DNA from: Nitrospira sp.
GTDB lineage: Bacteria; Nitrospirota; Nitrospiria; Nitrospirales; Nitrospiraceae
Length of the DNA stretch: 64,000 nucleotides
Assembly (NCBI GenBank): GCA_005116965.1
Contig: SWDG01000025.1
Location: forward strand, 299,883-363,882
Direction of reading: 5' to 3'
The translations under genes and the position numbers were made by a program. Under the pieces are notes generated by a model, which searched no databases, had not been told where the DNA came from, and saw nothing but the letters and a program-made list of their open reading frames with translations. This document shows positions 1-64,000 of this stretch, in pieces. Each line of letters opens with the position of its first letter. Position 1 is the stretch's first letter.

Positions 1-293
1 AACAGGAGGTTTGGATAAATATTTCAGACCTCACCAATCGGATAGAGAACGCATCTGATGATGTAACCGGGGTACAGGCGAGAATCGACCGAGCAAAGCA
101 ATACCTAAAGTATCTCTCCTCTATCGAAGAGAGATGGGTTGTTGAGTGCAATCGCCGAGGATTTGGAGGAACTTGGGGTCAACAGTGGCTAGAGATCAAG
201 ATACGGAAACGACTCGAAGAGGATATGAAAAGGGCTTTGTCTTCTGCAGAAAAGATGGCAAACAGGAAAGCCAAATCTACTGGCCAGTACTAG
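1..293 (+). CDS. 3' end of a hypothetical protein, cut by the window edge
   Basis: An open frame runs from base 3 to a TAG at 291-293 with no start codon in the window, so it is absent from the ORF track. The 96 visible residues are rich in charged and helix-forming residues (IENASDDVTGVQARIDRAKQ, then KRLEEDMKRALSSAEKMANRKAK) and look like an alpha-helical or coiled-coil C-terminus. No family was recognised. It could equally be an unselected open frame, but its codon use is even and it is stop-free to the edge. Confidence 0.5.
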   Translation, partial: QEVWINISDLTNRIENASDDVTGVQARIDRAKQYLKYLSSIEERWVVECNRRGFGGTWGQQWLEIKIRKRLEEDMKRALSSAEKMANRKAKSTGQY

Positions 294-480
294 CCCACTT
301 GCTTGGATGACCGAAGAATCACTCTCTCCTTTAGTTAACCTCTCAGCCTCCATTCCACGCTGCTGAAAAAGAAATGCTTGTTCGATGGCTAATTCAGATC
401 ACCGATAGATAGGGAAGCAGACGGGCAACGTTGTCCTCTTGCACCTTGCGGTTTCTCCGCGCTTCGGTCATATAAACCCC

Positions 481-1128
481 ATGCTCACCCTCATCCAATT
501 TCTTTGGTCCCCCTTCTGCATCACAATCCGGCACATCCTGACGCGCCATCGCATTCCGTTTCGACTTCACAACATCGCCTAACATGATCGGGCCCCGATC
601 ATCACAGCGACAAAGGGCCAGGGTCACACGGTGTCCTGCCTGATCGATGGAAAGCGCGGGATCTGCGACGTCACAGATTTCGGACAGGAGGTCGCGCATT
701 ACGTGGATCGGCGTTATCGGCTTCACCTCTTTCCCAAAAACCTTGATGGGATGCAGGTGATTCTCTCGCGCTATATCGAGAACGATCTAGAGTCGGTGGG
801 ATACAAGGTGAACGATACCTGCGTGATTCCGACTCGCCCCCTCATGGAACGGACGATGCTCATTCGCCACAAGGAACGGAAGTTTGGAAAGGGCTGCGTG
901 CGGGAATGGCCCAGTCACCGCCGATATCTGTGCGCTCAGTTTACAGACCTTTTGAAACCGATCGACGACATGCTGGCAGCTTCGCCGTTTCTGCTGACCG
1001 ATCGCCCATTGTTCGTTGATGACAATCTGTACGGCGTGCTCGGCAACTACTTGTTCAACGGCAAGAGGGAATTACCTAATCTGAGGTATCTCCGACGCTG
1101 GCACCAGAGGATGAATACGACGAAGTAA
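481..1128 (+). pseudogene. Glutathione S-transferase family gene interrupted by an in-frame TAA
   Basis: Reading from ATG 481 gives a thioredoxin-like N-terminus (MLTLIQFLWSPFCITIRHIL, with HRIPFRLHNIA following), then TAA at 580-582. The same frame continues without another stop to 1128. After the stop come the usual GST features: an SCLIDGKRGICD strand, the FGQEVAHYVDRRY turn, and a helical C-terminal domain ending in PNLRYLRRWHQRM. The whole reading is 216 codons including the internal stop, close to normal GST length. The track lists only the part from GTG 631 (165 aa), which lacks the glutathione-binding fold. A sequencing error, or expression of the C-terminal part alone, cannot be excluded. 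The opposite-strand ORF 394..726 is a shadow. Confidence 0.75.
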
Positions 1129-1243
1129 ACTTAGCTGCCCCTTTCACTGTTAGTACCAAGCACGCCTTAGCACTTTCTTCCGCCATCCGGAAGCACGAGT
1201 AACTCACGGTCACGGCGATGAAACGCAACAAGGACTCACAGCG

Positions 1244-1609
1244 CTACTTCCGAGGCTTCCTGAACATTGTCGCCTTCTTTTTCTTCGGCGGCTTCGATTT
1301 GGCACACTCGACCGCCTCATCAAGCCATGAAGCTAGACCGGATGCTGTGCGATAGCCAGCTTCGCTGATGAACAGGAAGCCTTTGAGTGGCTTGCCGGTA
1401 AAATCCATCTCCTGAGCGTGCGGTTTCGAGAGGAGTGTTTCGTAGCGGTCCGGCATGACACGAACCATGAGGCGGTCCTTTTCGATCCCACAGCACATGT
1501 GGCCGTTGAGCATGAAACAGAGCCCGCCGAACATACGCTTCTCCTCCACCTTTTTTCGGCGCTTGAAGTAGTCCCTGATTCGTTCGGCTAATCGCTCGTT
1601 ACACGCCAT
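1244..1609 (-). CDS. TfoX N-terminal domain family protein
   Basis: A 121-residue protein. The N-terminal block (RIRDYFKRRKKVEEKRMFGGLCFMLNGHMCCGI) carries the KRMFGG..F..NG signature of the TfoX/Sxy N-terminal domain, followed by LMVRVMPDRYETLL and the FTGKPLKGFLFI strand typical of this domain. There is no TfoX C-terminal domain. It ends in a lysine-rich tail (KPPKKKKATMFRKPRK). In gamma-proteobacteria full-length TfoX is a competence regulator; stand-alone N-domain proteins such as this one are common and of unknown role. It starts at an ATG and is transcribed alone, divergent from the PilZ gene. Confidence 0.85.
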   Translation of the reverse strand: MACNERLAERIRDYFKRRKKVEEKRMFGGLCFMLNGHMCCGIEKDRLMVRVMPDRYETLLSKPHAQEMDFTGKPLKGFLFISEAGYRTASGLASWLDEAVECAKSKPPKKKKATMFRKPRK

Positions 1610-1693
1610 CTCACGCCCTCTCGCTTCAACGCTTTGTATTCACCAACAGCGATCGTGGATTGGTACTCCCATTTTGGTATACTCTTCGGGACC

Positions 1694-2092
1694 ATGCCAC
1701 CCGATGCCCCGGCTTCACCGCCTTCACCGAGCGATCGCCGTGAATATTATCGCATCACTGTCTCGCTCCCCATCTGTCTTCAGCCTGAGTCAGATACTAC
1801 CGAGAACGAGTTCGTCGAGAAAGCAGTGAATCTGAGTGCCGGGGGCATCGGCGTCACGCTGAACCAGACCTTCGAGGTGAACGCCATTCTCTCCTGCGCC
1901 CTGCTCCTTCCCGGCGAGGTGCTCTTTAAGTCTCACCTTCAAGTATTGCGTGTGGATCCCATTCCCTACCCGCTCAATACGTATCGACTCCATGGCCATT
2001 TCCTCAGGATGGCCAATCCGAATCGAGAACTGCTGATCAGACATATCATCCAGTTTCAGCGCGAACACCTCAATAAGCACTATTCCGCCTGA
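1694..2092 (+). CDS. PilZ domain protein 1
   Basis: A single PilZ domain of about 132 residues, a c-di-GMP-binding module. The RxxxR-type loop is RREYYR near residue 15, and the second motif is NLSAGGIG, matching [DN]xSxxG. Both ligand-contact motifs are therefore present, so c-di-GMP binding is plausible. There is no output domain. The track's TTG start at 1634 would add an unlikely leader; ATG 1694 places the RxxxR motif in the usual position. A second PilZ gene follows 18 bp downstream and is probably co-transcribed. Confidence 0.85.
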   Translation: MPPDAPASPPSPSDRREYYRITVSLPICLQPESDTTENEFVEKAVNLSAGGIGVTLNQTFEVNAILSCALLLPGEVLFKSHLQVLRVDPIPYPLNTYRLHGHFLRMANPNRELLIRHIIQFQREHLNKHYSA

Positions 2093-2110
2093 ATAGGTAC
2101 AACCCTCATA

Positions 2111-2575
2111 GTGAAGAGGCCCCGGACCACTCTGGAGGACCCGTTTCGTCCCCGCGAAAGGGGGATTCATTCTGCCGATCGAGGCCGACTACACTGGGTC
2201 ACTGTGGAATCCATACGCCCCCATCAGCGCCATCACTATCGCGTCCCGCTTGCCATGCAATACCCCGTGATGTTTTCCGATGCGGAAACGATCGCGGAAG
2301 GAACAGTCATGAACCTGACGGTGTTTGGCTGCGCGATCGAATGCGCCGATACCATCCCAGAGGGAACCACCCTACGGATGCGGCTCATCCTCCCGGATCA
2401 GACACAGTCACTCCCGGTCGAGGAAGCGGAAGTCCGATGGACCCAAGGGAATCGAATGGGGCTTCAGTTTCACAGGGTGGAGCGGGCGGCGGATTTTCGG
2501 CTCCACAGCTTTGTGTGGGATCGGATGGTCGAACGGCTCCACACGATCACTCAGGAAGGACTTTCACCTTCTTGA
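2111..2575 (+). CDS. PilZ domain protein 2
   Basis: A 154-residue PilZ protein beginning at GTG 2111. The c-di-GMP loop is RHHYR around residue 40 and the second motif is NLTVFG, a Thr replacing the usual Ser of [DN]xSxxG. The rest of the barrel is recognisable (LRMRLILPD, then VRWTQGNRMGLQFHRV). It lies directly behind PilZ protein 1. Its last 25 bp overlap the convergent flippase-like gene, so the two transcripts run tail to tail. The first ~30 residues have no recognised domain and the start could be further in. Confidence 0.82.
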   Translation: MKRPRTTLEDPFRPRERGIHSADRGRLHWVTVESIRPHQRHHYRVPLAMQYPVMFSDAETIAEGTVMNLTVFGCAIECADTIPEGTTLRMRLILPDQTQSLPVEEAEVRWTQGNRMGLQFHRVERAADFRLHSFVWDRMVERLHTITQEGLSPS

Positions 2576-3558
2576 CCCCGAGGTCTCCTGCCTTTTCCCA
2601 CTAGGGCCAGGCACAAGAGTCCGATACCAATCCAGACCACTTCGCGGAATCGTCGGAGCAGCGCAAAGGTAATGCCCGTCACGTCGCTATAGCCGAAGGC
2701 CTGTAGCAAGAGGAGATTACCGGCGTCCTGTGCCCCAAGGCTGCCAGGGATAAAAAAAGTCCCACCTTTAATGAGGGCTGCCAAGGCGCCCATCGAGATA
2801 ACTGACCACAGGCTGGCGGAATCACCTAGAAAATAGATGATCACAAAGACTTCTAACGATTCGGCCAGCCAGCCGAAAAAGCACACCCCGGTCGAGAGGG
2901 CAAAAGTCCCACGATGCTGGCTGTAGAAATTCAGAATAGTCTGGTCGATCGAGCGTAGGTGTTCCTCTTGCGCTTCTAGAACCTGGATCCGCATTCCCAG
3001 CTTCTTCATGATTGCCAGCATCGAAGCAAAGAGCCCGCGCTGTTGGACAAAGATAAACCCTGCAATCGAACAGACCAATACCGACACACTCACGACCGCA
3101 GCTGTAATGGTCTGTCCCGCCGAACTCCCGACGCCCAAAATCAACAATCCAATGGCGATCCCGACGAGAATATAGAACACCTCGGCAATCGTGAGAGTCG
3201 TCTTGGCAATCACCACGGACGCGGCCCCTTCCGCCATCGGAACATTGTATTGTTTCAGCAGGTAGGCCTTCAGTGGTTCGCCGCCCATGTAGGCTGTGGG
3301 TGTCGTCATATTCACAACCTCCCCGGCGGTCCTGATCGTGAGAAGCCGCCAAAACGGGATCACTTGCGCGAATGCCCCCAATACCAGCTTCCAGCCATAT
3401 GCCTCGATCACATACATAAGGAGAGAGGGAATCAGGATGATCACCAGGGGGAAGGGGCCTAGCCGCAACGCCGCATCGTAGATGTTACCGGGTCCAATCT
3501 GCCAGACAAGAACGCCAAGCACGATGAGGCCAAGGGCTAGTAGGATATAGCGCAACAC
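2551..3558 (-). CDS. Flippase-like integral membrane protein (LPG synthase transmembrane / AglD-type family)
   Basis: The protein has about eight hydrophobic segments and ends in a basic tail. Conserved family features include GEVVNMTTPTAYMGGEPLKAYLL near residue 80 and KGGTFFIPGSLGAQDAGNLLLLQAFG near the C-terminus (compare the GxxP..G.x.G..E/D motif of this superfamily). Members are the membrane part of lysyl-phosphatidylglycerol synthase and are predicted lipid or glycolipid flippases. The track start at 3741 runs into the upstream gene; GTG 3558 leaves a 25-bp gap after the upstream stop and begins right at the first membrane helix. It is the last gene of the headgroup operon, so movement of the finished lipid is an inferred role. 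Confidence 0.8.
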   Translation of the reverse strand: MLRYILLALGLIVLGVLVWQIGPGNIYDAALRLGPFPLVIILIPSLLMYVIEAYGWKLVLGAFAQVIPFWRLLTIRTAGEVVNMTTPTAYMGGEPLKAYLLKQYNVPMAEGAASVVIAKTTLTIAEVFYILVGIAIGLLILGVGSSAGQTITAAVVSVSVLVCSIAGFIFVQQRGLFASMLAIMKKLGMRIQVLEAQEEHLRSIDQTILNFYSQHRGTFALSTGVCFFGWLAESLEVFVIIYFLGDSASLWSVISMGALAALIKGGTFFIPGSLGAQDAGNLLLLQAFGYSDVTGITFALLRRFREVVWIGIGLLCLALVGKGRRPRGQEGESPS

Positions 3559-3583
3559 GTTAGTCGGATGGCGAACGGGGCAT

Positions 3584-5020
3584 TTATGGCCGAGGAGACG
3601 AGACTGCGGATGGGCGGATGACCCAGCCCATGGCACAGGCAAAGAGCAATGCGCCGGCTGCCGCGAAGATGAGAAACCAATACAGCTGGTCGAACAGAGC
3701 AAAGCCCAACAGCGCGGCAGAAAAATCTCTGCTGGCCACATTCTTCAGCATGACGTCAGCCCACGCTGCATGAGCAGGGGTGCTCCAGCCACTCACCACT
3801 TTAATCTTTTGCGCCTTTTCGACGAGTACGAGTGAGAAGCCGTTGCCAAACACCGCAGCGGTGCCGAGTGCGAGCGGAACCCAGTCGTCCGCTTGTCCGA
3901 TGTGAGTCGTATAGAGCCCCACGGCAATACCTGCAAAAATCGCCATGTGCACGATGTTGTCCAACACGATATCCAGCCATGCACCAAGCGGCGACTCGGT
4001 AAAGGTCAACCGCGCGACTTCGCCGTCGCAGCAATCGATGACGGCCGCCAATTGAAACAAGAGGGCTGCCACGATACCGGCGCTATAGGTGCCCATCCCA
4101 AACCCTGTGGCCGCCAGCAGACCAACTAACCCGGCAAGGACCGTGATGGAATTGGGCGACAGTCCCATGGCGAGAAACAGGCGGGTAAACCAGCGAGAGA
4201 CTTTACGATTGAAATAGCGATCGACGAACCCTTCGAATTCCCCCTTGAGCGAATTGAACAACTTCTTTTCGGCTGCATGGACGTCAGACAGCGTTCGAAC
4301 GGGTTGATACCAATTCCCCTGCTTCGCTTCAGCCGAGACAACACGCACTCGACCATCCGCCGCGGCCCGCTCAAGCCACTGGCGGATCGGAGGGCTTCCC
4401 TTCTCACTCACAGTTTGATTCGTGGTGCTCATCAGGCTTGCCGGCACGACCACTAACTCAGCCACACGTAAGGCAGGACTGTCGAAACGAGGAGGGGCGA
4501 AAATCGTCGGACGATCAGACTGGACTTTCGCTCGCAGGCTCTGCACCATAAACTGATCGACCTGCCCCTGTGAGGCTTGCGAGACTACAATGGTCTGACC
4601 GTCCTGCACCTCACGCCGCAACCGTTCAATCAACCCTCGAGAGAACACGCTATTGACGCTCGCGACCAACGCAAAACCATGCACTTCGGCCGCCAAGGCT
4701 TCCCATGTCCGAGGATCATCGAGAGGAAATTCACGGATCGGCATCCATCGGACGGGAATCGTGACGCGTGGCCCTTTGCCAAGCGCCTGTTTCAGCTGCT
4801 CCTCCTCAGAACTGGACAGAACGATTAATTGACGAATCCCCGCCCGTTGCAAGGTGAGTACGATTCGTTGAAAGAGCCCGATCCCCACGACGCTGGTCAG
4901 GGGCCCTACATCATCAACCTGCGTCCCAATCGGACCGCCGAATACCCCGACCGACGGTAGCAGAATCGCCGTGGCCAACCCTTGAATCTCGACTCGCCTT
5001 TGGAGGATGCTCTTACTCAT
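3584..5020 (-). CDS. CDP-alcohol phosphotransferase with degenerate N-terminal nucleotidyltransferase-like domain
   Basis: Two parts. Residues ~1-240 resemble a nucleotidyltransferase fold (AILLPSVGVFGGP...GLFQRIVLTLQRAGIRQLIVLSS) but lack the GxGxR...PK loop, so activity is doubtful. Residues ~270-470 are a multi-helix membrane domain with the CDP-alcohol phosphotransferase signature DGEVAR-x8-G-x3-D-x3-D (DGEVARLTFTESPLGAWLDIVLD) complete. This family moves a phospho- or phosphono-alcohol from a CMP donor to a lipid or alcohol acceptor at the membrane. The architecture recalls archaeal IPCT-DIPPS fusions. A separate, intact nucleotidyltransferase gene lies immediately upstream and probably supplies the CMP-activated donor. 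Confidence 0.85.
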   Translation of the reverse strand: MSKSILQRRVEIQGLATAILLPSVGVFGGPIGTQVDDVGPLTSVVGIGLFQRIVLTLQRAGIRQLIVLSSSEEEQLKQALGKGPRVTIPVRWMPIREFPLDDPRTWEALAAEVHGFALVASVNSVFSRGLIERLRREVQDGQTIVVSQASQGQVDQFMVQSLRAKVQSDRPTIFAPPRFDSPALRVAELVVVPASLMSTTNQTVSEKGSPPIRQWLERAAADGRVRVVSAEAKQGNWYQPVRTLSDVHAAEKKLFNSLKGEFEGFVDRYFNRKVSRWFTRLFLAMGLSPNSITVLAGLVGLLAATGFGMGTYSAGIVAALLFQLAAVIDCCDGEVARLTFTESPLGAWLDIVLDNIVHMAIFAGIAVGLYTTHIGQADDWVPLALGTAAVFGNGFSLVLVEKAQKIKVVSGWSTPAHAAWADVMLKNVASRDFSAALLGFALFDQLYWFLIFAAAGALLFACAMGWVIRPSAVSSPRP

Positions 5021-5107
5021 GGTTCTCTAGGCACTAGTGTCTGCTCACCAAGGTTCCCTTGCGTAGGGTCCCTCTTCATCGAACAGCCTACTACAATGGA
5101 GACTTTC

Positions 5108-5827
5108 TCATAATTTTGGCAAAACTTCCAATTCAGCTTTTCTTACATCTTCAATGAAATCGATCTCGGTCCAGGGCAGCCCCCCAACCCGTTCATAGCC
5201 AACCCGCACGTCCTGAAAATACGGTCGCAACGCGTCCTCATACTCCATGTCCCATGAGCCTCGGTCGATGTAGCCACGGAGCGACGAGACAACATGAGGC
5301 GTGTCGGCATGCCGAACCCGAAGAAATCCAACTCCTTCACCGGCGTAATCGTAACGTTCCGGCATATTCTTCGACAGCGCAATCACTCGGCCCCCGGCCA
5401 CAACCACCATGCACTCCTCTCCAGTTTGCTGTACCGTCTCATCCATCAACAGCGCATTTTCACAGGGTGACGCCACGAGACGTCGTAGGATTTCTAGATG
5501 GAACAGCACATCGGCATCCATCACGATACTGTCGTCGTCGAGCGCGGTTCGTGCAATCCACAATGAGGAAATACTGCCCCTATGAAACTGTTCATTGACC
5601 AAAAACGTGACGTTGACACCGCAACAATCCTGCTCGACCGCCGCACGAATCATCTCCTGCTTATATCCGACAACAATCTCCGCCCGGCGAATCCCCACGG
5701 AAACCAGCGACTCCAGATAGCGATGCAGGAGCGACCGGCCGCCAATCTCGATGAGGCATTTCGGGTGATGCTGGGTGACTTCCCACAAACGTTTTCCGAC
5801 TCCCGCTGCTAGAATGACCGCCTTCAT
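5108..5827 (-). CDS. Sugar/choline-phosphate-type nucleotidyltransferase (LicC / PntC-like)
   Basis: A 239-residue nucleotidyltransferase with an intact signature MKAVILAAGVGKRLWEVTQHHPKCLIEIGG, a YLESLVSVGIRRAEIVVGYK block and the metal-binding VMDADVLF. The closest recognisable type is the LicC-like cytidylyltransferase group, which activates phosphocholine or 2-aminoethylphosphonate with CTP. Its ATG overlaps the TGA of the upstream transaminase gene (ATGA at 5824-5827), indicating translational coupling. Substrate is inferred from the neighbours: a transaminase that could make aminoethylphosphonate, and a CDP-alcohol phosphotransferase that would consume the CMP conjugate. Confidence 0.85.
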   Translation of the reverse strand: MKAVILAAGVGKRLWEVTQHHPKCLIEIGGRSLLHRYLESLVSVGIRRAEIVVGYKQEMIRAAVEQDCCGVNVTFLVNEQFHRGSISSLWIARTALDDDSIVMDADVLFHLEILRRLVASPCENALLMDETVQQTGEECMVVVAGGRVIALSKNMPERYDYAGEGVGFLRVRHADTPHVVSSLRGYIDRGSWDMEYEDALRPYFQDVRVGYERVGGLPWTEIDFIEDVRKAELEVLPKL

Positions 5828-6906
5828 ACTGATTTGCAGACCTGTTCGAAGGCGTCGAGGAATCCGCCAAACTGCGCCTCGGACAGTGCCCCCATATTGG
5901 CTACGCGAAAAATCTTGTTTTCCAAGTTGCCTTGCCCGGCATAAATAACATAGCCCTGCTGCTTCAGACGGTCATGCAACGCCTGGTAAGAAACCCCATC
6001 CGGCAGGTAATAGGCCGTGATGGTGTTCGATTGCCGGTCCGCCGGGAGGAGCGCCTTCACACCGAGCTTGGCCATTCGTTCACGAATCAGGGTCGCCATC
6101 TTTTTATACCGCTGGATGCGATTGGCCACGCCCTCCTCGAGCAGCTCGTTGAGTGCTTCGTCAAAGGCATAGTAGACCTGCACCGCAGGTGTGAATGGAA
6201 TCGTGCCTCGCCCCTCGTTGTCGATGTAATGGGTCAGATGGAGATACCACGAGCGCTTCGGATACGCGCGCATTCTCTCGACGAACCCCTTTCGCACAAG
6301 CACGAACGATACGCCTGGAAACCCCTGAATGCACTTTCCCGCCGTCCCCGTCACCATATAGATGTGCGACTTGGCAATATTCAGCGTTTCACCTGCCAGC
6401 GCACTGACGGCATCCAGCACAAACACGCGATTCTGATTGTCGACGATCTCGGCAATCTCATGGACAGGGTTGAGGAGTCCGGTGGTGGTCTCGTGGTGCA
6501 CCATGCCGACGGCATGCACTTCCTGATGCTGTCGCAAGGCCAGCAGCAGCTTCTCAGGGTCTGGCCGAACCGTCCAGTCATACTTCAACTCGCTCACCCC
6601 CAGGCGATGGAGACCCACAATCTGGGACATCCGCTCGCCATAGACACCGTTGTTGAGGATGAGCATCCGGCGACCGTGAGGAAGCGACGACATCAAGGCG
6701 GCTTCAACGGCAGCCGTCCCCGATCCGGTCATCACAACGGCGACGTAGTCCGATTCGGCTCCGGGGACAAAGGCCTTGAGCAGCTTGGCTTGGATGCGGT
6801 GAAGCAGTTCTGAAAATTCGTCTTCTCGATGACAGATATCGGGTGTCAGCAGCGTCTGCCGCACCCGCTCGGACACGTTCACTGGACCAGGATTTAGGAG
6901 AACCAC
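5824..6906 (-). CDS. 2-aminoethylphosphonate--pyruvate transaminase-like PLP enzyme
   Basis: A 360-residue class-V (fold type I) aminotransferase. It begins MVLLNPGPVNVSERVRQTLL, the usual start of PhnW / alanine-glyoxylate aminotransferases, and has MTGSGTAAVEAAL (cofactor phosphate loop), HHETTTGLLNP, and VLDAVSALAGE with the PLP-pyridine Asp. The PLP lysine is probably in TGTAGKCIQGFPGVSF. PhnW interconverts phosphonoacetaldehyde and 2-aminoethylphosphonate using alanine/pyruvate. Here a decarboxylase that can produce the aldehyde is encoded just upstream, so the biosynthetic direction is favoured (inference). A related amino-group donor or a sulfonate analogue as substrate cannot be ruled out. 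Confidence 0.82.
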   Translation of the reverse strand: MVLLNPGPVNVSERVRQTLLTPDICHREDEFSELLHRIQAKLLKAFVPGAESDYVAVVMTGSGTAAVEAALMSSLPHGRRMLILNNGVYGERMSQIVGLHRLGVSELKYDWTVRPDPEKLLLALRQHQEVHAVGMVHHETTTGLLNPVHEIAEIVDNQNRVFVLDAVSALAGETLNIAKSHIYMVTGTAGKCIQGFPGVSFVLVRKGFVERMRAYPKRSWYLHLTHYIDNEGRGTIPFTPAVQVYYAFDEALNELLEEGVANRIQRYKKMATLIRERMAKLGVKALLPADRQSNTITAYYLPDGVSYQALHDRLKQQGYVIYAGQGNLENKIFRVANMGALSEAQFGGFLDAFEQVCKSV

Positions 6907-6942
6907 TCTTCTCTCCTTTTCTCAGGGCGCGTGATGAACCCC

Positions 6943-7524
6943 CTATTCTTCAATCGCCTTCATGAATCGACGGGTGATGTCCGGCGGGTCGTGCAGGACG
7001 CGACCAGCATCTTCCACAAATTCATTCACCTTGATGAGTAACATGCTAGGCCCATCCTTCTTCAGCATGTCCTTGAACTCGTAAACGAGATCGTCACGAT
7101 CAAGGACCCGTTCCACATTCACGTAGCCCGCCGACTTCGCCACTTTCTCCAGCGGCACCACGTTGGAGATCGTTGGCTGGTTCCCGGTCGTCCCGTACAC
7201 TTCGTTGTCGAAGACGACATGGATAAAGTTTTTTGGTTTCAACGCACCGACCGTCGCGAGTGTACCCATTCCCATGAGCACATTCCCGTCGCCATCGAAG
7301 GTAATCACCTGTTTATTCGGCTTGGCGAGCGCGACACCGAGTGCAATAGCCGAAGCATTCCCCATGGAGCCGATCATGTAGAAATGAGTGGGGCGATCCG
7401 CGATCTTGTGCGCCTCGCGCGAGGGAAACCCGTTGCAGATAATGACGGGCTGATCGGTCAGCAACTCCAGCAAGGCCTCCATGGCCTGCGCCCGACTGAT
7501 CAATGTGCCTTGTTCGGGTCTCAT
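6943..7524 (-). CDS. ThDP-dependent phosphonopyruvate/sulfopyruvate decarboxylase, beta (C-terminal) subunit
   Basis: A 193-residue polypeptide equivalent to the C-terminal half of phosphonopyruvate decarboxylase. It contains the thiamine-diphosphate/Mg motif GDGNVLMGMGTLATVGALKPKNFIHVVFDN (GDG...N(x)n) and IGSMGNASAIALGVALAKP before it. Its ATG overlaps the stop of the alpha subunit gene (ATGA at 7521-7524). In most bacterial phosphonate pathways this enzyme is one ~380-residue chain; two subunits are the rule for archaeal sulfopyruvate decarboxylase ComDE. The operon context with a PhnW-type transaminase favours phosphonoacetaldehyde as the product, but the sequence alone does not decide the substrate. 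Confidence 0.82.
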   Translation of the reverse strand: MRPEQGTLISRAQAMEALLELLTDQPVIICNGFPSREAHKIADRPTHFYMIGSMGNASAIALGVALAKPNKQVITFDGDGNVLMGMGTLATVGALKPKNFIHVVFDNEVYGTTGNQPTISNVVPLEKVAKSAGYVNVERVLDRDDLVYEFKDMLKKDGPSMLLIKVNEFVEDAGRVLHDPPDITRRFMKAIEE

Positions 7525-8018
7525 GGATGCAATCCCTTGACCACGCCTTTGGTGATAAACAAGGCAACGGGAATCCGCTGCTTCATGAATGTCTCAGCGA
7601 TCCACCTGAAATCTTCAATCACTGTTTTTTCAGTCAGGGTCCGGTGCGGAATCTTGACGGTATCAAGCAATTGCGGCATCACCTCTCCCATCACCAAATG
7701 TTCAGGAGCATCCTTCCCTCCCTGCCCACGCCAGGAAACAATCAGTACGCAGGGTTGTTGATAAATCATATTCAGAGAAATGAGCGCATTGAGAGAAGTA
7801 CCGAGTCCTGAATTCTGCATGAGCACGGCAGGGGTTTTCCCCGCCATATAGGCGCCCGCAGCCATGCCAACCGCTTCATCCTCACGAACCGCAGGGGTGT
7901 AGAGCCGACGGTTCATGAGTTCCGCAATGATCCCACCCAGGATCGAATCTGGCACACCGGTAAAGAAATTCACTCCCATGTCCTGCATCGTTTGGACGAA
8001 CACGTCGCTTTCAATCAC
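7521..8018 (-). CDS. ThDP-dependent phosphonopyruvate/sulfopyruvate decarboxylase, alpha (N-terminal) subunit
   Basis: The N-terminal (pyrimidine-binding) half of the decarboxylase. MGVNFFTGVPDSILGG begins the domain, VREDEAVGMAAGAYMAGKTPAVLMQNSGLG carries the catalytic Glu and the conserved NSGLG loop, and SWRGQGGKDAPEHLVMGE follows. GTG 8018 is preceded by AGGGGGA at good spacing and is preferred over the track's 8069. It is the first gene of the six-gene operon and its promoter must lie in the 160 bp before 8179. No PEP mutase, the enzyme that makes phosphonopyruvate, is encoded next to it. Confidence 0.82.
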   Translation of the reverse strand: MIESDVFVQTMQDMGVNFFTGVPDSILGGIIAELMNRRLYTPAVREDEAVGMAAGAYMAGKTPAVLMQNSGLGTSLNALISLNMIYQQPCVLIVSWRGQGGKDAPEHLVMGEVMPQLLDTVKIPHRTLTEKTVIEDFRWIAETFMKQRIPVALFITKGVVKGLHP

Positions 8019-8178
8019 TGAACGTTTCCCCCTAGCATATTGAGACACACCTGCAGAAAGCCGGCGCATTATAAGATACGCCCTGCGAGGTTCTCAAGAA
8101 AGATCCGCGATTGAGTTGAACTCTCTCGCATGTTAGCGTTAGTAGCAATAGGGTTAGGCCCGACTCCGTTGACAAAAG

Positions 8179-8709
8179 ATGAGCGCTCTCACCCAACCAA
8201 CACCCACTACCTTGCCGTTGGTCCTGATAATCGCCGTCGTGATTGGCGCTAACTCAGTATGGGCTGTTCCCATGATGAATGACCCGAAGGGATTTCACGA
8301 TATTCCTTGGGGCACTTCTCTGTCCTCACGCCAGGACCTAGAAACGATACGAGCAGGTCCACATATCATCGAATATCTTCGCAAGCGAGAACCGGCATCA
8401 TTCGCGGGAACAGAAATGACCAGCATCCTCTACGTGTCCCTGGATGATCAATTTGCGCGTGTCATGATCCGATACCAAGGGGAACAAGTTCACAAACACG
8501 TGTTGCGCTTCTTGGAAAATCAATTCGGTGGGCTGGAGCGCATTCCCGGGCAGATGGCACGAGGTCTCAATCAGCAATACACGTGGCGCGGTTCAGATAC
8601 CGAGATCACGCTGACCTACCAAGCCGGTACCGAGCGCGGCTACATCTTCATCGATAGCCGTACGCTCGCCCCACGGTTCAATGACTATATCACCGACTCC
8701 GCAGAATAG
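8179..8709 (+). CDS. Exported protein of unknown function, paralogue A
   Basis: A 176-residue protein with an N-terminal signal peptide (hydrophobic stretch LPLVLIIAVVIGANSVWA, cleavage near AVP). The mature part contains NDPKGFHDIPWGTSL, then VSLDDQFARVMIRYQGE and LTYQAGTERGYIFIDSRTL. The next gene encodes a clear paralogue with the same layout, so this is a tandem duplication. I do not recognise a characterised family. The short globular beta-rich domain and export suggest a periplasmic or envelope role. ATG 8179 lies about 100 bp from the divergent headgroup operon. Confidence 0.8.
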   Translation: MSALTQPTPTTLPLVLIIAVVIGANSVWAVPMMNDPKGFHDIPWGTSLSSRQDLETIRAGPHIIEYLRKREPASFAGTEMTSILYVSLDDQFARVMIRYQGEQVHKHVLRFLENQFGGLERIPGQMARGLNQQYTWRGSDTEITLTYQAGTERGYIFIDSRTLAPRFNDYITDSAE

Positions 8710-8713
8710 ATCG

Positions 8714-9241
8714 ATGAACGCGGGCTTTTGTAAACTGACGACGCTCCTCGCAGGAGTGATCTTCTACGCGCTGCATGCGGCGACACCGGCGTTGGCCGTT
8801 CCACTCGTCAACGATCCCAATGGCTTTGAAGATATTCCTTGGGGGACGCCTCTTGCCGAAATGGAACAGTTTGGGCACGTTGAAGATGCCGGTCGTCTAG
8901 AGATCTACGAACAAACGAAACAAGCTCCTGCGCTCGGCACGATACCCGTCGATTCCATACGATTTACCACGTTTGAGAAGAAGTTCGGCCGCGTGACCGT
9001 TCGCTACAGTGGAAGTGCGACTCATGAAAGAATCCTGACCTACCTTCAATCCAAGTATGGTCCACTCGACCGAACACCGGGCCAAATCACAGTCGGCCCG
9101 GTGAAAGTCTATGTGTGGCATGGCTTTCATACGGAAGTGGCGTTGCGGTTCGAGACTGGAACTGATCGTGGCATCATATTTTTTGAAAGCCTGACGCTCC
9201 CTGAGAAACTATCGGACGGGACTTCCGCAACAGTCTTCTAA
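8714..9241 (+). CDS. Exported protein of unknown function, paralogue B
   Basis: A paralogue of the preceding gene, only 4 bp downstream and certainly co-transcribed. Matching blocks are VPLVNDPNGFEDIPWGTPL, the RVTVRYSG strand, a YLQSKYGPLDRTPGQI helix/turn and ALRFETGTDRGIIFFESLTLPEK. A signal peptide (LLAGVIFYALHAATPALA) is present when ATG 8714 is used; the track start at 8681 lies inside the upstream gene and would hide it. Function unknown. The conserved PxGFxDIPWGT motif directly after the signal peptide defines the pair. Confidence 0.82.
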   Translation: MNAGFCKLTTLLAGVIFYALHAATPALAVPLVNDPNGFEDIPWGTPLAEMEQFGHVEDAGRLEIYEQTKQAPALGTIPVDSIRFTTFEKKFGRVTVRYSGSATHERILTYLQSKYGPLDRTPGQITVGPVKVYVWHGFHTEVALRFETGTDRGIIFFESLTLPEKLSDGTSATVF

Positions 9242-9581
9242 CCGTGGATAGATAATTCCTTAAACTTTCCGTTGGCAAGAGGCTGCGCTGCTTCCCAATC
9301 ATGTAGGGCCAATGATGACACGCACTGCAAGACTTCGTGCGCATTACTCCGGAGTTTATGGTCATCGCATCCAGGCAGTACCGATTTTCAAGGGGGTGGA
9401 TGGAAGCCGATTCCTTTGAAGAGTATCAAAAGACTTGGGCCAAAATCAGGCAATCATTCCCTTCATCAATAATATGGTATCCAGTCACCAGTTACTGCTC
9501 TACGAGTTGGCGCATCATTCGCTTCGCATGACCAAGTTACATTATTGAATTGATTGGGAAAATATTCCGGACGAAGTTAGG
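9242..9581. other. Gap with possible degraded ORF fragments
   Basis: No convincing gene. Plus-strand fragments in different frames look protein-like (MEADSFEEYQKTWAKIRQ around 9400-9450, then NNMVSSHQLLLYELAHHSLRMTKLHY to about 9540) and could be the remains of one frameshifted gene, but neither matches a family I know. The upstream region of the next PilZ gene lies in the right part. Confidence 0.25.
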
Positions 9582-9986
9582 ATGATGATACTGCCAATGA
9601 TTAGCCGAAAGTCCTATGTTCCGTTGGATGGCCGCTATTCCGAACGTGTAACTGTCACGTGTCGGGTGCGCTATGTCGGTGAAGTTCCGACGCAGCCTCA
9701 CCAGGGGGAGGGGCTCACCAAAAACATATCTGTTTCTGGTTGCCACATCATCAGCGACCGTCCGGTGACACGAGGAACACTCTTGACACTTACCATTGCG
9801 CTTCCCGATGGATTGCCTCAGCTTTCATTGAAGTCAGCGCATGTTGTGTGGGTGTCGGGTTGTCAATTTTCTGTCCGATTTATGGATCTGAGCCAAGACC
9901 ATCGGAAGCGGTTGCAATCTTTCATTTGGAAAAGCATCTCCCATCAAACCGTAAGCGATCAACGAACTCGATTCCGGCTGATGTAG
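9582..9986 (+). CDS. PilZ domain protein 3
   Basis: A 134-residue single-domain PilZ protein. The c-di-GMP loop RYSER is near residue 18 and NISVSG gives the [DN]xSxxG motif. Later strands are recognisable (LLTLTIALPD, VVWVSGCQFSVRFMDL). It has no transmembrane or output domain, so it would act as a small c-di-GMP sensor or adaptor. ATG 9582 gives two adjacent Met codons and the internal ATG 9597 is also possible. It stands alone, with long flanking gaps on both sides. Confidence 0.85.
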   Translation: MMILPMISRKSYVPLDGRYSERVTVTCRVRYVGEVPTQPHQGEGLTKNISVSGCHIISDRPVTRGTLLTLTIALPDGLPQLSLKSAHVVWVSGCQFSVRFMDLSQDHRKRLQSFIWKSISHQTVSDQRTRFRLM

Positions 9987-10342
9987 TCCAACCCTTATCC
10001 CCTCCTGCCTATAGTACCACGATCATTTTCATAACTGAGATCAGAACGCTCATCAACTCATAAGACCTCACGTACGACGTTCAGAACCAGGCCTCCCTTC
10101 AAGCAGTTACATAACAGATTGATTTATTGTCAATCGCCTTCCCCTCTTTTGGATTGGACGCTCCCCCTCATCTGGTGGGAAGGCAAGGTTGACACTTAGC
10201 GCTAGCCTTCATCCATACGAAATTTCGAATACAGACTGCACTGCGGCAAGACAGAAAGAGACTTTTGGACTCAAGCGTTTAACAAGTCAGGACTGAGTCA
10301 ATCAATCCCATCCAAATGGGGATATAACCAGGAGGTTTAACG
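9987..10342. other. Intergenic region upstream of PilZ protein 4
   Basis: About 356 bp without a supported ORF. It ends in a strong Shine-Dalgarno AGGAGG at 10331-10336 serving the next PilZ gene. A short palindrome ACGAAATTTCGAAT lies near 10220. Nothing else was recognised. Confidence 0.4.
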
Positions 10343-10738
10343 ATGAGACAGATGAAACACTTGAGACAGTCGGAAGTGCCTTACTCATCGCATTCGATTG
10401 AGCGTCGCAAAATGAGAAGAAGTTGTGTCTCCTTGGCGCTTATGTACTCCGGAGTCAACGGGGACGACGTTCTTATTGGAGACGGTAGCGCTGTTGACCT
10501 ATCCGAAGGCGGGGTGGGCATTCGTGGAAACTGTCCCGTCAAGATTGGCATGGAGTTGACCTTGTTCTTATATCTTCCGGACGAGGAGGAACCCCTGTTC
10601 GTTTCGGAAGTGGTGGTCTCCTGGACGACGGGATCTTTGTTTGGCGTGGAACTGAATGAAGTGAGCCTCCGCGATGGCGATCGGTTGCGGACACTTCTCC
10701 TCGTCCAATCAGCTGCCCAAGCGGAGTCGGTTCAATGA
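10343..10738 (+). CDS. PilZ domain protein 4
   Basis: A 131-residue PilZ protein with ERRKMRR (RxxxR) near residue 22 and DLSEGG as the second ligand motif; both are intact. The strand VVVSWTTGSLFGVELNEV is typical of the C-terminal part of the barrel. ATG 10343 follows an ideal AGGAGG ribosome-binding site, unlike the other PilZ genes here, suggesting strong translation. A small hairpin (CCTACTA/TAGTAGG) about 10 bp past the stop may be a weak terminator. No partner gene is adjacent. Confidence 0.88.
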   Translation: MRQMKHLRQSEVPYSSHSIERRKMRRSCVSLALMYSGVNGDDVLIGDGSAVDLSEGGVGIRGNCPVKIGMELTLFLYLPDEEEPLFVSEVVVSWTTGSLFGVELNEVSLRDGDRLRTLLLVQSAAQAESVQ

Positions 10739-11053
10739 TCCTACTATTGCAACCTAGTAGGGAATGTTCAACTCTAGTAAGCCATCTCACCTTGTCTTCT
10801 GGACGCGCGCCATGCTAATTCATGGCGAGTGATTACTTACTCACCATGAATAGGGCACGAACATCGTCTCGTCAACGACATCAACCATCCCCAACCTTCA
10901 GCCATAAACAGCAGGGCTACGGGCATCAGTGAGGCGCTACTCTGCAAACACTTTCCGACCAAGCATGCCCAGTACAACGCAATTTTCTCATAAAATGCGC
11001 ATGCTCCGACTTGCGCGAAGCTGGCGACGGGCGCGTAAACGACAGGCACTACC
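10739..11053. other. Intergenic region upstream of the RND efflux genes
   Basis: About 315 bp. Contains the 7-bp hairpin just after the PilZ stop and presumably the promoter of the efflux operon. No gene is supported; the track ORFs on the minus strand here have no recognisable content. Confidence 0.4.
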
Positions 11054-12241
11054 ATGAGTCGACTCCTCCGACATCCATTCGTCACTCTCGGAATCATTAT
11101 CTTCATTGCGATCACCATTCTTGTAGCCTTTCGCCTGAGCACAGTCTCCAAAACCGACAAGAAGACGGCACGGCTCATTACAGTCGGTATTGTGTCTCCG
11201 CTCCGACAGGATCTCGATATTCGTCTGGCCTACACAGCGGACATCTCGCCCAATCAAGTCGTCAATATCTTCTCACGGGTTGACGGATATATCACCAAAC
11301 TACATGTCGATAAGGGCGATTACGTCAGAGCGAGCCAGTTGCTCGTTGAAATCGATCATACGGACTATCAACATGCCGTCAATCAGGCAAAAGCCAATCT
11401 GTCAGCCGCCAAGGCGAAGGTCTCACAACAGGATGCGGTCGTCCGCAACGCCAAGCTGACGCTCGATCGTGTGCAGACCCTCATCAAAGACCAATTTGTC
11501 TCACAGCAAGACCTCGATACGGCGCTGGTCAACTTCGACGCCGCCAGTGCCGCACAGGAATCACTCCAGGCGCAGGTCACACAAATGGAGGTGGCCCTGG
11601 CCCAGGCGGAAACACGCTTAGCCTACTCGTACATACGAGCCCCATTTTCCGGCTATATCGCAGAACGAAATTTAGATACCGGGGCCTATGTCAGCAGCGC
11701 GACTGCCAGCACATCGACTATGTCACGAGGCATCATGAGCCTGCATGATATCCATACGGTGCGTGTGCTGATCGAAGTCGTCGAACGAGACATTCCACTG
11801 GTGAAGGTGGGCCAAAAGGCCGAACTCCGTGCCGAAGCTTACCCAGAGTACGTATTCGAAGGAACCGTCACGCGGGTCGTCCAGGCCTTGAATCGCGCGA
11901 CACGCACCATGACGGTGGAAATCGACTTATCAAATAAGGATCGTCGATTAAAAGGCGGGATGTTTGCCCGAGTCGAAGTCATGGTGGGAACCCATCACCA
12001 AGCGTTGCAGATTCCCATTGATGCCGTCAGTCGACTAGAAAACATACAATATATCTATATCGTCCAAGAGGGAAAAGCTCAGCGAGTGGATATCGAAATT
12101 GGTGCCCGTAACGGCAACTATGTAGAAATCACCAAAGGTTTGACGGGTCGTGAACAGATCATCGTCGCAGGCAAAGACTTGGTGCACGACGGTACACCCG
12201 TCCAGCCCCAACCGCTCAACCAAGTGAGGAGTGACGGGTAA
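11054..12241 (+). CDS. RND efflux periplasmic adaptor (membrane fusion protein)
   Basis: A 395-residue HlyD/AcrA-type adaptor. It has an N-terminal membrane anchor (FVTLGIIIFIAITILVAF), a lipoyl half-motif ISRVDGYITKLHVDKGDYVRASQLLVEID near residues 75-105, a coiled-coil hairpin (VNQAKANLSAAKAKVSQQ to ALAQAETRL), the second lipoyl half SYIRAPFSGYIAERNLDTGAYV, and the beta-barrel and membrane-proximal domains. It links the inner-membrane pump encoded next to an outer-membrane channel, which is not encoded here and must come from elsewhere. Co-transcribed with the permease (69-bp gap). Confidence 0.93.
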   Translation: MSRLLRHPFVTLGIIIFIAITILVAFRLSTVSKTDKKTARLITVGIVSPLRQDLDIRLAYTADISPNQVVNIFSRVDGYITKLHVDKGDYVRASQLLVEIDHTDYQHAVNQAKANLSAAKAKVSQQDAVVRNAKLTLDRVQTLIKDQFVSQQDLDTALVNFDAASAAQESLQAQVTQMEVALAQAETRLAYSYIRAPFSGYIAERNLDTGAYVSSATASTSTMSRGIMSLHDIHTVRVLIEVVERDIPLVKVGQKAELRAEAYPEYVFEGTVTRVVQALNRATRTMTVEIDLSNKDRRLKGGMFARVEVMVGTHHQALQIPIDAVSRLENIQYIYIVQEGKAQRVDIEIGARNGNYVEITKGLTGREQIIVAGKDLVHDGTPVQPQPLNQVRSDG

Positions 12242-12310
12242 CGGGTGATACGGCTGAAGCGTTCGGCTTCCGTGGTCTCATGATTCACCTCAGTTCCCCA
12301 CCAATCTAGA

Positions 12311-15300
12311 ATGTGGCTCACTCTACTCGCACTACGCAATCGCGTCGGCATTCTGATGTTATCGCTCGCAATGGTGGTACTGGGGCTGACGTCCCTCCAA
12401 CGCCTACCGGTTGACCTCTTCCCGCAAATCCAGGTCCCAGTCGCTTTTGTAGGTGTTGTGTACAAGGGGGCTCCCCCGCTCGACATCGAGCAGAGCGTCG
12501 TCTATCCAATCGAAAAAGCTGTCAGCTCCGCCTCCAATGTCGAACATGTCGAATCCTTCAGTAAGCAGGGTCTCGGGGCCGTCCAGATCTGGTTCAACTG
12601 GGGGGCAGACATCAATGTTGGACAGATGGAAGTGATGCAGCGCATCACACAGATTCTGAACAGCCTCCCGCCGGGGATTCTACAGCCCTTTATCGTGAAG
12701 TTCGACGTCTCCAACATCCCCGTTTCCATTGTGTCGGTGTCGAGCGAGAAGCTGGACGAGCGAGCACTCTATGATCTTGCGTATAACACGATCGCCCCAC
12801 AGATCGAACAAATCGCCAATGTTGCGGCGGCAACCGTCGAGGGCGGCAAGATCCGCCAGATCAATATCAACCTTGACCCGGCACTCCTCAGCGCCCGCGG
12901 ACTCTCAATTCTCGATATCGTAAAGTCCGTCAAAGCCTCCAACTTGATTTTGCCATCTGGCGACATCAAAGCCGGCAACCTCGACTATAACGTCTTTACG
13001 AATACTCAGTTCCGAACAGTCGAGCCAATCCAGGACGTCATCGTGAAGGTCAATCCGCAAGGCAATCCGGTCCGCGTGCGTGACGTAGGAACGGTAACGG
13101 ACTCATCCGACATCCAAACGAACATCGTTCATGCCGATGGTGCCAGATCCGTCTTTCTTCGAGTGAACAAACAACCGATCGCCAATACCGTCGAAGTTGT
13201 GGACGCCCTACGCACAGCCCTTCCCAAGCTGGTCGGTCTCCCCGAGGGCGTGAAACTCGGCATTTCGTTTGATCAATCCCTCTATATCCGGCAATCCATT
13301 CACAATCTTGCCGAACAAGCAGTCCATGGGTCGCTGCTGGCCGCAGCCGTAATTTTGATCTTCTTGCGTAACCTCACGAGTACCGTGATTATTTCCGTGG
13401 CCATTCCGCTCTCCATGCTCGTGACGTTTGTCGTCCTCTATTTTACAGGTCAAACCCTGAACGTCTTCACGCTTGGCGGACTCGCGTTGGGTATCGGCCG
13501 GCTGGTTGATGATTCCATCGTGGAATTGGAAAATATTCAGCGCCACCTCAATGCCAATCCCAGCCGATGGAACAGCATTCTCGATGCCGCTCGAGAAGTC
13601 GCCATGCCGATCCTCGCGTCGACCGTCACCACGGTGGTGGTCTTCCTTCCCATGTTTTTCGTGGTTGGTGTTGCGCGTCTGTTGCTGGTGCCGCTGACTG
13701 TGACCATTGCGATTGCGCTCTTCACTTCCTTCTTAGTCTCCCGCACCGTGACGCCGGCGCTCTGCTACAAGTTCCTCGAACCTGAGCAAGACACTCGGCA
13801 GACCATGCCACACTGGTTTACCACACTAATGGATTGGAGCCGTCGCCGATATGAGTCTCTCGATAGAAGTTACGAAGACTCGTTGCAGTGGGTCCTGGGA
13901 CATCGCCGGATCTTTATCGCTTTAGTGCTGCTAATCTTTGTCGGATCGCTCACCTTGGTTCCGATGATCGGGACTGAGTTTTTGCCGGTTTCCGATGAGA
14001 GTCAGTTTCGCATCGTTCTGCGGGCACCGGTCGGCCAACGGGTTGAAAAGACTGAACAACAAGTCTCAGAAGTCGAACGGGTGCTCCGAGCTAATATTCC
14101 CGCGACCGAATTGGAGACGATCGTCTCCAGTACGGGTATCCTGTCGCAAGGTCGCGCGTCGCTCTTCAACCCCAATACAGGCCCCCATACATCTTCGATG
14201 CAAGTGTACTTGGTCTCACCGGACAAGCGGGCCAGAACTCAAGTCGAGATCATGAACGAGGTGCGTCCGAAGATCGTCAAACTGTTTCCCGGGGTCTCGA
14301 TGTATTTCGACCCCGGGGGTCTCGTCAAACGCGTCACAAGCTTTGGCTCCCAAAAGGCCGTTGATGTGGAAATCTATGGCTATGACTTCGAAAAAGCGAG
14401 AGACGTCATCGCGCGCGTCAAGGAGATCATGGAGCAGACTCCTGGCCTGGCGGACATTGAACCGAGCCGGGAGGAAAACTATCCGGAAATTAACGTGACA
14501 GTGGATCGAGAGAAAGCAGCTCTGCTCGGCATCAGCGAGACCGATGTAGCCAATACTGTCCTGTTTTCCCTGAATGGAAACGGCCAGACCGATCCGATCA
14601 TTTATACGGATCCGCAAAGCGGCAATGAGTACTTCATCAGCGCCTGGTTGGCCGAGGAACACCGAAAGGATCTCAACGATTTGGAGAATATTCTGCTCAT
14701 CGCCAAAGCCGGCGAGCCTGTTCTCCTGAAGAATATCGCGTCGCTCAAGTTGAACGCAGGACCAGTGAAGGTCGATCGGAAGCATTTCCAGCGCGTGGTC
14801 CACATCACGGCCAATCCCACCACCCGCCCCCTTGGTGAGATCGCTGAAGACCTTGAGTCCGCCTTCGCCACGCTCCAGTTACCGGCAGGGTTCAGCATCA
14901 AGCTGGCAGGGCAGATTCAGCAGCAGCGCGAAACATTCCAAGGATTGCAGTTTGCAACCATCCTGGCACTCGTGTTGGTCTATATGGTCATGGCCACCCA
15001 ATTCAAATCACTCATCGACCCCTTCATCATCATGTTTTCGGTACCGATGGGCTTCCCCGGTGTCATCTTGATCCTGTTCCTGACGAACACAACACTGTCC
15101 ACCACGTCGCTGATGGGCATTATCATGATGTTTGGAATTGTCGTCTCAAACGGTGTCTTACTGGTCGATTACACCAACGTCCTCCGCCGCAGAGGCGACG
15201 CACTGCACCGAGCCGTTGTGACGGCTGCACGAACCAGGCTACGCCCGATACTCATGACCTCGCTCGCAACAGTCTTTGGGCTGCTGCCCATGGCGATCGG

Positions 15301-15496
15301 ATTTGGGACAGGCGGTGAAACAAACGCGCCTCTCGCAAGGGCGGTTGTCGGAGGGTTGAGCGTTTCTACCCTCCTCACGCTGTTTCTCGTTCCAACGATG
15401 TATCTGATTGTAGAGGAGTATTTCCCGAGGAGACTCGAAGAAGCAGCGAAGGGTCAGGAAGTGGGCGCCATTGGCGCCACCTCGGTTCCGGAATAG
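12311..15496 (+). CDS. RND (HAE1/AcrB-type) efflux permease
   Basis: At 1061 residues this is full family length, with twelve expected transmembrane helices and two large periplasmic loops. TM4 contains GRLVDDSIVELEN with the paired Asp residues of the proton relay. In TM10 the position of AcrB Lys940 is Ser (GIVVSNGVLLVDY), so the relay is not of the classical AcrB type, as also seen in other RND subgroups. The N-terminus MWLTLLALRNRVGILML and the PVDLFPQIQVP segment are typical. Substrate unknown: drug, lipid or metabolite export are all possible. Works with the adaptor just upstream. Confidence 0.93.
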   Translation: MWLTLLALRNRVGILMLSLAMVVLGLTSLQRLPVDLFPQIQVPVAFVGVVYKGAPPLDIEQSVVYPIEKAVSSASNVEHVESFSKQGLGAVQIWFNWGADINVGQMEVMQRITQILNSLPPGILQPFIVKFDVSNIPVSIVSVSSEKLDERALYDLAYNTIAPQIEQIANVAAATVEGGKIRQININLDPALLSARGLSILDIVKSVKASNLILPSGDIKAGNLDYNVFTNTQFRTVEPIQDVIVKVNPQGNPVRVRDVGTVTDSSDIQTNIVHADGARSVFLRVNKQPIANTVEVVDALRTALPKLVGLPEGVKLGISFDQSLYIRQSIHNLAEQAVHGSLLAAAVILIFLRNLTSTVIISVAIPLSMLVTFVVLYFTGQTLNVFTLGGLALGIGRLVDDSIVELENIQRHLNANPSRWNSILDAAREVAMPILASTVTTVVVFLPMFFVVGVARLLLVPLTVTIAIALFTSFLVSRTVTPALCYKFLEPEQDTRQTMPHWFTTLMDWSRRRYESLDRSYEDSLQWVLGHRRIFIALVLLIFVGSLTLVPMIGTEFLPVSDESQFRIVLRAPVGQRVEKTEQQVSEVERVLRANIPATELETIVSSTGILSQGRASLFNPNTGPHTSSMQVYLVSPDKRARTQVEIMNEVRPKIVKLFPGVSMYFDPGGLVKRVTSFGSQKAVDVEIYGYDFEKARDVIARVKEIMEQTPGLADIEPSREENYPEINVTVDREKAALLGISETDVANTVLFSLNGNGQTDPIIYTDPQSGNEYFISAWLAEEHRKDLNDLENILLIAKAGEPVLLKNIASLKLNAGPVKVDRKHFQRVVHITANPTTRPLGEIAEDLESAFATLQLPAGFSIKLAGQIQQQRETFQGLQFATILALVLVYMVMATQFKSLIDPFIIMFSVPMGFPGVILILFLTNTTLSTTSLMGIIMMFGIVVSNGVLLVDYTNVLRRRGDALHRAVVTAARTRLRPILMTSLATVFGLLPMAIGFGTGGETNAPLARAVVGGLSVSTLLTLFLVPTMYLIVEEYFPRRLEEAAKGQEVGAIGATSVPE

Positions 15497-15502
15497 CCTT
15501 CG

Positions 15503-15841
15503 TCAACGCTCGACAATGTTTGGGAACAAGGACTTCAGCTGCATAGCCAGTCCGATATCCCCGGCGATCTGTAAGCGCCCCGACATCGCCATCGTCATCC
15601 CGCTGAGATGTCCGTTCAGAACCCCGATGCAATCCTCTCCGGTCATCGAGAGGGTCACATGCGGATCGGCATGCGTTCCATCCTTCACGACACAGGTCCC
15701 ATTGTGCACCAGCAGATGGTACTGACCGCCTTGGTTCCCACGGAGATCAAACTGGTAGACGGCCTCAAGATCCTCAGCTGCATCTTTATCGAGTTTTGAT
15801 GGGAGCGAGTCAAATACCTCTTTGACAGTCGTGGCTTTCAT
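15503..15841 (-). CDS. SCP2 sterol-carrier-like domain protein
   Basis: A 112-residue stand-alone SCP2 domain: YQFDLRGNQGGQYHLLVHNGTCVV followed by DPHVTLSMTGEDCIGVLNGHLSGMTMAMSGRLQIAGDIGLAMQLKSLF, which is the standard SCP2 pattern with the lipid-binding helix. Members bind hydrophobic ligands such as fatty acyl or sterol-like lipids. It is convergent with the RND permease gene, ending 7 bp from it, and has no partner gene that would reveal the ligand. Confidence 0.9.
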   Translation of the reverse strand: MKATTVKEVFDSLPSKLDKDAAEDLEAVYQFDLRGNQGGQYHLLVHNGTCVVKDGTHADPHVTLSMTGEDCIGVLNGHLSGMTMAMSGRLQIAGDIGLAMQLKSLFPNIVER

Positions 15842-15878
15842 AATCTAGATCATGCCCGTGGCAAGGGATGGTTAAATT

Positions 15879-15909
15879 CTTCGGGGGCGCTATGCTCACG
15901 CCCCCGAAG
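15879..15909 (-). terminator. Hairpin downstream of the SpeD-like gene
   Basis: An 11-bp perfect stem, CTTCGGGGGCG / CGCCCCCGAAG, with a 9-base loop. It sits 24 bp after the stop of the SpeD-like gene and is followed on the minus strand by an A/T-rich stretch. Likely intrinsic terminator. Confidence 0.7.
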
Positions 15910-15932
15910 CACGGTCAACATAAAAGAAGGGT

Positions 15933-16373
15933 TTAGTACCGGAGTGTGGCGGTCGCAACACTACGACTGGCGCCGAAAAATTCCTTCGAAAACGACTCGA
16001 CCACCGTCGGATCATATCCCTTGCAGCTGAAAATGTCGAGGTAGGCGTGATTGGTTTCATTGGCGAAATGGCCGCTGATCAGCGAGGTGGAGATCAGCTG
16101 CACCATGGAGTAGCCGGCCACAGGCCCTTCGCCAAAATCGACGACCTGGCATTCACCGAAGCGCTTCATGTCGATGAGCTCACACAGCTCTACGACATAG
16201 CGTTTTATATATTCCGCATCACGGATAAGTTCGGGTTTGCAATCGTGGAGGTCAACAGCAGTGCAGAGTCCCCATGCCTTACCGCTTCCAACCATGTCTT
16301 GGATCGGTCGGGCAGCAGCTGCAGGGGCGTTGGATGGTAAGATTGTGGACTCGGAACTAGCCGAGGTACTCAT
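15933..16373 (-). CDS. Divergent SpeD-like pyruvoyl decarboxylase (S-adenosylmethionine decarboxylase family)
   Basis: The C-terminal half aligns without gaps to bacterial SpeD around the self-cleavage site: LISTSLISGHFANETNHAYLDIFSC against V-I-S-E-S-H-L-T-I-H-T-W-P-E...DLFTC. The Ser that becomes the pyruvoyl group, the downstream His, the Glu and the catalytic Cys are kept. The residue before the Ser is Thr instead of Glu, and the residue after it is Leu instead of His. SpeD makes decarboxylated AdoMet for spermidine synthesis; some SpeD homologues are known to decarboxylate other amino acids. No spermidine synthase gene is nearby. ATG 16373 is preferred to GTG 16409. Confidence 0.78.
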   Translation of the reverse strand: MSTSASSESTILPSNAPAAAARPIQDMVGSGKAWGLCTAVDLHDCKPELIRDAEYIKRYVVELCELIDMKRFGECQVVDFGEGPVAGYSMVQLISTSLISGHFANETNHAYLDIFSCKGYDPTVVESFSKEFFGASRSVATATLRY

Positions 16374-16543
16374 AGAGGGGGGTTCCCTTTCTGTAAGAAG
16401 GTTGAGCACGCGGAAACTATCATGCGTGAACTATACCATGATTTGTTTCTCGCGCACGTGAAGTGGTGGAAAATTTTTGGCTCTAGTAAAAAAGCACTGT
16501 CACTCGGTTGACAAGATTTCAACTCTCAGGGACAATATCTCTT

Positions 16544-16720
16544 ATGCCATCCTCTCCAGATCTCGTCCGAGACACACCTCGAATCGAGCTACCCGAGCGC
16601 CTCTGCACGTGGTGCAAGGTGCTCATGCGGAAGCGGCTCGTGGGTGGCAACCAATTTATTCATTACACCTGTCCTAAGTGCATTTTCCAACATACGCGCC
16701 GGCTGGGACCAAAGCCATAA
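16544..16720 (+). CDS. Small zinc-ribbon-like protein
   Basis: A 58-residue protein with two CxxC knuckles (LCTWCKV and YTCPKCIF) separated by 20 residues, the pattern of a zinc ribbon. It ends HTRRLGPKP. ATG 16544 is chosen over the TTG at 16508 because the latter overlaps a possible promoter (TTGACA at 16508-16513). Function unknown; nucleic-acid or protein binding is possible. Other small Cys-rich proteins lie at 22.1-23.0 kb. Confidence 0.65.
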   Translation: MPSSPDLVRDTPRIELPERLCTWCKVLMRKRLVGGNQFIHYTCPKCIFQHTRRLGPKP

Positions 16721-17129
16721 GCCTCTGATTGACTCAGTGGCTAAGACCAGCATGCTCCCTGATTGACTCGCTCCTGTAGATTAGGAGCGTCCTTATCCTA
16801 GTTCTGAGTGAGTCATCTTACCCCAAATAGACTGGCTGCAGACTCTCAATTGGCACTCACCAGCTCTTCTGCCTAATCACGTGTCCGTCCTCCCGGCCTC
16901 ATTTATTCCAATTCAAGAACATCCTACCCCGACCGTACAGAGTACTAGACTACCCGCGACGTCACTGGAGCCGTATGAACGAGCCGAGCGACCTGAAATG
17001 AGACGCCTCTCCCCCTGGTAACACATAGCATCTCCAAGGTAGGTCACACACCGACCCTTCACAATTTTAATCTTGCAGGGAAGGAATACAAGGCGAGTGT
17101 GGCCGGCTACGCGTTAGCGTCAACTCCAC
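16721..17129. other. 409-bp intergenic region
   Basis: No ORF is supported. Two copies of TGATTGACTC occur near 16727 and 16760. Nothing else was recognised. Confidence 0.4.
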
Positions 17130-17453
17130 CTAACCGCGGGACAAACTGCTCTGGACATGATCGTCGAGAAGATGGGTTAATCGCTCCCGATCCTCAGGAC
17201 TGATGGAAATAATTTTCGCGCCTAATTTGGGTGTACGCACGTGAATGACTTCCAACTCGCAGGTTACGGACCGCCCACCCTCAAGCTCTATCAAAAGCTG
17301 GAGTCCATCACCGCGTTTCACGAACAGACGGCTTTCTAGTCGAACGCCGGACTCGCTCACGTCGAGCACCTTGCACGGCGCCGAAAGCGAGCCGCGCTGC
17401 AAACGACCGACACGGCTGACATCGACACGCGAATGCTTACGCTTGAAAGCCAT
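17130..17453 (-). CDS. PilZ domain protein 5
   Basis: A compact 107-residue PilZ protein. RKHSR near residue 5 gives RxxxR and DVSESG gives [DN]xSxxG, so both c-di-GMP contact motifs are intact. The strand LEVIHVRTPKLGAKIISIS completes the barrel. It starts at ATG 17453, 68 bp downstream of the DUF1499 gene in the same direction, and may be co-transcribed with it. Confidence 0.86.
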   Translation of the reverse strand: MAFKRKHSRVDVSRVGRLQRGSLSAPCKVLDVSESGVRLESRLFVKRGDGLQLLIELEGGRSVTCELEVIHVRTPKLGAKIISISPEDRERLTHLLDDHVQSSLSRG

Positions 17454-17521
17454 AACCCATCCCCTTTATGTCCGGCATCATAACAGGAGGAAGGATTACG
17501 CCGAAGCAATTACAGAAATGC

Positions 17522-17884
17522 TTAAAGCTGTCTGCCCACCAAGGCGCGCACCTGTTCCATGCGTTTGCGGTTGACACCAAGATCGCTATGGCCCGTGCGC
17601 GACGCAGACCGAAAGTGAACCGTCTTCGTGGTTTCATCGAAGAGAAACTCCACGTCATCGACGAATCGAAGCAGCAGGCTGGTGAACTCGTAGTGGAGAT
17701 AGGACTCGTCCTCTTCGACGAGCTTGGTCCGAGGCAATGTTGCACACGCCGCTTTCAACGCCTCTTTGGCTTCCGCGCGAGGCTTCTTGTACTGGAACGG
17801 CGCGATGGCATGGGTCTCATCAGTCGCATGCGTCGACACGCAATTAGGGCTGGATGGGCAGGGAGAAAGCGTCCGCTGGCTCAT
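17522..17884 (-). CDS. DUF1499 family protein
   Basis: A 120-residue protein with the family start LSPCPSSPNCVSTHATDETHAIAPF, a central DESYLHYEFTSLLLRFVDDVEFLFDE block and the FRSASRTGHSDLGVNRKRMEQVRAL C-terminus; these are the hallmarks of DUF1499. The two Cys residues near the N-terminus (CPSSPNC) are conserved in the family. The molecular role is not known. No signal peptide is visible. Confidence 0.88.
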   Translation of the reverse strand: MSQRTLSPCPSSPNCVSTHATDETHAIAPFQYKKPRAEAKEALKAACATLPRTKLVEEDESYLHYEFTSLLLRFVDDVEFLFDETTKTVHFRSASRTGHSDLGVNRKRMEQVRALVGRQL

Positions 17885-18075
17885 TGATGCCGCACTGTAC
17901 TCGCTTCGATCACCGCCCGCAACCCAATCTCCGACACCAGTACAGCATGAGACGGAATACGCGATAGAAGGCTCCTGTCTCGAATAGACAACAGGGTCGC
18001 CTATCTGGACTACTCGCCCAGTCCCTTCCCCTCATCAAGTAACGTGAGGCCACTCAACCGTTTCATGATCAGCAT

Positions 18076-19185
18076 TCAATACGACACCGTCGCCAAGGTT
18101 GGCTGCTTCTCACCCTGCTCCACCACCGTAACCGAGACCCGTCCGACAATGCGCCCATCGGAGGCTTCGATATCGACACGCCAGTCGCCTGGGTCCAGTC
18201 CCTGTTTGAAACTGTACGCCCGATACCCACCCTCGCGTCCTCCTGAAATCTTGATTGGGATTTTGTCAGCATGGGTGAAAGGCTTGTCACTGTTTGGCCG
18301 GAAATACCAATGGTGATAGATCGTGGTATTGAGATCGACCGGCGCAAAGACCCCGGTAAAGCAGTAGATCGGCGTGTTCGCGGGATAGGTCGTATCGGAG
18401 CGCTTCCAGATCTCATACCACTCTTTTTCAAAAGCCAGTTCGAACTGATCGCCGGCTCGCTTCACGTCATGATAGATCCCTCCAAACTTGAACGACAACG
18501 GCACAGGTGGGATCCAATTAAGGAAATAGAACCCGACCAGCAGGCCGATCAATGCCGAAGCGGGGACGGTCATCCCAATCGCCTCGCGGCGTGATCGATC
18601 GGGATTATTACGATAGATCAACTGCGCCACTCGCAAGACCACCGCAACGCTCAGCATTGCTCCGATCACAAAGATGATCGAGTTCATGAAGCCCGTTATC
18701 ACGGGGAGAAAAAACGTGAAGAACGCGAAACACACCACGGCATAAAGGCCGATCAACAGTCGAAGATTTGAGAGTCGGTCACGCAAAAACTCGTTGGCCA
18801 CCAAGAGCATGATCAGCAGCGCAAAAAAGACCGCTGTGCCGGTGAACGTGGCGCTTCGTGAGTAGAAAATTGCATAGGCACTGAAGAGGCCACCCAACAG
18901 GAACTGACTCGCCATGGGATAGTAAGGACGGCTTTCCAACACCCAGCGTGTCAAACGGGAATACGAGGCGAGCTTGGCATGGTCAGATGGACGCTCGACC
19001 CCCAATCGTCCCGTCAATACGATCAGGGCCCCGAGTAAGACCAGATAGAGGAGCAGAATCAAGTTATCCAGCAGCCGGTCGATTCGTGTGAGCGTGAGCG
19101 TGTCGTAGGTCACGCCGGAGAGGAAGCACACGGCTGGCATGAAGGGTTTAGCCAGAACGGACTGAATCTTTGCCAGGGGACTCAT
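18076..19185 (-). CDS. Membrane protein with C-terminal DUF2914 domain
   Basis: A 369-residue protein with about seven or eight hydrophobic helices in residues ~35-235 and a soluble C-terminal domain of ~120 residues. The latter has the DUF2914 pattern: PIYCFTGVFAPVDLNTTIYHHWYF, then IKISGGREGGYRAYSFKQGLDPGDWRVDIEASDGRIVGRVSVTVVE. DUF2914 domains are predicted periplasmic or extracytoplasmic beta-sandwiches. Function unknown. It begins with ATG 19185 and stands alone. Confidence 0.85.
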   Translation of the reverse strand: MSPLAKIQSVLAKPFMPAVCFLSGVTYDTLTLTRIDRLLDNLILLLYLVLLGALIVLTGRLGVERPSDHAKLASYSRLTRWVLESRPYYPMASQFLLGGLFSAYAIFYSRSATFTGTAVFFALLIMLLVANEFLRDRLSNLRLLIGLYAVVCFAFFTFFLPVITGFMNSIIFVIGAMLSVAVVLRVAQLIYRNNPDRSRREAIGMTVPASALIGLLVGFYFLNWIPPVPLSFKFGGIYHDVKRAGDQFELAFEKEWYEIWKRSDTTYPANTPIYCFTGVFAPVDLNTTIYHHWYFRPNSDKPFTHADKIPIKISGGREGGYRAYSFKQGLDPGDWRVDIEASDGRIVGRVSVTVVEQGEKQPTLATVSY

Positions 19186-19319
19186 GCCTCTACTCTGCGA
19201 AACATGGTTGGTTTCTTCAATAGAATAGTTGTTGGGGAAAGGAACTCTTGAAGAAGCTCAGATACTCGTCGAGTTGATCTGTTCGCGAAATACACACGAG
19301 CAGCGCGCGTTACGCCAGG

Positions 19320-20381
19320 TCACACAAATGCGGGCAGCGGAGCGTACGCAACGGGATGACCGATCACCCGTTCCAACCACGGCGCCATGGCCTCTTCTGG
19401 GAGGGGTGCTTGATTCAGGCGCGCTTCGATCTTGAACTGTCCATTGACTCCGACGATGCCGATAATCGCCGACGCATCCTCAGCGTCAGGCAACATCGCC
19501 TGCGTCTGAAATTCACAGAGCGTGGCGTACAGAAGGCCGTGTGGTCGGATCGCATTCTGCACCTCAGGGAGATCATCCAGCGGACAGTGGACGGAGCAGC
19601 GATAGGCCAGTCGCGCTCCTGGTTCGATCCCTTGAAACTCTTCCAAGGCGGCTTCTGAAAATCCTGTGAGATAGGCACGCACTCCCGCCGGTTCTGGATT
19701 GAACGTCTCCGCAAGCTTGCTGGCCGGTACGAGGAATTCAAACGCATCGGACGTGTTGTACTCGAACTGGCAGGGACCAAACGCGTCGGGCCATGAGCAG
19801 AAAAATGGAATGGACGCATCGGCAGAACGAAGGACCACCGCGTGTTTCTCCACATGCGTCTCGATCGGCAGATCCAGCACGGTGATCGCGTCAAGGAACG
19901 CCGCCCGCCGTTCATCCAGCCAACGTGTGCGATCAACATCGCCGCGCGTTTCCCCGGGGGTGATGACTACCTGGGTCTGAAGACGAACCCGAATGAAGGA
20001 ATGGGCATGCCGAAATCCGATCCAAAACATGGCGCGTTGGTCATGCAGCTGCAGCATGTCTCGAATGCGCCAGGGATGGCTGATGGAGCAATAGGTACCG
20101 ATATCTTGATGGCGCTGATAGACCGTGTGATAGGCCCCGGAGAGCAGAAAGAAATCGCCGCGCCATTGTTCCCGTATATGGACGAGCGTGACGTCTTCCG
20201 TGGCCCAGGGATCAAGCTGATCAAAGCCGTCGAACGACCCGACCGTCCATTCCTCCACATAGCAGATCACGTCGCTGGCAGGCGAGACCGGCTTCAGCCC
20301 AAGCGTGGCAAGGCGGTCTCCTACGGCAAGCGCCTCACTGAAGCTCAAGGCCGTCGTCGTTTCCCACCGTCGCTCACGCAC
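19320..20381 (-). CDS. Hypothetical protein, 353 aa
   Basis: A soluble-looking protein without signal peptide or membrane segments. Two similar-sized halves are suggested: residues 1-170, ending around HAHSFIRVRLQTQVVITPGE, and 170-353. Motifs such as PFFCSWPDAFGPCQFEYNTSDAFEFLVP and YATLCEFQTQAML do not match a family I know. The reading frame is long and stop-free against a GC-rich background and is very likely real. It lies in a run of leftward genes of unknown function. Confidence 0.7.
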   Translation of the reverse strand: MRERRWETTTALSFSEALAVGDRLATLGLKPVSPASDVICYVEEWTVGSFDGFDQLDPWATEDVTLVHIREQWRGDFFLLSGAYHTVYQRHQDIGTYCSISHPWRIRDMLQLHDQRAMFWIGFRHAHSFIRVRLQTQVVITPGETRGDVDRTRWLDERRAAFLDAITVLDLPIETHVEKHAVVLRSADASIPFFCSWPDAFGPCQFEYNTSDAFEFLVPASKLAETFNPEPAGVRAYLTGFSEAALEEFQGIEPGARLAYRCSVHCPLDDLPEVQNAIRPHGLLYATLCEFQTQAMLPDAEDASAIIGIVGVNGQFKIEARLNQAPLPEEAMAPWLERVIGHPVAYAPLPAFV

Positions 20382-20462
20382 TCTGGGGAATCCTTACCGA
20401 TAGATTGAGAGTCCCGTCACCTCTCAGGCACGCAGCGCCTCTCACCACAGGTCCATACAGGC

Positions 20463-21119
20463 TCATTCTTGCAGAAGACGACGGGCTGGGCGTAACGCCT
20501 TATTGTCAATCGTCGTGTCGACGATCAGCCGATCAAGTCCGTCCTTCAAAGTCGCCGCTAGTTGTTCGCGCACGTCATCTTCATTGAACCAAAACACCGT
20601 TCGACTCCGCCCCCCTTCAATGGTACGGATGGTGGTGCTTCGGTCGGCGAGGTTCCTGGCCTGAATCGTAAACCGGCTGGTGGTATCAATCACGGTTGAA
20701 AACACTCGGCTCTTCACCGTAGTGGAAAAATCCTGCACCTGCCCACTGATGACAATATCGGCATCCGCGGCAGATCCAGCCGGGGCCACACGTACATTCC
20801 AAACCCGATCTCGCCACCCGTGGGTTCGTAAGCGATCGGCCAGGCGCTGCGTGATCGCGCCTGCAGGCCGATCACCCAACACATCGAACTGCGTGGTGCC
20901 GCCCCAGAGATGCGTGCGCGTGCCCACACGACTCTTGTCTGCCCGTCGATCGTCAAACGGTTCGATGGCGATCTTGACCGGCTCGATGTCGGTCACCTGC
21001 ACCATCGGGGGCTTCTCCCGCAAATCCATATACCGCATCTCTCCTGTTCCCCTACAGCTGGCCAGCAGAGTCGCCATCATGATGGCACAGCCCAAAACTC
21101 GCAATGACGATTGCTTCAC
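20463..21119 (-). CDS. Lipoprotein of YajG-like type
   Basis: GTG 21119 follows the ribosome-binding site GGGAGGAG. The product has a lipoprotein signal (VLGCAIMMATLLASC, lipobox LLASC), then PVKIAIEPFDDRRADKSRVGTRTHLWGG and repeated beta strands with VISGQVQDFSTTVKSRVF. The pattern resembles the YajG group of outer-membrane-anchored lipoproteins of unknown function. A family of small beta-rich surface or periplasmic lipoproteins is the safest description. Track start 21143 is upstream of the ribosome-binding site. Confidence 0.75.
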   Translation of the reverse strand: MKQSSLRVLGCAIMMATLLASCRGTGEMRYMDLREKPPMVQVTDIEPVKIAIEPFDDRRADKSRVGTRTHLWGGTTQFDVLGDRPAGAITQRLADRLRTHGWRDRVWNVRVAPAGSAADADIVISGQVQDFSTTVKSRVFSTVIDTTSRFTIQARNLADRSTTIRTIEGGRSRTVFWFNEDDVREQLAATLKDGLDRLIVDTTIDNKALRPARRLLQE

Positions 21120-21201
21120 AGGCTCCTCCCGGTCAAAGGTCAAAAAGAGTGGCGGCCCAGTCTACCCAAGTTTGGTGCCAGAGACAATTAGGATAAGTAA
21201 G

Positions 21202-21837
21202 TTACGGGGTGACGAGGGGGGACAGTGACCGAAAGGTTTCGCACGCCAGCTGAGCCAACTGACCCTCCCGTACTCGAGAATCTGCCAAAGAGACACAGCG
21301 AACGATCTTGAGAAACGACCGTTCTGCCAACACGGCAGCAATCTGGGCTTTTCTGTCATGGGTGATCGGCAGCGTATAGCCCTCCCCGTATTTCCACTCC
21401 CATAACGACGGTGCCAGGGAAAGTTCGAGGTCTTTCCCTGCCAGCTGGTGAAATCGGCCGAGCAGCTGGCGCTTGTATTGCCCGATCTCTGAACCTTCCA
21501 GCAAGAGCGCACAGGCCACATGATGGCCCCACCAGACCAGCGTACGGAACGTGAACGTGCTCGCCCCGGAGAAGTGTTTAGGACAATCAAGGTATTGATA
21601 CGGAAAATCTTCCAGATGCTCACCTTTTACCAGCTGATGGAGGTGTGGATTGAAATCAGGAGGGGTGACAAGCGACAGACCTGCCAGCTCATTCTGTAAG
21701 GCACCATGCGTGGCCTCGAGCATGACTCGTATTTTTGTCGTGATCGCGGCCTTTTTGCGAAAGAACTCCGCATCGGCCAGCACCAGGGTTTCGTCATCGG
21801 TAAACGCAGTGGAGTGGGACATCATGGCAGGCATCAT
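21202..21837 (-). CDS. Hypothetical protein, about 212 aa
   Basis: The body is soluble: AFTDDETLVLADAEFFRKKAAITTKIRVMLEATHGALQNEL near the start, then YQYLDCPKHFSGASTFTFRTLVWWGHHVACALLLEG and WEWKYGEGYTLPITHDRKAQIAAVLAERSFLKIVRCVSLAD. No family was recognised. The start is uncertain: the track's 21948 adds 37 residues with little protein character, and several Met codons cluster at 21837-21822. It precedes the lipoprotein gene by ~80 bp. Confidence 0.62.
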   Translation of the reverse strand: MMPAMMSHSTAFTDDETLVLADAEFFRKKAAITTKIRVMLEATHGALQNELAGLSLVTPPDFNPHLHQLVKGEHLEDFPYQYLDCPKHFSGASTFTFRTLVWWGHHVACALLLEGSEIGQYKRQLLGRFHQLAGKDLELSLAPSLWEWKYGEGYTLPITHDRKAQIAAVLAERSFLKIVRCVSLADSRVREGQLAQLACETFRSLSPLVTP

Positions 21838-22077
21838 AGCTCCGAGGATGCTGAAAAAGCTCACCGTCTCACCCGCCCAACCCCAGCGCGCCGAGACGCG
21901 CCTTTCACCGGGCAAGGCCGCAGTGAGCGAAAGGCCGAGGAGGTACATACCGAGCTTCGCTTGAACCGCTCGCTTCGATCACAGGCGAGCGGAGAGGTAC
22001 CTTGCCTTCGCCTTCCGTATGTTGAGGCCTTGAGCGATGCGAGAACGAAGCTGGATGACTTTTGCAGCATCCTCACG

Positions 22078-22449
22078 CTACTTGTAACGTGTTTCGAACG
22101 CCGCGATAGCCAGTTCGTAGAGCCGTCGACAGTCCGCACAGCGCAGCCGCACCAGATCCTGAAATACATCCATCTCGCGAAGTGTCAAAGAGGCATGATG
22201 CGTGGAAACGCAAGCCTTGAGGAACTCTTCGCCCGGCGGCTCGTCTCGTGAAGTGCCTTCTCCCGCCATCTGTTGGGCCGAGGCTGCTTGCGACGTGACC
22301 GTAGCGACCGCCAGGTAATGGGCCGACTTGCATGAACTGCAAGAAAGCACCACTGCATTTTCATCTGTCATCCGCTTGACAGTCACGCATAGCGGGTGGA
22401 CCGACCAACACTGTTGAAGAAAGGCTCCGCTTCGGATGATCTGCGTCAT
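22078..22449 (-). CDS. Small protein with two tandem zinc-ribbon-like units
   Basis: A 123-residue protein containing an internal duplication. Unit 1 is CWSVHPLCVTVKRMTDENAVVLSCSSCKSAHYLAVA; unit 2 is CVSTHHASLTLREMDVFQDLVRLRCADCRRLYELAI. Each has a Cys-x2-His-like start and a later CxxC knuckle followed by a Y-L-A/E pattern, so each probably folds as a small zinc-binding unit. The linker is acidic and flexible (GEGTSRDEPPGEEF). Role unknown; nearby genes are also uncharacterised. Confidence 0.65.
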   Translation of the reverse strand: MTQIIRSGAFLQQCWSVHPLCVTVKRMTDENAVVLSCSSCKSAHYLAVATVTSQAASAQQMAGEGTSRDEPPGEEFLKACVSTHHASLTLREMDVFQDLVRLRCADCRRLYELAIAAFETRYK

Positions 22450-22658
22450 AATCGTCTCACTACACCATCACGCGGCGTGAAGCTCGCTCACCAACTGTTC
22501 AGCTGACCGAACATAGTAATCACACGAAAGGAGAGTAGAAGCGCTTTTGCCCAATCCCGGTCAGCAAGGGCAACGGACCTTCATGTACTGAATGGCTTTG
22601 GAGCAGACACCAAACCGTCCCTAGCGCAAGCGCACAGGACGAGACGGCGAACCGGAAT

Positions 22659-22988
22659 TCATGACGGGACTACCACAGTCGGCCCATCCATTTTCAAAGA
22701 AGGAGCGACAGTCCCCTCCTGAAGCGAACGACAGGTTTTGCACACCCGTGGTCGGGCTTTCAGAAAGGAGACTTTTCCACTAGCGAGGCAACTGTAATGG
22801 ACGAACTCGTCACAGATTGTGCAACGAGACCAGCCTCCTCGGAGCATCGTTTTGTCCCGATAGAGGTCTTCTCGGCACACTCGGCAAAGACGGGCCTCGA
22901 CCCCGAGCAGCATCGCCTCCCATTCCCCGCCACCTTTTCGAATACTCATAAGAGTAGGAGTATAGCGGGGCGATCGGCGGGAATACAA
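22659..22988 (-). CDS. PHD/treble-clef-like zinc-finger protein
   Basis: A small protein whose cysteines and histidine fall in the order C-x2-C-x17-C-x2-C-x4-H-x2-C-x15-C-x2-C (CRVC...CTIC-DEFV-H-YSC...CKTC). This is the C4HC3 spacing of a PHD finger, a cross-brace fold rare in bacteria. Flanks are short and lack another domain. The start is ambiguous: ATG 22988, 22949 and 22916 all keep the finger. It may be a convergent ribbon pair rather than a true PHD. Function unknown. Confidence 0.6.
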   Translation of the reverse strand: MYSRRSPRYTPTLMSIRKGGGEWEAMLLGVEARLCRVCREDLYRDKTMLRGGWSRCTICDEFVHYSCLASGKVSFLKARPRVCKTCRSLQEGTVAPSLKMDGPTVVVPS

Positions 22989-23174
22989 GCAAGAGAGAGG
23001 CGCCAGGAGCTAGAGGGTGCCATAGTCGTGTTTGATTGCAAGACGCGACCCTATACCTTGCAGGAATTGGGCATGCACAGAACAAGATGTGACCCCACCA
23101 TCTCGCTTTCGCAGATCAACACAGGAAGGCGAATTGAACACTCCCCACCATGCGTTGGGCAATAGGGTTGGACA

Positions 23175-23645
23175 TCATAGACTGCCACTCTTCGTGGCAC
23201 AGACGAGGTTCAGCTGACGCTCACGTTCTGCGACGGCAAGACGCTTGGCTTGGCGTTCTCCATAGTGAGACACCATGAACTTGCGCTTACGACTGTCGCC
23301 TTGCTCGTCGACCCAGGAGGCCAGCCAAAAGATACGAACGGACCCGGTCCTTGGATTGTCTACTTGTTCGTATCTGCCGACGCCTGGAATGCCCGATGTA
23401 TTGTTCCGACGAAGGCGAGTGCGGACCCACATGGCATGGACGTAGGTGGAGTATCGCCGAAGCAGTTCATCTCGATAGGCCTCTGCCGCCTTCAAGGCCT
23501 TGCCTTTCCCTCCATGGATTGCATCGGAGAACGTCTTCACGGCGATATCGTTGTGTCGTTGCACCGTGACCCGCCACGCATGGGTTCGGCTTGCCTCATG
23601 ATCGACGCGGATAATGTTACGGAAAGCAGACATGTTGTAAAGCAT
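23175..23645 (-). CDS. AP2-domain protein with two AP2-like halves
   Basis: A 156-residue protein. The second half has the AP2/ERF pattern NTSGIPGVGRYEQ...FWLASWVDEQGDSRKRKFMVSHYGERQAKRLAVAERER. The first half has a diverged copy: RTHAWRVTVQRHNDIAVKTFSDAIHGGKGKALKAAEAYRDEL. Bacterial AP2 domains occur in homing endonucleases and in stand-alone DNA-binding proteins. No HNH or other nuclease motif is visible here, so a DNA-binding role is inferred. It may be of mobile origin. Start is ATG 23645 or the internal ATG five codons in. Confidence 0.78.
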   Translation of the reverse strand: MLYNMSAFRNIIRVDHEASRTHAWRVTVQRHNDIAVKTFSDAIHGGKGKALKAAEAYRDELLRRYSTYVHAMWVRTRLRRNNTSGIPGVGRYEQVDNPRTGSVRIFWLASWVDEQGDSRKRKFMVSHYGERQAKRLAVAERERQLNLVCATKSGSL

Positions 23646-24280
23646 TACCGCCCGCGCTAAGCGGCGGGGCGAAGCAACTGGAGGTTATGCAGCCGCTGGT
23701 TCAGGACGCGCTTCGCGATTCGAACTACACGCGCTTACCGCGAAACTGTTTGAGTGACGCCAAGCGTTGCCCAAACAATGTTTAGGCTGATCCGTACAAG
23801 AGCCGGATCTTTGACTACTCCGTAACGCGCCAATGATTTGTCAGAATCATGCACCACAATCATCCCTTTCCAATCAGCGAGAATGACATCCAGTTGCTGT
23901 TAGACCGCGAAATATTATAAAGCGCGGCACATTTTCCGACGATCCAGAGGCTCCGTCAAGACCTAATTGGGATGAATGACGATCAAGCACGCTTAATTCC
24001 TTGACCTGCTAGACCTTTTGCCCTTGCTTGTTTTTTCAGAAGAGGGGGCTCGGTGGTCTCCCACTGCGCGCATGCACCGAGCACCAAACAGAACTTATTC
24101 GACCCAGAGCCTATTACAATGATCTTGGCGACGGGATAAACACCTCCCCCCCGCGTGCGCGGTGCGTGAGCACAGGAGACCACGAGTTCCCTCTCCCACC
24201 CCTCCCGTTTGACTCATTCCTAATCGTTTGTTACTCTCCGCGCGGATCGGAGCCGGTCCCCCTAACACGAGTGAGATTTC
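23646..24280. other. 635-bp intergenic region
   Basis: No convincing gene on either strand. A 33-codon frame from ATG near 23688 (MQPLVQDALRDSNYTRL) is too short and unsupported. The promoter of the prenyl synthase gene must lie in the right part. Confidence 0.35.
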
Positions 24281-25171
24281 ATGAACATTGCGGACTATTT
24301 GGAGCAGAAACGCATTGAGGTTGACCGGTTTCTCGACTTCATATCTCCCCCTGCTGCTGTACCACCGACGACGCTGCATGAGAGCATGCGTTATAGCCTG
24401 ATGGCAGGCGGGAAACGGGTGCGGCCGATTCTGACGATCGCGGCAGCTGAGGCGTTGGACCAGACACCGCCCGGTCTTATGGCGGTCGCCTGCTCGCTGG
24501 AACTCATTCATACCTATTCCCTGATCCACGACGATCTGCCTTCTATGGACAACGATGACTTTCGCCGTGGGAAACCGACGAATCACAAAGTCTATGGCGA
24601 GGCGATGGCCATCCTTGCCGGGGATGCCCTGCTCACAATGGCCTTCGACCTGGTCAGCAGGCCAGATCTCATGAAAGGCTGCGATCCGGTGCGGCAAGTC
24701 CGCATCATTCAAGAGTTGGCTTTTGGCTCCGGCAACATCGGCATGGTGGGCGGCCAAGTGTTCGACATCCAGGCTGAAAACAAGGACATCGACCTCTCGA
24801 CCCTTCAGAACATTCATAAGCACAAGACCGGCATGCTCATGCGCGCTGCGGTCCGTATGGGTGCCATCGCCGCTGGAGCAAGCGATCGGCAACTCGACGA
24901 CATGACTGGCTATGCTGAGGATATTGGCCTGGCCTTTCAAATCGCCGATGATGTGTTGAACGTGACCGGCACCAGAGAAGAACTTGGCAAGAACCCGAAT
25001 ACGGATGCCGAGCGTGGGAAGAAAACCTACCCAACGTTCTATGGGGTAGACGGAGCCAAGAAATTGGCTGACGACTGTGTGACCCGCGCTATCAACCGGC
25101 TCTCATCGTTTGGGCCTTCTGCCGATCCGTTGCGCGAGATCGCGCGGTTTATCACAAACCGTAAGAACTGA
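24281..25171 (+). CDS. ispA: Short-chain polyprenyl (farnesyl/geranyl) diphosphate synthase
   Basis: A 296-residue trans-prenyltransferase. The first Asp-rich motif is DDLPSMDNDD near residue 83, preceded by SLELIHTYSLIH, with GGKRVRP substrate-binding loop upstream. The second motif reads DDVLNVTGT, with Asn where most homologues have the third Asp (DDxxD). Family proteins condense IPP with DMAPP/GPP to farnesyl or geranyl diphosphate in the cytoplasm. A carotenoid gene lies downstream, so the product probably feeds carotenoid as well as quinone and undecaprenyl synthesis. The start is ATG 24281. Confidence 0.9.
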   Translation: MNIADYLEQKRIEVDRFLDFISPPAAVPPTTLHESMRYSLMAGGKRVRPILTIAAAEALDQTPPGLMAVACSLELIHTYSLIHDDLPSMDNDDFRRGKPTNHKVYGEAMAILAGDALLTMAFDLVSRPDLMKGCDPVRQVRIIQELAFGSGNIGMVGGQVFDIQAENKDIDLSTLQNIHKHKTGMLMRAAVRMGAIAAGASDRQLDDMTGYAEDIGLAFQIADDVLNVTGTREELGKNPNTDAERGKKTYPTFYGVDGAKKLADDCVTRAINRLSSFGPSADPLREIARFITNRKN

Positions 25172-25178
25172 TGTCGTT

Positions 25179-25254
25179 CGTGAAGCGTCTCTCGCGAAGC
25201 GCAAGACCGTACAATCGAGCAGTCATCCTCATTTCACGCGCTTCACGCTTCACG
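25179..25254. repeat. Inverted CGTGAAGCGT repeat
   Basis: CGTGAAGCGT at 25179-25188 is repeated inverted as ACGCTTCACG at 25245-25254, 56 bp apart, just after the prenyl synthase stop. It could be a short dispersed intergenic repeat or part of a termination structure. Confidence 0.45.
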
Positions 25255-25354
25255 TCCCCACAATGAACGCCCTCAACGGCTGCCGCCACCTCTACCACGT
25301 CGCTGCTCACTATGCGCTGTGGTACGCAGAACAGCGACCGCGTAAGCCACATTG

Positions 25355-26161
25355 ATGGAAGCAGTCACCCTCTTTCTCAAGACGATTCTCCTCCGCCCCT
25401 ATGTCTTTGCGTTCCTGGCCGCATTCCTCTTCGCTGCTATTCAACTGATTGGCTGGCCACGCACCTGGCGCTTCTGGCTCATCAGCTGGGCAACGGCGTT
25501 CGTCTGTGAATTCTCGTCCACGCGAACCGGCATCCCATTCGGCTGGTACTTCTACAATGGCTCGACCGTCGACCAAGAGCTCTATTTTTTTGACGTGCCG
25601 TTCATGGATTCCATCTCGTTCAGCTTCCTACTGTTTGCCGCCTACTGCGTCGCACTCGGGCTGCTACTACCGCTCACATCATCGCCAACACATGCCCGCA
25701 TTCCTCTACGGCAGCTGAACTTCGATCTGAGTGTGCGAACGAGTTGGGGTGTCTATGCCCTCACCGCGTTCCTCTTCGCCTTTATCGATATGGTGATTGA
25801 TCCGGTCGCTCTGCGCGGCGATCGTTGGTTCTTGGGCAAAATCTACTATTACCCCGACCCGGGCTGGCATTTCGGTGTTCCCGTGGCCAACTACATCGGC
25901 TGGGCTGTGGTGGGACTCATTTCACTGGCTATCTATTTCCCGCTGGACCGACGCCTCATCCCTCTCGCACCACCCCAATTGCTCACTCAGCGGCTATTGC
26001 TAGGAGTCGGGCTGTATTATGGAGTCTTGACCTTCAACCTCGGCATGACATTTTGGATCGGCGAAACGTTCATGGGCCTGAGCGGCCTGCTCATGCATCT
26101 CCCCATCCTCGTCCTTCTCGTTGTCCGCCTTTCTCACGTTCGGCGATACCACCCTACCTAA
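25355..26161 (+). CDS. Carotenoid biosynthesis protein, CruF/DUF422-like
   Basis: A protein of 268 residues with about seven transmembrane helices. FVCEFSSTRTGIPFGWYFYNGS, DVPFMDSISFSFLLFAAY, MVIDPVALRGDRWFLGKIYYY and GWHFGVPVANYIGWAVVG are the hallmark of the CruF/bisanhydrobacterioruberin-hydratase-type family that adds water to the psi end of acyclic carotenoids. The Asp residues in these motifs are thought to be functional. The ATG at 25355 is preferred to the adjacent TTG. Lying behind a prenyl diphosphate synthase it supports a carotenoid pathway. Confidence 0.85.
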   Translation: MEAVTLFLKTILLRPYVFAFLAAFLFAAIQLIGWPRTWRFWLISWATAFVCEFSSTRTGIPFGWYFYNGSTVDQELYFFDVPFMDSISFSFLLFAAYCVALGLLLPLTSSPTHARIPLRQLNFDLSVRTSWGVYALTAFLFAFIDMVIDPVALRGDRWFLGKIYYYPDPGWHFGVPVANYIGWAVVGLISLAIYFPLDRRLIPLAPPQLLTQRLLLGVGLYYGVLTFNLGMTFWIGETFMGLSGLLMHLPILVLLVVRLSHVRRYHPT

Positions 26162-26298
26162 TACTGCGGTGGCATTCACGCTGAGGAATTTGTATAGTGA
26201 CACACAGTCTGCTGTGGTCATGTAGAGAAGAGACGGTGGTGCAATCCTGAACTACCGCGAGAGCCCCCTACTCGATCCATACGCTCAATAGACTCATT

Positions 26299-26643
26299 AT
26301 GGCGAAGCATTACAACTTCATCACCGTCAGCGTGGTCCTGCTCACGTCCTTGTGGCTCTCCCCTGTGGTTTCGGCCAAGGGCCAGGAACTCCTGCACGTG
26401 CTCGGCATTGTGACCGCTATCGATGCCAAACACATCGACATCAAGACCACCAAAGGACCGGTTGTTCCGGTCCTGCTCAGTAAGCAGGTGAAGTTCAAGA
26501 ACAAAAGTAACCCCAAGTCGAACGATCCGCCCACGGTAGGCGACCGGGTCATCATCGAGGCGACCAAAGACGACAAGACCAAAAAGATATCAGCAACAGT
26601 GGTACATTATTCACCCAACAAAACTGTTTCACCACCGCGGTAA
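26299..26643 (+). CDS. Small exported protein of unknown function
   Basis: A 114-residue protein with a signal peptide (FITVSVVLLTSLWLSPVVSA, cleavage near AKG). The mature part is VLGIVTAIDAKHIDIKTTKGPVVPVLLSKQVKFK...VGDRVIIEATKDDKTKKISATVVHY, a small beta-barrel pattern resembling OB-fold or DUF5666-type exported domains. Lysine-rich. No enzymatic motif seen. Its ATG overlaps no neighbour and the next gene begins within 75 bp, so co-transcription is likely. Confidence 0.78.
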   Translation: MAKHYNFITVSVVLLTSLWLSPVVSAKGQELLHVLGIVTAIDAKHIDIKTTKGPVVPVLLSKQVKFKNKSNPKSNDPPTVGDRVIIEATKDDKTKKISATVVHYSPNKTVSPPR

Positions 26644-26715
26644 TCGATGCCGATGATTCGTTTTGCGAGAACTGTCCACGAATCACCATTCCAAGGAGGA
26701 GTACGCCATGCGCTC

Positions 26716-27105
26716 ATGCGTATTCTCGTCACAGGAATCGCGGTCTTCCTGGCGATCTCAATCGTCCCCGGCCTGGAAGCAGACAGCCTGACGGCCGGCA
26801 TTGCTGCCGTGCTGATTCTGACGTTTTTGAATGTGATCCTGCGTCCTATTCTCTTTCTCCTCGCTTTGCCATTGATCGTGTTTACACTCGGCCTCTTTCT
26901 TGTAGTCTTGAACGCCTTGTTGCTGGGCTTGACCGCGTTCCTGGTCAAGGGGTTTACCGTCTCAGGGTTCTGGCCTGCTGTCGGTGGGGCACTCATCATC
27001 AGCTTGGTCACCACCATCCTCAACAGTTGGACCGTCGACCGTCTTCCTCTTCCAGAGGTCCCCGACGAACCGCGACGCCCTCCAAAAGTTATCAATCCGG
27101 ATTGA
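26716..27105 (+). CDS. Four-helix membrane protein of the phage-holin-4-2 / YvlD-like family
   Basis: About 129 residues with four hydrophobic helices: MRILVTGIAVFLAISIVPGL, AGIAAVLILTFLNVILRPILFLLALPLIVFTLGL, VVLNALLLGLTAFLV and VGGALIISLVTTIL. This is the widespread membrane family named after a phage holin fold but not linked to phage here. Function unknown. The track start at 26647 adds an unlikely leader; ATG 26716 follows AAGGAGGA with a rather long spacing and begins directly at the first helix. Confidence 0.82.
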   Translation: MRILVTGIAVFLAISIVPGLEADSLTAGIAAVLILTFLNVILRPILFLLALPLIVFTLGLFLVVLNALLLGLTAFLVKGFTVSGFWPAVGGALIISLVTTILNSWTVDRLPLPEVPDEPRRPPKVINPD

Positions 27106-27393
27106 TTCATCCGCGATTCTCCAGGAATGCGCGAATGACAGGATTCCCGTCGATCACTCTGGTGAAAGCATTCAATGACCATATGACTTTCTGCGTAGGT
27201 CACAACCTTCATGTTTACACCCTGCCACACAATTTTCATTCCTACGCATCTGTGAACCCTGCGCGTCTACGTTGAAAGCGCTTGATACTGTGGATGATCT
27301 GAGCTCTTGACCATGAGGAGCTGTTATCCGGATTGAAGAGGTATGCCTCTTGCTGTCCGTACACTATCACTCATTTATACAGAGGAGGATTAC

Positions 27394-28947
27394 ATGGAGC
27401 CGACATTGGCCATTCGACAGCCACCAAGAGGTCGTACGACACATCGTCTCTCGTTCGCTCGTTCACGCGCGATGGCCATGTGCCTGTGTATGACCGCACT
27501 TGGCATCCCAACTGCCGGACTCTACGCATCGACACCTTCGCCGGTCCCCCTCTTTGTTGAAACCCAGAACGAGATTCCCCCGGCGATTGCCCAGGCATTT
27601 TCCTCACCTGAGATGTCCAAACGATGGGTACGTCGTCACCGCTCTATGGGGCTCAATCCCGCTGCATTGGACGCCATGAAACTCGCCCGAAAAGATTCGA
27701 AACAGGATCTCTCACTAGACCTCTTCGATGCCGGCACACGGACGCTAGAGCTCGATGAACCAGAAATCCAACCCAATAAGGCAAAGGTGTGGCGCGGGCG
27801 GGTACGAGGTGAACAGGACAGCGACGTCACCTTAGCCGTACGCGGCACCAAGATGGTCGGAACGATTACCTCGGGTCAGCGTCTCTACAAAATCGAGCCG
27901 ACCGAGAACAACCGCCATCGTCTCGTCGAAATTGACGAAGACGCCATGCGACCGGATCACCATCCACTCGTGGTGCCCGACGATGGGACTCCCGCAGAAC
28001 CTCCCGCCCCAGAACCCAACCTCCTGCAGCCTGATGCTCGTTCGGCTGCCGCGACCGACACCGTGACCACTGCGGCAGCGACGGCGAATACCGTCGTCGA
28101 CCTGTTAGTCGTCTACACCTCCACGGCACGAACCAAGCAGGGTGGCCAGGCTGCTATGAATGCCCTGATTACACTGGGCGTCGATTTGGCCAATCAAGCC
28201 TACAGGAACAGCCAAATTGCAATGCAGCTCCGGCTGGTCCGCGCCGCTGAGGTCGCCTATGTGGAAACGGGCAACATCAGCACTGATCTTTCGCGCTTGC
28301 AAAGAACGAACGATGGCTTCCTGGATACGGTTCATCAATTGCGGAATCAATACAAGGCCGATCTCGTTGCATTGATCGTAGACAATGGCGGGGCCTATTG
28401 CGGCATCGCCTATGTCATGGCGAATGGGCCACGAGCCAGCTTTGCCAGTTACGCATTCAGTGTGACGGATCGCGATTGTGTGTCGAATAACACTCTCACG
28501 CATGAACTGGGTCACAATATGGGCAATGCGCATGATCGCGCGAGCGGCGGCAGTGGCGTCTTTCCCTATTCCTATGGATATCGCGATCCCGTCGGAAAAT
28601 TCAGGACCATCATGGCCTACGCCTGCCCCACTGTGTCCTGTCCACGCGTGAAGTATTTCTCAAACCCGAAGATTAAGATCAACGGCCGTCCAGCCGGGAT
28701 CGATCACAAGATCAACCCGGCAAACTCTGCGGACAATGCCCGCTCCATGAACGAGGTCCGGAACGTCATTGCGGCGTGGCGCACAGGAACCGCAACATCC
28801 GCCGCCGCAGCTCCAGACGGCTTGAAAGATTCTCGTGCAACGTTGCCCGATGATTCGGATGATAATTTGGATAGCGACTCGGATGAAGACTCAGACGATA
28901 CATCAGGAAACGATTCTCGGGGAAAGTCTCGTAGAACCATCCCTTAA
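27394..28947 (+). CDS. Secreted zinc metalloprotease (metzincin, reprolysin-like)
   Basis: ATG 27394 follows AGAGGAGG. Layout: signal segment (MAMCLCMTALGIPTAGLYA); a prodomain of ~150 residues (DLFDAGTRTLELDEPEI...VRGTKMVGTITSGQRLYKIEP...RHRLVEIDEDAM); a Pro/Ala-rich linker; a catalytic domain from VVDLLVVYTSTAR. The zinc site is THELGHNMGNAHD (HExxHxxGxxH) and the Met-turn is FRTIMAYAC. The C-terminus is a strongly acidic, Ser/Asp-rich tail (SDDNLDSDSDEDSDD), which may bind calcium or be disordered. The protease would act outside the cell or in the periplasm. A second gene encoding only its prodomain lies downstream. Confidence 0.92.
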   Translation: MEPTLAIRQPPRGRTTHRLSFARSRAMAMCLCMTALGIPTAGLYASTPSPVPLFVETQNEIPPAIAQAFSSPEMSKRWVRRHRSMGLNPAALDAMKLARKDSKQDLSLDLFDAGTRTLELDEPEIQPNKAKVWRGRVRGEQDSDVTLAVRGTKMVGTITSGQRLYKIEPTENNRHRLVEIDEDAMRPDHHPLVVPDDGTPAEPPAPEPNLLQPDARSAAATDTVTTAAATANTVVDLLVVYTSTARTKQGGQAAMNALITLGVDLANQAYRNSQIAMQLRLVRAAEVAYVETGNISTDLSRLQRTNDGFLDTVHQLRNQYKADLVALIVDNGGAYCGIAYVMANGPRASFASYAFSVTDRDCVSNNTLTHELGHNMGNAHDRASGGSGVFPYSYGYRDPVGKFRTIMAYACPTVSCPRVKYFSNPKIKINGRPAGIDHKINPANSADNARSMNEVRNVIAAWRTGTATSAAAAPDGLKDSRATLPDDSDDNLDSDSDEDSDDTSGNDSRGKSRRTIP

Positions 28948-28957
28948 CCGTTACGAC

Positions 28958-28988
28958 ACAGGGAGGACCTGCTTCCGGTCCTCCCTGT
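28958..28988 (+). terminator. Terminator after the metalloprotease
   Basis: A perfect 12-bp stem, ACAGGGAGGACC / GGTCCTCCCTGT, with a 7-base loop, ten bases after the protease stop. No long T-run follows. Confidence 0.75.
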
Positions 28989-29058
28989 CATGATCGCGTC
29001 AGGATGTCACGTTTGGTAGAATGAGAGGCGTGTGAGGCTAGCCCGGAATGACGATTCT

Positions 29059-29550
29059 ATGATTCACCGATTCAGTTATGTTCTCCTCGCTGTGGTCGTG
29101 GGAGTCATTATTGGGCAGATTGCGTGGGCTGATGAGCCACCGACACCAAAGGGCTTGTGGCATTCCGTCCTGACTCCTCCCTCTACTGGCCAACCACCGA
29201 TGCCACGAAAGCCGTGGATGCTTCGCGAACGAGAAATCACACTCGACGTCCCGCTCCTCCAGATCCTAAAGGATGCAGGAGCCAGACCGCTTCCTAGAAT
29301 CACCATCGAGCTCTTCGACAATGCCAACCCTGAACTGGACGTCACCTCCACGGTCTCCCGTATCAACAACACCGCCGTCATTCGCGGGACCTTCAAGCCT
29401 CCTATGCAAGGCGACTTCACCTTCGTAATTACCGGCAATCTTCTGATCGGAACCATCCAGATTGGCGACCGGATCTATAAAACCGACCACATCGCCAATG
29501 GGCGCATACGACTGGTTGAACTCGACCCCGACAAAATGCCGAGGGATTGA
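29059..29550 (+). CDS. Exported stand-alone homologue of the metalloprotease prodomain
   Basis: After a signal peptide (VLLAVVVGVIIGQIAWA) the protein consists of one domain that matches the protease prodomain in order: ITIELFDNANPELDVTSTVSRINNTAVIRGTF against LSLDLFDAGTRTLELDEPEIQPNKAKVWRGRV; ITGNLLIGTIQIGDRIYKTDHIANGRIRLVELDPDKM against VRGTKMVGTITSGQRLYKIEPTENNRHRLVEIDEDAM. No catalytic domain follows. Prodomains of metzincins fold and inhibit the enzyme, so this protein may be a dedicated inhibitor or chaperone (inference). ATG 29059 is used rather than 29032. Confidence 0.83.
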   Translation: MIHRFSYVLLAVVVGVIIGQIAWADEPPTPKGLWHSVLTPPSTGQPPMPRKPWMLREREITLDVPLLQILKDAGARPLPRITIELFDNANPELDVTSTVSRINNTAVIRGTFKPPMQGDFTFVITGNLLIGTIQIGDRIYKTDHIANGRIRLVELDPDKMPRD

Positions 29551-29589
29551 TCGTCAGTTTGCCCACGCTCATGGAGAGAGTAGCTATTC

Positions 29590-31461
29590 ATGAACGTTCC
29601 CGCTACAATGCCTCGGTTCAAAGTTGAACGTATGACTACCGCACCTACTCAAACCAAACCGGCCCCGGAAACGCTTCTTCAACGGACGTTGAATGCCGCG
29701 TTAAACGATATCGGCACGGATGCCGCGTTGGCGGCCATCTTCCACCAAGAAAATGGCCCGCTTGTTGAGCATGCGTCGCGCGGATTCACACCGAGAGATG
29801 TCCAAGCCATTCTCCGCACGCTCTCGACGCAACGTGCCGCAGCCTTGACTCCGACGGCCCAAGATCCTGACGGTGGACGTGCCATCCGCCTGCGGGTGAT
29901 CACCCCCGGGGCGAAATCCCTGCTGATCATTCCGCTTCGCCATGTCAATACCGTGTACGGATGCCTGGTCATCGGGCGGAAGGAGAACGCCGCGTTCTCC
30001 AAAAAGGACAAATCTCAGCTGGAGCAGATGTGCGACGGCATGACCAAGACACTGGACCGCGAAGGACTCTTCAACACCAGCGTGGTGTTGAGTCGTTCCT
30101 ATGTCACCCAGGAGCCGAGTCCTTCTCAACAAATCGGAGCGGACTTGTTTCCGCCGATGGCCAAGCACTTTTCACCCGAACTCCAAGAGAAGATCGAGTC
30201 GGTATTGGCCGACGCGCATGAATATGTGGCCTATGATCGGGCCTGGGCATGCTGCTACGATCCGCTGGCGGGAAATGTCGAGGTCTTGGGAGCTGCCGGC
30301 GATGTGAAACTCGACCCCAAAGACGCCAAGAAAGATTTAAAACCTGGTCAACGCCTGACGCTCGACAGTTCGGCGGCGGGATGGGCCGTACGCCATCGTA
30401 AGCCCCGAGTGGATCACGATCTGGCGTCTACCCAAGGTCGCTTTCTCGATCACAAACATCTCTTCAAGGACCGGTTTCAGTCGTCACTTGTCATCCCATT
30501 CTTCGTCAAAGGCCAGGTCGGCGGGACGTTTACGCTAGGATCAAAGGATCCACAACGGTATCAGACAACCGATGCTCGTACGCTGGAGCCCATTATTCTC
30601 AAACTCGCGGAGCTCTTACAGGCACCGGCACCGCAGGCTGCCGCTCCTTCTCCGACGACGGACCTCGACGGAACCGCGGGCCCATGGCCACCCATAGCCC
30701 TCCCGTCTGAGCCAATCATTCGAAAACAAGAACGTCAGGCCGCGATCGGCGAATTCAGCGCATTCTTGGCGACGGAAATTCGCGAGCCGCTCGCGTCCAT
30801 TCGCTCGCAACTTGAAGAAGTGACCGGTGAAGGGATCCTCGACTTCGACCCTCAAACACGGGTTGAGAATGCCATGCGCGACTTGATCCGGATTGAGGCG
30901 ATCCTCAATGAGATTCTCGACTTCGCCAAGCCACTCGAACTGAATCGCCATCTCTGTCGCATTCCGGAGGTACTCGAAAGCGCCCTCGTGGTGGTCGGAA
31001 CCGACCTAGAAGCGACCCGTATTCAGGTCACTAAAGACTACGCCAATATCATTGCGCCAGTGCGCGGCGATGAAGCTAAGCTCCAACAGACGTTCTTGAG
31101 CATTTTTCGGAACGCGTGTGAGGCCATGTCTCCCGGCGGCCACCTCCATATCCAGGTCTCACAACATCGTGCCGGACGAGGGTTTGAAGTTCAGATTCTC
31201 ATCAAGAACGACGGGGTTCCGATTCCCGCTGAAATCGTCGACAAAGTCTTCGAACCCTTTTTCACCACGAAGAGCTCAGGCATTGGCCTCGGTCTGCCCA
31301 GCGTGAAGAAAATCATCGAAGAACACGGTGGGTCCATTGCGATCGGGAGCGCTACCGGCGAGGGCACCACCGTCACCATCCGTCTGCCTGGTGTCAGCCG
31401 AGGACCGGCATTTCGACACCGTGGGCGTGGACGCCGTCCCCCTCCTCGTCGACCGAGCTGA
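29590..31461 (+). CDS. GAF-domain sensor protein of histidine-kinase type, phosphoacceptor His missing
   Basis: A cytoplasmic-looking 623-residue protein with no membrane helix. Residues ~30-165 and ~190-345 are GAF-like domains (FQSSLVIPFFVKGQVGGTFTLGSKD marks the second). The kinase core begins near residue 380: ERQAAIGEFSAFLATEIREPLASI is the HisKA helix, but the acceptor position of the usual AHEIRNPL is Thr. The ATPase domain has the N box FRNACEAM, NDGVPIP in place of the usual DxGxG, FEPFFTTKSSGIGLGLPSVKKII and GTTVTIRLPG. It may signal in trans or as a pseudokinase. No response regulator is adjacent. Confidence 0.88.
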   Translation: MNVPATMPRFKVERMTTAPTQTKPAPETLLQRTLNAALNDIGTDAALAAIFHQENGPLVEHASRGFTPRDVQAILRTLSTQRAAALTPTAQDPDGGRAIRLRVITPGAKSLLIIPLRHVNTVYGCLVIGRKENAAFSKKDKSQLEQMCDGMTKTLDREGLFNTSVVLSRSYVTQEPSPSQQIGADLFPPMAKHFSPELQEKIESVLADAHEYVAYDRAWACCYDPLAGNVEVLGAAGDVKLDPKDAKKDLKPGQRLTLDSSAAGWAVRHRKPRVDHDLASTQGRFLDHKHLFKDRFQSSLVIPFFVKGQVGGTFTLGSKDPQRYQTTDARTLEPIILKLAELLQAPAPQAAAPSPTTDLDGTAGPWPPIALPSEPIIRKQERQAAIGEFSAFLATEIREPLASIRSQLEEVTGEGILDFDPQTRVENAMRDLIRIEAILNEILDFAKPLELNRHLCRIPEVLESALVVVGTDLEATRIQVTKDYANIIAPVRGDEAKLQQTFLSIFRNACEAMSPGGHLHIQVSQHRAGRGFEVQILIKNDGVPIPAEIVDKVFEPFFTTKSSGIGLGLPSVKKIIEEHGGSIAIGSATGEGTTVTIRLPGVSRGPAFRHRGRGRRPPPRRPS

Positions 31462-31657
31462 CACGTCCGTCCTGTTCTCACGCTCACCACCCACGGCTCA
31501 GCACAACAGGATGGGATTCGAGAGACGCTGTCCGGCAGGTCTCACCCGTTTGACAGAATGACCCTCCATCGCTATGATTCACGCCTCAGATAGAGTCATC
31601 CGAATGAATGCGCTGAATGATGTTTATCCATTGTCATAGCTCAAAGGGAGAATGGGT

Positions 31658-32023
31658 ATGAAACTCGTGACCGCTGCAGTTGCAACAGCCTCCGCAGTCC
31701 TATTTGGGATTTCCATGGCATCGGCCAATCCGGCGCTGCTTCCCAAACATGATGGTTATCCGATGAAGAACTCCGGCAGCCCCGTGACCGGCCAACCGAC
31801 AGCAAACGACCCAGGCCAGTCGGATGCGTACGGAACTTCCTCACTGCTGAAATCCGCGGATTCGGTCAAGAACGCGGAACAGAAACTGATGAAAACCGAT
31901 AATGAGCGTATCACGGAAGGACAGGGTGCCGGCAGGCTTCCAAATGTCCAGGGACCTCAGATCACCATTGCTCCACCGGTGACCTCTGCAACCAAAATTA
32001 CCGGTGATCGTAAAATCGACTAG
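31658..32023 (+). CDS. Small exported low-complexity protein
   Basis: A protein of about 121 residues with a signal peptide (LVTAAVATASAVLFGISMASA, cleavage near ANP). The mature chain is Gly/Ser/Pro/Asn-rich (GYPMKNSGSPVTGQPTANDPGQSDAYGT), then a short helix ADSVKNAEQKLMKTDNERITEGQG, and is probably intrinsically disordered. No family recognised. ATG 31658 is preferred because GGGAG lies at normal distance; the ATG at 31652 is too close to it. A strong terminator follows. Confidence 0.72.
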   Translation: MKLVTAAVATASAVLFGISMASANPALLPKHDGYPMKNSGSPVTGQPTANDPGQSDAYGTSSLLKSADSVKNAEQKLMKTDNERITEGQGAGRLPNVQGPQITIAPPVTSATKITGDRKID

Positions 32024-32042
32024 CGGCAGATTCGGTCAATAG

Positions 32043-32081
32043 AAAAGGGGACGTCCTGGACAACCGGGCTTCCCCTTTTTA
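32043..32081 (+). terminator. Intrinsic terminator
   Basis: AAAAGGGGA at 32043-32051 pairs with TCCCCTTTT about 20 bases later, and the right arm runs into a T-tract. It lies just after the small exported protein gene. Confidence 0.8.
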
Positions 32082-32124
32082 TTGGCTCACTGGATCATGA
32101 GTCCTATCTGATCAACCATACCCT

Positions 32125-32670
32125 CTATGCCCCGTTATCAAGAAATCTAAACCGCCAGGGTTTCTTCGCCCAGGCCCCCGCATAATCGACACCGATTCTG
32201 GGAAACGCTCCAACCTGTTTACGCGAAACCCGTCCACCTCGGTCTTCGAACCAGAGTTGGCTGCCATGCGTCAGGTCAAATCGATGCAACGACCGATCGA
32301 TCCCAAGCTCGCGGCAGAGCTTGCCAGGGCCATCGATCAATTCTCCGTCGACTTCAATCGCCCGAATCAGTACGGCAGCGGGAAATTCAGGTCGCTCCGT
32401 CACGACATTCAACATGTGATACATGCCGTAGATCAAGTAGACATAGGATATCCCTGGAGGGCCGAACAGCACCTCCGTCCTTGCCGTCCTCCCTTTTGAC
32501 GCATGACAGGCCTTGTCCTGCGAACCGACATAGGCCTCCACTTCAATGATTCTCCCGGCAACGGTCCCATTCCCGTTCTCACGCACCACGTACTTGCCGA
32601 CCAGCGACCGAGCCACGGCCAGCGTAGGGCGGTTGAAAAACGTTCGCGGGAGAGTCTTCGATATCGTCAT
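32125..32670 (-). CDS. 3-methyladenine DNA glycosylase (AAG/MPG family)
   Basis: A 181-residue protein with the AAG-family pattern: LARSLVGKYVVRENGNGTVAGRIIEVEAYVGSQDKACHASKGRTARTEVLFGPPGISYVYLIYGMYHMLNVVTE, including the catalytic Glu-containing IIEVEAY and the DNA-intercalating YLIYGMYH region, followed by AVLIRAIE and GPGKLCRELGI. The enzyme removes alkylated purines such as 3-methyladenine and hypoxanthine from DNA in base-excision repair. Length is normal for the family. It is transcribed alone. Confidence 0.93.
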   Translation of the reverse strand: MTISKTLPRTFFNRPTLAVARSLVGKYVVRENGNGTVAGRIIEVEAYVGSQDKACHASKGRTARTEVLFGPPGISYVYLIYGMYHMLNVVTERPEFPAAVLIRAIEVDGELIDGPGKLCRELGIDRSLHRFDLTHGSQLWFEDRGGRVSRKQVGAFPRIGVDYAGAWAKKPWRFRFLDNGA

Positions 32671-32759
32671 GATCAGTGATACATGTGCGTCGCTGGTGCA
32701 CGCTCAGATTGATGCATGCACCTCAGCGATTCGCCATTCACCATAACCCATTCAGCCGT

Positions 32760-34826
32760 TCAAAAGTACCACGCGACTCCTGCCATCACCGTCCGCGGAT
32801 TGCCTGGCACGAAGTGAATATCGTTGACTCCGGTCGCCTCATTGCGGAGCCGCGATTCGAACGCAAAGATCGCCTGTTCCCACTTGGTATTGAACAGATT
32901 TTGGACGAACAGAAATGCCTCAAGCCGTCCATGCGGCAACTTGACCGGCACACGGTACCGCTCCGAGAGATCGAACGTGATCCACGAAGGCGACGTGATG
33001 CTTCGATCTTCGATGAGGGGTCGAACACCAAGATACGTGGCTTGCAGTTGCGAGGTGAGCCCTTCAGGCCATTGTAAGATGGCCGCTCCATAGGCGGTAT
33101 ACTCAGGCGCCAATGGAATCGCATCTCCATTGCGGAATTCCGCATGAGTCCAGGTAAAACTGCCGTTGACATAGAGTGGGCCCCAGACTTGCCCCCGAGC
33201 AGCAACTTCCACCCCCTGGCGCCTGGTGGCGCCGCGAATCTCTGTTGTTCCCTCGTCGCCGACCAGAACGAGTTCCGACTTGAGATCCAATCGCCAGGCT
33301 GTGGCGATCAGCTCGAAGCCCTGCGGACCCCACGGCCTGGAGCGAATCCCCACCTCATAGCTTCTTGCCCTGGCTAATGGGGAAGCCCCGATTGTCACGG
33401 CTGATCGGGCATCATTGCTGTGAAACCCTTCTCCGTAGTTGACGAAGAATTCTGTCCCCGCCCAGGGTCCGACGATCATGCTCATCTTCGGGAGGACAAT
33501 GCCGGAACCTTTTCGACCGTCTGGTTGCTCGACACAGGTCGTACAACGGTTGGTTACATCAAATGTGAAAAACTCTCCTCGCACCCCTCCAGAAAGCCTC
33601 AGCCAGGAAAACGGCTGGACTTCCGCCTTGACGAAGGGGGAATAGGACACGGTACGGGCATCGCTGTCAATCGTGGTCCCGGTTGGAGTGCGAAGGGTTT
33701 GAGTCCCTAATTTCGCATGGACGTCGTCGACTCTCGTCTGAAACCCCACTGTCCCAATGGTCGGCATACCGAAAAGCTGCATTCGTTGCTTGTACCCGAT
33801 GTCACCGCCATAGATGGCCCGACGATCGAATTGGGCAAAGCCATCGCCCTTCACGGGGTCATTGAGAAAAAACGTAAAATCCGTGAACAGGTCCAGCCGA
33901 TAGTATTGGCCGTACGCGTTCGCAAAAAACTCCCCACCTGAGGTCGTGTCGTAGTGATAGTTGAGATGGCCGGTGCTCCGTAGTGTGTTGCCCCCTTCGT
34001 ATGGATTGACGGACCCGAATCGATCGAGGAGACCCGTACTCGCGGCACGGAACGGAATCTCACCAGAGCCGTCCCACCTGGACTGCAGAAAGGTGGCCTG
34101 CAGGCTGAGTTCGTCCCTCCCGGTCACGTTCGTGGTCACTTTGCCGAACAAGTTGGCCCGATGATATTGGTTGTCGTTGAGATACGGGCCGTTCGTATAG
34201 AATCCCTCAGCGGCAAACAACGTACGCACGCGATCTTTGGTCGGAGAGAGCATCAGCAGGTACCGCTGCGTGCTGTATTCCCCACCCGCTCCCTGGATAA
34301 CCCCCTCCTTCACCATATCGCGTGTCCGAAAGTTCACCACTCCTGCTGTGGCGAAGTCTCCGTACTCCGGCAGGTACGAGCCCTTGTGCACATCGACTCC
34401 CTCGATCGTCTCAGGAATAATGAAGTTGAGATCCGTGTAACCTTGTCCATGCGCATGGGTTCGGAGATTGATCGGCATCCCATCGAGGAAGAAACCGACG
34501 TCCGTCCCATGATCCGCGTCGAAGCCGCGGAGAAAGTATTGGTCGGCCTTCCCGGCGCCGCCGGAATGCTCAACAGCCACGAAGCCTGGGATCAGCCGAA
34601 GAATCTGCGCAGGACGCCCTTGAGGCTGCAGGATAATCTCTTTGTCAGGGATGAATTGTTGAGAAGACGCCGCCACCGGTTTTTCACCAAGCACAGCGAC
34701 TTCAGGCACTTCCAGCTCGGGCTCATCGGGATCATGCGCAGATGCACGGTCTCCCCAACAGAGGGCCAACACCAGGCACACACACAAGGTCACGGACAAC
34801 AATCGCTTGCTCAATAGAGGTTTCAT
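32760..34826 (-). CDS. TonB-dependent outer-membrane receptor
   Basis: A 688-residue receptor with a signal peptide, then plug domain features: SQQFIPDKEIILQPQGRPAQILRLIPGFVAVEHSGG, DQYFLRGFDADHGTDVGFFLDGMPINLRTHAHGQGYTDLNFIIPETIEGVDVHKGSYLPEYGDFATAGVVNFRTRD. A 22-strand barrel fills the rest and ends in the C-terminal aromatic PRTVMAGVAWYF. An acidic, His-containing segment (HDPDEPELEVPE) directly follows the signal peptide. It starts 10 bp after the nikR stop, so it is in one operon with the nickel-responsive regulator; uptake of nickel or a nickel complex across the outer membrane is inferred. Confidence 0.9.
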   Translation of the reverse strand: MKPLLSKRLLSVTLCVCLVLALCWGDRASAHDPDEPELEVPEVAVLGEKPVAASSQQFIPDKEIILQPQGRPAQILRLIPGFVAVEHSGGAGKADQYFLRGFDADHGTDVGFFLDGMPINLRTHAHGQGYTDLNFIIPETIEGVDVHKGSYLPEYGDFATAGVVNFRTRDMVKEGVIQGAGGEYSTQRYLLMLSPTKDRVRTLFAAEGFYTNGPYLNDNQYHRANLFGKVTTNVTGRDELSLQATFLQSRWDGSGEIPFRAASTGLLDRFGSVNPYEGGNTLRSTGHLNYHYDTTSGGEFFANAYGQYYRLDLFTDFTFFLNDPVKGDGFAQFDRRAIYGGDIGYKQRMQLFGMPTIGTVGFQTRVDDVHAKLGTQTLRTPTGTTIDSDARTVSYSPFVKAEVQPFSWLRLSGGVRGEFFTFDVTNRCTTCVEQPDGRKGSGIVLPKMSMIVGPWAGTEFFVNYGEGFHSNDARSAVTIGASPLARARSYEVGIRSRPWGPQGFELIATAWRLDLKSELVLVGDEGTTEIRGATRRQGVEVAARGQVWGPLYVNGSFTWTHAEFRNGDAIPLAPEYTAYGAAILQWPEGLTSQLQATYLGVRPLIEDRSITSPSWITFDLSERYRVPVKLPHGRLEAFLFVQNLFNTKWEQAIFAFESRLRNEATGVNDIHFVPGNPRTVMAGVAWYF

Positions 34827-34836
34827 CAGAAAACTG

Positions 34837-35253
34837 TTAGCGGAGAGATTTTCCCGTCGTGGTCATCGTCAACTTCCCGTGCTTCACACCCTTCACGCTC
34901 ACTAATGCATCGGCCACTTTTCGAATGTCCGATCCTTTGCCTTTCACAACCAGGACTTCCAAGCAATGGTCATGATCGAGATGCACATGCATGCCGGAGA
35001 GAATCTGACCATGGTAGTCATGCTGAATATCCGTCAACTTACTCGTCAGGTCTCGCACATGATGGTCGTACACAAACGTAATGGTGCCGACCGTCTCCTT
35101 ATCGTCATCCCACTCATCTCCGACCAAATTATCGCGAATCAGATCACGGAGTGCTTCCGAGCGATTCGTGTAATGCCTCCGCTTGATATGACGGTCGAAC
35201 TCCGCCAAGAGACGCCGATCTAACGACACGCCGAACCGAACCAGCTCGTCCAT
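34837..35253 (-). CDS. nikR: Nickel-responsive transcriptional regulator NikR
   Basis: A 138-residue ribbon-helix-helix plus ACT-like protein. The N-terminus [39 protein letters not shown] is the DNA-binding RHH domain. The C-terminal domain has the nickel ligand pattern in [64 protein letters not shown], with the H-x(n)-H-x-H-x5-C arrangement of the family. NikR normally represses nickel uptake genes when nickel is sufficient. It is the first gene of the operon with the TonB receptor, so autoregulation is likely. Confidence 0.94.
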
Positions 35254-35268
35254 ACCGCCTCCCTCTCA

Positions 35269-35300
35269 TTCGTAGCATGAATTATATTTTCGTAGCACGA
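35269..35300 (-). promoter_or_regulatory. Candidate NikR operator/promoter with direct repeats around a TATAAT box
   Basis: Two nearly identical 12-mers, TTCGTAGCATGA at 35269-35280 and TTCGTAGCACGA at 35289-35300, start exactly 20 bp apart. Between and partly within them the minus strand reads TATAAT (35286-35281), a consensus -10 box for nikR. A regulator bound to these repeats would block the promoter. The classic E. coli NikR site is an inverted repeat, so this assignment is inferred from position. Confidence 0.55.
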
Positions 35301-35404
35301 TTAGGGAAAGAGCGCAACCCAGACAACTCTATTCCTGTTTGATCTACGACACGGCCGGCTTGTTTGGATGTATGCGCGAAAGGGAAGCGGCGCCAAGCGA
35401 ACGG

Positions 35405-36328
35405 CTACCGCAGTATTTCATTCTGAGGAGAGGAAATCACCAACAGGAGACATCCCTCGTCCGTCGACGTATCGTGGTGTGCCGTCCCGGCTTCGGCACG
35501 ATGATAATCTCCGACTGTCATCTCATGACCGGCAATACTGCAGCCGCCTTCAAGCACCAACAGCTCTTCCACTTCGGTGTGACGATGCGGCGCATAGCTG
35601 GTGCCCGGAGCAAAACGGAGCAGCGTAGTGATCCGTCGTGAAACTGAATCGAAGGAGAGCAGCTTGACCATCACGCCTGGAGCAATCTCCCGCCAGGCTC
35701 CCTCGGAGGCCCCGATGAAGGTGAGCCCCTTAGTCGGCTGTTGAAATGCCATCTTGGCCTTCCAATATCTCACCCGTTCAGAGGTCATGGAACGAATCAG
35801 AAGAGTCCGTAGGAAGTTCGAACCGGCTGTCCAGTAAGATCGCAGCACATCGACCACGGAAATGTCGTCTTGAAGATGGCGCCTCTGCCAGTGACTCACC
35901 ATCCCATCGTCCTTCTGAACGGAGGTTTCAGCGAGGATGCGAGTCGGTTCCCGGACATCAGCCTGTGCATTCGCATGCATTTCGATTCGCGACAGGAGCC
36001 GTTCCCGTACAGAAGCCCGAGGCGTGATAGGAACAGCCCCTAAGGCCAGGGTATTGGTCGCTAGCTCGAACTGCTCGGTTTCGCGAGCAGCCTCCAAGGC
36101 AACGCGGTTGACAAGCCGGTCCCGAAGCGCCGATGGAGGCGTGACCGGAACCACGACTCCAACCAAGGCCTCCGTGGTCGTTTGATAGGCCTTCGTCGCT
36201 TGACGCAAGAGATCTGATTCTCCTTCGAGTCTCACCGTAAAGGCCTGACGATCCTCAGGTCCCAATACCCCGAGAGCATAGAGTATCGCCTGCTCTTCTA
36301 TTTCTTCCGGCAGCTTGGTCTCTGTCAC
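35405..36328 (-). CDS. ChrR-like anti-sigma factor with C-terminal cupin
   Basis: A 307-residue soluble protein. Two repeated segments begin VVPVTPPSALRDRLVNRVALEAA and AVPITPRASVRERLLSRIEMHA, typical of anti-sigma factors paired with this ECF type. The C-terminus is a cupin: GTSYAPHRHTEVEELLVLEGGCSIAGHEMTVGDYHRAEAGTAHHDTSTDEGCLLLV, with the HxH...E metal-binding pattern. No zinc-binding HxxxCxxC motif is visible at the N-terminus. It starts GTG 36328, overlapping the sigma factor stop (GTGA), and so is translationally coupled. Presumed to hold the sigma factor until a redox or metal signal. Confidence 0.85.
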   Translation of the reverse strand: MTETKLPEEIEEQAILYALGVLGPEDRQAFTVRLEGESDLLRQATKAYQTTTEALVGVVVPVTPPSALRDRLVNRVALEAARETEQFELATNTLALGAVPITPRASVRERLLSRIEMHANAQADVREPTRILAETSVQKDDGMVSHWQRRHLQDDISVVDVLRSYWTAGSNFLRTLLIRSMTSERVRYWKAKMAFQQPTKGLTFIGASEGAWREIAPGVMVKLLSFDSVSRRITTLLRFAPGTSYAPHRHTEVEELLVLEGGCSIAGHEMTVGDYHRAEAGTAHHDTSTDEGCLLLVISSPQNEILR

Positions 36329-36927
36329 GACACTAATCCTGTCTCATAGGGCGCGAGCGCTTCGCGCAATTTGATCATCCCCAACCGAATTCTCGTCTTC
36401 ACGGTCCCCAGGGGTAACCGCAGTTGCTCGGCGATTTCGCTCTGACTCAACCCATAGAAATAGGCCAGCGCAATGGCTTGCCTCTGTTCCGCAGTCAGCA
36501 CCGCCAACGCCTGCTGAACAAACCTCCGACGCTCTTGTCCTTCGACCTCCTGCTCCGGCGTCTCATCATCGCTGGCAAACAGTGCCACTGCATCCAGTGA
36601 CTCGATGCGACTGCGCTCACCCGCCCCGGCCCGGAAACGATCGATCGCTCTTGTTCTGGCCAGCATCATCAACCAAGCGCCCGGCGCCCCTCTGGTCTGG
36701 TCATACGTATGGGCCTGACGCCACACTTGTGTGTAGACATCCAAGGTGACTTCCTCAGCCGCTTCGCGATTGTTGAGAATTTTGAGGACGAACCCGAACA
36801 CGTGCGGACTGGTGCGGTCGTACAACGACGCAAGCGCAGCCTGATCGCCCTGGGCCGTTTGGGCAATCAGTTGGCCCCACTCATGCTCCTGAATCAGCCT
36901 GCTCGTTTCTAGAGGCATCACTACCAT
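36325..36927 (-). CDS. ECF-type RNA polymerase sigma factor
   Basis: Sigma-70 region 2 is seen in ALASLYDRTSPHVFGFVLKILNNREAAEEVTLDVYTQVWRQAHTYDQTRGAPGAWLMMLARTRAIDRFRA and region 4 in FVQQALAVLTAEQRQAIALAYFYGLSQSEIAEQLRLPLGTVKTRIRLGMIKLREAL. It belongs to the SigK/ChrR-associated ECF type. ATG 36927 has GGGGGAG at good distance; the track start at 37137 would add a leader with no sigma-factor character. It is encoded with its anti-sigma factor and diverges from the lipoprotein/DUF4331 genes, which are plausible targets. Confidence 0.9.
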   Translation of the reverse strand: MVVMPLETSRLIQEHEWGQLIAQTAQGDQAALASLYDRTSPHVFGFVLKILNNREAAEEVTLDVYTQVWRQAHTYDQTRGAPGAWLMMLARTRAIDRFRAGAGERSRIESLDAVALFASDDETPEQEVEGQERRRFVQQALAVLTAEQRQAIALAYFYGLSQSEIAEQLRLPLGTVKTRIRLGMIKLREALAPYETGLVS

Positions 36928-37174
36928 CGAGTCTCCCCCAACAATCTCTACGAGAGGATGGAGGAGATTGGATTTCCGGTTGTGAAACTTTTTTTCGGCC
37001 CCTTTGGGAGAAGCAACTATATCACCTGACAAATCAGGGCAACAAGAATTCACCTCCGAAGAATAGATCCAAATGAACATCGGGCTCGTAATTAAGAACA
37101 GACCATCAGCAGGTGCTGATGACAAAGACAGATTCACAACAGCAGCATTTCACTATGAGGAGGAGAATAGAACC

Positions 37175-37396
37175 ATGAAATTACCCATCGTGTGGCCTCT
37201 GGGAGTCGTCTGCGCCGTCGGACTCATGTCCGGCTGTGGGGGAAACGATAACGTGCCCATCATCACTCCGAACGGCCCGACAGCGTCAGCTGATGATCAC
37301 CTCATTCCACAATCGGATGCGCTCACATCGGATGAGGCCGCGCTGGTCAGCCAAGCTAATTCGGAACCCGATCCGGCTCCTAAGGCGGATCTGTAA
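37175..37396 (+). CDS. Small lipoprotein
   Basis: A 73-residue protein with a lipoprotein signal (VWPLGVVCAVGLMSGC, lipobox LMSGC) followed by a low-complexity, Asp/Ser/Pro-rich chain (GGNDNVPIITPNGPTASADDH...EPDPAPKADL). ATG 37175 follows AGGAGGAG. It is probably disordered and anchored to the envelope. It precedes the DUF4331 gene by 43 bp, suggesting a common transcript. No other homologue recognised. Confidence 0.75.
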   Translation: MKLPIVWPLGVVCAVGLMSGCGGNDNVPIITPNGPTASADDHLIPQSDALTSDEAALVSQANSEPDPAPKADL

Positions 37397-37439
37397 CGTA
37401 ACCCGCTCACCGGGCGGATCAATTCAAGAGGAGGAAACC

Positions 37440-38930
37440 ATGTTTGCTCGAATTCGACCACTCATGTTGATGCTACTGGCAATGCTCACAGCGTCGCCGG
37501 TCTTGGCTGCCAGCCATCGCGAGGCGCCGTTGATCGCCAATGACCCAGCGGCCGATATCACCGACTTTTATTTCTTCCGTAGCTGGCAGGATTCTGACAA
37601 GGCAATCCTGGTCATGAACGTGATTCCCAGTCAAGAACCGGGATCCGGGCCCAATTACTTTAATTTCGCCGACGACGTGCTCTACGAAATTCATATCGAC
37701 AACAACAAAAATAACATCGCGGCGAACATCGTCTATCAAGTCCGATTTAAAACGGAGATTCGCCAACCGGGTAATATCTTTCCGTTATCCTATGTCGCAT
37801 TGCCGCCGATCACAGCCCTCACCGGCGGTGGATCAGAAGGACTGCTCCTCAGACAGAGTTACACCCTCACGGAAATCCGATACGGTCAGCGCCCAAGAGA
37901 TCTAGGAACCGGCGTCATGCATGCTGTCCCATCGAACGTCGGTCCAAGAACGATGCCGAAATACGAAGACCTCGCCGAAAAAGGGATCTACCCTCTGAAG
38001 AATGGAGGACGCGTGTTCGCCGGTCAACGAGATGAGACTTTCTACATCGATTTAGGGGGAACATTCGACACCTTGAATCTGCACATCTCGCCGATCCTGT
38101 CTAATGCCGATGATGCCAACGACGCGATCATCGTCGGAACGCCTGGCGCCGGTACTGCTGACACCTTCAGTGGCTTCAACGTCAACACCATCGCACTGGA
38201 AATTCCTATCAGTGAGCTCCTCGGCCCGAACGGCAATAAAGTGCTCGGCGCCTATGCCAGCACGAGCCGGCCCAAGGTCACCGTCATCAAGAAGAATGGC
38301 GACCGTGACAATAGCACTCGCTTTGTCCAAGTGGCGCGCATGGGCAATCCACTCGTCAACGAGTTGATCATTCCGACGAACCTGAAAGACAAGTGGAACG
38401 CCACGGATGCGGAAGACGAGAATGATTTTGTCTCATCGTACTGCAACTCTGCTCTGGCGACAGCGCTCAATACGGTGTTCGGCACAGGCTTCCCGACGGC
38501 GAATCGGGAAGATCTCGTGAATGCCTTGCTTCGCTATGCACCGGGTCCGGCGGTCTGCGGCTCCGGCAAAACCAATGAAGCGCTGGCCGATCTTCTGCGT
38601 GTCGATCTGGATGCCCCCGCCACTCCAGCTGCAGGTCAAAAGCGACTTGGCCCCCTGGCACATGATGCATCAGGCAACGCCACACCCGACAGAGCTGGCT
38701 GGCCGAACGGACGTCGTCCAAACGACGATGTCACGGACGTGGCCCTGCGCGTCGTGGCCGGAATTCTGACCAACCCCGCCGTGCCGAACCTTGGGGACGG
38801 CGTGAATTTCAACGTCGGTTCTGTCGGCAACAACAAGACGGCCAACGGCATTGCAACGGTGTTTCCTTTCCTTCCGACACCGTTTGATGGGCGCGACCGT
38901 CGACACATCGATCCAGGAGAGCCACAGTAG
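37440..38930 (+). CDS. Exported DUF4331 family protein
   Basis: ATG 37440 follows AAGAGGAGG; the track start at 37236 overlaps the lipoprotein gene. The signal peptide MLMLLAMLTASPVLA is followed by ASHREAPLIANDPAADITDFYFFRS, the characteristic N-terminus of DUF4331. Further family blocks include NYFNFADDVLYEIHIDNNKNNIAANIVYQVRF and LALEIPISELLG-like strands, ending VFPFLPTPFDGRDRRHIDPG. DUF4331 proteins are exported, often in clusters with TonB and TPR genes, and their role is unknown. A strong hairpin follows the stop. Confidence 0.9.
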   Translation: MFARIRPLMLMLLAMLTASPVLAASHREAPLIANDPAADITDFYFFRSWQDSDKAILVMNVIPSQEPGSGPNYFNFADDVLYEIHIDNNKNNIAANIVYQVRFKTEIRQPGNIFPLSYVALPPITALTGGGSEGLLLRQSYTLTEIRYGQRPRDLGTGVMHAVPSNVGPRTMPKYEDLAEKGIYPLKNGGRVFAGQRDETFYIDLGGTFDTLNLHISPILSNADDANDAIIVGTPGAGTADTFSGFNVNTIALEIPISELLGPNGNKVLGAYASTSRPKVTVIKKNGDRDNSTRFVQVARMGNPLVNELIIPTNLKDKWNATDAEDENDFVSSYCNSALATALNTVFGTGFPTANREDLVNALLRYAPGPAVCGSGKTNEALADLLRVDLDAPATPAAGQKRLGPLAHDASGNATPDRAGWPNGRRPNDDVTDVALRVVAGILTNPAVPNLGDGVNFNVGSVGNNKTANGIATVFPFLPTPFDGRDRRHIDPGEPQ

Positions 38931-38940
38931 CCAGTACCTA

Positions 38941-38970
38941 GCGGGTGCCGCACGATAATGCGGCACCCGC
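38941..38970 (+). terminator. Terminator after the DUF4331 gene
   Basis: A perfect 12-bp stem, GCGGGTGCCGCA / TGCGGCACCCGC, with loop CGATAA. The following genes continue in the same direction, so it may only attenuate transcription. Confidence 0.72.
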
Positions 38971-38989
38971 ATCATGACAGGACCAGGGC

Positions 38990-39892
38990 GTGAACCAAGA
39001 CACGACGATACAAGAGTCAAGAATGCCATTCCAGCAAGGATGGCTCGGGTCGATCGCGCTCCACGGACTTGTGTTTCTCAGCCTCTTTCCGCTTTTCCGT
39101 CAGTCACTGTTTACGATTCCCAACGAACCGTTTCACTGGGACGTCGCGCTCGTGCAATCGACACCGACCGCTCACAAGTCAGGTCAGAACACCGATGTCC
39201 CTCACCCGACCATAGCAAAGCAACCAGATCGTACACCTCCCACCTCTCACGCCAACCACACCATCCATCACGCAGCCCCGTCTGCAGGACGCATTGCCTC
39301 GCTTGCCCAAAAGGCTGAAGCACCGGTCACATCAACATCCATGGCTGATAATCCTTCGCCGGTCCCATCACCGAGCGAGACAGCCACAAGCTCGATACCG
39401 AATGAATTGCCCCCTATGACCCAGGCACATGAACCTCCACGACAGCAGACTGACACGCAGATCGGCTCAACGACACAAGCACCACCACAACTGGAAACAA
39501 CTGCCTCCGCTCCCATCGAAGAAAGTGCTCGACGTACTGACGCTGTCCAGCCTTCGCCACTGTCAGCCACCGTATTAGACGCTACCGCCGTTTCCGAGAT
39601 ACGGCCTGACTACAGCTGGCTTCAACAGGCTATCTTCCGGCGGCTGGAGGAACTTAAGCGATCTTCTCGCCCATCACTCGATGACTCACGCCCCCTCAAG
39701 GTGATGGTCCGGGTGGTGATATCGAGAGAAGGGACGTTGTTGGATTCCACGGTCGTGACGAGTTCCGGCCTGGATCGCATCGATCAGGAAGCGATGGCAC
39801 TCGTGCAGCGAGCCTTCCCGATGCAACTGGACCGCCCGTTGGACCGACAGCAGGTCGCCATGCGCATTCCCATTACCTATTCACGCGAGTAG
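38990..39892 (+). CDS. Energy transducer TonB family protein
   Basis: A 300-residue protein starting at GTG 38990 with a membrane anchor (WLGSIALHGLVFLSLFPLF), a long Pro/Ser/Thr-rich periplasmic linker and a C-terminal TonB domain: LDDSRPLKVMVRVVISREGTLLDSTVVTSSGLDRIDQEAMALVQRAFPMQL. TonB transfers proton-motive energy to outer-membrane receptors. ExbB and ExbD are not encoded here. The TonB receptor at 33-35 kb is the obvious partner. Alternative start ATG 39023. It is followed 3 bp later by the TPR gene. Confidence 0.88.
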   Translation: MNQDTTIQESRMPFQQGWLGSIALHGLVFLSLFPLFRQSLFTIPNEPFHWDVALVQSTPTAHKSGQNTDVPHPTIAKQPDRTPPTSHANHTIHHAAPSAGRIASLAQKAEAPVTSTSMADNPSPVPSPSETATSSIPNELPPMTQAHEPPRQQTDTQIGSTTQAPPQLETTASAPIEESARRTDAVQPSPLSATVLDATAVSEIRPDYSWLQQAIFRRLEELKRSSRPSLDDSRPLKVMVRVVISREGTLLDSTVVTSSGLDRIDQEAMALVQRAFPMQLDRPLDRQQVAMRIPITYSRE

Positions 39893-39895
39893 CCC

Positions 39896-41083
39896 ATGAA
39901 TCGATTGTTCACCATTGTCTGTATGGTTGGATGGTTCATGGTGAGCCACGTCGACGCCACGTACGCTGAACCCTACCGGCCGACCGATGATACCCAGGTT
40001 CTCCAGCAGCTCAGTTTCAAGGCATCTGATCCTGTCGCGCGTGAGCTCGACAGCCTGCGTACCAATCTACGAGGAAATCCTCGCAATCTTGAATCCGCTG
40101 TGAAACTGGCTACTCGCTATATCGAACAAGGGCGCTCGGAAGGAGATCCGCGTTTCCTTGGGCAAGCACAAGCGATCCTGAGTCCTTGGTGGAACGAACC
40201 AACCCCTCCGCCCGCCGCACTCCTCTTACGGGCAACGATCAGGCAGAACGCCCATGAATTCGATCAGGCCCTAGCCGACCTCGACCTGGTGTTGGCGGTT
40301 GAACCAAACAATGCCCAGGCCTGGCTCACCAAAGCCTCCATTCTCCAGGTACAAGCACGTTACGACGAGGCACGCCGCGCCTGTCAGCGACTCACACGCT
40401 TGACGGCCTCTCATGTGCTGCTCGGATGCCTGAGTGATATCGCGGGAGTGACTGGTCAATCGGTGAAAAGTCGTGAGCTGCTCCGGCAGGTACTGTCGAA
40501 TACGATCCTCTCGGGGCTCGAGCGCATCTGGATTGCGACGATCTTGGCTGAAACAGCCGCTCGCACCGGGGCCATCCGTGAGGCTGAGGAGTCTTTCGCT
40601 GAAGCCTTCAAGGTCGGCATCAAGGATCAATACTTGCTCGGCGCCTATGGGGATTTCCTGCTGGATCAACGCCGTTATCAGGACGTCATGTCCCTGCTCC
40701 GATCTGAAACGAGGGCCGATGGATTGCTCCTGCGTCTCGCTCTCGCGGAGCAGGCGTTGAAGCTGCCCATGTTCCAGAACCATACAGCCGAGCTGGCAGC
40801 CCGCTTTGCCGCCGGCCGTGATCGCGGAACGACCGTCCATGTACGAGAAGAGGCCCGGTTCACACTCACCTTGCAACATGATGCTCACCGAGCACTGCCG
40901 CTAGCCCAGGCCAATTGGAACGTGCAGCGAGAACCGGCGGACGCCAAGATCCTCCTAGAAAGCGCGCTCGCCGCGAAGAACCCACCGGCGGCCCAACCAG
41001 TGCTTGATTGGATGACGAGTAATCACGTGGAAGACTTTCATCTGCAACAACTCGCGAAGCAGATTCAAGAGGCACCATTCTGA
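39896..41083 (+). CDS. Exported TPR-repeat protein
   Basis: A 395-residue protein with a signal peptide (MNRLFTIVCMVGWFMVSHVDATYA). Several TPR-like units follow, for example LRNLESAVKLATRYIEQGRS, HEFDQALADLDLVLAVEPNNAQAWLTKASILQVQARYDEARRACQRL, and SGLERIWIATILAETAARTGAIREAEESFAEAFK. TPR arrays form protein-binding superhelices, so it is likely a periplasmic scaffold for its neighbours. It overlaps the next gene by one base (TGATG), showing translational coupling. Confidence 0.86.
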   Translation: MNRLFTIVCMVGWFMVSHVDATYAEPYRPTDDTQVLQQLSFKASDPVARELDSLRTNLRGNPRNLESAVKLATRYIEQGRSEGDPRFLGQAQAILSPWWNEPTPPPAALLLRATIRQNAHEFDQALADLDLVLAVEPNNAQAWLTKASILQVQARYDEARRACQRLTRLTASHVLLGCLSDIAGVTGQSVKSRELLRQVLSNTILSGLERIWIATILAETAARTGAIREAEESFAEAFKVGIKDQYLLGAYGDFLLDQRRYQDVMSLLRSETRADGLLLRLALAEQALKLPMFQNHTAELAARFAAGRDRGTTVHVREEARFTLTLQHDAHRALPLAQANWNVQREPADAKILLESALAAKNPPAAQPVLDWMTSNHVEDFHLQQLAKQIQEAPF

Positions 41084-42204
41084 TGCGCATTCTGCTAGTC
41101 ATTGTCTCGCTTGTGTTCGCACTGCCTGCTTGGGCCCATAAGCCAAGCGACAGCTACCTCTCACTGTCTGTTCAGAACAATCACATCGAGGGGCAATGGG
41201 ACATCGCCTTACGCGATCTCGCCGATGCAATCGGATTGGACAGTAATGGAAACGGTCAACTCACCTGGGGAGAGGTCAGGAATAAGCATGACGAGATCAG
41301 GGCCTATGCACTATCACGTCTTGCCTTATCGGCTGATCAGCAGGCCTGTACGACTCAGCTGCTGGAACAACTCATCGATCATCATACAGACGGGACCTAC
41401 TCAGTCCTACGTTTTCGGTCGGATTGCGATGCGCCCATTGAACGGCTTGCAGTGGACTACCAACTTCTCTTCGATATCGATGCACAACACAAGGGGCTTT
41501 TGCGTCTGACGCAAGGCGGGCAGACCAGCACCGCCATTTTCAGTCGCGAATTGACGACTCAGGAATTTTCGATCACCGAGCGGTCACGCTGGACCGAGAG
41601 CATGCAATTTATTCACGAGGGGACTTGGCACATCTGGCTGGGGTTCGACCATGTTCTGTTCTTGCTTGTGCTCCTGCTTCCCTCTGTCTTGATTCGAGTG
41701 GAAGGTCACTGGAAGGCGGCAGATGATTTTGCATCGGTCTGCTGGAACGTCGTCAGCATTGTCACGGCCTTTACCATGGCCCATTCTTTAACATTGAGCC
41801 TGGCCACCCTGGATATCATCCAACTCCCATCTCGATTCGTGGAATCGACCATTGCTGCGTCAGTCGTACTCGCGGGGCTTGGCAATTTATATCCCACGAT
41901 GATGACTCGTCGTTGGATGGTTGCCTTTGGGTTTGGCCTTATCCATGGGTTCGGATTTGCCGCAGTGCTCACGGATCTCGGACTGCCTCACGATTCATTG
42001 TTGCTGAGTCTCGTCAGCTTCAACATCGGGGTAGAAATCGGCCAACTCGCCATCGTCGCCGCATTCTTACCGCTGGCCTATCTGATCCGCCGCTCCTGGT
42101 CATACCCAAGGTTGGTCCTCACCGGTGGCTCATTGGCGGTAATCGCCATCGCCCTCATCTGGTTCACCGAACGCGCGTTCGATCTCCAGCTGTTTCCCAT
42201 CTAG
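41083..42204 (+). CDS. HupE/UreJ-type membrane protein with N-terminal EF-hand domain
   Basis: A 373-residue protein. The signal peptide VIVSLVFALPAWA precedes HKPSDSYLSLSV. A periplasmic domain contains DSNGNGQLTWGE, a canonical 12-residue EF-hand calcium loop. The C-terminal half has six or seven helices beginning WHIWLGFDHVLFLLVLLLPSVL and including FGFGLIHGFGFAAVLTDLGLP, the HupE/UreJ family signature (HxxxGxDHxxF...HGFGFA). Smaller HupE/UreJ proteins are linked to nickel permeation. With NikR, TonB and a receptor nearby a nickel-related role is inferred. Confidence 0.87.
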   Translation: MRILLVIVSLVFALPAWAHKPSDSYLSLSVQNNHIEGQWDIALRDLADAIGLDSNGNGQLTWGEVRNKHDEIRAYALSRLALSADQQACTTQLLEQLIDHHTDGTYSVLRFRSDCDAPIERLAVDYQLLFDIDAQHKGLLRLTQGGQTSTAIFSRELTTQEFSITERSRWTESMQFIHEGTWHIWLGFDHVLFLLVLLLPSVLIRVEGHWKAADDFASVCWNVVSIVTAFTMAHSLTLSLATLDIIQLPSRFVESTIAASVVLAGLGNLYPTMMTRRWMVAFGFGLIHGFGFAAVLTDLGLPHDSLLLSLVSFNIGVEIGQLAIVAAFLPLAYLIRRSWSYPRLVLTGGSLAVIAIALIWFTERAFDLQLFPI

Positions 42205-42215
42205 TAGGGGAACAC

Positions 42216-43114
42216 TCACAGCTGCACGACGACCTTCCCGACGTTGATATGCTCTTCCAGCATCGTATGGCCAGCGCGGAGATTCTCGACCGTCAGTCCA
42301 TTCAACACACGGTTGGCCGTCGTACGCATCTTGCCGGATTCGATCAAGGCCTTCACCTCCTCGAGGATTTCCCCCTGGGAGGCCGCACGATAGTTGAAGC
42401 TCGACTTCGTGAACATGAGTTCCCAATGCAGGCTCGCAGACTTTGACTTGAAGACGGAGAGGTCCAACCCATCCGCATCATCGATCATCCCGACTTCCCC
42501 GAATGGGGCAATGATGTCGGCCATCTTCAACCAGTGCTGGCCCGAATGAGTCGTGCTAAAGACGAAGTCCACAAACTTTAAACCCATCGCCCGTACGTCG
42601 TCCACAAATGTCTCGTGAGACACCGCATGATCAGCGCCAAGACTGCTGACCCACTGTTTGCTCTCCGGTCGTGAAGCTGTGGCAATCACCGTCATAGGGG
42701 TTTTCAGCTTGAGCAGCTGGATCGCTTGCGACCCAACGCCGCCGGCGCCGCCGCTTCCGTAAACGAGAGGGTGTTCGGCTTCAAGGCCACCAACCGCTCA
42801 TCCACCAATTGCCGCGTTGCATAAGACCCTGCCCGGTTGAGATCTCCGCTGTAGAAGACTTCATCGCCGACATTGAACTGTGTCGCTTCTAGACCGCGAG
42901 CCCGCACGATGCCTGCTGCGTCCCACCCCAAGATGACAGGCTGTCCGGCGGAGCCGGATCGCCTGGTTCGAACCTTGTAGTCGATAGGATTCAACCCGAC
43001 GGCCTTCACCTCAACCAATAGATCTTGACCGCTAGGTATAGGGTCAGGCAACTCCATGGGTTGCAGATTGAATTGATCCAACGAATGTGCCTGTGTATAT
43101 CCAAGTACCTTCAT
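42216..43114 (-). pseudogene. Zinc-type alcohol dehydrogenase (MDR) gene with internal deletion and frameshift
   Basis: Two frames together form one MDR protein. From ATG 43114 (behind GGGAGGTGG) the first runs through MKVLGYTQAHSLDQFNLQ and a GroES-like domain to LSFTEAAAPAA, then drifts into nonsense and stops near 42704. The second frame, open before the track's Met at 42695, supplies GSGGAGGVGSQAIQLLKLKTPMTVIATASRPESKQ and the rest. Homologues have roughly 35 residues between EAAA and GGAGGVGS; these are missing. The junction lies in GCGGCGGCGCCGGCGGCG near 42740-42757, so the deletion probably arose between GC-rich repeats. The Rossmann motif survives but the protein should be inactive. 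Confidence 0.82.
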
Positions 43115-43364
43115 AGCCACCTCCCTGCTTGTATCTAGAGATACGACTTGATCTCCGTAAAGACAAGCACGCACATGGCTATGAGCCATCGACAAGAAGA
43201 AGGGGGCAAAGCAAAACCCTTCGCGACATCATTCATTCGTTAGAACAGGAGGGGCGTATATCGTGCGGACTAAGCGGTAGTGATCACCATCGCACTTGTC
43301 TAGTTCACTGAACGGGCGTTTGATTGGCAGCTATTTCCTGCTAGCGGGCCGCTGAAGTCGTGCA

Positions 43365-43991
43365 TTACTCAGAATGGTTTGAAAGAGCGTCTTCAAAGAA
43401 TTTGGTCAGAGACGAAAAGTCTCCTTGATCAGCGTCCCGCATGGCAGCAATGTACCGCGCTCGAATCTGGTGACCTTCAGACATGAGATGGGTTTGAGGC
43501 CATCTCGGCAAAGGATGTCCGTGGGAATAGAAGAATATGTCGGTGATCAGTCGTGCATGCCGCCCATTCCCATTTCGAAAGGGATGGATCTTCGTCAGCC
43601 TGTTCTGAAGACGCGCGGCGACTTCGAGAATCGGCATCGTCGACGTTGGTTCATTCCAATAATGAAAGTCATCACATAACAAGCGCATCTGTTCTGGTAT
43701 GAGGTGCCAGTCAATGCCGATGTTGAGATTATCCGTTCGGTATTTCCCCGCCCATGTCCAGATTGCGCCAAACATATCGTGGTGAACTGCACAGAGGAAG
43801 CCATTGGTGAGCCATCGTGCCCCCCGTTTCTTCCTACGGGCCTCAAAAATGTACTTGTCATAAGCCAGACTAATGGCGTGCGCTTCGGCTGCGTTCCGGT
43901 CTGCCCTGGTCGTGAGCTGAGTAAGAATGAGCCCTGAGGTGTCATCACCCGAGGTTTCACCATCCGGTTGATTTTCGTCCACGATGGTCAT
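43365..43991 (-). CDS. Fic-domain protein, mobile mystery protein B type
   Basis: A 208-residue protein. LILTQLTTRADRNAAEAHAISLAYDKYIF leads into the Fic fold, with FLCAVHHDMFGAIWTWAGKYRTDNLNIGIDWHLIPEQMRLLCDDFHYW and the catalytic loop HPFRNGNGRHARLITD (HxFx-GNGRxxR, with Asn at the D/E position, as is usual in this subgroup). Fic proteins transfer AMP or similar groups to target proteins. The upstream partner gene overlaps by 4 bp. The pair is the so-called mobile mystery A/B module, which behaves like a toxin-antitoxin or regulatory cassette; its function is not established. Confidence 0.9.
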   Translation of the reverse strand: MTIVDENQPDGETSGDDTSGLILTQLTTRADRNAAEAHAISLAYDKYIFEARRKKRGARWLTNGFLCAVHHDMFGAIWTWAGKYRTDNLNIGIDWHLIPEQMRLLCDDFHYWNEPTSTMPILEVAARLQNRLTKIHPFRNGNGRHARLITDIFFYSHGHPLPRWPQTHLMSEGHQIRARYIAAMRDADQGDFSSLTKFFEDALSNHSE

Positions 43992-44446
43992 CGAGCTGAA
44001 ATTCGTTTACGAGGGCTGCGGAGAATATCGTCGGTGCGTTTTTCAAGGAGCTGTCTGAATGTGTCCTTATCAGGTGCTTGGTCTTCAAGTGCCATGGTTC
44101 CCATCGTCTGTTTCAGTCGTTTAAGGGCAACTGCTCGGGCGCGATCTCTGGTGAGTTCTTCCAGCGATTTCTGAAGCAGTGGTTCGAGGTTGAGCTCACA
44201 CCCTAAGCCTTCATAAATTCGTCGGAGCGTCCCGACTTGGGGATCAACTTTCCCAGATTCAATCGCCGCGAGATTTGGCTGGGTAATATGGGCACGTTGA
44301 GCCAGTTCAGCCTGCGTCATCCGTAACCGATTCCGGAGCAGACGTACCCAGTCCCCCGCCGTGAGTTTGCTCGTGCCTCTCGATACCCGTACCGGCAGTC
44401 TTGATAAGGCTATGTCATCGAGCACAGTTATGAATTTTTGTTTCAT
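43988..44446 (-). CDS. HTH protein, mobile mystery protein A type
   Basis: A 152-residue protein with an XRE-type helix-turn-helix (WVRLLRNRLRMTQAELAQRAHITQPNLAAIESGKVDPQVGTLRRIYEGLGCEL) and the family C-terminus LKRLKQTMGTMALEDQAPD. It is the companion of the Fic protein, whose gene overlaps its stop (ATGA at 43988-43991). By analogy to HTH-toxin pairs it may neutralise or regulate the Fic partner and repress its own promoter. A dyad sequence lies directly upstream. It starts ATG 44446. Confidence 0.9.
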   Translation of the reverse strand: MKQKFITVLDDIALSRLPVRVSRGTSKLTAGDWVRLLRNRLRMTQAELAQRAHITQPNLAAIESGKVDPQVGTLRRIYEGLGCELNLEPLLQKSLEELTRDRARAVALKRLKQTMGTMALEDQAPDKDTFRQLLEKRTDDILRSPRKRISAR

Positions 44447-44457
44447 GGACCATAATT

Positions 44458-44505
44458 ATACTATTTACAACATAAATATAAACATAAATTGATTGTAAAC
44501 AGTAT
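44458..44505. promoter_or_regulatory. Dyad operator candidate of the mobile mystery A/B pair
   Basis: ATACTATTTACAA (44458-44470) is repeated inverted as TTGTAAACAGTAT (44493-44505) with 12 of 13 bases matching and a 22-bp AT-rich centre. It lies 12 bp upstream of the HTH gene start, inside a strikingly AT-rich stretch (44447-44522) that probably holds the promoter. Autoregulation by the HTH protein is inferred. Confidence 0.55.
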
Positions 44506-44562
44506 TGAAAATAATATATTAATACTGAGCACACGGCCCTTCTGATGTAATCGATCTCGATG

Positions 44563-45126
44563 TTAGGCCGAGGCCCCCATCATCTTGCGACGAGCCAAGC
44601 TCGCCAGGCCGATCACCCCGCTGCCGAACAGCCACGCTGCGGCAGGAAGTGGGACACCAGGACCACCAGCATTCGAACCCCAGAGGGTCAATGTATAGCC
44701 TACTCCCGCTGGAACAAGCCCTGCTGGATGCAGGTGATAATCACGCGGAAGTCCAAGGTCAGCCAGCGCTAGTGCAGTGAACGTATCAGCGGCGCCTTGA
44801 TACCCGCCAATCGTTACGGGAAGCTCAGAGTCACCATTGTTTTCAAAAATGGTGGAACCAAAGGCAGTAATACCGGTGGCTACGGAGGTCATGTTGAAAT
44901 GAGTGAATGAACCCAAATCAAAATTGATCGTATCCAAGAAAATTCCACTCCCTCCGGCGAGCCCCGGATCTGGAACATTGATGACGACCGGGTTCACTGC
45001 ATCGCCATTGCCGGCGGTGAAGACTCCTGCATCGAGCGTGACGGCCTGCGCTGTTGCGCCCAAGGCTAAGGCGCTTGCAGCCAACAAGCCGGCTACGGCT
45101 ATTTTCAACCTATGTGTGCGTATCAT
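44563..45126 (-). CDS. PEP-CTERM sorted exported protein 1
   Basis: A 187-residue protein with a signal peptide (IAVAGLLAASALALGATAQA) and a C-terminal PEP-CTERM tripartite tail: VPLPAAAWLFGSGVIGLASLARRK, that is motif, hydrophobic helix and basic end. The middle is a Gly/Asn/Thr-rich beta domain (VFTAGNGDAVNPVVINVPDPGLAGGSG) without catalytic residues. The exosortase would cleave at the PEP-like motif, and the product is expected to be exported. ATG is preceded by AAAGGAG. Function of the mature domain unknown. Confidence 0.9.
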   Translation of the reverse strand: MIRTHRLKIAVAGLLAASALALGATAQAVTLDAGVFTAGNGDAVNPVVINVPDPGLAGGSGIFLDTINFDLGSFTHFNMTSVATGITAFGSTIFENNGDSELPVTIGGYQGAADTFTALALADLGLPRDYHLHPAGLVPAGVGYTLTLWGSNAGGPGVPLPAAAWLFGSGVIGLASLARRKMMGASA

Positions 45127-45612
45127 GCTGAACTCCTTTGTTAGGGTTACTGATACCTGTCAGAAAACACTGAATGACCTTATTGAATAGAGCTCTATCC
45201 GATCACGAGTATGCTTATAACCCGATGCCAGAAGTGGATCTACCGACCAGAGCACCAGATGCTACCGTATGTGACAATAAAACCTTGCGACACCCTGAAC
45301 ACTTCGCTCTCCAAATTAATCACCACCGTCATTCTCGTTCTTCAGCACCATCACTCACTCATCAGATCCGACGGTCCGCTAAGAAGCCACCCCTAGTACC
45401 TGGGGATGGTACCAAGAGAGGTCGAACGGCTACTACTACCGGATACAACGGATGCTACAGATGTGACAGAAAATGGGGGTTGGAAGCTGGATTCTCTAGA
45501 GATTTCCACGCAAAGACGGGAGGTGCGCCGGTGCCGGTATGAAAGGTCGGTGTGAAACCTTCGTCGATACTCGACCGGGTCGTACCGTAGGATGAGTGCC
45601 TGGAACGCTGAG
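45127..45612. other. 486-bp intergenic region between the PEP-CTERM gene and the exosortase operon
   Basis: It holds the promoter region of the leftward PEP-CTERM gene on its left, and the 3' end of the leftward eight-gene operon just beyond its right edge. The plus-strand ORF 45174..45542 has no recognisable domain and is probably random. Confidence 0.4.
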
Positions 45613-47052
45613 CTATTTCGAATTGAAGAATCGCTGGGGTCGTTCGCCCCGAAACACGGATCCGTACTTTTTTCGGTTTCCCCTAAAGAGAGAGTCCAGC
45701 CAGGACGAAGGAGCGGATCCAGCCTGAGTCTCGCTCTTCATCTGCGAACCATTGAGACGAGCGATTCGAGCCTCCACATCGCGATAGGAATGCCCCGGTT
45801 GCTGAAGCCGTCGATAGGTCTCGACCGCTTCGGCCATGTTCCCTGCCTCTTCGAACGTGCGACCTAACATATATTGCAGTGCCGTTCGATCTTCGACTCT
45901 GGCCGACGGCCGGTTGATGGCATTGTGGAACATACCGATCGCCTCTTTGTGTTGTCCGATGGCTTTCAAGCAGAGCCCTTTCTGAGCCAGCGCCTTCACG
46001 ACCCATAGCTCCTGTTCGGCCAGCAGGTCGAGGAGGACGATGGCCCGGTCGTAGTTGCCGGTTTCTTTCAAGGCCACGGCTTGATGGTAAATGGACACAG
46101 GATCCTGCGCCTCAGGCAGAGGCTCGGATCGGCTCGCTCCCGGATTATCCACGTTCCGTGCTTGCCATGTTTCGACTTCAGCCCGTTCCTTTTCGAACTC
46201 GCTCGGAGACCACTCTACAGATTCCGGTGAGACTTTGAACGGAAATACACCATGACGGTCCCGAGCTGACGCAGTCTCCAGTACAATGCGGGCCGTCATG
46301 GCCTCGGTCTGAGCGGCAAATCCGTACACCAGCGCATGATCGCAGAGCTGATTGATCAGACGCGGCGTGCCGCCGGTCAGCCGGAACACCGAACGGCCTG
46401 CCAAGGTTGTAAACAGCGGCGCGCGTCTGCCTGCGACTTCCAACCGATGTATCATGTACCCCAGTGTTTCCTCTTCCGAGAGTGCGTCCAGCGTGTACTC
46501 GACACCGATCCGTTGGGCGAATTGCACCATGCCCGGCCCCTTCAACAGATCCCGCAAACCCAGCTGCCCCGACAAGAGAATCTGTAACGATCGACGACGT
46601 CCGTCATTGAGATTCGAGAGTAACCGAAGCTCTTCCAACATCGTGGCCCCGATATTTTGCGCTTCGTCGACCATCAGCAGCACCCGACGTCCGGCAGTTC
46701 GTTCGCGTTCAAGAAATTTTGAAAACTCATGGAACGCGTCCACATCACTCTTGCCGGTGATCGACAGATCAAAGGAAGCGGCGATCCACGGCAGCAGCCC
46801 ACCGATGCCGACATGCGTGTTCGACAACACGCCGACGGTCCAGGGATGGCGGGTCTCATCCAGCAACCGGTTCAACAATGTGGTTTTCCCCGTGCCGGGA
46901 TCTCCGGCAATGACGATCAAGGCCGATCCGTTTGTCAGCCCATACTCTAAAAGGCTGAGTGCCATCTTGTGCTTGGCCCCCAAATAGAGGAATTCCGGAT
47001 CCGGCAGCAGCGTGAAGGGCTTCGTCGTCAATTGATAGTATGTTTCGTACAT
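45613..47052 (-). CDS. ExeA-like AAA ATPase of the XrtA system with TPR C-terminus
   Basis: Residues ~1-270 are an AAA+ ATPase related to ExeA: Walker A GDPGTGKTT at ~50, Walker B VLLMVDEAQNI at ~125, and a sensor region SLQILLSGQLGL. Residues ~310-430 contain TPR-like repeats (SIYHQAVALKETGNYDRAIVLLDLLAEQ, then QALKAIGQHKEAIGMFHNAIN). The N-terminal MYETYYQLTTKPFTLLPDPEFLYLG is the usual start of this family, which accompanies exosortase A clusters. It is the last of eight genes in the operon. It is thought to support polysaccharide export or processing; the exact role is unknown. Confidence 0.9.
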   Translation of the reverse strand: MYETYYQLTTKPFTLLPDPEFLYLGAKHKMALSLLEYGLTNGSALIVIAGDPGTGKTTLLNRLLDETRHPWTVGVLSNTHVGIGGLLPWIAASFDLSITGKSDVDAFHEFSKFLERERTAGRRVLLMVDEAQNIGATMLEELRLLSNLNDGRRRSLQILLSGQLGLRDLLKGPGMVQFAQRIGVEYTLDALSEEETLGYMIHRLEVAGRRAPLFTTLAGRSVFRLTGGTPRLINQLCDHALVYGFAAQTEAMTARIVLETASARDRHGVFPFKVSPESVEWSPSEFEKERAEVETWQARNVDNPGASRSEPLPEAQDPVSIYHQAVALKETGNYDRAIVLLDLLAEQELWVVKALAQKGLCLKAIGQHKEAIGMFHNAINRPSARVEDRTALQYMLGRTFEEAGNMAEAVETYRRLQQPGHSYRDVEARIARLNGSQMKSETQAGSAPSSWLDSLFRGNRKKYGSVFRGERPQRFFNSK

Positions 47053-47057
47053 GATTC

Positions 47058-47894
47058 CTATGCAGAGTGGCTGTGCAGCAAGCCCATCGCTCGCCGCTTG
47101 GTCAATTGCGTACGCCCCGATTTATTGAGAACACCCCCAAGAATGGGCACACTCCCCGCAATAGCCGCCACAGCCTGCTCCACCTCAACCGACGAGGTTC
47201 GGCTTTCTTCCACCACCAGCAACAGCGCATCGAGGTGCGGGCTGAACCCTAAGACATCGGCGCGAGACAAAATCGGCGGCAGATCCAACACCACGAACCG
47301 AGACGGATACCGATGCTTGAGCTCTTGAGCAAGCGCGGCCATTTTGGGAGACGCCAAGGCCTCCGTAGAGTTCTTGATCGAGCGCCCTCCCGGCAGAAAG
47401 ACCAGCCGACCAACTCCGGGGTGAACCAGCAACGGCGCAAGCGGCACTTGGTCGAACAGATATTCCGTCAACCCCGGAGCCTGTTCCATTCCAAACAGTC
47501 GGTGCACGGCAGGGCGACTCATGTCAGCATCAACCAGTAACACTGTATGGGTGAGGTCCATGGCAAGGGCAAGAGAAAGATTCACCGCCGTCAGCGTCTT
47601 TCCCTCGTGCGCGGTGGGGCTGGATACCCCGAGCACATTCCACCCTTTTTGGCGAAATTGCTGCATCACCTGGGCTCGGAGTCGTTTATAGGCATCGACA
47701 AACGGTCCTTCCTCGTACCCGGTTATTAAGCGTTGGTCTCGCATCAGCTCTTCGGAGAGCGAGATTGCTCTGGTCGACGAGTAGATCAGCGGAGGCGCTT
47801 GGGTCACCGAGTAGTCCTCGGGTCTGTGCGCGCCGGAACCGGCTGAGCCGGATTGCTGCTTCAATCGTTCCTGAGCTTGCTGGAGATATTCCAT
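47058..47894 (-). CDS. CapB/BY-kinase-like ATPase of the exosortase-linked EPS cluster
   Basis: A cytoplasmic 278-residue protein. The P-loop of this family is SSPTAHEGKTLTAVNLSLALA; Walker A' is TVLLVDADMSRPAVHRLFG; RFVVLDLPPIL follows. It is the tyrosine-autokinase type that partners with Wzz proteins and controls chain length. The C-terminus (GRTQLTKRRAMGLLHSHSA) has no tyrosine cluster, so classic autophosphorylation is doubtful. ATG 47894 is preferred over 47900 because AGGAGGGA lies at normal distance. Next to its Wzz partner gene (27 bp). Confidence 0.9.
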   Translation of the reverse strand: MEYLQQAQERLKQQSGSAGSGAHRPEDYSVTQAPPLIYSSTRAISLSEELMRDQRLITGYEEGPFVDAYKRLRAQVMQQFRQKGWNVLGVSSPTAHEGKTLTAVNLSLALAMDLTHTVLLVDADMSRPAVHRLFGMEQAPGLTEYLFDQVPLAPLLVHPGVGRLVFLPGGRSIKNSTEALASPKMAALAQELKHRYPSRFVVLDLPPILSRADVLGFSPHLDALLLVVEESRTSSVEVEQAVAAIAGSVPILGGVLNKSGRTQLTKRRAMGLLHSHSA

Positions 47895-47921
47895 CAGCAC
47901 TCCCTCCTCATCAATTGCTCA

Positions 47922-49691
47922 TCATCCGAGTTTTCGCCAAATGGCATACCACAAGACATCCAGAGGCATCCATGCCAGATGGACAATCACCGCACTACCC
48001 ACCAGAATACCGAGTCCTGCAAAACCGACGACTGTCCGCCGGCGTCCGAGAGTCGCGAGTTCCCGTTCCGACGGAAGATAGGGGATCACGGCCAGTGGCA
48101 CCCCCCGTAACACTCGGCCAAACTGTTCGGAGGTATGAATCGTCCGATCGACATTGTCCACGACCACACCGGTTCCGATCCCTCCCCCCACGGCAAGAAA
48201 GGTTCCGAGCAATAGAATCGCCAAACGATTGGGCCGTTCCGGTTTTTCCGGCAACTCCGGAGGGTTGATGAGCGAAAACCGTTCGCCCTTTCGCTGCACT
48301 TCCAACTCCGCCGACACTTGAGCCTCCATCAGTCGGGACGTGATCTCTTGATGCTTGCGCATGGAGTTCTCTCGATCCCTGAGTAGATCCATATAATCTG
48401 GCTCGATGGTCGGCGTCATTTCTACTCGTTTCGCATACTCTGCCATCCGACGCTTGAGATCTATACGAGCCGACTCCAACGATCCCAACATGGCCTGAGT
48501 CGACGCCAACTGAGATTGAATGTTGATGTAGGCAGGATTTTCCGGCCTCACTGCCGGAGGCGGTGCCGGACGACCCACCGCAGCCTGCAGTTCCCGCTCC
48601 AGCGACGTTGCAACTTCTTGGGTGCGAATCACATCGGGATGGGAGTCCTTCATACGCTCTCGGAGATCGGCCAATGTGGCGCGCGTTGCCGTCAGCCGTT
48701 TCGAAAGTTCATCGCGTTCATCGATGCCGCCCGTTTCTTTTTCCAGCGAATCGATCTCTTGTTTGAGTTTGATGAAATCGGGATGATCGGGCAACATGTA
48801 GGCGGAGACACTGGCATACTGCGCGCGCAGCGCTTTCAGTCGTTCCCCTGTATCCAAGAGCCGGTCACCACCCGCAGTAATGATCGGCGTATGGGGCTTC
48901 AGCTGAGCCAACTCGCCTTCCAAATACGTTTTCTTCTCGCGCAGGCTTCGGATATCTCGATCAGCATCGAGCAGCTCTCGCTGCGTCTGATTCATCAGTT
49001 GCATATTCAACTGCATCAGCTCCGGCAGCGCCCCGTCGGCCTTGTGCTTCACGGTGGCGAGCATGCCTTCCAGCTCCTGGATATGCTTATCAAGATTCTC
49101 CGCTTCTCGCTTCAGAAAGGCGGTGGTTTCTTGCGCATGCCGTTCGCGACTCTTCAAGTTTTCCGCCAGAAAGAGACTCGTCAATTCGCTGGCGACCTTT
49201 TGCGCCGACACCGGAGTTTCGCCATCATAGGCCAAGGTAAATGCGATGGTAGCCTGAGTCGGGTTCTGCGTCCGTTTATCGACCACCTTGACGTTCAGTA
49301 CATCGATCTGAATGTCCTTCGTAAAACGTTCCAGCACTTCTTCCGTTGGACTCCGTTTTCGGAGCTTCTCATAAAGGCCATACTGTTCAACGATGCGCCA
49401 GAGCGTGGCTCGACTGAGAACTTGTTGCTTGATCGTCTCGATACGCTGATCGGCATAGGTCGCGATCGCCGACCGAACCAGATCCGGGGGAATCTCTTGC
49501 TCCTCAATGAGAATTGTGGCCATTGAACGATAGACGGATGGAAGAAGAAATGCCAGCGCGGCACTCGCGGCCATGAGTGCCGCCCAGACCACCAGAATCA
49601 AGGTTCGGCGCCGGCGCAAGAGAACCAGATAGTCCGGCAATGTCCGCGCACGCGCGGCTGCCCGTCCCTGCAATCTTTGATCTTGACTCAT
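47922..49691 (-). CDS. Wzz/GumC-like polysaccharide chain-length determinant of the XrtA system
   Basis: About 589 residues. The N-terminal helix is LPDYLVLLRRRRTLILVVWAALMAASAALAFLLP; a long periplasmic coiled coil follows (RHAQETTAFLKREAENLDKHIQELEGMLATVKHK); the second helix is RLAILLLGTFLAVGGGIGTGVV, with a hydrophobic segment near the end. PEKPERPN before the second helix is the usual proline-rich motif. It sets polymer length and works with the kinase downstream. ATG 49691 overlaps the upstream stop (ATGA at 49688-49691), so the track start at 49706 is not used. Confidence 0.92.
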   Translation of the reverse strand: MSQDQRLQGRAAARARTLPDYLVLLRRRRTLILVVWAALMAASAALAFLLPSVYRSMATILIEEQEIPPDLVRSAIATYADQRIETIKQQVLSRATLWRIVEQYGLYEKLRKRSPTEEVLERFTKDIQIDVLNVKVVDKRTQNPTQATIAFTLAYDGETPVSAQKVASELTSLFLAENLKSRERHAQETTAFLKREAENLDKHIQELEGMLATVKHKADGALPELMQLNMQLMNQTQRELLDADRDIRSLREKKTYLEGELAQLKPHTPIITAGGDRLLDTGERLKALRAQYASVSAYMLPDHPDFIKLKQEIDSLEKETGGIDERDELSKRLTATRATLADLRERMKDSHPDVIRTQEVATSLERELQAAVGRPAPPPAVRPENPAYINIQSQLASTQAMLGSLESARIDLKRRMAEYAKRVEMTPTIEPDYMDLLRDRENSMRKHQEITSRLMEAQVSAELEVQRKGERFSLINPPELPEKPERPNRLAILLLGTFLAVGGGIGTGVVVDNVDRTIHTSEQFGRVLRGVPLAVIPYLPSERELATLGRRRTVVGFAGLGILVGSAVIVHLAWMPLDVLWYAIWRKLG

Positions 49692-50965
49692 CGCGACACT
49701 GACCATTTATCCCCTCCGTACGTCAACATAATGAACATCGAATTGGAATCATAGCGTTGGTCGAGGTCATTGAAAGTGCGTTGCCCATAGGTATAGGACA
49801 CGTCCATCGACCACCATTCTGCAAACTTCCAGGATATGCTCGGACTGATGGAGAAAAGCCGTTGCCGCGGCAGAGGTCGGCTATTTTCTGTCGTGGTGAT
49901 CCCCGACACAAAATAGAGCGTCCCATGGAGTGAGGCGTTCAGTGTTTCACTGATGTTGTGGGAAAGCGATCCACCGACACGATCGGTCTGGAGCAAGCGA
50001 CCGAACCCGCTGGGATTGATTTCGCGGCTTCCGTCGATCTGGACCGTCGTTCGCTCGAACTGCTTGCGCAAGGACCCCCGATACACCCACACGACCTCCT
50101 GACTGGTGAACGAGCCATCTGTCGTTCTTCCGAGAAGAATCCCGAGAATTCCTGGTATCGCCGGGACATCCTGCGTTGAATTCACCACTCTGGCTCCACC
50201 TGAGATCGATCCGATCAACTGATGGCCGAAGTCGTGCGTCCATCCTCCCTGCGCCCCATGGTACGTCGAGCTGAGTCCAATAGAAGGAATCTGGACTAGA
50301 CTGTATTCACCGGTTAAGTTGATTTCATCCAACTCAGTCAGGTGATAGCTTGGTCCAGAATTCCCTCCGTGCACCTGATAGCTCACAAGGCCGAAACGCT
50401 CTCCATCCTGATACTGTGCATCCATGAATTGATACCCGCTCTTCCAAGATAGACGCTCGGTTATCCCTACCTTCCACGTCGGCATGGCCGTCCACATGCT
50501 CCGTTGCGTAAAGCCCAGCACCAACCCGGTCCTTTGCAGCTCCCCGACTAAGGTATTGTCACGTGTAAAGCCGCCCTCAAATCCGAAGTGATGCCGGTCC
50601 AAGCGATACGATGCCCTGAGCGGAAAGTACAGATTGGTGAGCTCTCGCTCAATGTCCCCGTAATAGTGAATAAAATCCGCTCTGGTCTCTCCCTCGACCT
50701 CTAACGCTTCCGTCGCTCCCTTGAACTTGAGAGTCGGTGTGATCCAATGACCAATCACTTCGTTGTTCCCATCACTCAACAGCAAATTACTGTTATAGAC
50801 GCCCTTCACGCTCAACGACGGGGCCGCCGACCATTCTGCAGCGTTGCCCACCCCGTTCCAGGCTCCCAGGGTCAACAGCACCAGGCCCCACGTTCCGGCA
50901 AGGGCCCAAACCCATATTCGAGCTCGAGTACCCGTTGGCCTGTGAACCACAAAGGGACGATCCAT
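49688..50965 (-). CDS. Outer-membrane beta-barrel protein of the exosortase-linked EPS cluster
   Basis: A 425-residue protein with a signal peptide (WALAGTWGLVLLTLGAWNGVGNA, then AEWSAAPSLSVKG). The rest is a succession of amphipathic beta strands, for example ALEVEGETRADFIHYYG, RASYRLDRHHFGFEGGFTRDNTLVG and WSMDVSYTYGQRTFND, ending in YGGDKWSVSR. The type matches the beta-barrel proteins regularly found in XrtA/PEP-CTERM clusters, probably a secretion or surface-anchoring barrel for the polymer. It sits between the Wza-like and Wzz-like genes. Confidence 0.85.
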   Translation of the reverse strand: MDRPFVVHRPTGTRARIWVWALAGTWGLVLLTLGAWNGVGNAAEWSAAPSLSVKGVYNSNLLLSDGNNEVIGHWITPTLKFKGATEALEVEGETRADFIHYYGDIERELTNLYFPLRASYRLDRHHFGFEGGFTRDNTLVGELQRTGLVLGFTQRSMWTAMPTWKVGITERLSWKSGYQFMDAQYQDGERFGLVSYQVHGGNSGPSYHLTELDEINLTGEYSLVQIPSIGLSSTYHGAQGGWTHDFGHQLIGSISGGARVVNSTQDVPAIPGILGILLGRTTDGSFTSQEVVWVYRGSLRKQFERTTVQIDGSREINPSGFGRLLQTDRVGGSLSHNISETLNASLHGTLYFVSGITTTENSRPLPRQRLFSISPSISWKFAEWWSMDVSYTYGQRTFNDLDQRYDSNSMFIMLTYGGDKWSVSR

Positions 50966-50969
50966 TCCG

Positions 50970-51581
50970 TCACGGCACCATCACCACATCGCCGCGCTGC
51001 AGGACGATGTTCTGGTGTAACTCTTTGCCCTTTCGGGCATCGCCGTAGCGGAAGGGAAAGACGAGCTCCTCACTGCCTTGCTGCCGACGGATGATCTTAA
51101 TGTCGTTCTCCGCAGCATAAGGAGTGAGCCCCCCGGCCATACTCAGCGCCTGCAACACATCGGTATGATGGCCTGCCTGATACTCTCCCGGTTTAAGGAC
51201 GCGTCCCAACACATAAATGCGATAACTCTGCACCTTGAGCACCGTCACCGTGACATTCGGTGTCGGAAGGTATTTCATCAGCCGTTTCGTGATGTCCAAA
51301 CGCACATCCTCGGCCGTTCGCCCTGCGGCTACGACCTCTCCAACCAAGGGGAACGTGATCATCCCATCGGGTCGCACCACCATCTCTTGCGTCAATTGTT
51401 CATCCTTCCAGACCGCGACCTTAAGGACATCTTCCGGCCCAAGAAGATACAACGGTTCGGCACTGACCGGTTCCGATGCAAAGACAGCTTCCTGACTCAC
51501 AATCGACAGGCAGAGGCTTGCGATCAATACCACCAGCCCTCCCCACCAAAAGTTAGACTTTTCTTCTCGTGGCGTGTTCAT
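50970..51581 (-). CDS. Wza-like polysaccharide export protein
   Basis: A periplasmic/outer-membrane export protein of about 203 residues. The signal region is WWGGLVVLIASLCLSIVSQEAVFA. The PES domain reads YLLGPEDVLKVAVWKDEQLTQEMVVRPDGMITFPLVGEVVAAGRTAEDVRLDITKRL; a SLBB-type region follows with VYVLGRVLKPGEYQ and QALSMAGGLTPYA. No lipoprotein Cys is visible. ATG 51581 overlaps the preceding TPR gene stop by one base (TGATG), giving translational coupling; track start 51623 is rejected for this reason. Confidence 0.92.
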   Translation of the reverse strand: MNTPREEKSNFWWGGLVVLIASLCLSIVSQEAVFASEPVSAEPLYLLGPEDVLKVAVWKDEQLTQEMVVRPDGMITFPLVGEVVAAGRTAEDVRLDITKRLMKYLPTPNVTVTVLKVQSYRIYVLGRVLKPGEYQAGHHTDVLQALSMAGGLTPYAAENDIKIIRRQQGSEELVFPFRYGDARKGKELHQNIVLQRGDVVMVP

Positions 51582-53965
51582 CAGGAGACCTCTCCCAGCA
51601 ACGTTTTCGCTGCATCGGTCCACTCAAACATGGTGCTGGACGCCAGCGCTTTCTTGAGATGTGTGGCGGCTTCGACACGCTGCCCGGCTTTGGCGTAAGC
51701 GGAGCCGAGGTGATAATTAAGAATCGGATGTTCCGGAACCAGTGTCGTGGCCTTTTGGAGGATACGGACGGCATCGGCTCCGTGCCCCGACTTATGATAG
51801 GCCCATCCCAACGTGTCGAGGAGGTAGGGATTCGGCTTCTGCGACTCGAATCCACGACTCAATGCCAATGCACGCTCCAAGCTCTGCGGATCACCTTTGT
51901 GATCGACCAGAGCGACAGCAAGATTGTTCGCGGCTAGAAGCGTTCCAGGAGCATGCTTCAGCACGGTCTCGTAGTGCGCAATGGCTTCATCATGACGACG
52001 TTGCGCCGTAAGGCTTAAGGCCAACATCAATCGTAGCTGCTCATGTTTGGGATTAACGTCCAGCCCTTTCAACAACGCCGCATCGCCTTCAGCCACCTGT
52101 TTCTGACCGAATCGAGCCCGCGCCAGGTGGACCCACGGAGTCGTCCATTTGGGATTGACCCGGGTCGCAGCTTCAAAATGTGCCACCGCTGACGCCGGAT
52201 CTCCCTTCGTCAGCAGCAGTTCACCGAGAAAGCCGTCGGCGTACGGATGGTCTGGGAACTTGGCCAACAGACTCTCCAAACGTTTCTGCGCATGTGCCGG
52301 CCGACCGCGTCGCATATCCAACTGCACCAGCGCCAGCAGCGGCTCAGGGGCCGTCGGATGCTGCTGAGCCGCCTTGGTATAGGCACTCTCCGCGGCATCC
52401 CACTGCTGCTGCCCGAGCGCGACGTGTCCCTCGGCCAAGCTGGCAAGCGCTTCGTTCGCCCCGGCTTTCCGCAACTGCTTCAAGGTATCCTGACTCTTAC
52501 CCCAATCCTTTTCCTTCAACTGCAACTGAAACTGCATGCCGAGCAGCGCCACATTGTTCGGGTCTTGAGCGATCAGCAGATCCAGTCGCTGTTTGGCTTC
52601 TTTAATCTGGCCGGCTGCGGCATCCAATCCCACCAACAAAGTCTGTGCCTCTGTCATGGAAGGCTTCAAGGCAACCGCCCGATCCAGGCTCTCGCGAGCC
52701 AGCGACTGCTCACCGGTGAGCAGATAGGCTCTCGCCAGCAGCACATGTCCCTCCACTAATTCCGGCTGATCTTTGAGGATGGAGCGAAAGTCGAGAACGG
52801 CGTCTTGGCCCTTGCCACGCTTGAGCGCCATCTGTCCTCGCAACATCAAGGCATCCGTGGAACGGGGGTTGTCCTTCAAGACCGCCTCGATCTGTCGCTC
52901 GGCGTCGTCAGTCTTTCCAGCTCCCCAATCCATCCCTGCCAACTTCACCTGAGCTTCCGACGCTTCCGGCTTCCCGGCGAACTCTTTCTGAATGTCGCGA
53001 TACACGTCACGCGCCTGGTCGCCCCGCTTGGTCGATTCGTAGAGACGTCCGAGTGCGAACCACAGCTTCCCGGCATGCGGCAGCTCTTTCTTCGCTTGCT
53101 GCAGCGCCGCTTCAGCCTGCTCGATGCCGCGACGACGAGCGATATAGTCGACCTGCGCCATCCGTCGCTGTTCATCCTCCGGGTTCAATCGGATGGTCTC
53201 CTGCAGAATCGCTTCGGCCTTGTCGTACTGCTGCTGTTGGTCGTAAAAAGCAACTTGCCGAAGTCGGTGACTGAGGACCGTCGGTTCCAGTTTGGCGATC
53301 TGTTCAAACATCGACTCCGCATCTGCAATTTTCCCCAGCTTCATCGATGTGGTCGCCACGGCATCCAACAATTCGAGGTTGTTCGGATTCGCGCCGAGCG
53401 CTCGGCGCAGATGGGGCATCGCGTCTGCCGGACGTTGAGTCGAGGTGTACAGCGAAGCCATGAGAAGGACTCCATCGATTTCCATCGGAGCATCGGTGAC
53501 GAGCTGTTCAGCCTGCTTCACGGCCCCACTCAGGTTTCCCCCTAAGGCGACGATCGCAATTTTGATGGCCCGGGCCTGGACATGCTCCGGTCGGCTGGCC
53601 AGGAGCTGGTCCGCAAGTTTTCCCGCCTGTTCGAGCGCTCGAAACTCCAGATAGAATTTGGCCAACTTGATCATCGCCCGGTCATGCCCCGGGCTCAATT
53701 CGATCACCTGTTGATAGGCTCCGGCGGCATTCCGGTAATTGCGCTCTTTCTCTTCCACTTGCGCATAGAGCAGGTACGCTTCGACATCCTTGGGATCGAT
53801 TTGGAGCACATTCCTGAGCTCAACCCGTGCTTTTGCGAAATCTCCTTGCTGAAAATACTCCTGCGCTCGCAGGCGGTATTTCTCCTTGCGTTCTTCCGGC
53901 CCGCCGCAGGCGACGATGCCGCCCAACAGAAGTGCGACCACCCACAGCACCGCATATCGTTTCAT
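51581..53965 (-). CDS. prsT: PEP-CTERM system TPR-repeat lipoprotein, PrsT type
   Basis: Nearly 800 residues, with a lipoprotein signal (RYAVLWVVALLLGGIVAC, lipobox GIVAC) and a chain of more than fifteen TPR units from YRLRAQEYFQQGDFAKARVELRNVLQIDP to the end (HKSGHGADAVRILQKATTLVPEHPILNYHLGSAYAKAG). This is the PrsT lipoprotein that defines exosortase/EPS clusters. It presumably acts in the periplasm as a scaffold for polymer or substrate handling. ATG 53965 is chosen over the track start 53989 because a GGAGGGGG ribosome-binding site precedes it. Confidence 0.93.
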   Translation of the reverse strand: MKRYAVLWVVALLLGGIVACGGPEERKEKYRLRAQEYFQQGDFAKARVELRNVLQIDPKDVEAYLLYAQVEEKERNYRNAAGAYQQVIELSPGHDRAMIKLAKFYLEFRALEQAGKLADQLLASRPEHVQARAIKIAIVALGGNLSGAVKQAEQLVTDAPMEIDGVLLMASLYTSTQRPADAMPHLRRALGANPNNLELLDAVATTSMKLGKIADAESMFEQIAKLEPTVLSHRLRQVAFYDQQQQYDKAEAILQETIRLNPEDEQRRMAQVDYIARRRGIEQAEAALQQAKKELPHAGKLWFALGRLYESTKRGDQARDVYRDIQKEFAGKPEASEAQVKLAGMDWGAGKTDDAERQIEAVLKDNPRSTDALMLRGQMALKRGKGQDAVLDFRSILKDQPELVEGHVLLARAYLLTGEQSLARESLDRAVALKPSMTEAQTLLVGLDAAAGQIKEAKQRLDLLIAQDPNNVALLGMQFQLQLKEKDWGKSQDTLKQLRKAGANEALASLAEGHVALGQQQWDAAESAYTKAAQQHPTAPEPLLALVQLDMRRGRPAHAQKRLESLLAKFPDHPYADGFLGELLLTKGDPASAVAHFEAATRVNPKWTTPWVHLARARFGQKQVAEGDAALLKGLDVNPKHEQLRLMLALSLTAQRRHDEAIAHYETVLKHAPGTLLAANNLAVALVDHKGDPQSLERALALSRGFESQKPNPYLLDTLGWAYHKSGHGADAVRILQKATTLVPEHPILNYHLGSAYAKAGQRVEAATHLKKALASSTMFEWTDAAKTLLGEVS

Positions 53966-53990
53966 CACCTTGCCCCCTCCTCCCATCATG

Positions 53991-55622
53991 TCATGGCCAC
54001 CAGGCTCGCCACATCATCCCGGTCAATATCGCGAGGGACACCAGCCCCAGGCGCATGGCCGCAGATGCCCGAAGATACAACAGCAACTCAAACGCAAAGA
54101 ACAACACGACGGCTTTCGCCATGAGCGGACCGACAGACACATTGCCAATGGTCATCTCCGGCAAAAACGGCATGGCCACGGCCAATAATCCGATTAAGTG
54201 ATCGAGCGGAGTGGTTTGAAATTGGCCGTCTCCCGCCCAGCGAATCGCGAGGAAGACCAACACAGCCAAGATCACCATCGCCATATTCGTGGGCGTCAGT
54301 AATGTCGTGACGCCCGTACGCGGAAACGCCTCTCCGTAATACAAAAGACACATGGACCCGATGTAGAGCGCCGCACGCACCACCCACGCAATTGCGGAAC
54401 GACTCACCAACGACCCGATCACGACGAGCGCCAGACCGGCCGCAACCACTCCTCCATCAGAAGGAATTTCCTTTGGAGCCGTCACCGCCCAGACCAGATA
54501 GCAAGGGACAGTCACGTACAGGAGATTAAGCGGCCACTCACTTTTCGGCTGACTCCTGGACACAGTGTGTATGATCGCCCGAAGCGGCTGGGCAGACTGC
54601 GCCGCACGATGCGCCGCCATCCGTCCAGGCGGTTGGGCAAAAACGAACAGGACGGCGCCCGCACACGCAAGATACATCGCCAGGAGCACCGCATCGGACT
54701 GCCATCGCAGGAAATACGCGCAACTCACCATGAGACCATGCACAAGATAAATGGCCGTGACAGCCTGACCATGGTTCAGGCCGAAGGACAGGAGTCGGTG
54801 ATGAATATGATTTCGATCGCCGACGAACGGCGACCGCCCTTCCAGCACCCGTTGCCCCATGACGCCGACCATATCGAGCAACGGAACACCCCAAATGAAC
54901 AGGGCCAGTAGTGGACTATACGCCGCGCGATGGGCATCGATCAGCATGAGCGCGGCGACGGCCAGATAGTAACCAAGAAATTGACTGCCTGCGTCGCCCA
55001 TGAAGACACGCGCAGGGTACGTGTTGAATCGAAGAAAACCCAGGAGGCCCCCGAGAATGGACACGATCAAGAGGATGAGCAGCGGCTCGTTGACCTGATA
55101 GGCAAGGCAGGCCAACCCGATGAAACTGATGAGCGACAACCCTCCGGCCAAACCATCCAGGCCATCGGACAGATTGACGGCATTGGTCACCGCGACGATG
55201 ACGAGCAAAGTCAGCGGGAGCGCCACCAAAGAGGGAAGCGTCAGCTCATCAAAAAATGGGAGTGAAGAGAAGTGGACTCCGGCGACGCCCATGGCCACCA
55301 AGGCAGCCAGCACTTGTCCGGCAAACTTCACTCGATAATGCAGATCGGCCCGATCGTCCCATATCCCGAAGAACAGGATGACGGCGCCACCCAGAAGGCT
55401 GGAAAGGAGAAACGAGTCTTTCGGAGCCCACACCAACACGGCGATGAACGTCGCAAAGGCAAAGGCAATTCCTCCCACCTTGGCCATGGGCTCACAATGC
55501 ACATGCCGCTCTCGCGGTGAGTCGATGAAGCTCAATCGGCTGGCCGACGTAGACAAAACCGGGATGAGCGCCATACAGATGACGAGAGATCCGATAAAGC
55601 TTAGGAACAATGCCGAGCTCAT
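53991..55622 (-). CDS. WecA/MraY-type undecaprenyl-phosphate glycosyl-1-phosphate transferase with extended C-terminus
   Basis: Residues 1-330 form a polytopic transferase of the WecA/TagO group. The catalytic motifs are FGIWDDRADLHYRVKFAGQ (DD), NLSDGLDGLAGG, VFMGDAGSQFLG and GDRNHIHHRLL. It attaches the first sugar phosphate to the lipid carrier for EPS synthesis. The remaining ~200 residues add about six hydrophobic segments absent from the core family, so a membrane-embedded extension of unknown role is fused. It lies between the exosortase (12-bp gap) and prsT (25-bp gap) genes. Confidence 0.9.
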   Translation of the reverse strand: MSSALFLSFIGSLVICMALIPVLSTSASRLSFIDSPRERHVHCEPMAKVGGIAFAFATFIAVLVWAPKDSFLLSSLLGGAVILFFGIWDDRADLHYRVKFAGQVLAALVAMGVAGVHFSSLPFFDELTLPSLVALPLTLLVIVAVTNAVNLSDGLDGLAGGLSLISFIGLACLAYQVNEPLLILLIVSILGGLLGFLRFNTYPARVFMGDAGSQFLGYYLAVAALMLIDAHRAAYSPLLALFIWGVPLLDMVGVMGQRVLEGRSPFVGDRNHIHHRLLSFGLNHGQAVTAIYLVHGLMVSCAYFLRWQSDAVLLAMYLACAGAVLFVFAQPPGRMAAHRAAQSAQPLRAIIHTVSRSQPKSEWPLNLLYVTVPCYLVWAVTAPKEIPSDGGVVAAGLALVVIGSLVSRSAIAWVVRAALYIGSMCLLYYGEAFPRTGVTTLLTPTNMAMVILAVLVFLAIRWAGDGQFQTTPLDHLIGLLAVAMPFLPEMTIGNVSVGPLMAKAVVLFFAFELLLYLRASAAMRLGLVSLAILTGMMWRAWWP

Positions 55623-55634
55623 ACTGCAAGCACC

Positions 55635-57272
55635 TCAATCGGGAACATACCGACCCAACAACGGCGTCACCAAGCCCACCATCGCCTGGAGCCGTTCGTC
55701 GACGATCGCTTCATTTTCTCCGGGATGCACCGACGAGGACAACCGCACGAGTGCTCCATCGGCGCGATGCCTGGTCAGGGAATCCCAAAAGAGGAAAAAC
55801 TTCACCAGATATTCGCTCGTAATCCAGCGATCGCGCTGTTTGAACCAGTAATAGACGATCTGTTTATATCCATCTTTCTGCACGACGACGCGATTGATCT
55901 CCTGGCCAGGCCTGATCTCCGACACATGATTCATCCGTGTCGGTTCAAAAGACGTGATTTCCCATCCACCTCCCGGAATACATTGCTTCGGCGAATGCGA
56001 CGAACGACCCTTCTTCGGAGAGAGATAGTAGGCAACGTAGACATTGACTGGGCGATGATCGGCGGTCGTGTAATCCGCCATCACATAATCGTCCAGCGCC
56101 AACGCATCGAGGTACTGTCGCTCCATCGGAGAAGTGACTCCCATCCACCCTCCAAGCTGCAAAGGAAAGTCGACCAACTGTTGCCGACTGGGTGGAGGAG
56201 GAAACTCCTCGGAATTGATGGTGGGAGCAGCGACGACCGCCACAGCAAGCAATCCACCCGCGACGACCAGGGGTGAATAGGAAATTGCTGCAGCTGGTTG
56301 AGGGATGTTGGAGGCTATCGCACTGCCCGCAGCCGGCAGACCGATCAATTCGGCGAACGAACGGCGAGGTCCGCTCGAACCGACTCTCGCGAGAACCCAC
56401 ATTTCGCCACACAGCAAGGCGAGACTCGCGACAAAGATAATCCACCCTTCGAAAAAGTGGGTAAACCCTTCGGCAGCGCCCTGCCCATAAAAGCCGACCA
56501 GCACACCAATTGCAGCAATCCGAAAACCGTTTAAGATAATTGAAATAGGAATGCTCGACAGTACGAGGACGACGCGCTTCCAGAGCGAAGCTCGGTAGAG
56601 ATAGGCCACGAGCAATGTCAAGGCCGTGAGTGGAAACAGATACCGAAGACCGCTGCAAGCCTCGACTACTTGAAGCTGCGTCGGACCAAGATCGATCACG
56701 TTTCCTTCCCGATAGGCGGTCACGCCGATCACGTGAAGAAATCCAACGCCCAAGGTCGACGACCACAGTTGAAGTTTGCTTGACAACTCGTATTGCAGAA
56801 AGACCGGTAGGGGAACGGCTGCGAGTAAATACAACAAAGGAAACGTGAGCTGACGAATGCCGGCCAGGCCGATCGCACAGCCCAGCAATCCGACGATCAC
56901 CATCCAGAGCGAGAGATGCACGACCGCGTGCATAGCAGCAAACTGGCCGACCACGTACACGCACAGCCCGATTCCGACGATTGATAACCCCCACCATGAA
57001 CCGCGATGCTCAATGGCATGGAGTGTCGGCCACCGAAGCCAAATCATGTACAGTACGATCAACGGGATGAAGGGCCCGTGGCTGTTGTTGTCCTCCAACC
57101 ATGACTCCCCCAAGAACCGCAGGCTGTCCGCGTAGAGATAGCCGAGGACCGTCATGATTGCGGCAAGGATCGCCCATTGCATCGAGGCGCTCTTCTGCGT
57201 CGACGAGTGAATCAAGGGTGGTCCGGAAGGGGAAGGCAACGACTGTCCTAACACCGTAGGTTGAGTACTCAT
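55635..57272 (-). CDS. xrtA: Exosortase (XrtA type) fused to EpsI domain
   Basis: A protein of about 545 residues. Residues ~25-300 form the eight-helix exosortase with the catalytic triad in order: Cys in EACSGLRYLFPL, Arg in IPISIILNGFRIAAIG and His in GFTHFFEGWIIF. Exosortases are membrane transpeptidases that recognise PEP-CTERM tails. Residues ~330-540 are the EpsI (DUF3485) domain with LQLGGWMGVTSPMERQYLDAL and CIPGGGWEITSFEPTR. EpsI is a separate gene in many clusters, so this is a fusion. ATG 57272 follows AGGAG. First gene of the operon; its upstream element is shared with two other units. Confidence 0.93.
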   Translation of the reverse strand: MSTQPTVLGQSLPSPSGPPLIHSSTQKSASMQWAILAAIMTVLGYLYADSLRFLGESWLEDNNSHGPFIPLIVLYMIWLRWPTLHAIEHRGSWWGLSIVGIGLCVYVVGQFAAMHAVVHLSLWMVIVGLLGCAIGLAGIRQLTFPLLYLLAAVPLPVFLQYELSSKLQLWSSTLGVGFLHVIGVTAYREGNVIDLGPTQLQVVEACSGLRYLFPLTALTLLVAYLYRASLWKRVVLVLSSIPISIILNGFRIAAIGVLVGFYGQGAAEGFTHFFEGWIIFVASLALLCGEMWVLARVGSSGPRRSFAELIGLPAAGSAIASNIPQPAAAISYSPLVVAGGLLAVAVVAAPTINSEEFPPPPSRQQLVDFPLQLGGWMGVTSPMERQYLDALALDDYVMADYTTADHRPVNVYVAYYLSPKKGRSSHSPKQCIPGGGWEITSFEPTRMNHVSEIRPGQEINRVVVQKDGYKQIVYYWFKQRDRWITSEYLVKFFLFWDSLTRHRADGALVRLSSSVHPGENEAIVDERLQAMVGLVTPLLGRYVPD

Positions 57273-57324
57273 GACAGCTCCTAGTAGCAACGAGGTTGGA
57301 GTCTACCGTCCGCCGATCGCTCGT

Positions 57325-57366
57325 GGGCCACGTCAATCTCAAGTTTGTGTTAACGGATCGTTAAAA
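57325..57366 (-). promoter_or_regulatory. Shared upstream element, copy 1 (before the exosortase operon)
   Basis: Reads GGGCCACGTCAATCTCAAGTTTGTGTTAACGGATCGTTAAAA and contains TTAACGGATCGTTAA (57350-57364), one mismatch from the palindrome TTAACGANTCGTTAA. It lies 50-95 bp upstream of ATG 57272. Two related copies occur at 60.7 and 62.1 kb, in the same spacing and orientation. Confidence 0.65.
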
Positions 57367-57531
57367 TGGGTATGAATGTGAGAGTGCCAACTGATCATCT
57401 GTAGCGAGACAAGCCGGCAAGAAACAGCTCTTTGCGGCAACCCAGACGAAGCTGAAGAAGCAGCACTCGACCGGCCCCTAACCGGACCTATCGGCGGATC
57501 GAGTCCGGGGGACAGGTATCGATTCATTCAC

Positions 57532-57999
57532 TCAGAACCGATAGCTAAGAATCAGACCAACCACAATCGAGAGGCATCCAGCGGCCCCGCTGTAGAATGC
57601 CACGGCGCAGCCACCGGCCTCCAGGATGCGGTAGATCGAGACGTGAGCGGCGGTCGCGGTGGCCATTGAGAGACTCAGCACGAGCGCTCCAAGCCAGAGA
57701 ATATATGTCCAGGAAATCCTGAGAACGGATGGTGCCACAAATGCGGCCACCATCATCAACACGAGCGGAACAAGGGTATTCGCCGTAACGGTAAAACCCA
57801 ACGGCCGCAGGAAATACGAAAAGATGGAATCGGAAAACGTGATGGCAAACGGCAGCGCCACCAGCCATGAAAAGTCCGCCTGTGTGGGCTCGGCCTCTTC
57901 CCATTGGGCTTCTCCCCATTGGAATCCTGATTGGCCCCGGGAGAGCGATTCCTCATCAAGAACGGTTTCTGACGTCATATGTCCCCCGTACTGCTGCAT
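57532..57999 (-). CDS. Small membrane protein in the EPS region
   Basis: About 155 residues when started at ATG 57999, which has AGGAGCGAG upstream; the track start at 58080 lies inside the preceding gene. The N-terminal ~40 residues are acidic and soluble (DEESLSRGQSGFQWGEAQWEEAEPTQAD). Four or so membrane helices follow, from WLVALPFAITFSDSIFSYFLRPLG to the end. No recognised family. It ends 260 bp before the exosortase start and may take part in polymer assembly or export. Confidence 0.7.
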   Translation of the reverse strand: MQQYGGHMTSETVLDEESLSRGQSGFQWGEAQWEEAEPTQADFSWLVALPFAITFSDSIFSYFLRPLGFTVTANTLVPLVLMMVAAFVAPSVLRISWTYILWLGALVLSLSMATATAAHVSIYRILEAGGCAVAFYSGAAGCLSIVVGLILSYRF

Positions 58000-58033
58000 G
58001 TCCTCGCTCCTTCCTGCGAACTTCGATGAGCGT

Positions 58034-58984
58034 CTATCGTATGATAAGATTGTCCGGACGAGCAGGCTGAATGGAATCACGTTTCATGAGCACAAATTCT
58101 CTCAACTCCTGCCACCACAATGCTTCGGGATTCCACCGCTCAGGTTTATTGTTTGCCCCCCAGCCCCCCCACACGACGACCCCGTCTGCTAAGGCATATG
58201 CGGCATCAAGTTGGTAGCGCCAGTATGTCTGTTCGAGCGGACGAAACTTCAGCGATTCTTCAATGGGCCCATAGTCTGCGTACCGGGGCCATAGAAAAAG
58301 AAAAACGGGCACGTCGGGCCTGATTCGTCGAATCTCTGAGATCTGCAACTCGATTGAAGCACGCCATTCTTCTGGTTGATCCGTAAACGTATACCCGACA
58401 GGGAAAATGGCGTCCACGAGTGCGAATAGGGGCGCCACGTTTGTGTTGTCCCGTTGCATATTGAGGTACTTTCCAGAGTCCTTCTTCGTGTCGAGCCCCT
58501 CATAACCACCCGTCACGGGTAACGCTCCGAATAACCCAACTTTCTGCTCTGGTGCGATTTGTCTATAACGAGAGACGACTTGGGAAAGTTTCCTGATACT
58601 TGCGGCGACTTCACCTTCATATCGCTGAGAATTATTTACAGACCATGCCTCGATATCAATGATCGTATAGGCACTTCCGATCTCCCGCGATTTCTGGGCT
58701 TGAATTCGCAGCCGGCTATCGGTCGGCATATCGTCCTGGGAACGTTTCGCGCGGATCCACTCATCAAACAGATGCGGCTCATAGGCGATATAGATGGGGA
58801 GCATTCCCAATGGCCGTAGGTCGGGCTTGTCAGTAAAAAGAGTGGCATCATAGACCACGAATGATTTGGCCCCGTAACAATCTTGTGCGGGCAGCCCCAG
58901 TAAAACACAGATCCCCAGGCCTCCCAGCAATAGAGCCCTCCCCAAACGGGACAATTCCCCGAAGCTACGCATGACACCTCTCAT
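58034..58984 (-). CDS. Exported glycoside-hydrolase-like TIM-barrel protein
   Basis: A 316-residue exported protein (signal LGRALLLGGLGICVLLGLPAQDCYGA). IYIAYEPHLFDEWIRAKRS, then IIDIEAWSVN, VGLFGALPVTGGYEGLD, VDAIFPVGYTFTD, VPVFLFLWPRY and LADGVVVWGGWG recall (beta/alpha)8 glycoside hydrolases of the hyaluronidase-like or GH-related type; the acid in DIEAW would be the catalytic candidate. I cannot assign a family firmly. Lying between EPS genes it may trim or release the polymer. Start is 58984, or ATG 58972. Confidence 0.65.
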   Translation of the reverse strand: MRGVMRSFGELSRLGRALLLGGLGICVLLGLPAQDCYGAKSFVVYDATLFTDKPDLRPLGMLPIYIAYEPHLFDEWIRAKRSQDDMPTDSRLRIQAQKSREIGSAYTIIDIEAWSVNNSQRYEGEVAASIRKLSQVVSRYRQIAPEQKVGLFGALPVTGGYEGLDTKKDSGKYLNMQRDNTNVAPLFALVDAIFPVGYTFTDQPEEWRASIELQISEIRRIRPDVPVFLFLWPRYADYGPIEESLKFRPLEQTYWRYQLDAAYALADGVVVWGGWGANNKPERWNPEALWWQELREFVLMKRDSIQPARPDNLIIR

Positions 58985-59039
58985 TGCAGATGTTCCTTTC
59001 TACAACTATGACTTGATTCCGTGGCGTCAACATCATGCG

Positions 59040-60512
59040 CTATATGTCCACGGCTTCTCGTTTCCAACCAGGAAAATGCCGAGCAAGCGAGATTCGGATT
59101 CCCACAGCGTGTGACAACCCCCAAAAGAGAGCACCTGCGAGCAAAGGAGACAACAGCCCCCCCCCCTTAACCATGGCAGCAATCCCAATACCGGCAGAAA
59201 GCGCAACAACAAAAAGACCGCTGGAGATATCTGATTGCTGCAAGGAAAAATCAAAGTGCTTTCCAAATGCAAGCCGAACAGCGACGACATACGACAGCAC
59301 ATAGGCCATGACCGGGCCCACACTAAACGCGGCAGTCGAAGAGTAGTACGTTCCGATAGCAGTGCACGCAGTCGCAAGTAACGCGAAGCCCCCTGTGAGC
59401 AGAGCGAGGGAGCGACCATGACCATGGGCGAGAAGACAGAAATACTGTACCCCATAGGCAATTTCGAGGAAGTAGACGGCGACCGCTACTTGCGCGAGTC
59501 CCACATACTCTTCTACTGAAAGGCCTAGCCACAAACTGAACCACCAGGGAGTTGAGACAACCGCCCAAATACCAACAAATAGGGTGAAGACCTGAAATAG
59601 ATCCAGGTACAAGTTGAGTTTTTGGTAGGCAGTAGAAGTTCGGTCACGGATGTCAACCAATGCCAATCTTGGAATAAGCATCGGACGCAACACGGAAAAC
59701 AGTCCCTGGTTGATGTATGTCCTCAGGGTGACAAGAATGATAGCCACAACCCCGGCTTGTTCTCCAACCAACGCGACACTTGCCAGGATAACACCTCCCC
59801 GAAACACCACGTAGGGAGCGATCCCATTGAGCGCAAGAGGTAGAGAGTTCACGAACGCATCGTACTGAGCGCCCATCCGATCAACCCATTTACCGTCTCG
59901 CACGCTCACTTCAAGAGGCGAAAGCCAAAACAAGATCCCTAGTTTCGCAACTTGCCCAACGAACGCCGCGAGAAAAAACTGAGATACACTCGCTGAAAAC
60001 GCTTTAAAAAGGATGACGGTGAGAACGGCACGAAACAGGGAATCCAGACCACCAAGACTGCTAGGGATCCAACTACGTTTTAGTGCGTGCTCATGGCACT
60101 CCAGAACATAGGCGAGCTGTTCGGCAACGACATAGGCTACAGCAAACAGACTAGCCGCAATGATATCCCCCATCTGCATGCCGATCAGTTCGTAGACGAA
60201 CGGCCACACCATCAGCCATAGCACAACCGCTGCTGCCGCTGAGAGTAACGTGAAGAAAAAAATAGAATGGAGCACGTCCCGATCGCCGTTGTGTGTGGCA
60301 AGCGCAATCGCTCGTGCCGCATATTGCCGATATCCATCGAAGAAAAATGTGATAAGACCGGCGGCAGCCTGCAACGTCGCAATAGCAGCAAAACCTGCTA
60401 AACCAACTCCATCTTCAGACAGCAAAAAAGGAATGAAGATCAGCCCAGTCAGCGTTTGAACGGCTATCGCCAGATATCCCGCAGCGAGGGTTGTCGGTAA
60501 CGATTTCATCAC
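59040..60512 (-). CDS. Wzx-type polysaccharide flippase
   Basis: A 490-residue integral membrane protein with twelve to fourteen helices, of the oligosaccharide flippase (Wzx/MATE-like) superfamily. LAAGYLAIAVQTLTGLIFIPFLLSEDGVGLAGFAAIATLQAAAGLITFFFDGYRQYAARA is the typical N-terminal pair of helices; WIPSSLGGLDSLFRAVLTVILFKAFSASVSQFFLAAF and LVTLRTYINQGLFSVLRPMLIPRLA are also diagnostic. It moves lipid-linked repeat units to the periplasmic face. It precedes the glycosidase-like gene by 55 bp. A shared regulatory element lies ~200 bp upstream. Confidence 0.87.
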   Translation of the reverse strand: MMKSLPTTLAAGYLAIAVQTLTGLIFIPFLLSEDGVGLAGFAAIATLQAAAGLITFFFDGYRQYAARAIALATHNGDRDVLHSIFFFTLLSAAAAVVLWLMVWPFVYELIGMQMGDIIAASLFAVAYVVAEQLAYVLECHEHALKRSWIPSSLGGLDSLFRAVLTVILFKAFSASVSQFFLAAFVGQVAKLGILFWLSPLEVSVRDGKWVDRMGAQYDAFVNSLPLALNGIAPYVVFRGGVILASVALVGEQAGVVAIILVTLRTYINQGLFSVLRPMLIPRLALVDIRDRTSTAYQKLNLYLDLFQVFTLFVGIWAVVSTPWWFSLWLGLSVEEYVGLAQVAVAVYFLEIAYGVQYFCLLAHGHGRSLALLTGGFALLATACTAIGTYYSSTAAFSVGPVMAYVLSYVVAVRLAFGKHFDFSLQQSDISSGLFVVALSAGIGIAAMVKGGGLLSPLLAGALFWGLSHAVGIRISLARHFPGWKREAVDI

Positions 60513-60712
60513 TTTCTACGGCTCACGATTCCGACCTTGAAGATAGATTTCCACTCTCCGCTTCTGCCCAACCGCATGCCCACGCGCCTTGCGCCCCAGG
60601 AAAGAAAGACTCTAACTTTGATCGGGATAATCCTCGAGGTTCGTGATTCATCTGAGGGTGCAGGCTATAGGAGCGCTGCCGACTGTCAGCCGCTCGACGC
60701 ACAGGCCACATA

Positions 60713-60745
60713 GGGTTTATCTTTGCGTTATCGACTCGTCAACAC
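60713..60745 (-). promoter_or_regulatory. Shared upstream element, copy 3 (before the flippase gene)
   Basis: AGGCCACATAGGGTTTATCTTTGCGTTATCGACTCGTCAACA from 60713. Contains TTATCGACTCGTCAA (60728-60742), two mismatches from TTAACGANTCGTTAA, in the same orientation and spacing to GGCCAC as the other two copies. It lies about 200 bp upstream of the flippase start. Confidence 0.55.
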
Positions 60746-60784
60746 GGTGCGAACGAAAACCGTCTGAACCATTAGTTCTTCGAC

Positions 60785-61996
60785 TCAAATCGGCTGTTTT
60801 TCATGTTGGAGAGATCCCGACATGTTTGTCGCCTCTGCTTCAACCCTCTGCCGGCAACTGGCAGCTGTTCGGTCAATGCAGTCGGCAAGACTTTTTGCCC
60901 AGGTTTCCGGGGTATATAAGGCCATGATCCGTCGAGAGATTTCTCCCATCGATGCAATATCGACGAGAGTCGATGACATCACCGTCATCACTTGGGCCAT
61001 ACCCTCACTATCAAATGGGTCGACCACGTATCCGTTCAACCCATGGCGCACAAGCTCTGCCACACAACCACATCGATGCGACACGATGACAGGAAGACCC
61101 GCCGCCATCGCTTCATTCACGACGAGGCCCCATGTTTCGCTCACGCTCGGCAAGATCAAGCAGGAGGCCAATCCATAATAGAGCCCGAGTTGATCGGCCC
61201 GGTGAGAACCGGCAAAGACGACCCCTGGGATCCCCTGAACTTGCTGTTGCAATAGTTTTTCCTGAGGCCCCCCTCCCACCAGAATAAGCCCCCATGCGTC
61301 GGATTTGGCAGTTCGACGATACGAGGCGTAGGCCTCGACCAGTCGCGGCAGATTCTTTTCCGGCGAGAAGCGTCCGACAAACAGGAAGAATCTCTCTGGG
61401 AGATTGAGGCGCCCTCGCAGCGCCGCGGCATCCTGCCGCGCAACAGCGGCTCCCGCTGAAAAGACCTGATTATCAACAACATCGAATCCAGTCCATATTT
61501 TCTCTCGTGGGAATCCCATCTTCTGGAGATAGGCTGCGGCACGTTCGCCGGCGGCAAACGCGGCATCGTAGTGACGCCGCGCCCACCACCCCTTGACCCA
61601 TTCCTTCACGGGGTTTCGTCGACGGTCCCCCCATTGCGAGTCGCCGATGTAGATACTGAGCCGCTTGCGCTGTCTGGTCCATCGAGCGGCAGCCCTCATG
61701 CCAGAATAGAAATAGCCGCTGATCACAACTGCGGCCGGGTCTAAGGCATTCAGCCACTGAAATACTCGCTCTGCCTGCGCCCGAGAATCGAGACTCTCAA
61801 CGTTCTTCTCAGGGAACGCTTCCACATAGTCAAACCCCAGATCATCCTTGCAAATCCCCCATTCCCGCATCTGTTCTCTGGCGCTCAGTGCCATGACCCG
61901 GACGGAATAGTCAGGTCTGAGTGATTGAAACGCCTTGAACCGCGGAACGCTATAGGGCGCAAGAACCGGCTCCAAGCAACAGACAGTCATCTTCAT
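60785..61996 (-). CDS. Glycosyltransferase family 4 enzyme
   Basis: A 403-residue GT-B fold transferase. The N-terminal domain begins MKMTVCCLEPVLAPYSVPRFKAF and the donor-binding domain has FLFVGRFSPEKNLPRLVEAY, GLILVGGGPQEKLLQ, VFAGSHRADQLGLYYGLASCLILPSVSETWGLVVNEAMAAGLPVIVSHRCGC, which is the GT4 E-x7-E motif. It adds a sugar to the EPS repeat unit on the cytoplasmic face. Sugar and acceptor cannot be told from sequence. Transcription starts behind the second shared element. Confidence 0.9.
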   Translation of the reverse strand: MKMTVCCLEPVLAPYSVPRFKAFQSLRPDYSVRVMALSAREQMREWGICKDDLGFDYVEAFPEKNVESLDSRAQAERVFQWLNALDPAAVVISGYFYSGMRAAARWTRQRKRLSIYIGDSQWGDRRRNPVKEWVKGWWARRHYDAAFAAGERAAAYLQKMGFPREKIWTGFDVVDNQVFSAGAAVARQDAAALRGRLNLPERFFLFVGRFSPEKNLPRLVEAYASYRRTAKSDAWGLILVGGGPQEKLLQQQVQGIPGVVFAGSHRADQLGLYYGLASCLILPSVSETWGLVVNEAMAAGLPVIVSHRCGCVAELVRHGLNGYVVDPFDSEGMAQVMTVMSSTLVDIASMGEISRRIMALYTPETWAKSLADCIDRTAASCRQRVEAEATNMSGSLQHEKQPI

Positions 61997-62062
61997 TTAA
62001 GTTTCTCTCCAATGTTCCGGATCGTCACCAGCCTGCAGTCTACCGCTAGAGACTGAATGGGC

Positions 62063-62105
62063 GGGCCACATGGGGCTCAATTTTGTGTTAACGAATCGTC
62101 AAAAA
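62063..62105 (-). promoter_or_regulatory. Shared upstream element, copy 2 (before the glycosyltransferase gene)
   Basis: GGGCCACATGGGGCTCAATTTTGTGTTAACGAATCGTCAAAA with TTAACGAATCGTCAA (62088-62102), one mismatch from the palindrome. A GTCTACCG octamer precedes it at 62038 just as in copy 1 (57301). It lies 65-110 bp upstream of ATG 61996. Confidence 0.65.
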
Positions 62106-62394
62106 AGTCAGCGACAGAGATCCGTCCCATATGGAGAAGTTGTGTAGACATTCTTAATCGGGTACGTGGCAACCGCATCGGTTAGGGACATACCTCAGTC
62201 ACATCTTGGGTATCAGTTGCCTACAAATCGGTAGACGGAAACGATGTGAATATCGTCCCTCCTGCACATTAATCTGTTGCATCTGTTGCATCCAGTCTAG
62301 ACGATGTATCTTCATGTCCACTATGCTCATGCCCTGATTGTAACAACCTGAGTCTCAGACAGGGATTCAGTCCGGTGACGAAAGGATGTGGAAC

Positions 62395-63000
62395 ATGAAA
62401 TGGGATAGGTCGATTCTGGCGTGGGGGCTCTTCAGCGTCGGGGTATTTCTCCAATCGCCTGCTTACGCGGTAACCGTGACGCATCTCGAGGTGACCAGAG
62501 GCGCCGTGAATTATGATGGGCCGAACCAGGACGCGCTCGATCGGCTGCTCGCGCAGGACGGCGTCATGCAGATGGGACGATTTCAAGGAGTCGGCGAACT
62601 TGTCCCGACGATCAACCGATCCAACGAGACCCATGCGCTGTTCACCTCCGGCTTCAGCGGGGCCGCGGCTCCGTCAGCTGTCATCACGGACTCCGTCATC
62701 ACGGTCGACCTCTCCTCCCTGTTCTTCAGCGTGAATCAGGGTAACGCCTATCGACTGTGGAACATCGGCACCGTTGTCACCGGCCTCTACAATCCGACGT
62801 CGAAAGAGTTTGCGCTTTCATGGGATCGCGTCTTTGATGAAAATTGTCAACAAGGACAAGCCTCGTTCTTCGTGAATGGACTGGTCCATTTTGACTCCGA
62901 TGTGCAACCTGTCCCCGTTCCCGCCGCCGCATGGTTATTCGGAAGTGGGTTGGCCGGTATCGCCGCCCTGGTGCGCCGACGCCATCGTTGTTTGACCTAG
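62395..63000 (+). CDS. PEP-CTERM sorted exported protein 2
   Basis: About 201 residues. A signal peptide (ILAWGLFSVGVFLQSPAYA) and the C-terminal tail VPVPAAAWLFGSGLAGIAALVRRRHR (PEP-like motif, hydrophobic helix, basic end) mark it as an exosortase substrate. The central domain (VTVTHLEVTRGAVNYDGPNQ, then VNQGNAYRLWNIGTVVTGLYNPTSKEFALSWDRVF) is unassigned. ATG 62395 has AAAGGA upstream and is preferred over 62386. It is divergent from the GT4 gene, about 390 bp apart. Confidence 0.88.
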   Translation: MKWDRSILAWGLFSVGVFLQSPAYAVTVTHLEVTRGAVNYDGPNQDALDRLLAQDGVMQMGRFQGVGELVPTINRSNETHALFTSGFSGAAAPSAVITDSVITVDLSSLFFSVNQGNAYRLWNIGTVVTGLYNPTSKEFALSWDRVFDENCQQGQASFFVNGLVHFDSDVQPVPVPAAAWLFGSGLAGIAALVRRRHRCLT

Positions 63001-63290
63001 CGGGTTTCGATATTCTGATTCGAAGGGCGCAACCGACAGGCGGCTCCGATAGCTGCCTCCCATTTTTTCTGCTCACCTGTAGCCATCACTGACGTCTGAC
63101 TGGAGAAAGACGGTAGGCGCTGCTCCGCATCCTACATATTTCGTCACATCTGTAGCATATCTTGCATGCTACCAGTAGCCGTCTCCACTTCGCAGTAGCT
63201 ACACTCCAGCTGAAGAAGACGTCCTGGGCAGCATTGCACTGCTTCCGAGGGATCGGAAACAATCAACTCACACGAACAGAAGGGCACACA

Positions 63291-63897
63291 ATGAATCCAT
63301 TTTTACGCGTATTTTGGCCTCTCTCCACCGGAGCCTTGAAACACACCCTACTCACCGCCAGCTTCGGACTGGCGCTCTTCTTACCACAAGCTGAAGCAGC
63401 TCTGTTCGATTTTTCCTATGTCTACAACGGGAACACCCTCCAAGGCATCGTGGACGGCACCCTGCTAAGGGGATAACAACAAAGTGGCCGTCGATTTGAT
63501 CCCGACCCTCACCTTCAATGGCGAGGCAAGGCCGCCACTACCTCTCGTCCACAATGCCGACCATTTATACAGCGTGGTCTTGTTCCCAGATCTTTTCCCA
63601 CTCCAACCAGGTTTTCCTGATGAGACAACACCGTGGCTGACCCTGGACGGCAGTTATATGAATATCGTGTTCTACCAGTTGGGGGATTGCGAAAATGGTG
63701 TCAATATCAATGCGGGAAACAGTTTGGCGGCGCTCTTTAATGGGCCGTTTATCGCAGCCGGTACGTCCTATGGCTTCACCCATAGCCCTTATGCGCAAGC
63801 CGACTGGCACATGAGTCCCATACCACTTCCTGCCGCGCTGCCGCTGTTTGCCACTGGCCTCGCGGCCATAGCTTGGCTGCGACGCAAGGTGGCGTAG
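63291..63897 (+). pseudogene. PEP-CTERM protein 3, frameshifted at a G4 run
   Basis: Two overlapping frames make one protein. The first (from ATG 63291) has a signal peptide (LLTASFGLALFLPQAEAA) and LFDFSYVYNGNTLQGIVDGTLLRG, then TAA at 63474-63476. The second continues with DNNKVAVDLIPTLTFNGEARPPLP and ends in the PEP-CTERM tail IPLPAALPLFATGLAAIAWLRRK. Removing one G from AAGGGGA (63467-63473) joins them as GTLLRDNNKVAVDL. A true one-base insertion or a sequencing error in the G run would both explain it. The track shows two separate ORFs. Confidence 0.8.
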
Positions 63898-63941
63898 CCG
63901 TTGTAAGACGGCGACACGCGTCTCGGCATCGACCAAATGAA

Positions 63942-63974
63942 GAAGAGCCGACGGATTCACCCCGTCGGCTCTTC
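63942..63974 (+). terminator. Hairpin after the last PEP-CTERM gene
   Basis: GAAGAGCCGACGG pairs with CCGTCGGCTCTTC, a 13-bp perfect stem with a 7-base loop. No T-run follows, so it may be Rho-assisted or bidirectional. Confidence 0.6.
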
Positions 63975-64000
63975 GATGCACTCCCGGTTGTAATCTATTC

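Follow-up and report, generated by a model that had tools for sequence, protein, structure and literature searches.

The window, a 64,000-nucleotide stretch of a Nitrospira sp. contig considered here at its full length, carries on its plus strand two neighbouring genes in the same reading frame, a protease gene at 27394-28947 and a small gene at 29059-29550, both of which were confirmed at these positions. The first encodes the 517-residue precursor of a secreted metzincin (M12B reprolysin-like) protease. Its catalytic part is matched by the Pfam families Reprolysin_5, Reprolysin_4, and Reprolysin_3 (E 7.5e-22 to 6e-16, all above the gathering cut-off), and the NCBIfam models for Mep72 (E 2.6e-48, 165 bits against a cut-off of 645) and CpaA (E 4.5e-14, below the model cut-off) likewise cover the catalytic part only. 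The catalytic zinc site HELGHNMGNAHD (28501-28536, plus strand) is intact, in keeping with the HExxHxxGxxH requirement of M12B proteases, and of 45 longer protease open reading frames 44 carry HExGHxxGxxHD, the remaining one being cut by a contig end.

Upstream of the catalytic part, inspection points to an N-terminal export signal region (27394-27528) composed of a hydrophobic stretch up to GLYA and then STPSPVP. It is followed by a 150-residue cis prodomain (27529-27978), defined by homology to the product of the small gene, an AlphaFold model, and a fold match. Near the prodomain end lies a D-H-H-P motif (27955-27966), which the alignment of Nitrospiraceae proteases identifies as typical of these enzymes; D-D-H-P replaces it in three, and the motif is varied in genome G048. 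Searches with 30 prodomains returned no significant match to a Pfam propeptide family, and a Cys switch was not seen in the Nitrospira protease prodomain. At its C-terminus, the protease carries an Asp/Ser-rich acidic tail of about 35 residues (28843-28947). A CruF-like carotenoid biosynthesis protein (Pfam Caroten_synth, 3e-20) is encoded upstream of the protease at 25352-26161.

Between the two genes lies an RNA hairpin with a 12-bp stem and a 7-nt loop (28958-28988, plus strand). It recurs across 24 Nitrospira loci, where 6 of 11 pairs have undergone compensatory changes, and no T-run adjoins it in the window. In genome G130, where the protease is deleted, the hairpin still stands upstream of the small gene. 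Its position may mean separate transcripts, or different expression, of the protease and the small protein.

A free-standing copy of the protease prodomain

The small gene (29059-29550, plus strand) encodes a 163-residue protein that matches no Pfam or NCBIfam model. Inspection and the family alignment identify a probable signal peptide (29059-29130) with cleavage between AWA and DE. Among 92 free-standing copies aligned, 77 have Ala at position -1, most have Ala, Val, or Ser at -3, and a D/E-rich segment follows. This conserved A-x-A and acidic pattern suggests that the export signal is cleaved and that the protein has no membrane anchor.

The sequence-only reading had described an exported protein that matched the upstream prodomain throughout. 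The kinship itself is borne out: BLASTP aligns the small protein with protease residues 17-185 (27% identity, E 3e-17), and an HMM-HMM comparison of the 92-sequence free-copy family with 45 protease prodomains places copy residues 49-163 (29203-29547; pLDDT around 90) on the prodomain over 115 ungapped columns (31% identity, probability 99.8%, E 4e-29). The similarity far exceeds chance. Within its own genome, the small protein matches, besides itself, only this prodomain (E 8.8e-14). The extent of the match needs trimming, for it covers the prodomain core, does not extend to the signal peptide and linker, which take up the first ~48 residues, and stops at the Asp of D-H-H-P. When PDB and Pfam were searched by sequence and by profile, neither the free copy nor the prodomain hit a significant family; three weak matches to Emfourin (best E 0.046) were not used as an identity.

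The copy closes with a P-R-D tail (29539-29547), ending where the protease goes on with H-H-P. All Nitrospiraceae free copies terminate at this same point, the Asp (or Glu) that opens the protease D-H-H-P, and none of the 92 aligned contains D-H-H-P itself. A P-x-D terminus is present in 44 of 44 copies paired with a protease versus 30 of 48 unpaired ones (Fisher p 1.4e-6); with only 6 changes of the tail on the tree, the correlation loses significance once phylogeny is taken into account, and there are too few independent cases to give the independent-pairs test adequate power.

Linkage and evolutionary history of the pair

Matches were found in 89 of 175 Nitrospiraceae genomes, from which 93 neighbourhoods were taken and their open reading frames classed. 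The same pair, which the sequence-only reading had proposed seeking in other genomes, co-occurs at 44 Nitrospiraceae loci. At each, the protease gene has a free copy downstream of it on its own strand, mostly no more than about 150 bases away. Across the 175 genomes, a copy accompanies every intact protease for which the sequence downstream can be read; the three proteases without a visible copy sit at a contig edge (G087b), directly before an N-run (G141), or in a truncated, fused form (G137). Yet 48 free copies have no adjacent protease, mostly in genomes where no similar protease was found. The linkage is thus one-sided: the protease depends on the copy, in that it does not occur without one, whereas the copy does not depend on the protease in this way. 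The 48 comprise copies at 47 loci and the second copy of G048 (L100). In that genome a divergent copy adjoins the protease, and a further one, lying 2.3 kb downstream, clusters with the unpaired copies.

Unpaired copies often keep the gene order of paired loci. In the genus of the window, this order is DUF5666/holin-like genes, the protease where present, the free copy, and a histidine kinase; genus g17 has another conserved order around the free copy. The GAF-domain histidine kinase of the window (29590-31461, plus strand) is the downstream neighbour with or without the protease and serves here as an anchor of synteny, not as a claimed part of the system. In G130, the protease is reduced to a short C-terminal remnant, and the free copy is 91% identical to that of the window.

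An antidote that occurs without the protease, but never the reverse, and that is conserved, often in the same order, where the protease is missing would also fit an immunity-type inhibitor directed against metzincins secreted by kin or competitors in addition to the cell's own, the unpaired copies being orphan immunity genes. We regard this as distinctly improbable: nothing marks the protease as an antibacterial weapon, no polymorphism or delivery domains were seen, and the producer would already be protected by the cis prodomain.

Five genomes carry a divergent pair at its own locus and an unpaired-type copy elsewhere, from which it follows that the pair keeps its own partner. Beyond the Nitrospiraceae, G331 has a free copy downstream of a metzincin, in the same order, and G323, of another family of the phylum Nitrospirota, has one upstream. 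A metzincin with an adjacent free copy thus occurs in two further Nitrospirota lineages. In G323 (contig C10, locus L191), the copy occupies 4730-5287 and a 975-residue metzincin 1788-4715, both on the minus strand. G309 and G271 have proteases only and no free copy. Searches of plasmids found just distant reprolysin-like proteases and no free copy, and the loci of Pseudoalteromonas and Photobacterium have no free copy adjoining the protease. Weak profile matches in G378, G345, G280, G337, G367, and G260 (E 0.002-0.008) fell in open reading frames that lack a matching catalytic domain and were left out of account.

In a tree of 138 rows, the free copies of the Nitrospiraceae group into a single clade (SH-aLRT 99), separate from the prodomains, and the unpaired copies include deep clades. 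The divergent pairs (G048, G055, G066, G074, G119, and G120) form matching clades on both sides of the tree, and the branching of the free-copy tree broadly parallels that of the prodomain tree. On the best tree, pairing status switched 10 times or more, with 5 of the switches on well-supported branches, and the tree gives no direction to them. Median pairwise dN/dS is 0.144 for paired copies, 0.255 for unpaired copies, and 0.18 for proteases; constraint on the copy therefore lasts without the protease, somewhat relaxed. Purifying selection on the 48 unpaired copies further implies that the free copy has, or acquires, a use independent of the protease.

Taken to its end, such a use would make the free copy an independent periplasmic protein of the same fold with a job of its own, which the protease merely adjoins. 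The numerous unpaired copies, many at the same locus minus the protease, favour this account, as do their deep clades, the selection that acts on them, and the retention of the copy in G130 after nearly all of the protease was lost. We nevertheless consider it rather unlikely, since it sits poorly with the lack of any intact, readable protease without a copy, with the divergent protease clade that has its own divergent copy at another locus, with the copies beside metzincins in two other Nitrospirota lineages, and with the weaker selection on unpaired copies.

The G323 copy and the prodomain of the adjacent protease share a stretch of 214 bases that is 93% identical, the sequence signature of a recent duplication or gene conversion. 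A single origin of all free copies was rejected by the AU test, much of the rejection being driven by this copied stretch. As the one-clade constraint fails, the prodomain was probably detached on more than one occasion, although gene conversion could mimic the signal. Recent copying of this kind, together with the clear homology and the adjacency, might make the free copy appear to be a functionless leftover of a tandem duplication that took in part of the protease gene. This is most improbable, being largely refuted by conservation and selection: the Nitrospiraceae copies are an ancient clade with conserved residues, an export signal, and a fixed end, and their dN/dS is well below 1.

Predicted fold and relation to known protease partners

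AlphaFold models built with the family alignments (pLDDT 85.9 for the free copy and 80.6 for the prodomain) share the same strand order. The top six matches of the free-copy model are chains of PDB entry 6o38 (probability 0.99-1.00, TM by target 0.54-0.63, E 0.012-0.086). The prodomain model also places 6o38 chains first (probability 0.99-1.00, E 0.002-0.010), with TM by target across both models of 0.54-0.65, followed by the ADAM17 prodomain structures 8snm, 9o54, 8snl, 9q7y, and 9o58 (probability 0.99-1.00). The matched 6o38 chains, 117-130 residues long, are taken as CpaB by their length, far shorter than CpaA, and by the published description (PMC7542363), not by chain names. Neither the free copy nor the prodomain matches PDB chains, 6o38 and ADAM17 included, by sequence or profile. 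By its model, the free copy has the CpaB fold.

Entry 6O38 is a co-crystal of CpaA and CpaB in which the C-terminal tail of CpaB blocks the active site in a manner "similar to zymogens" (PMC7542363). CpaB, to which an SRPBCC-like domain is assigned in the literature, is needed for the stability and type II secretion of CpaA (PMC7542363; PMC4713064); cpaB lies just downstream of cpaA, and CpaA secretion requires it (PMC4713064). The Nitrospira pair resembles this Acinetobacter system in combining an M12B-like secreted protease with a small, putatively periplasmic partner encoded just downstream, in the predicted fold and fixed C-terminal tail of that partner, and in the presence of gspE and gspG. 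It differs in that the Nitrospira protease has its own N-terminal prodomain whereas CpaA is described without one, in that CpaB is membrane-anchored whereas the copy has a probable cleaved signal peptide, and in that the copy often occurs without a protease and shows no sequence similarity to CpaB in PDB searches.

Other systems share some of these features. Mep72, the closest NCBIfam protease model, is encoded in Pseudomonas aeruginosa beside BamI, a binding partner that alleviates the toxicity of the protease in E. coli (PMC4334185). The small adjacent BamI is likened here by description, and the arrangement differs: BamI is encoded upstream of Mep72, and Mep72, as described, has carbohydrate-binding domains but no prodomain (PMC4334185), while the Nitrospira partner is downstream of a protease that keeps its cis prodomain. 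AprA and AprI, again compared by description, are a metzincin and an adjacent small periplasmic inhibitor, but AprA leaves by type I secretion and AprI is not presented as a prodomain relative (PMC4334185). The Nitrospira cis prodomain resembles the ADAM/M12B prodomains in its model's match to ADAM17, but it has neither a Pfam propeptide match nor a Cys switch, D-H-H-P stands at the equivalent end, and a second prodomain copy is a separate gene product. Stand-alone propeptide-like inhibitors, described in PMC4089206 and PMC6993865, include I29 crammer, BCPI, CTLA-2alpha, and Plasmodium SUB1-ProM; these are free-standing relatives of a protease propeptide as well, but for other protease classes (cysteine and subtilisin). 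Since CpaA and Mep72 are described without a prodomain, their partners could replace one; the Nitrospira system has both the cis and the trans form.

A candidate chaperone and active-site cap

On balance, we consider it moderately probable, by analogy with CpaA-CpaB, that the free copy acts in the periplasm as a CpaB-like chaperone of the adjacent protease and caps its active site. The protease would be exported as a zymogen, its active site covered by the ADAM-like cis prodomain, and the second gene would supply to the periplasm a free-standing copy of the prodomain fold. There, the copy would bind the same protease as CpaB does CpaA, aid its folding for type II secretion, and cap the active site of molecules that mature prematurely; its fixed P-x-D tail at the C-terminus might point into the cleft. 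In the genome of the window, gspE and gspG score above cut-off (G000:C4:203611-207032) and a GspD-like secretin below it, which together make type II secretion plausible.

The sequence-only reading had envisaged a dedicated inhibitor, chaperone, or immunity factor in a two-gene system. An inhibitor or chaperone remains the best reading, given the 44 pairs, the two additional lineages, and the predicted CpaA-CpaB fold, but the 48 conserved unpaired copies mean that the copy is not strictly dedicated to the protease. Several observations count against the chaperone and cap. The copy has no sequence match to the CpaB chains in PDB, and the E-values of the modelled fold are just 0.002-0.09; the copy lacks D-H-H-P, a possible inhibitory element; a second cap would be in part superfluous beside the cis prodomain; and CpaB is anchored whereas the copy appears cleaved, while the conserved hairpin may point to separate transcripts.

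A broader proposal, which we offer tentatively and hold at somewhat below even chances, is that metzincin chaperones of type II secretion systems such as CpaB are prodomains repeatedly detached from zymogens, with Nitrospira representing an intermediate: the protease there retains its cis prodomain, while a duplicate would act in trans and could afterwards survive the loss of the protease as an independent periplasmic protein. If true, this would join ADAM-type prodomains, bacterial metzincin zymogens, and type II metzincin chaperones, which are usually treated apart, and would explain the origin of the CpaB fold. It would also offer a nonpathogenic, nitrifier-associated system for comparing the cis and trans forms of a prodomain on a single enzyme.
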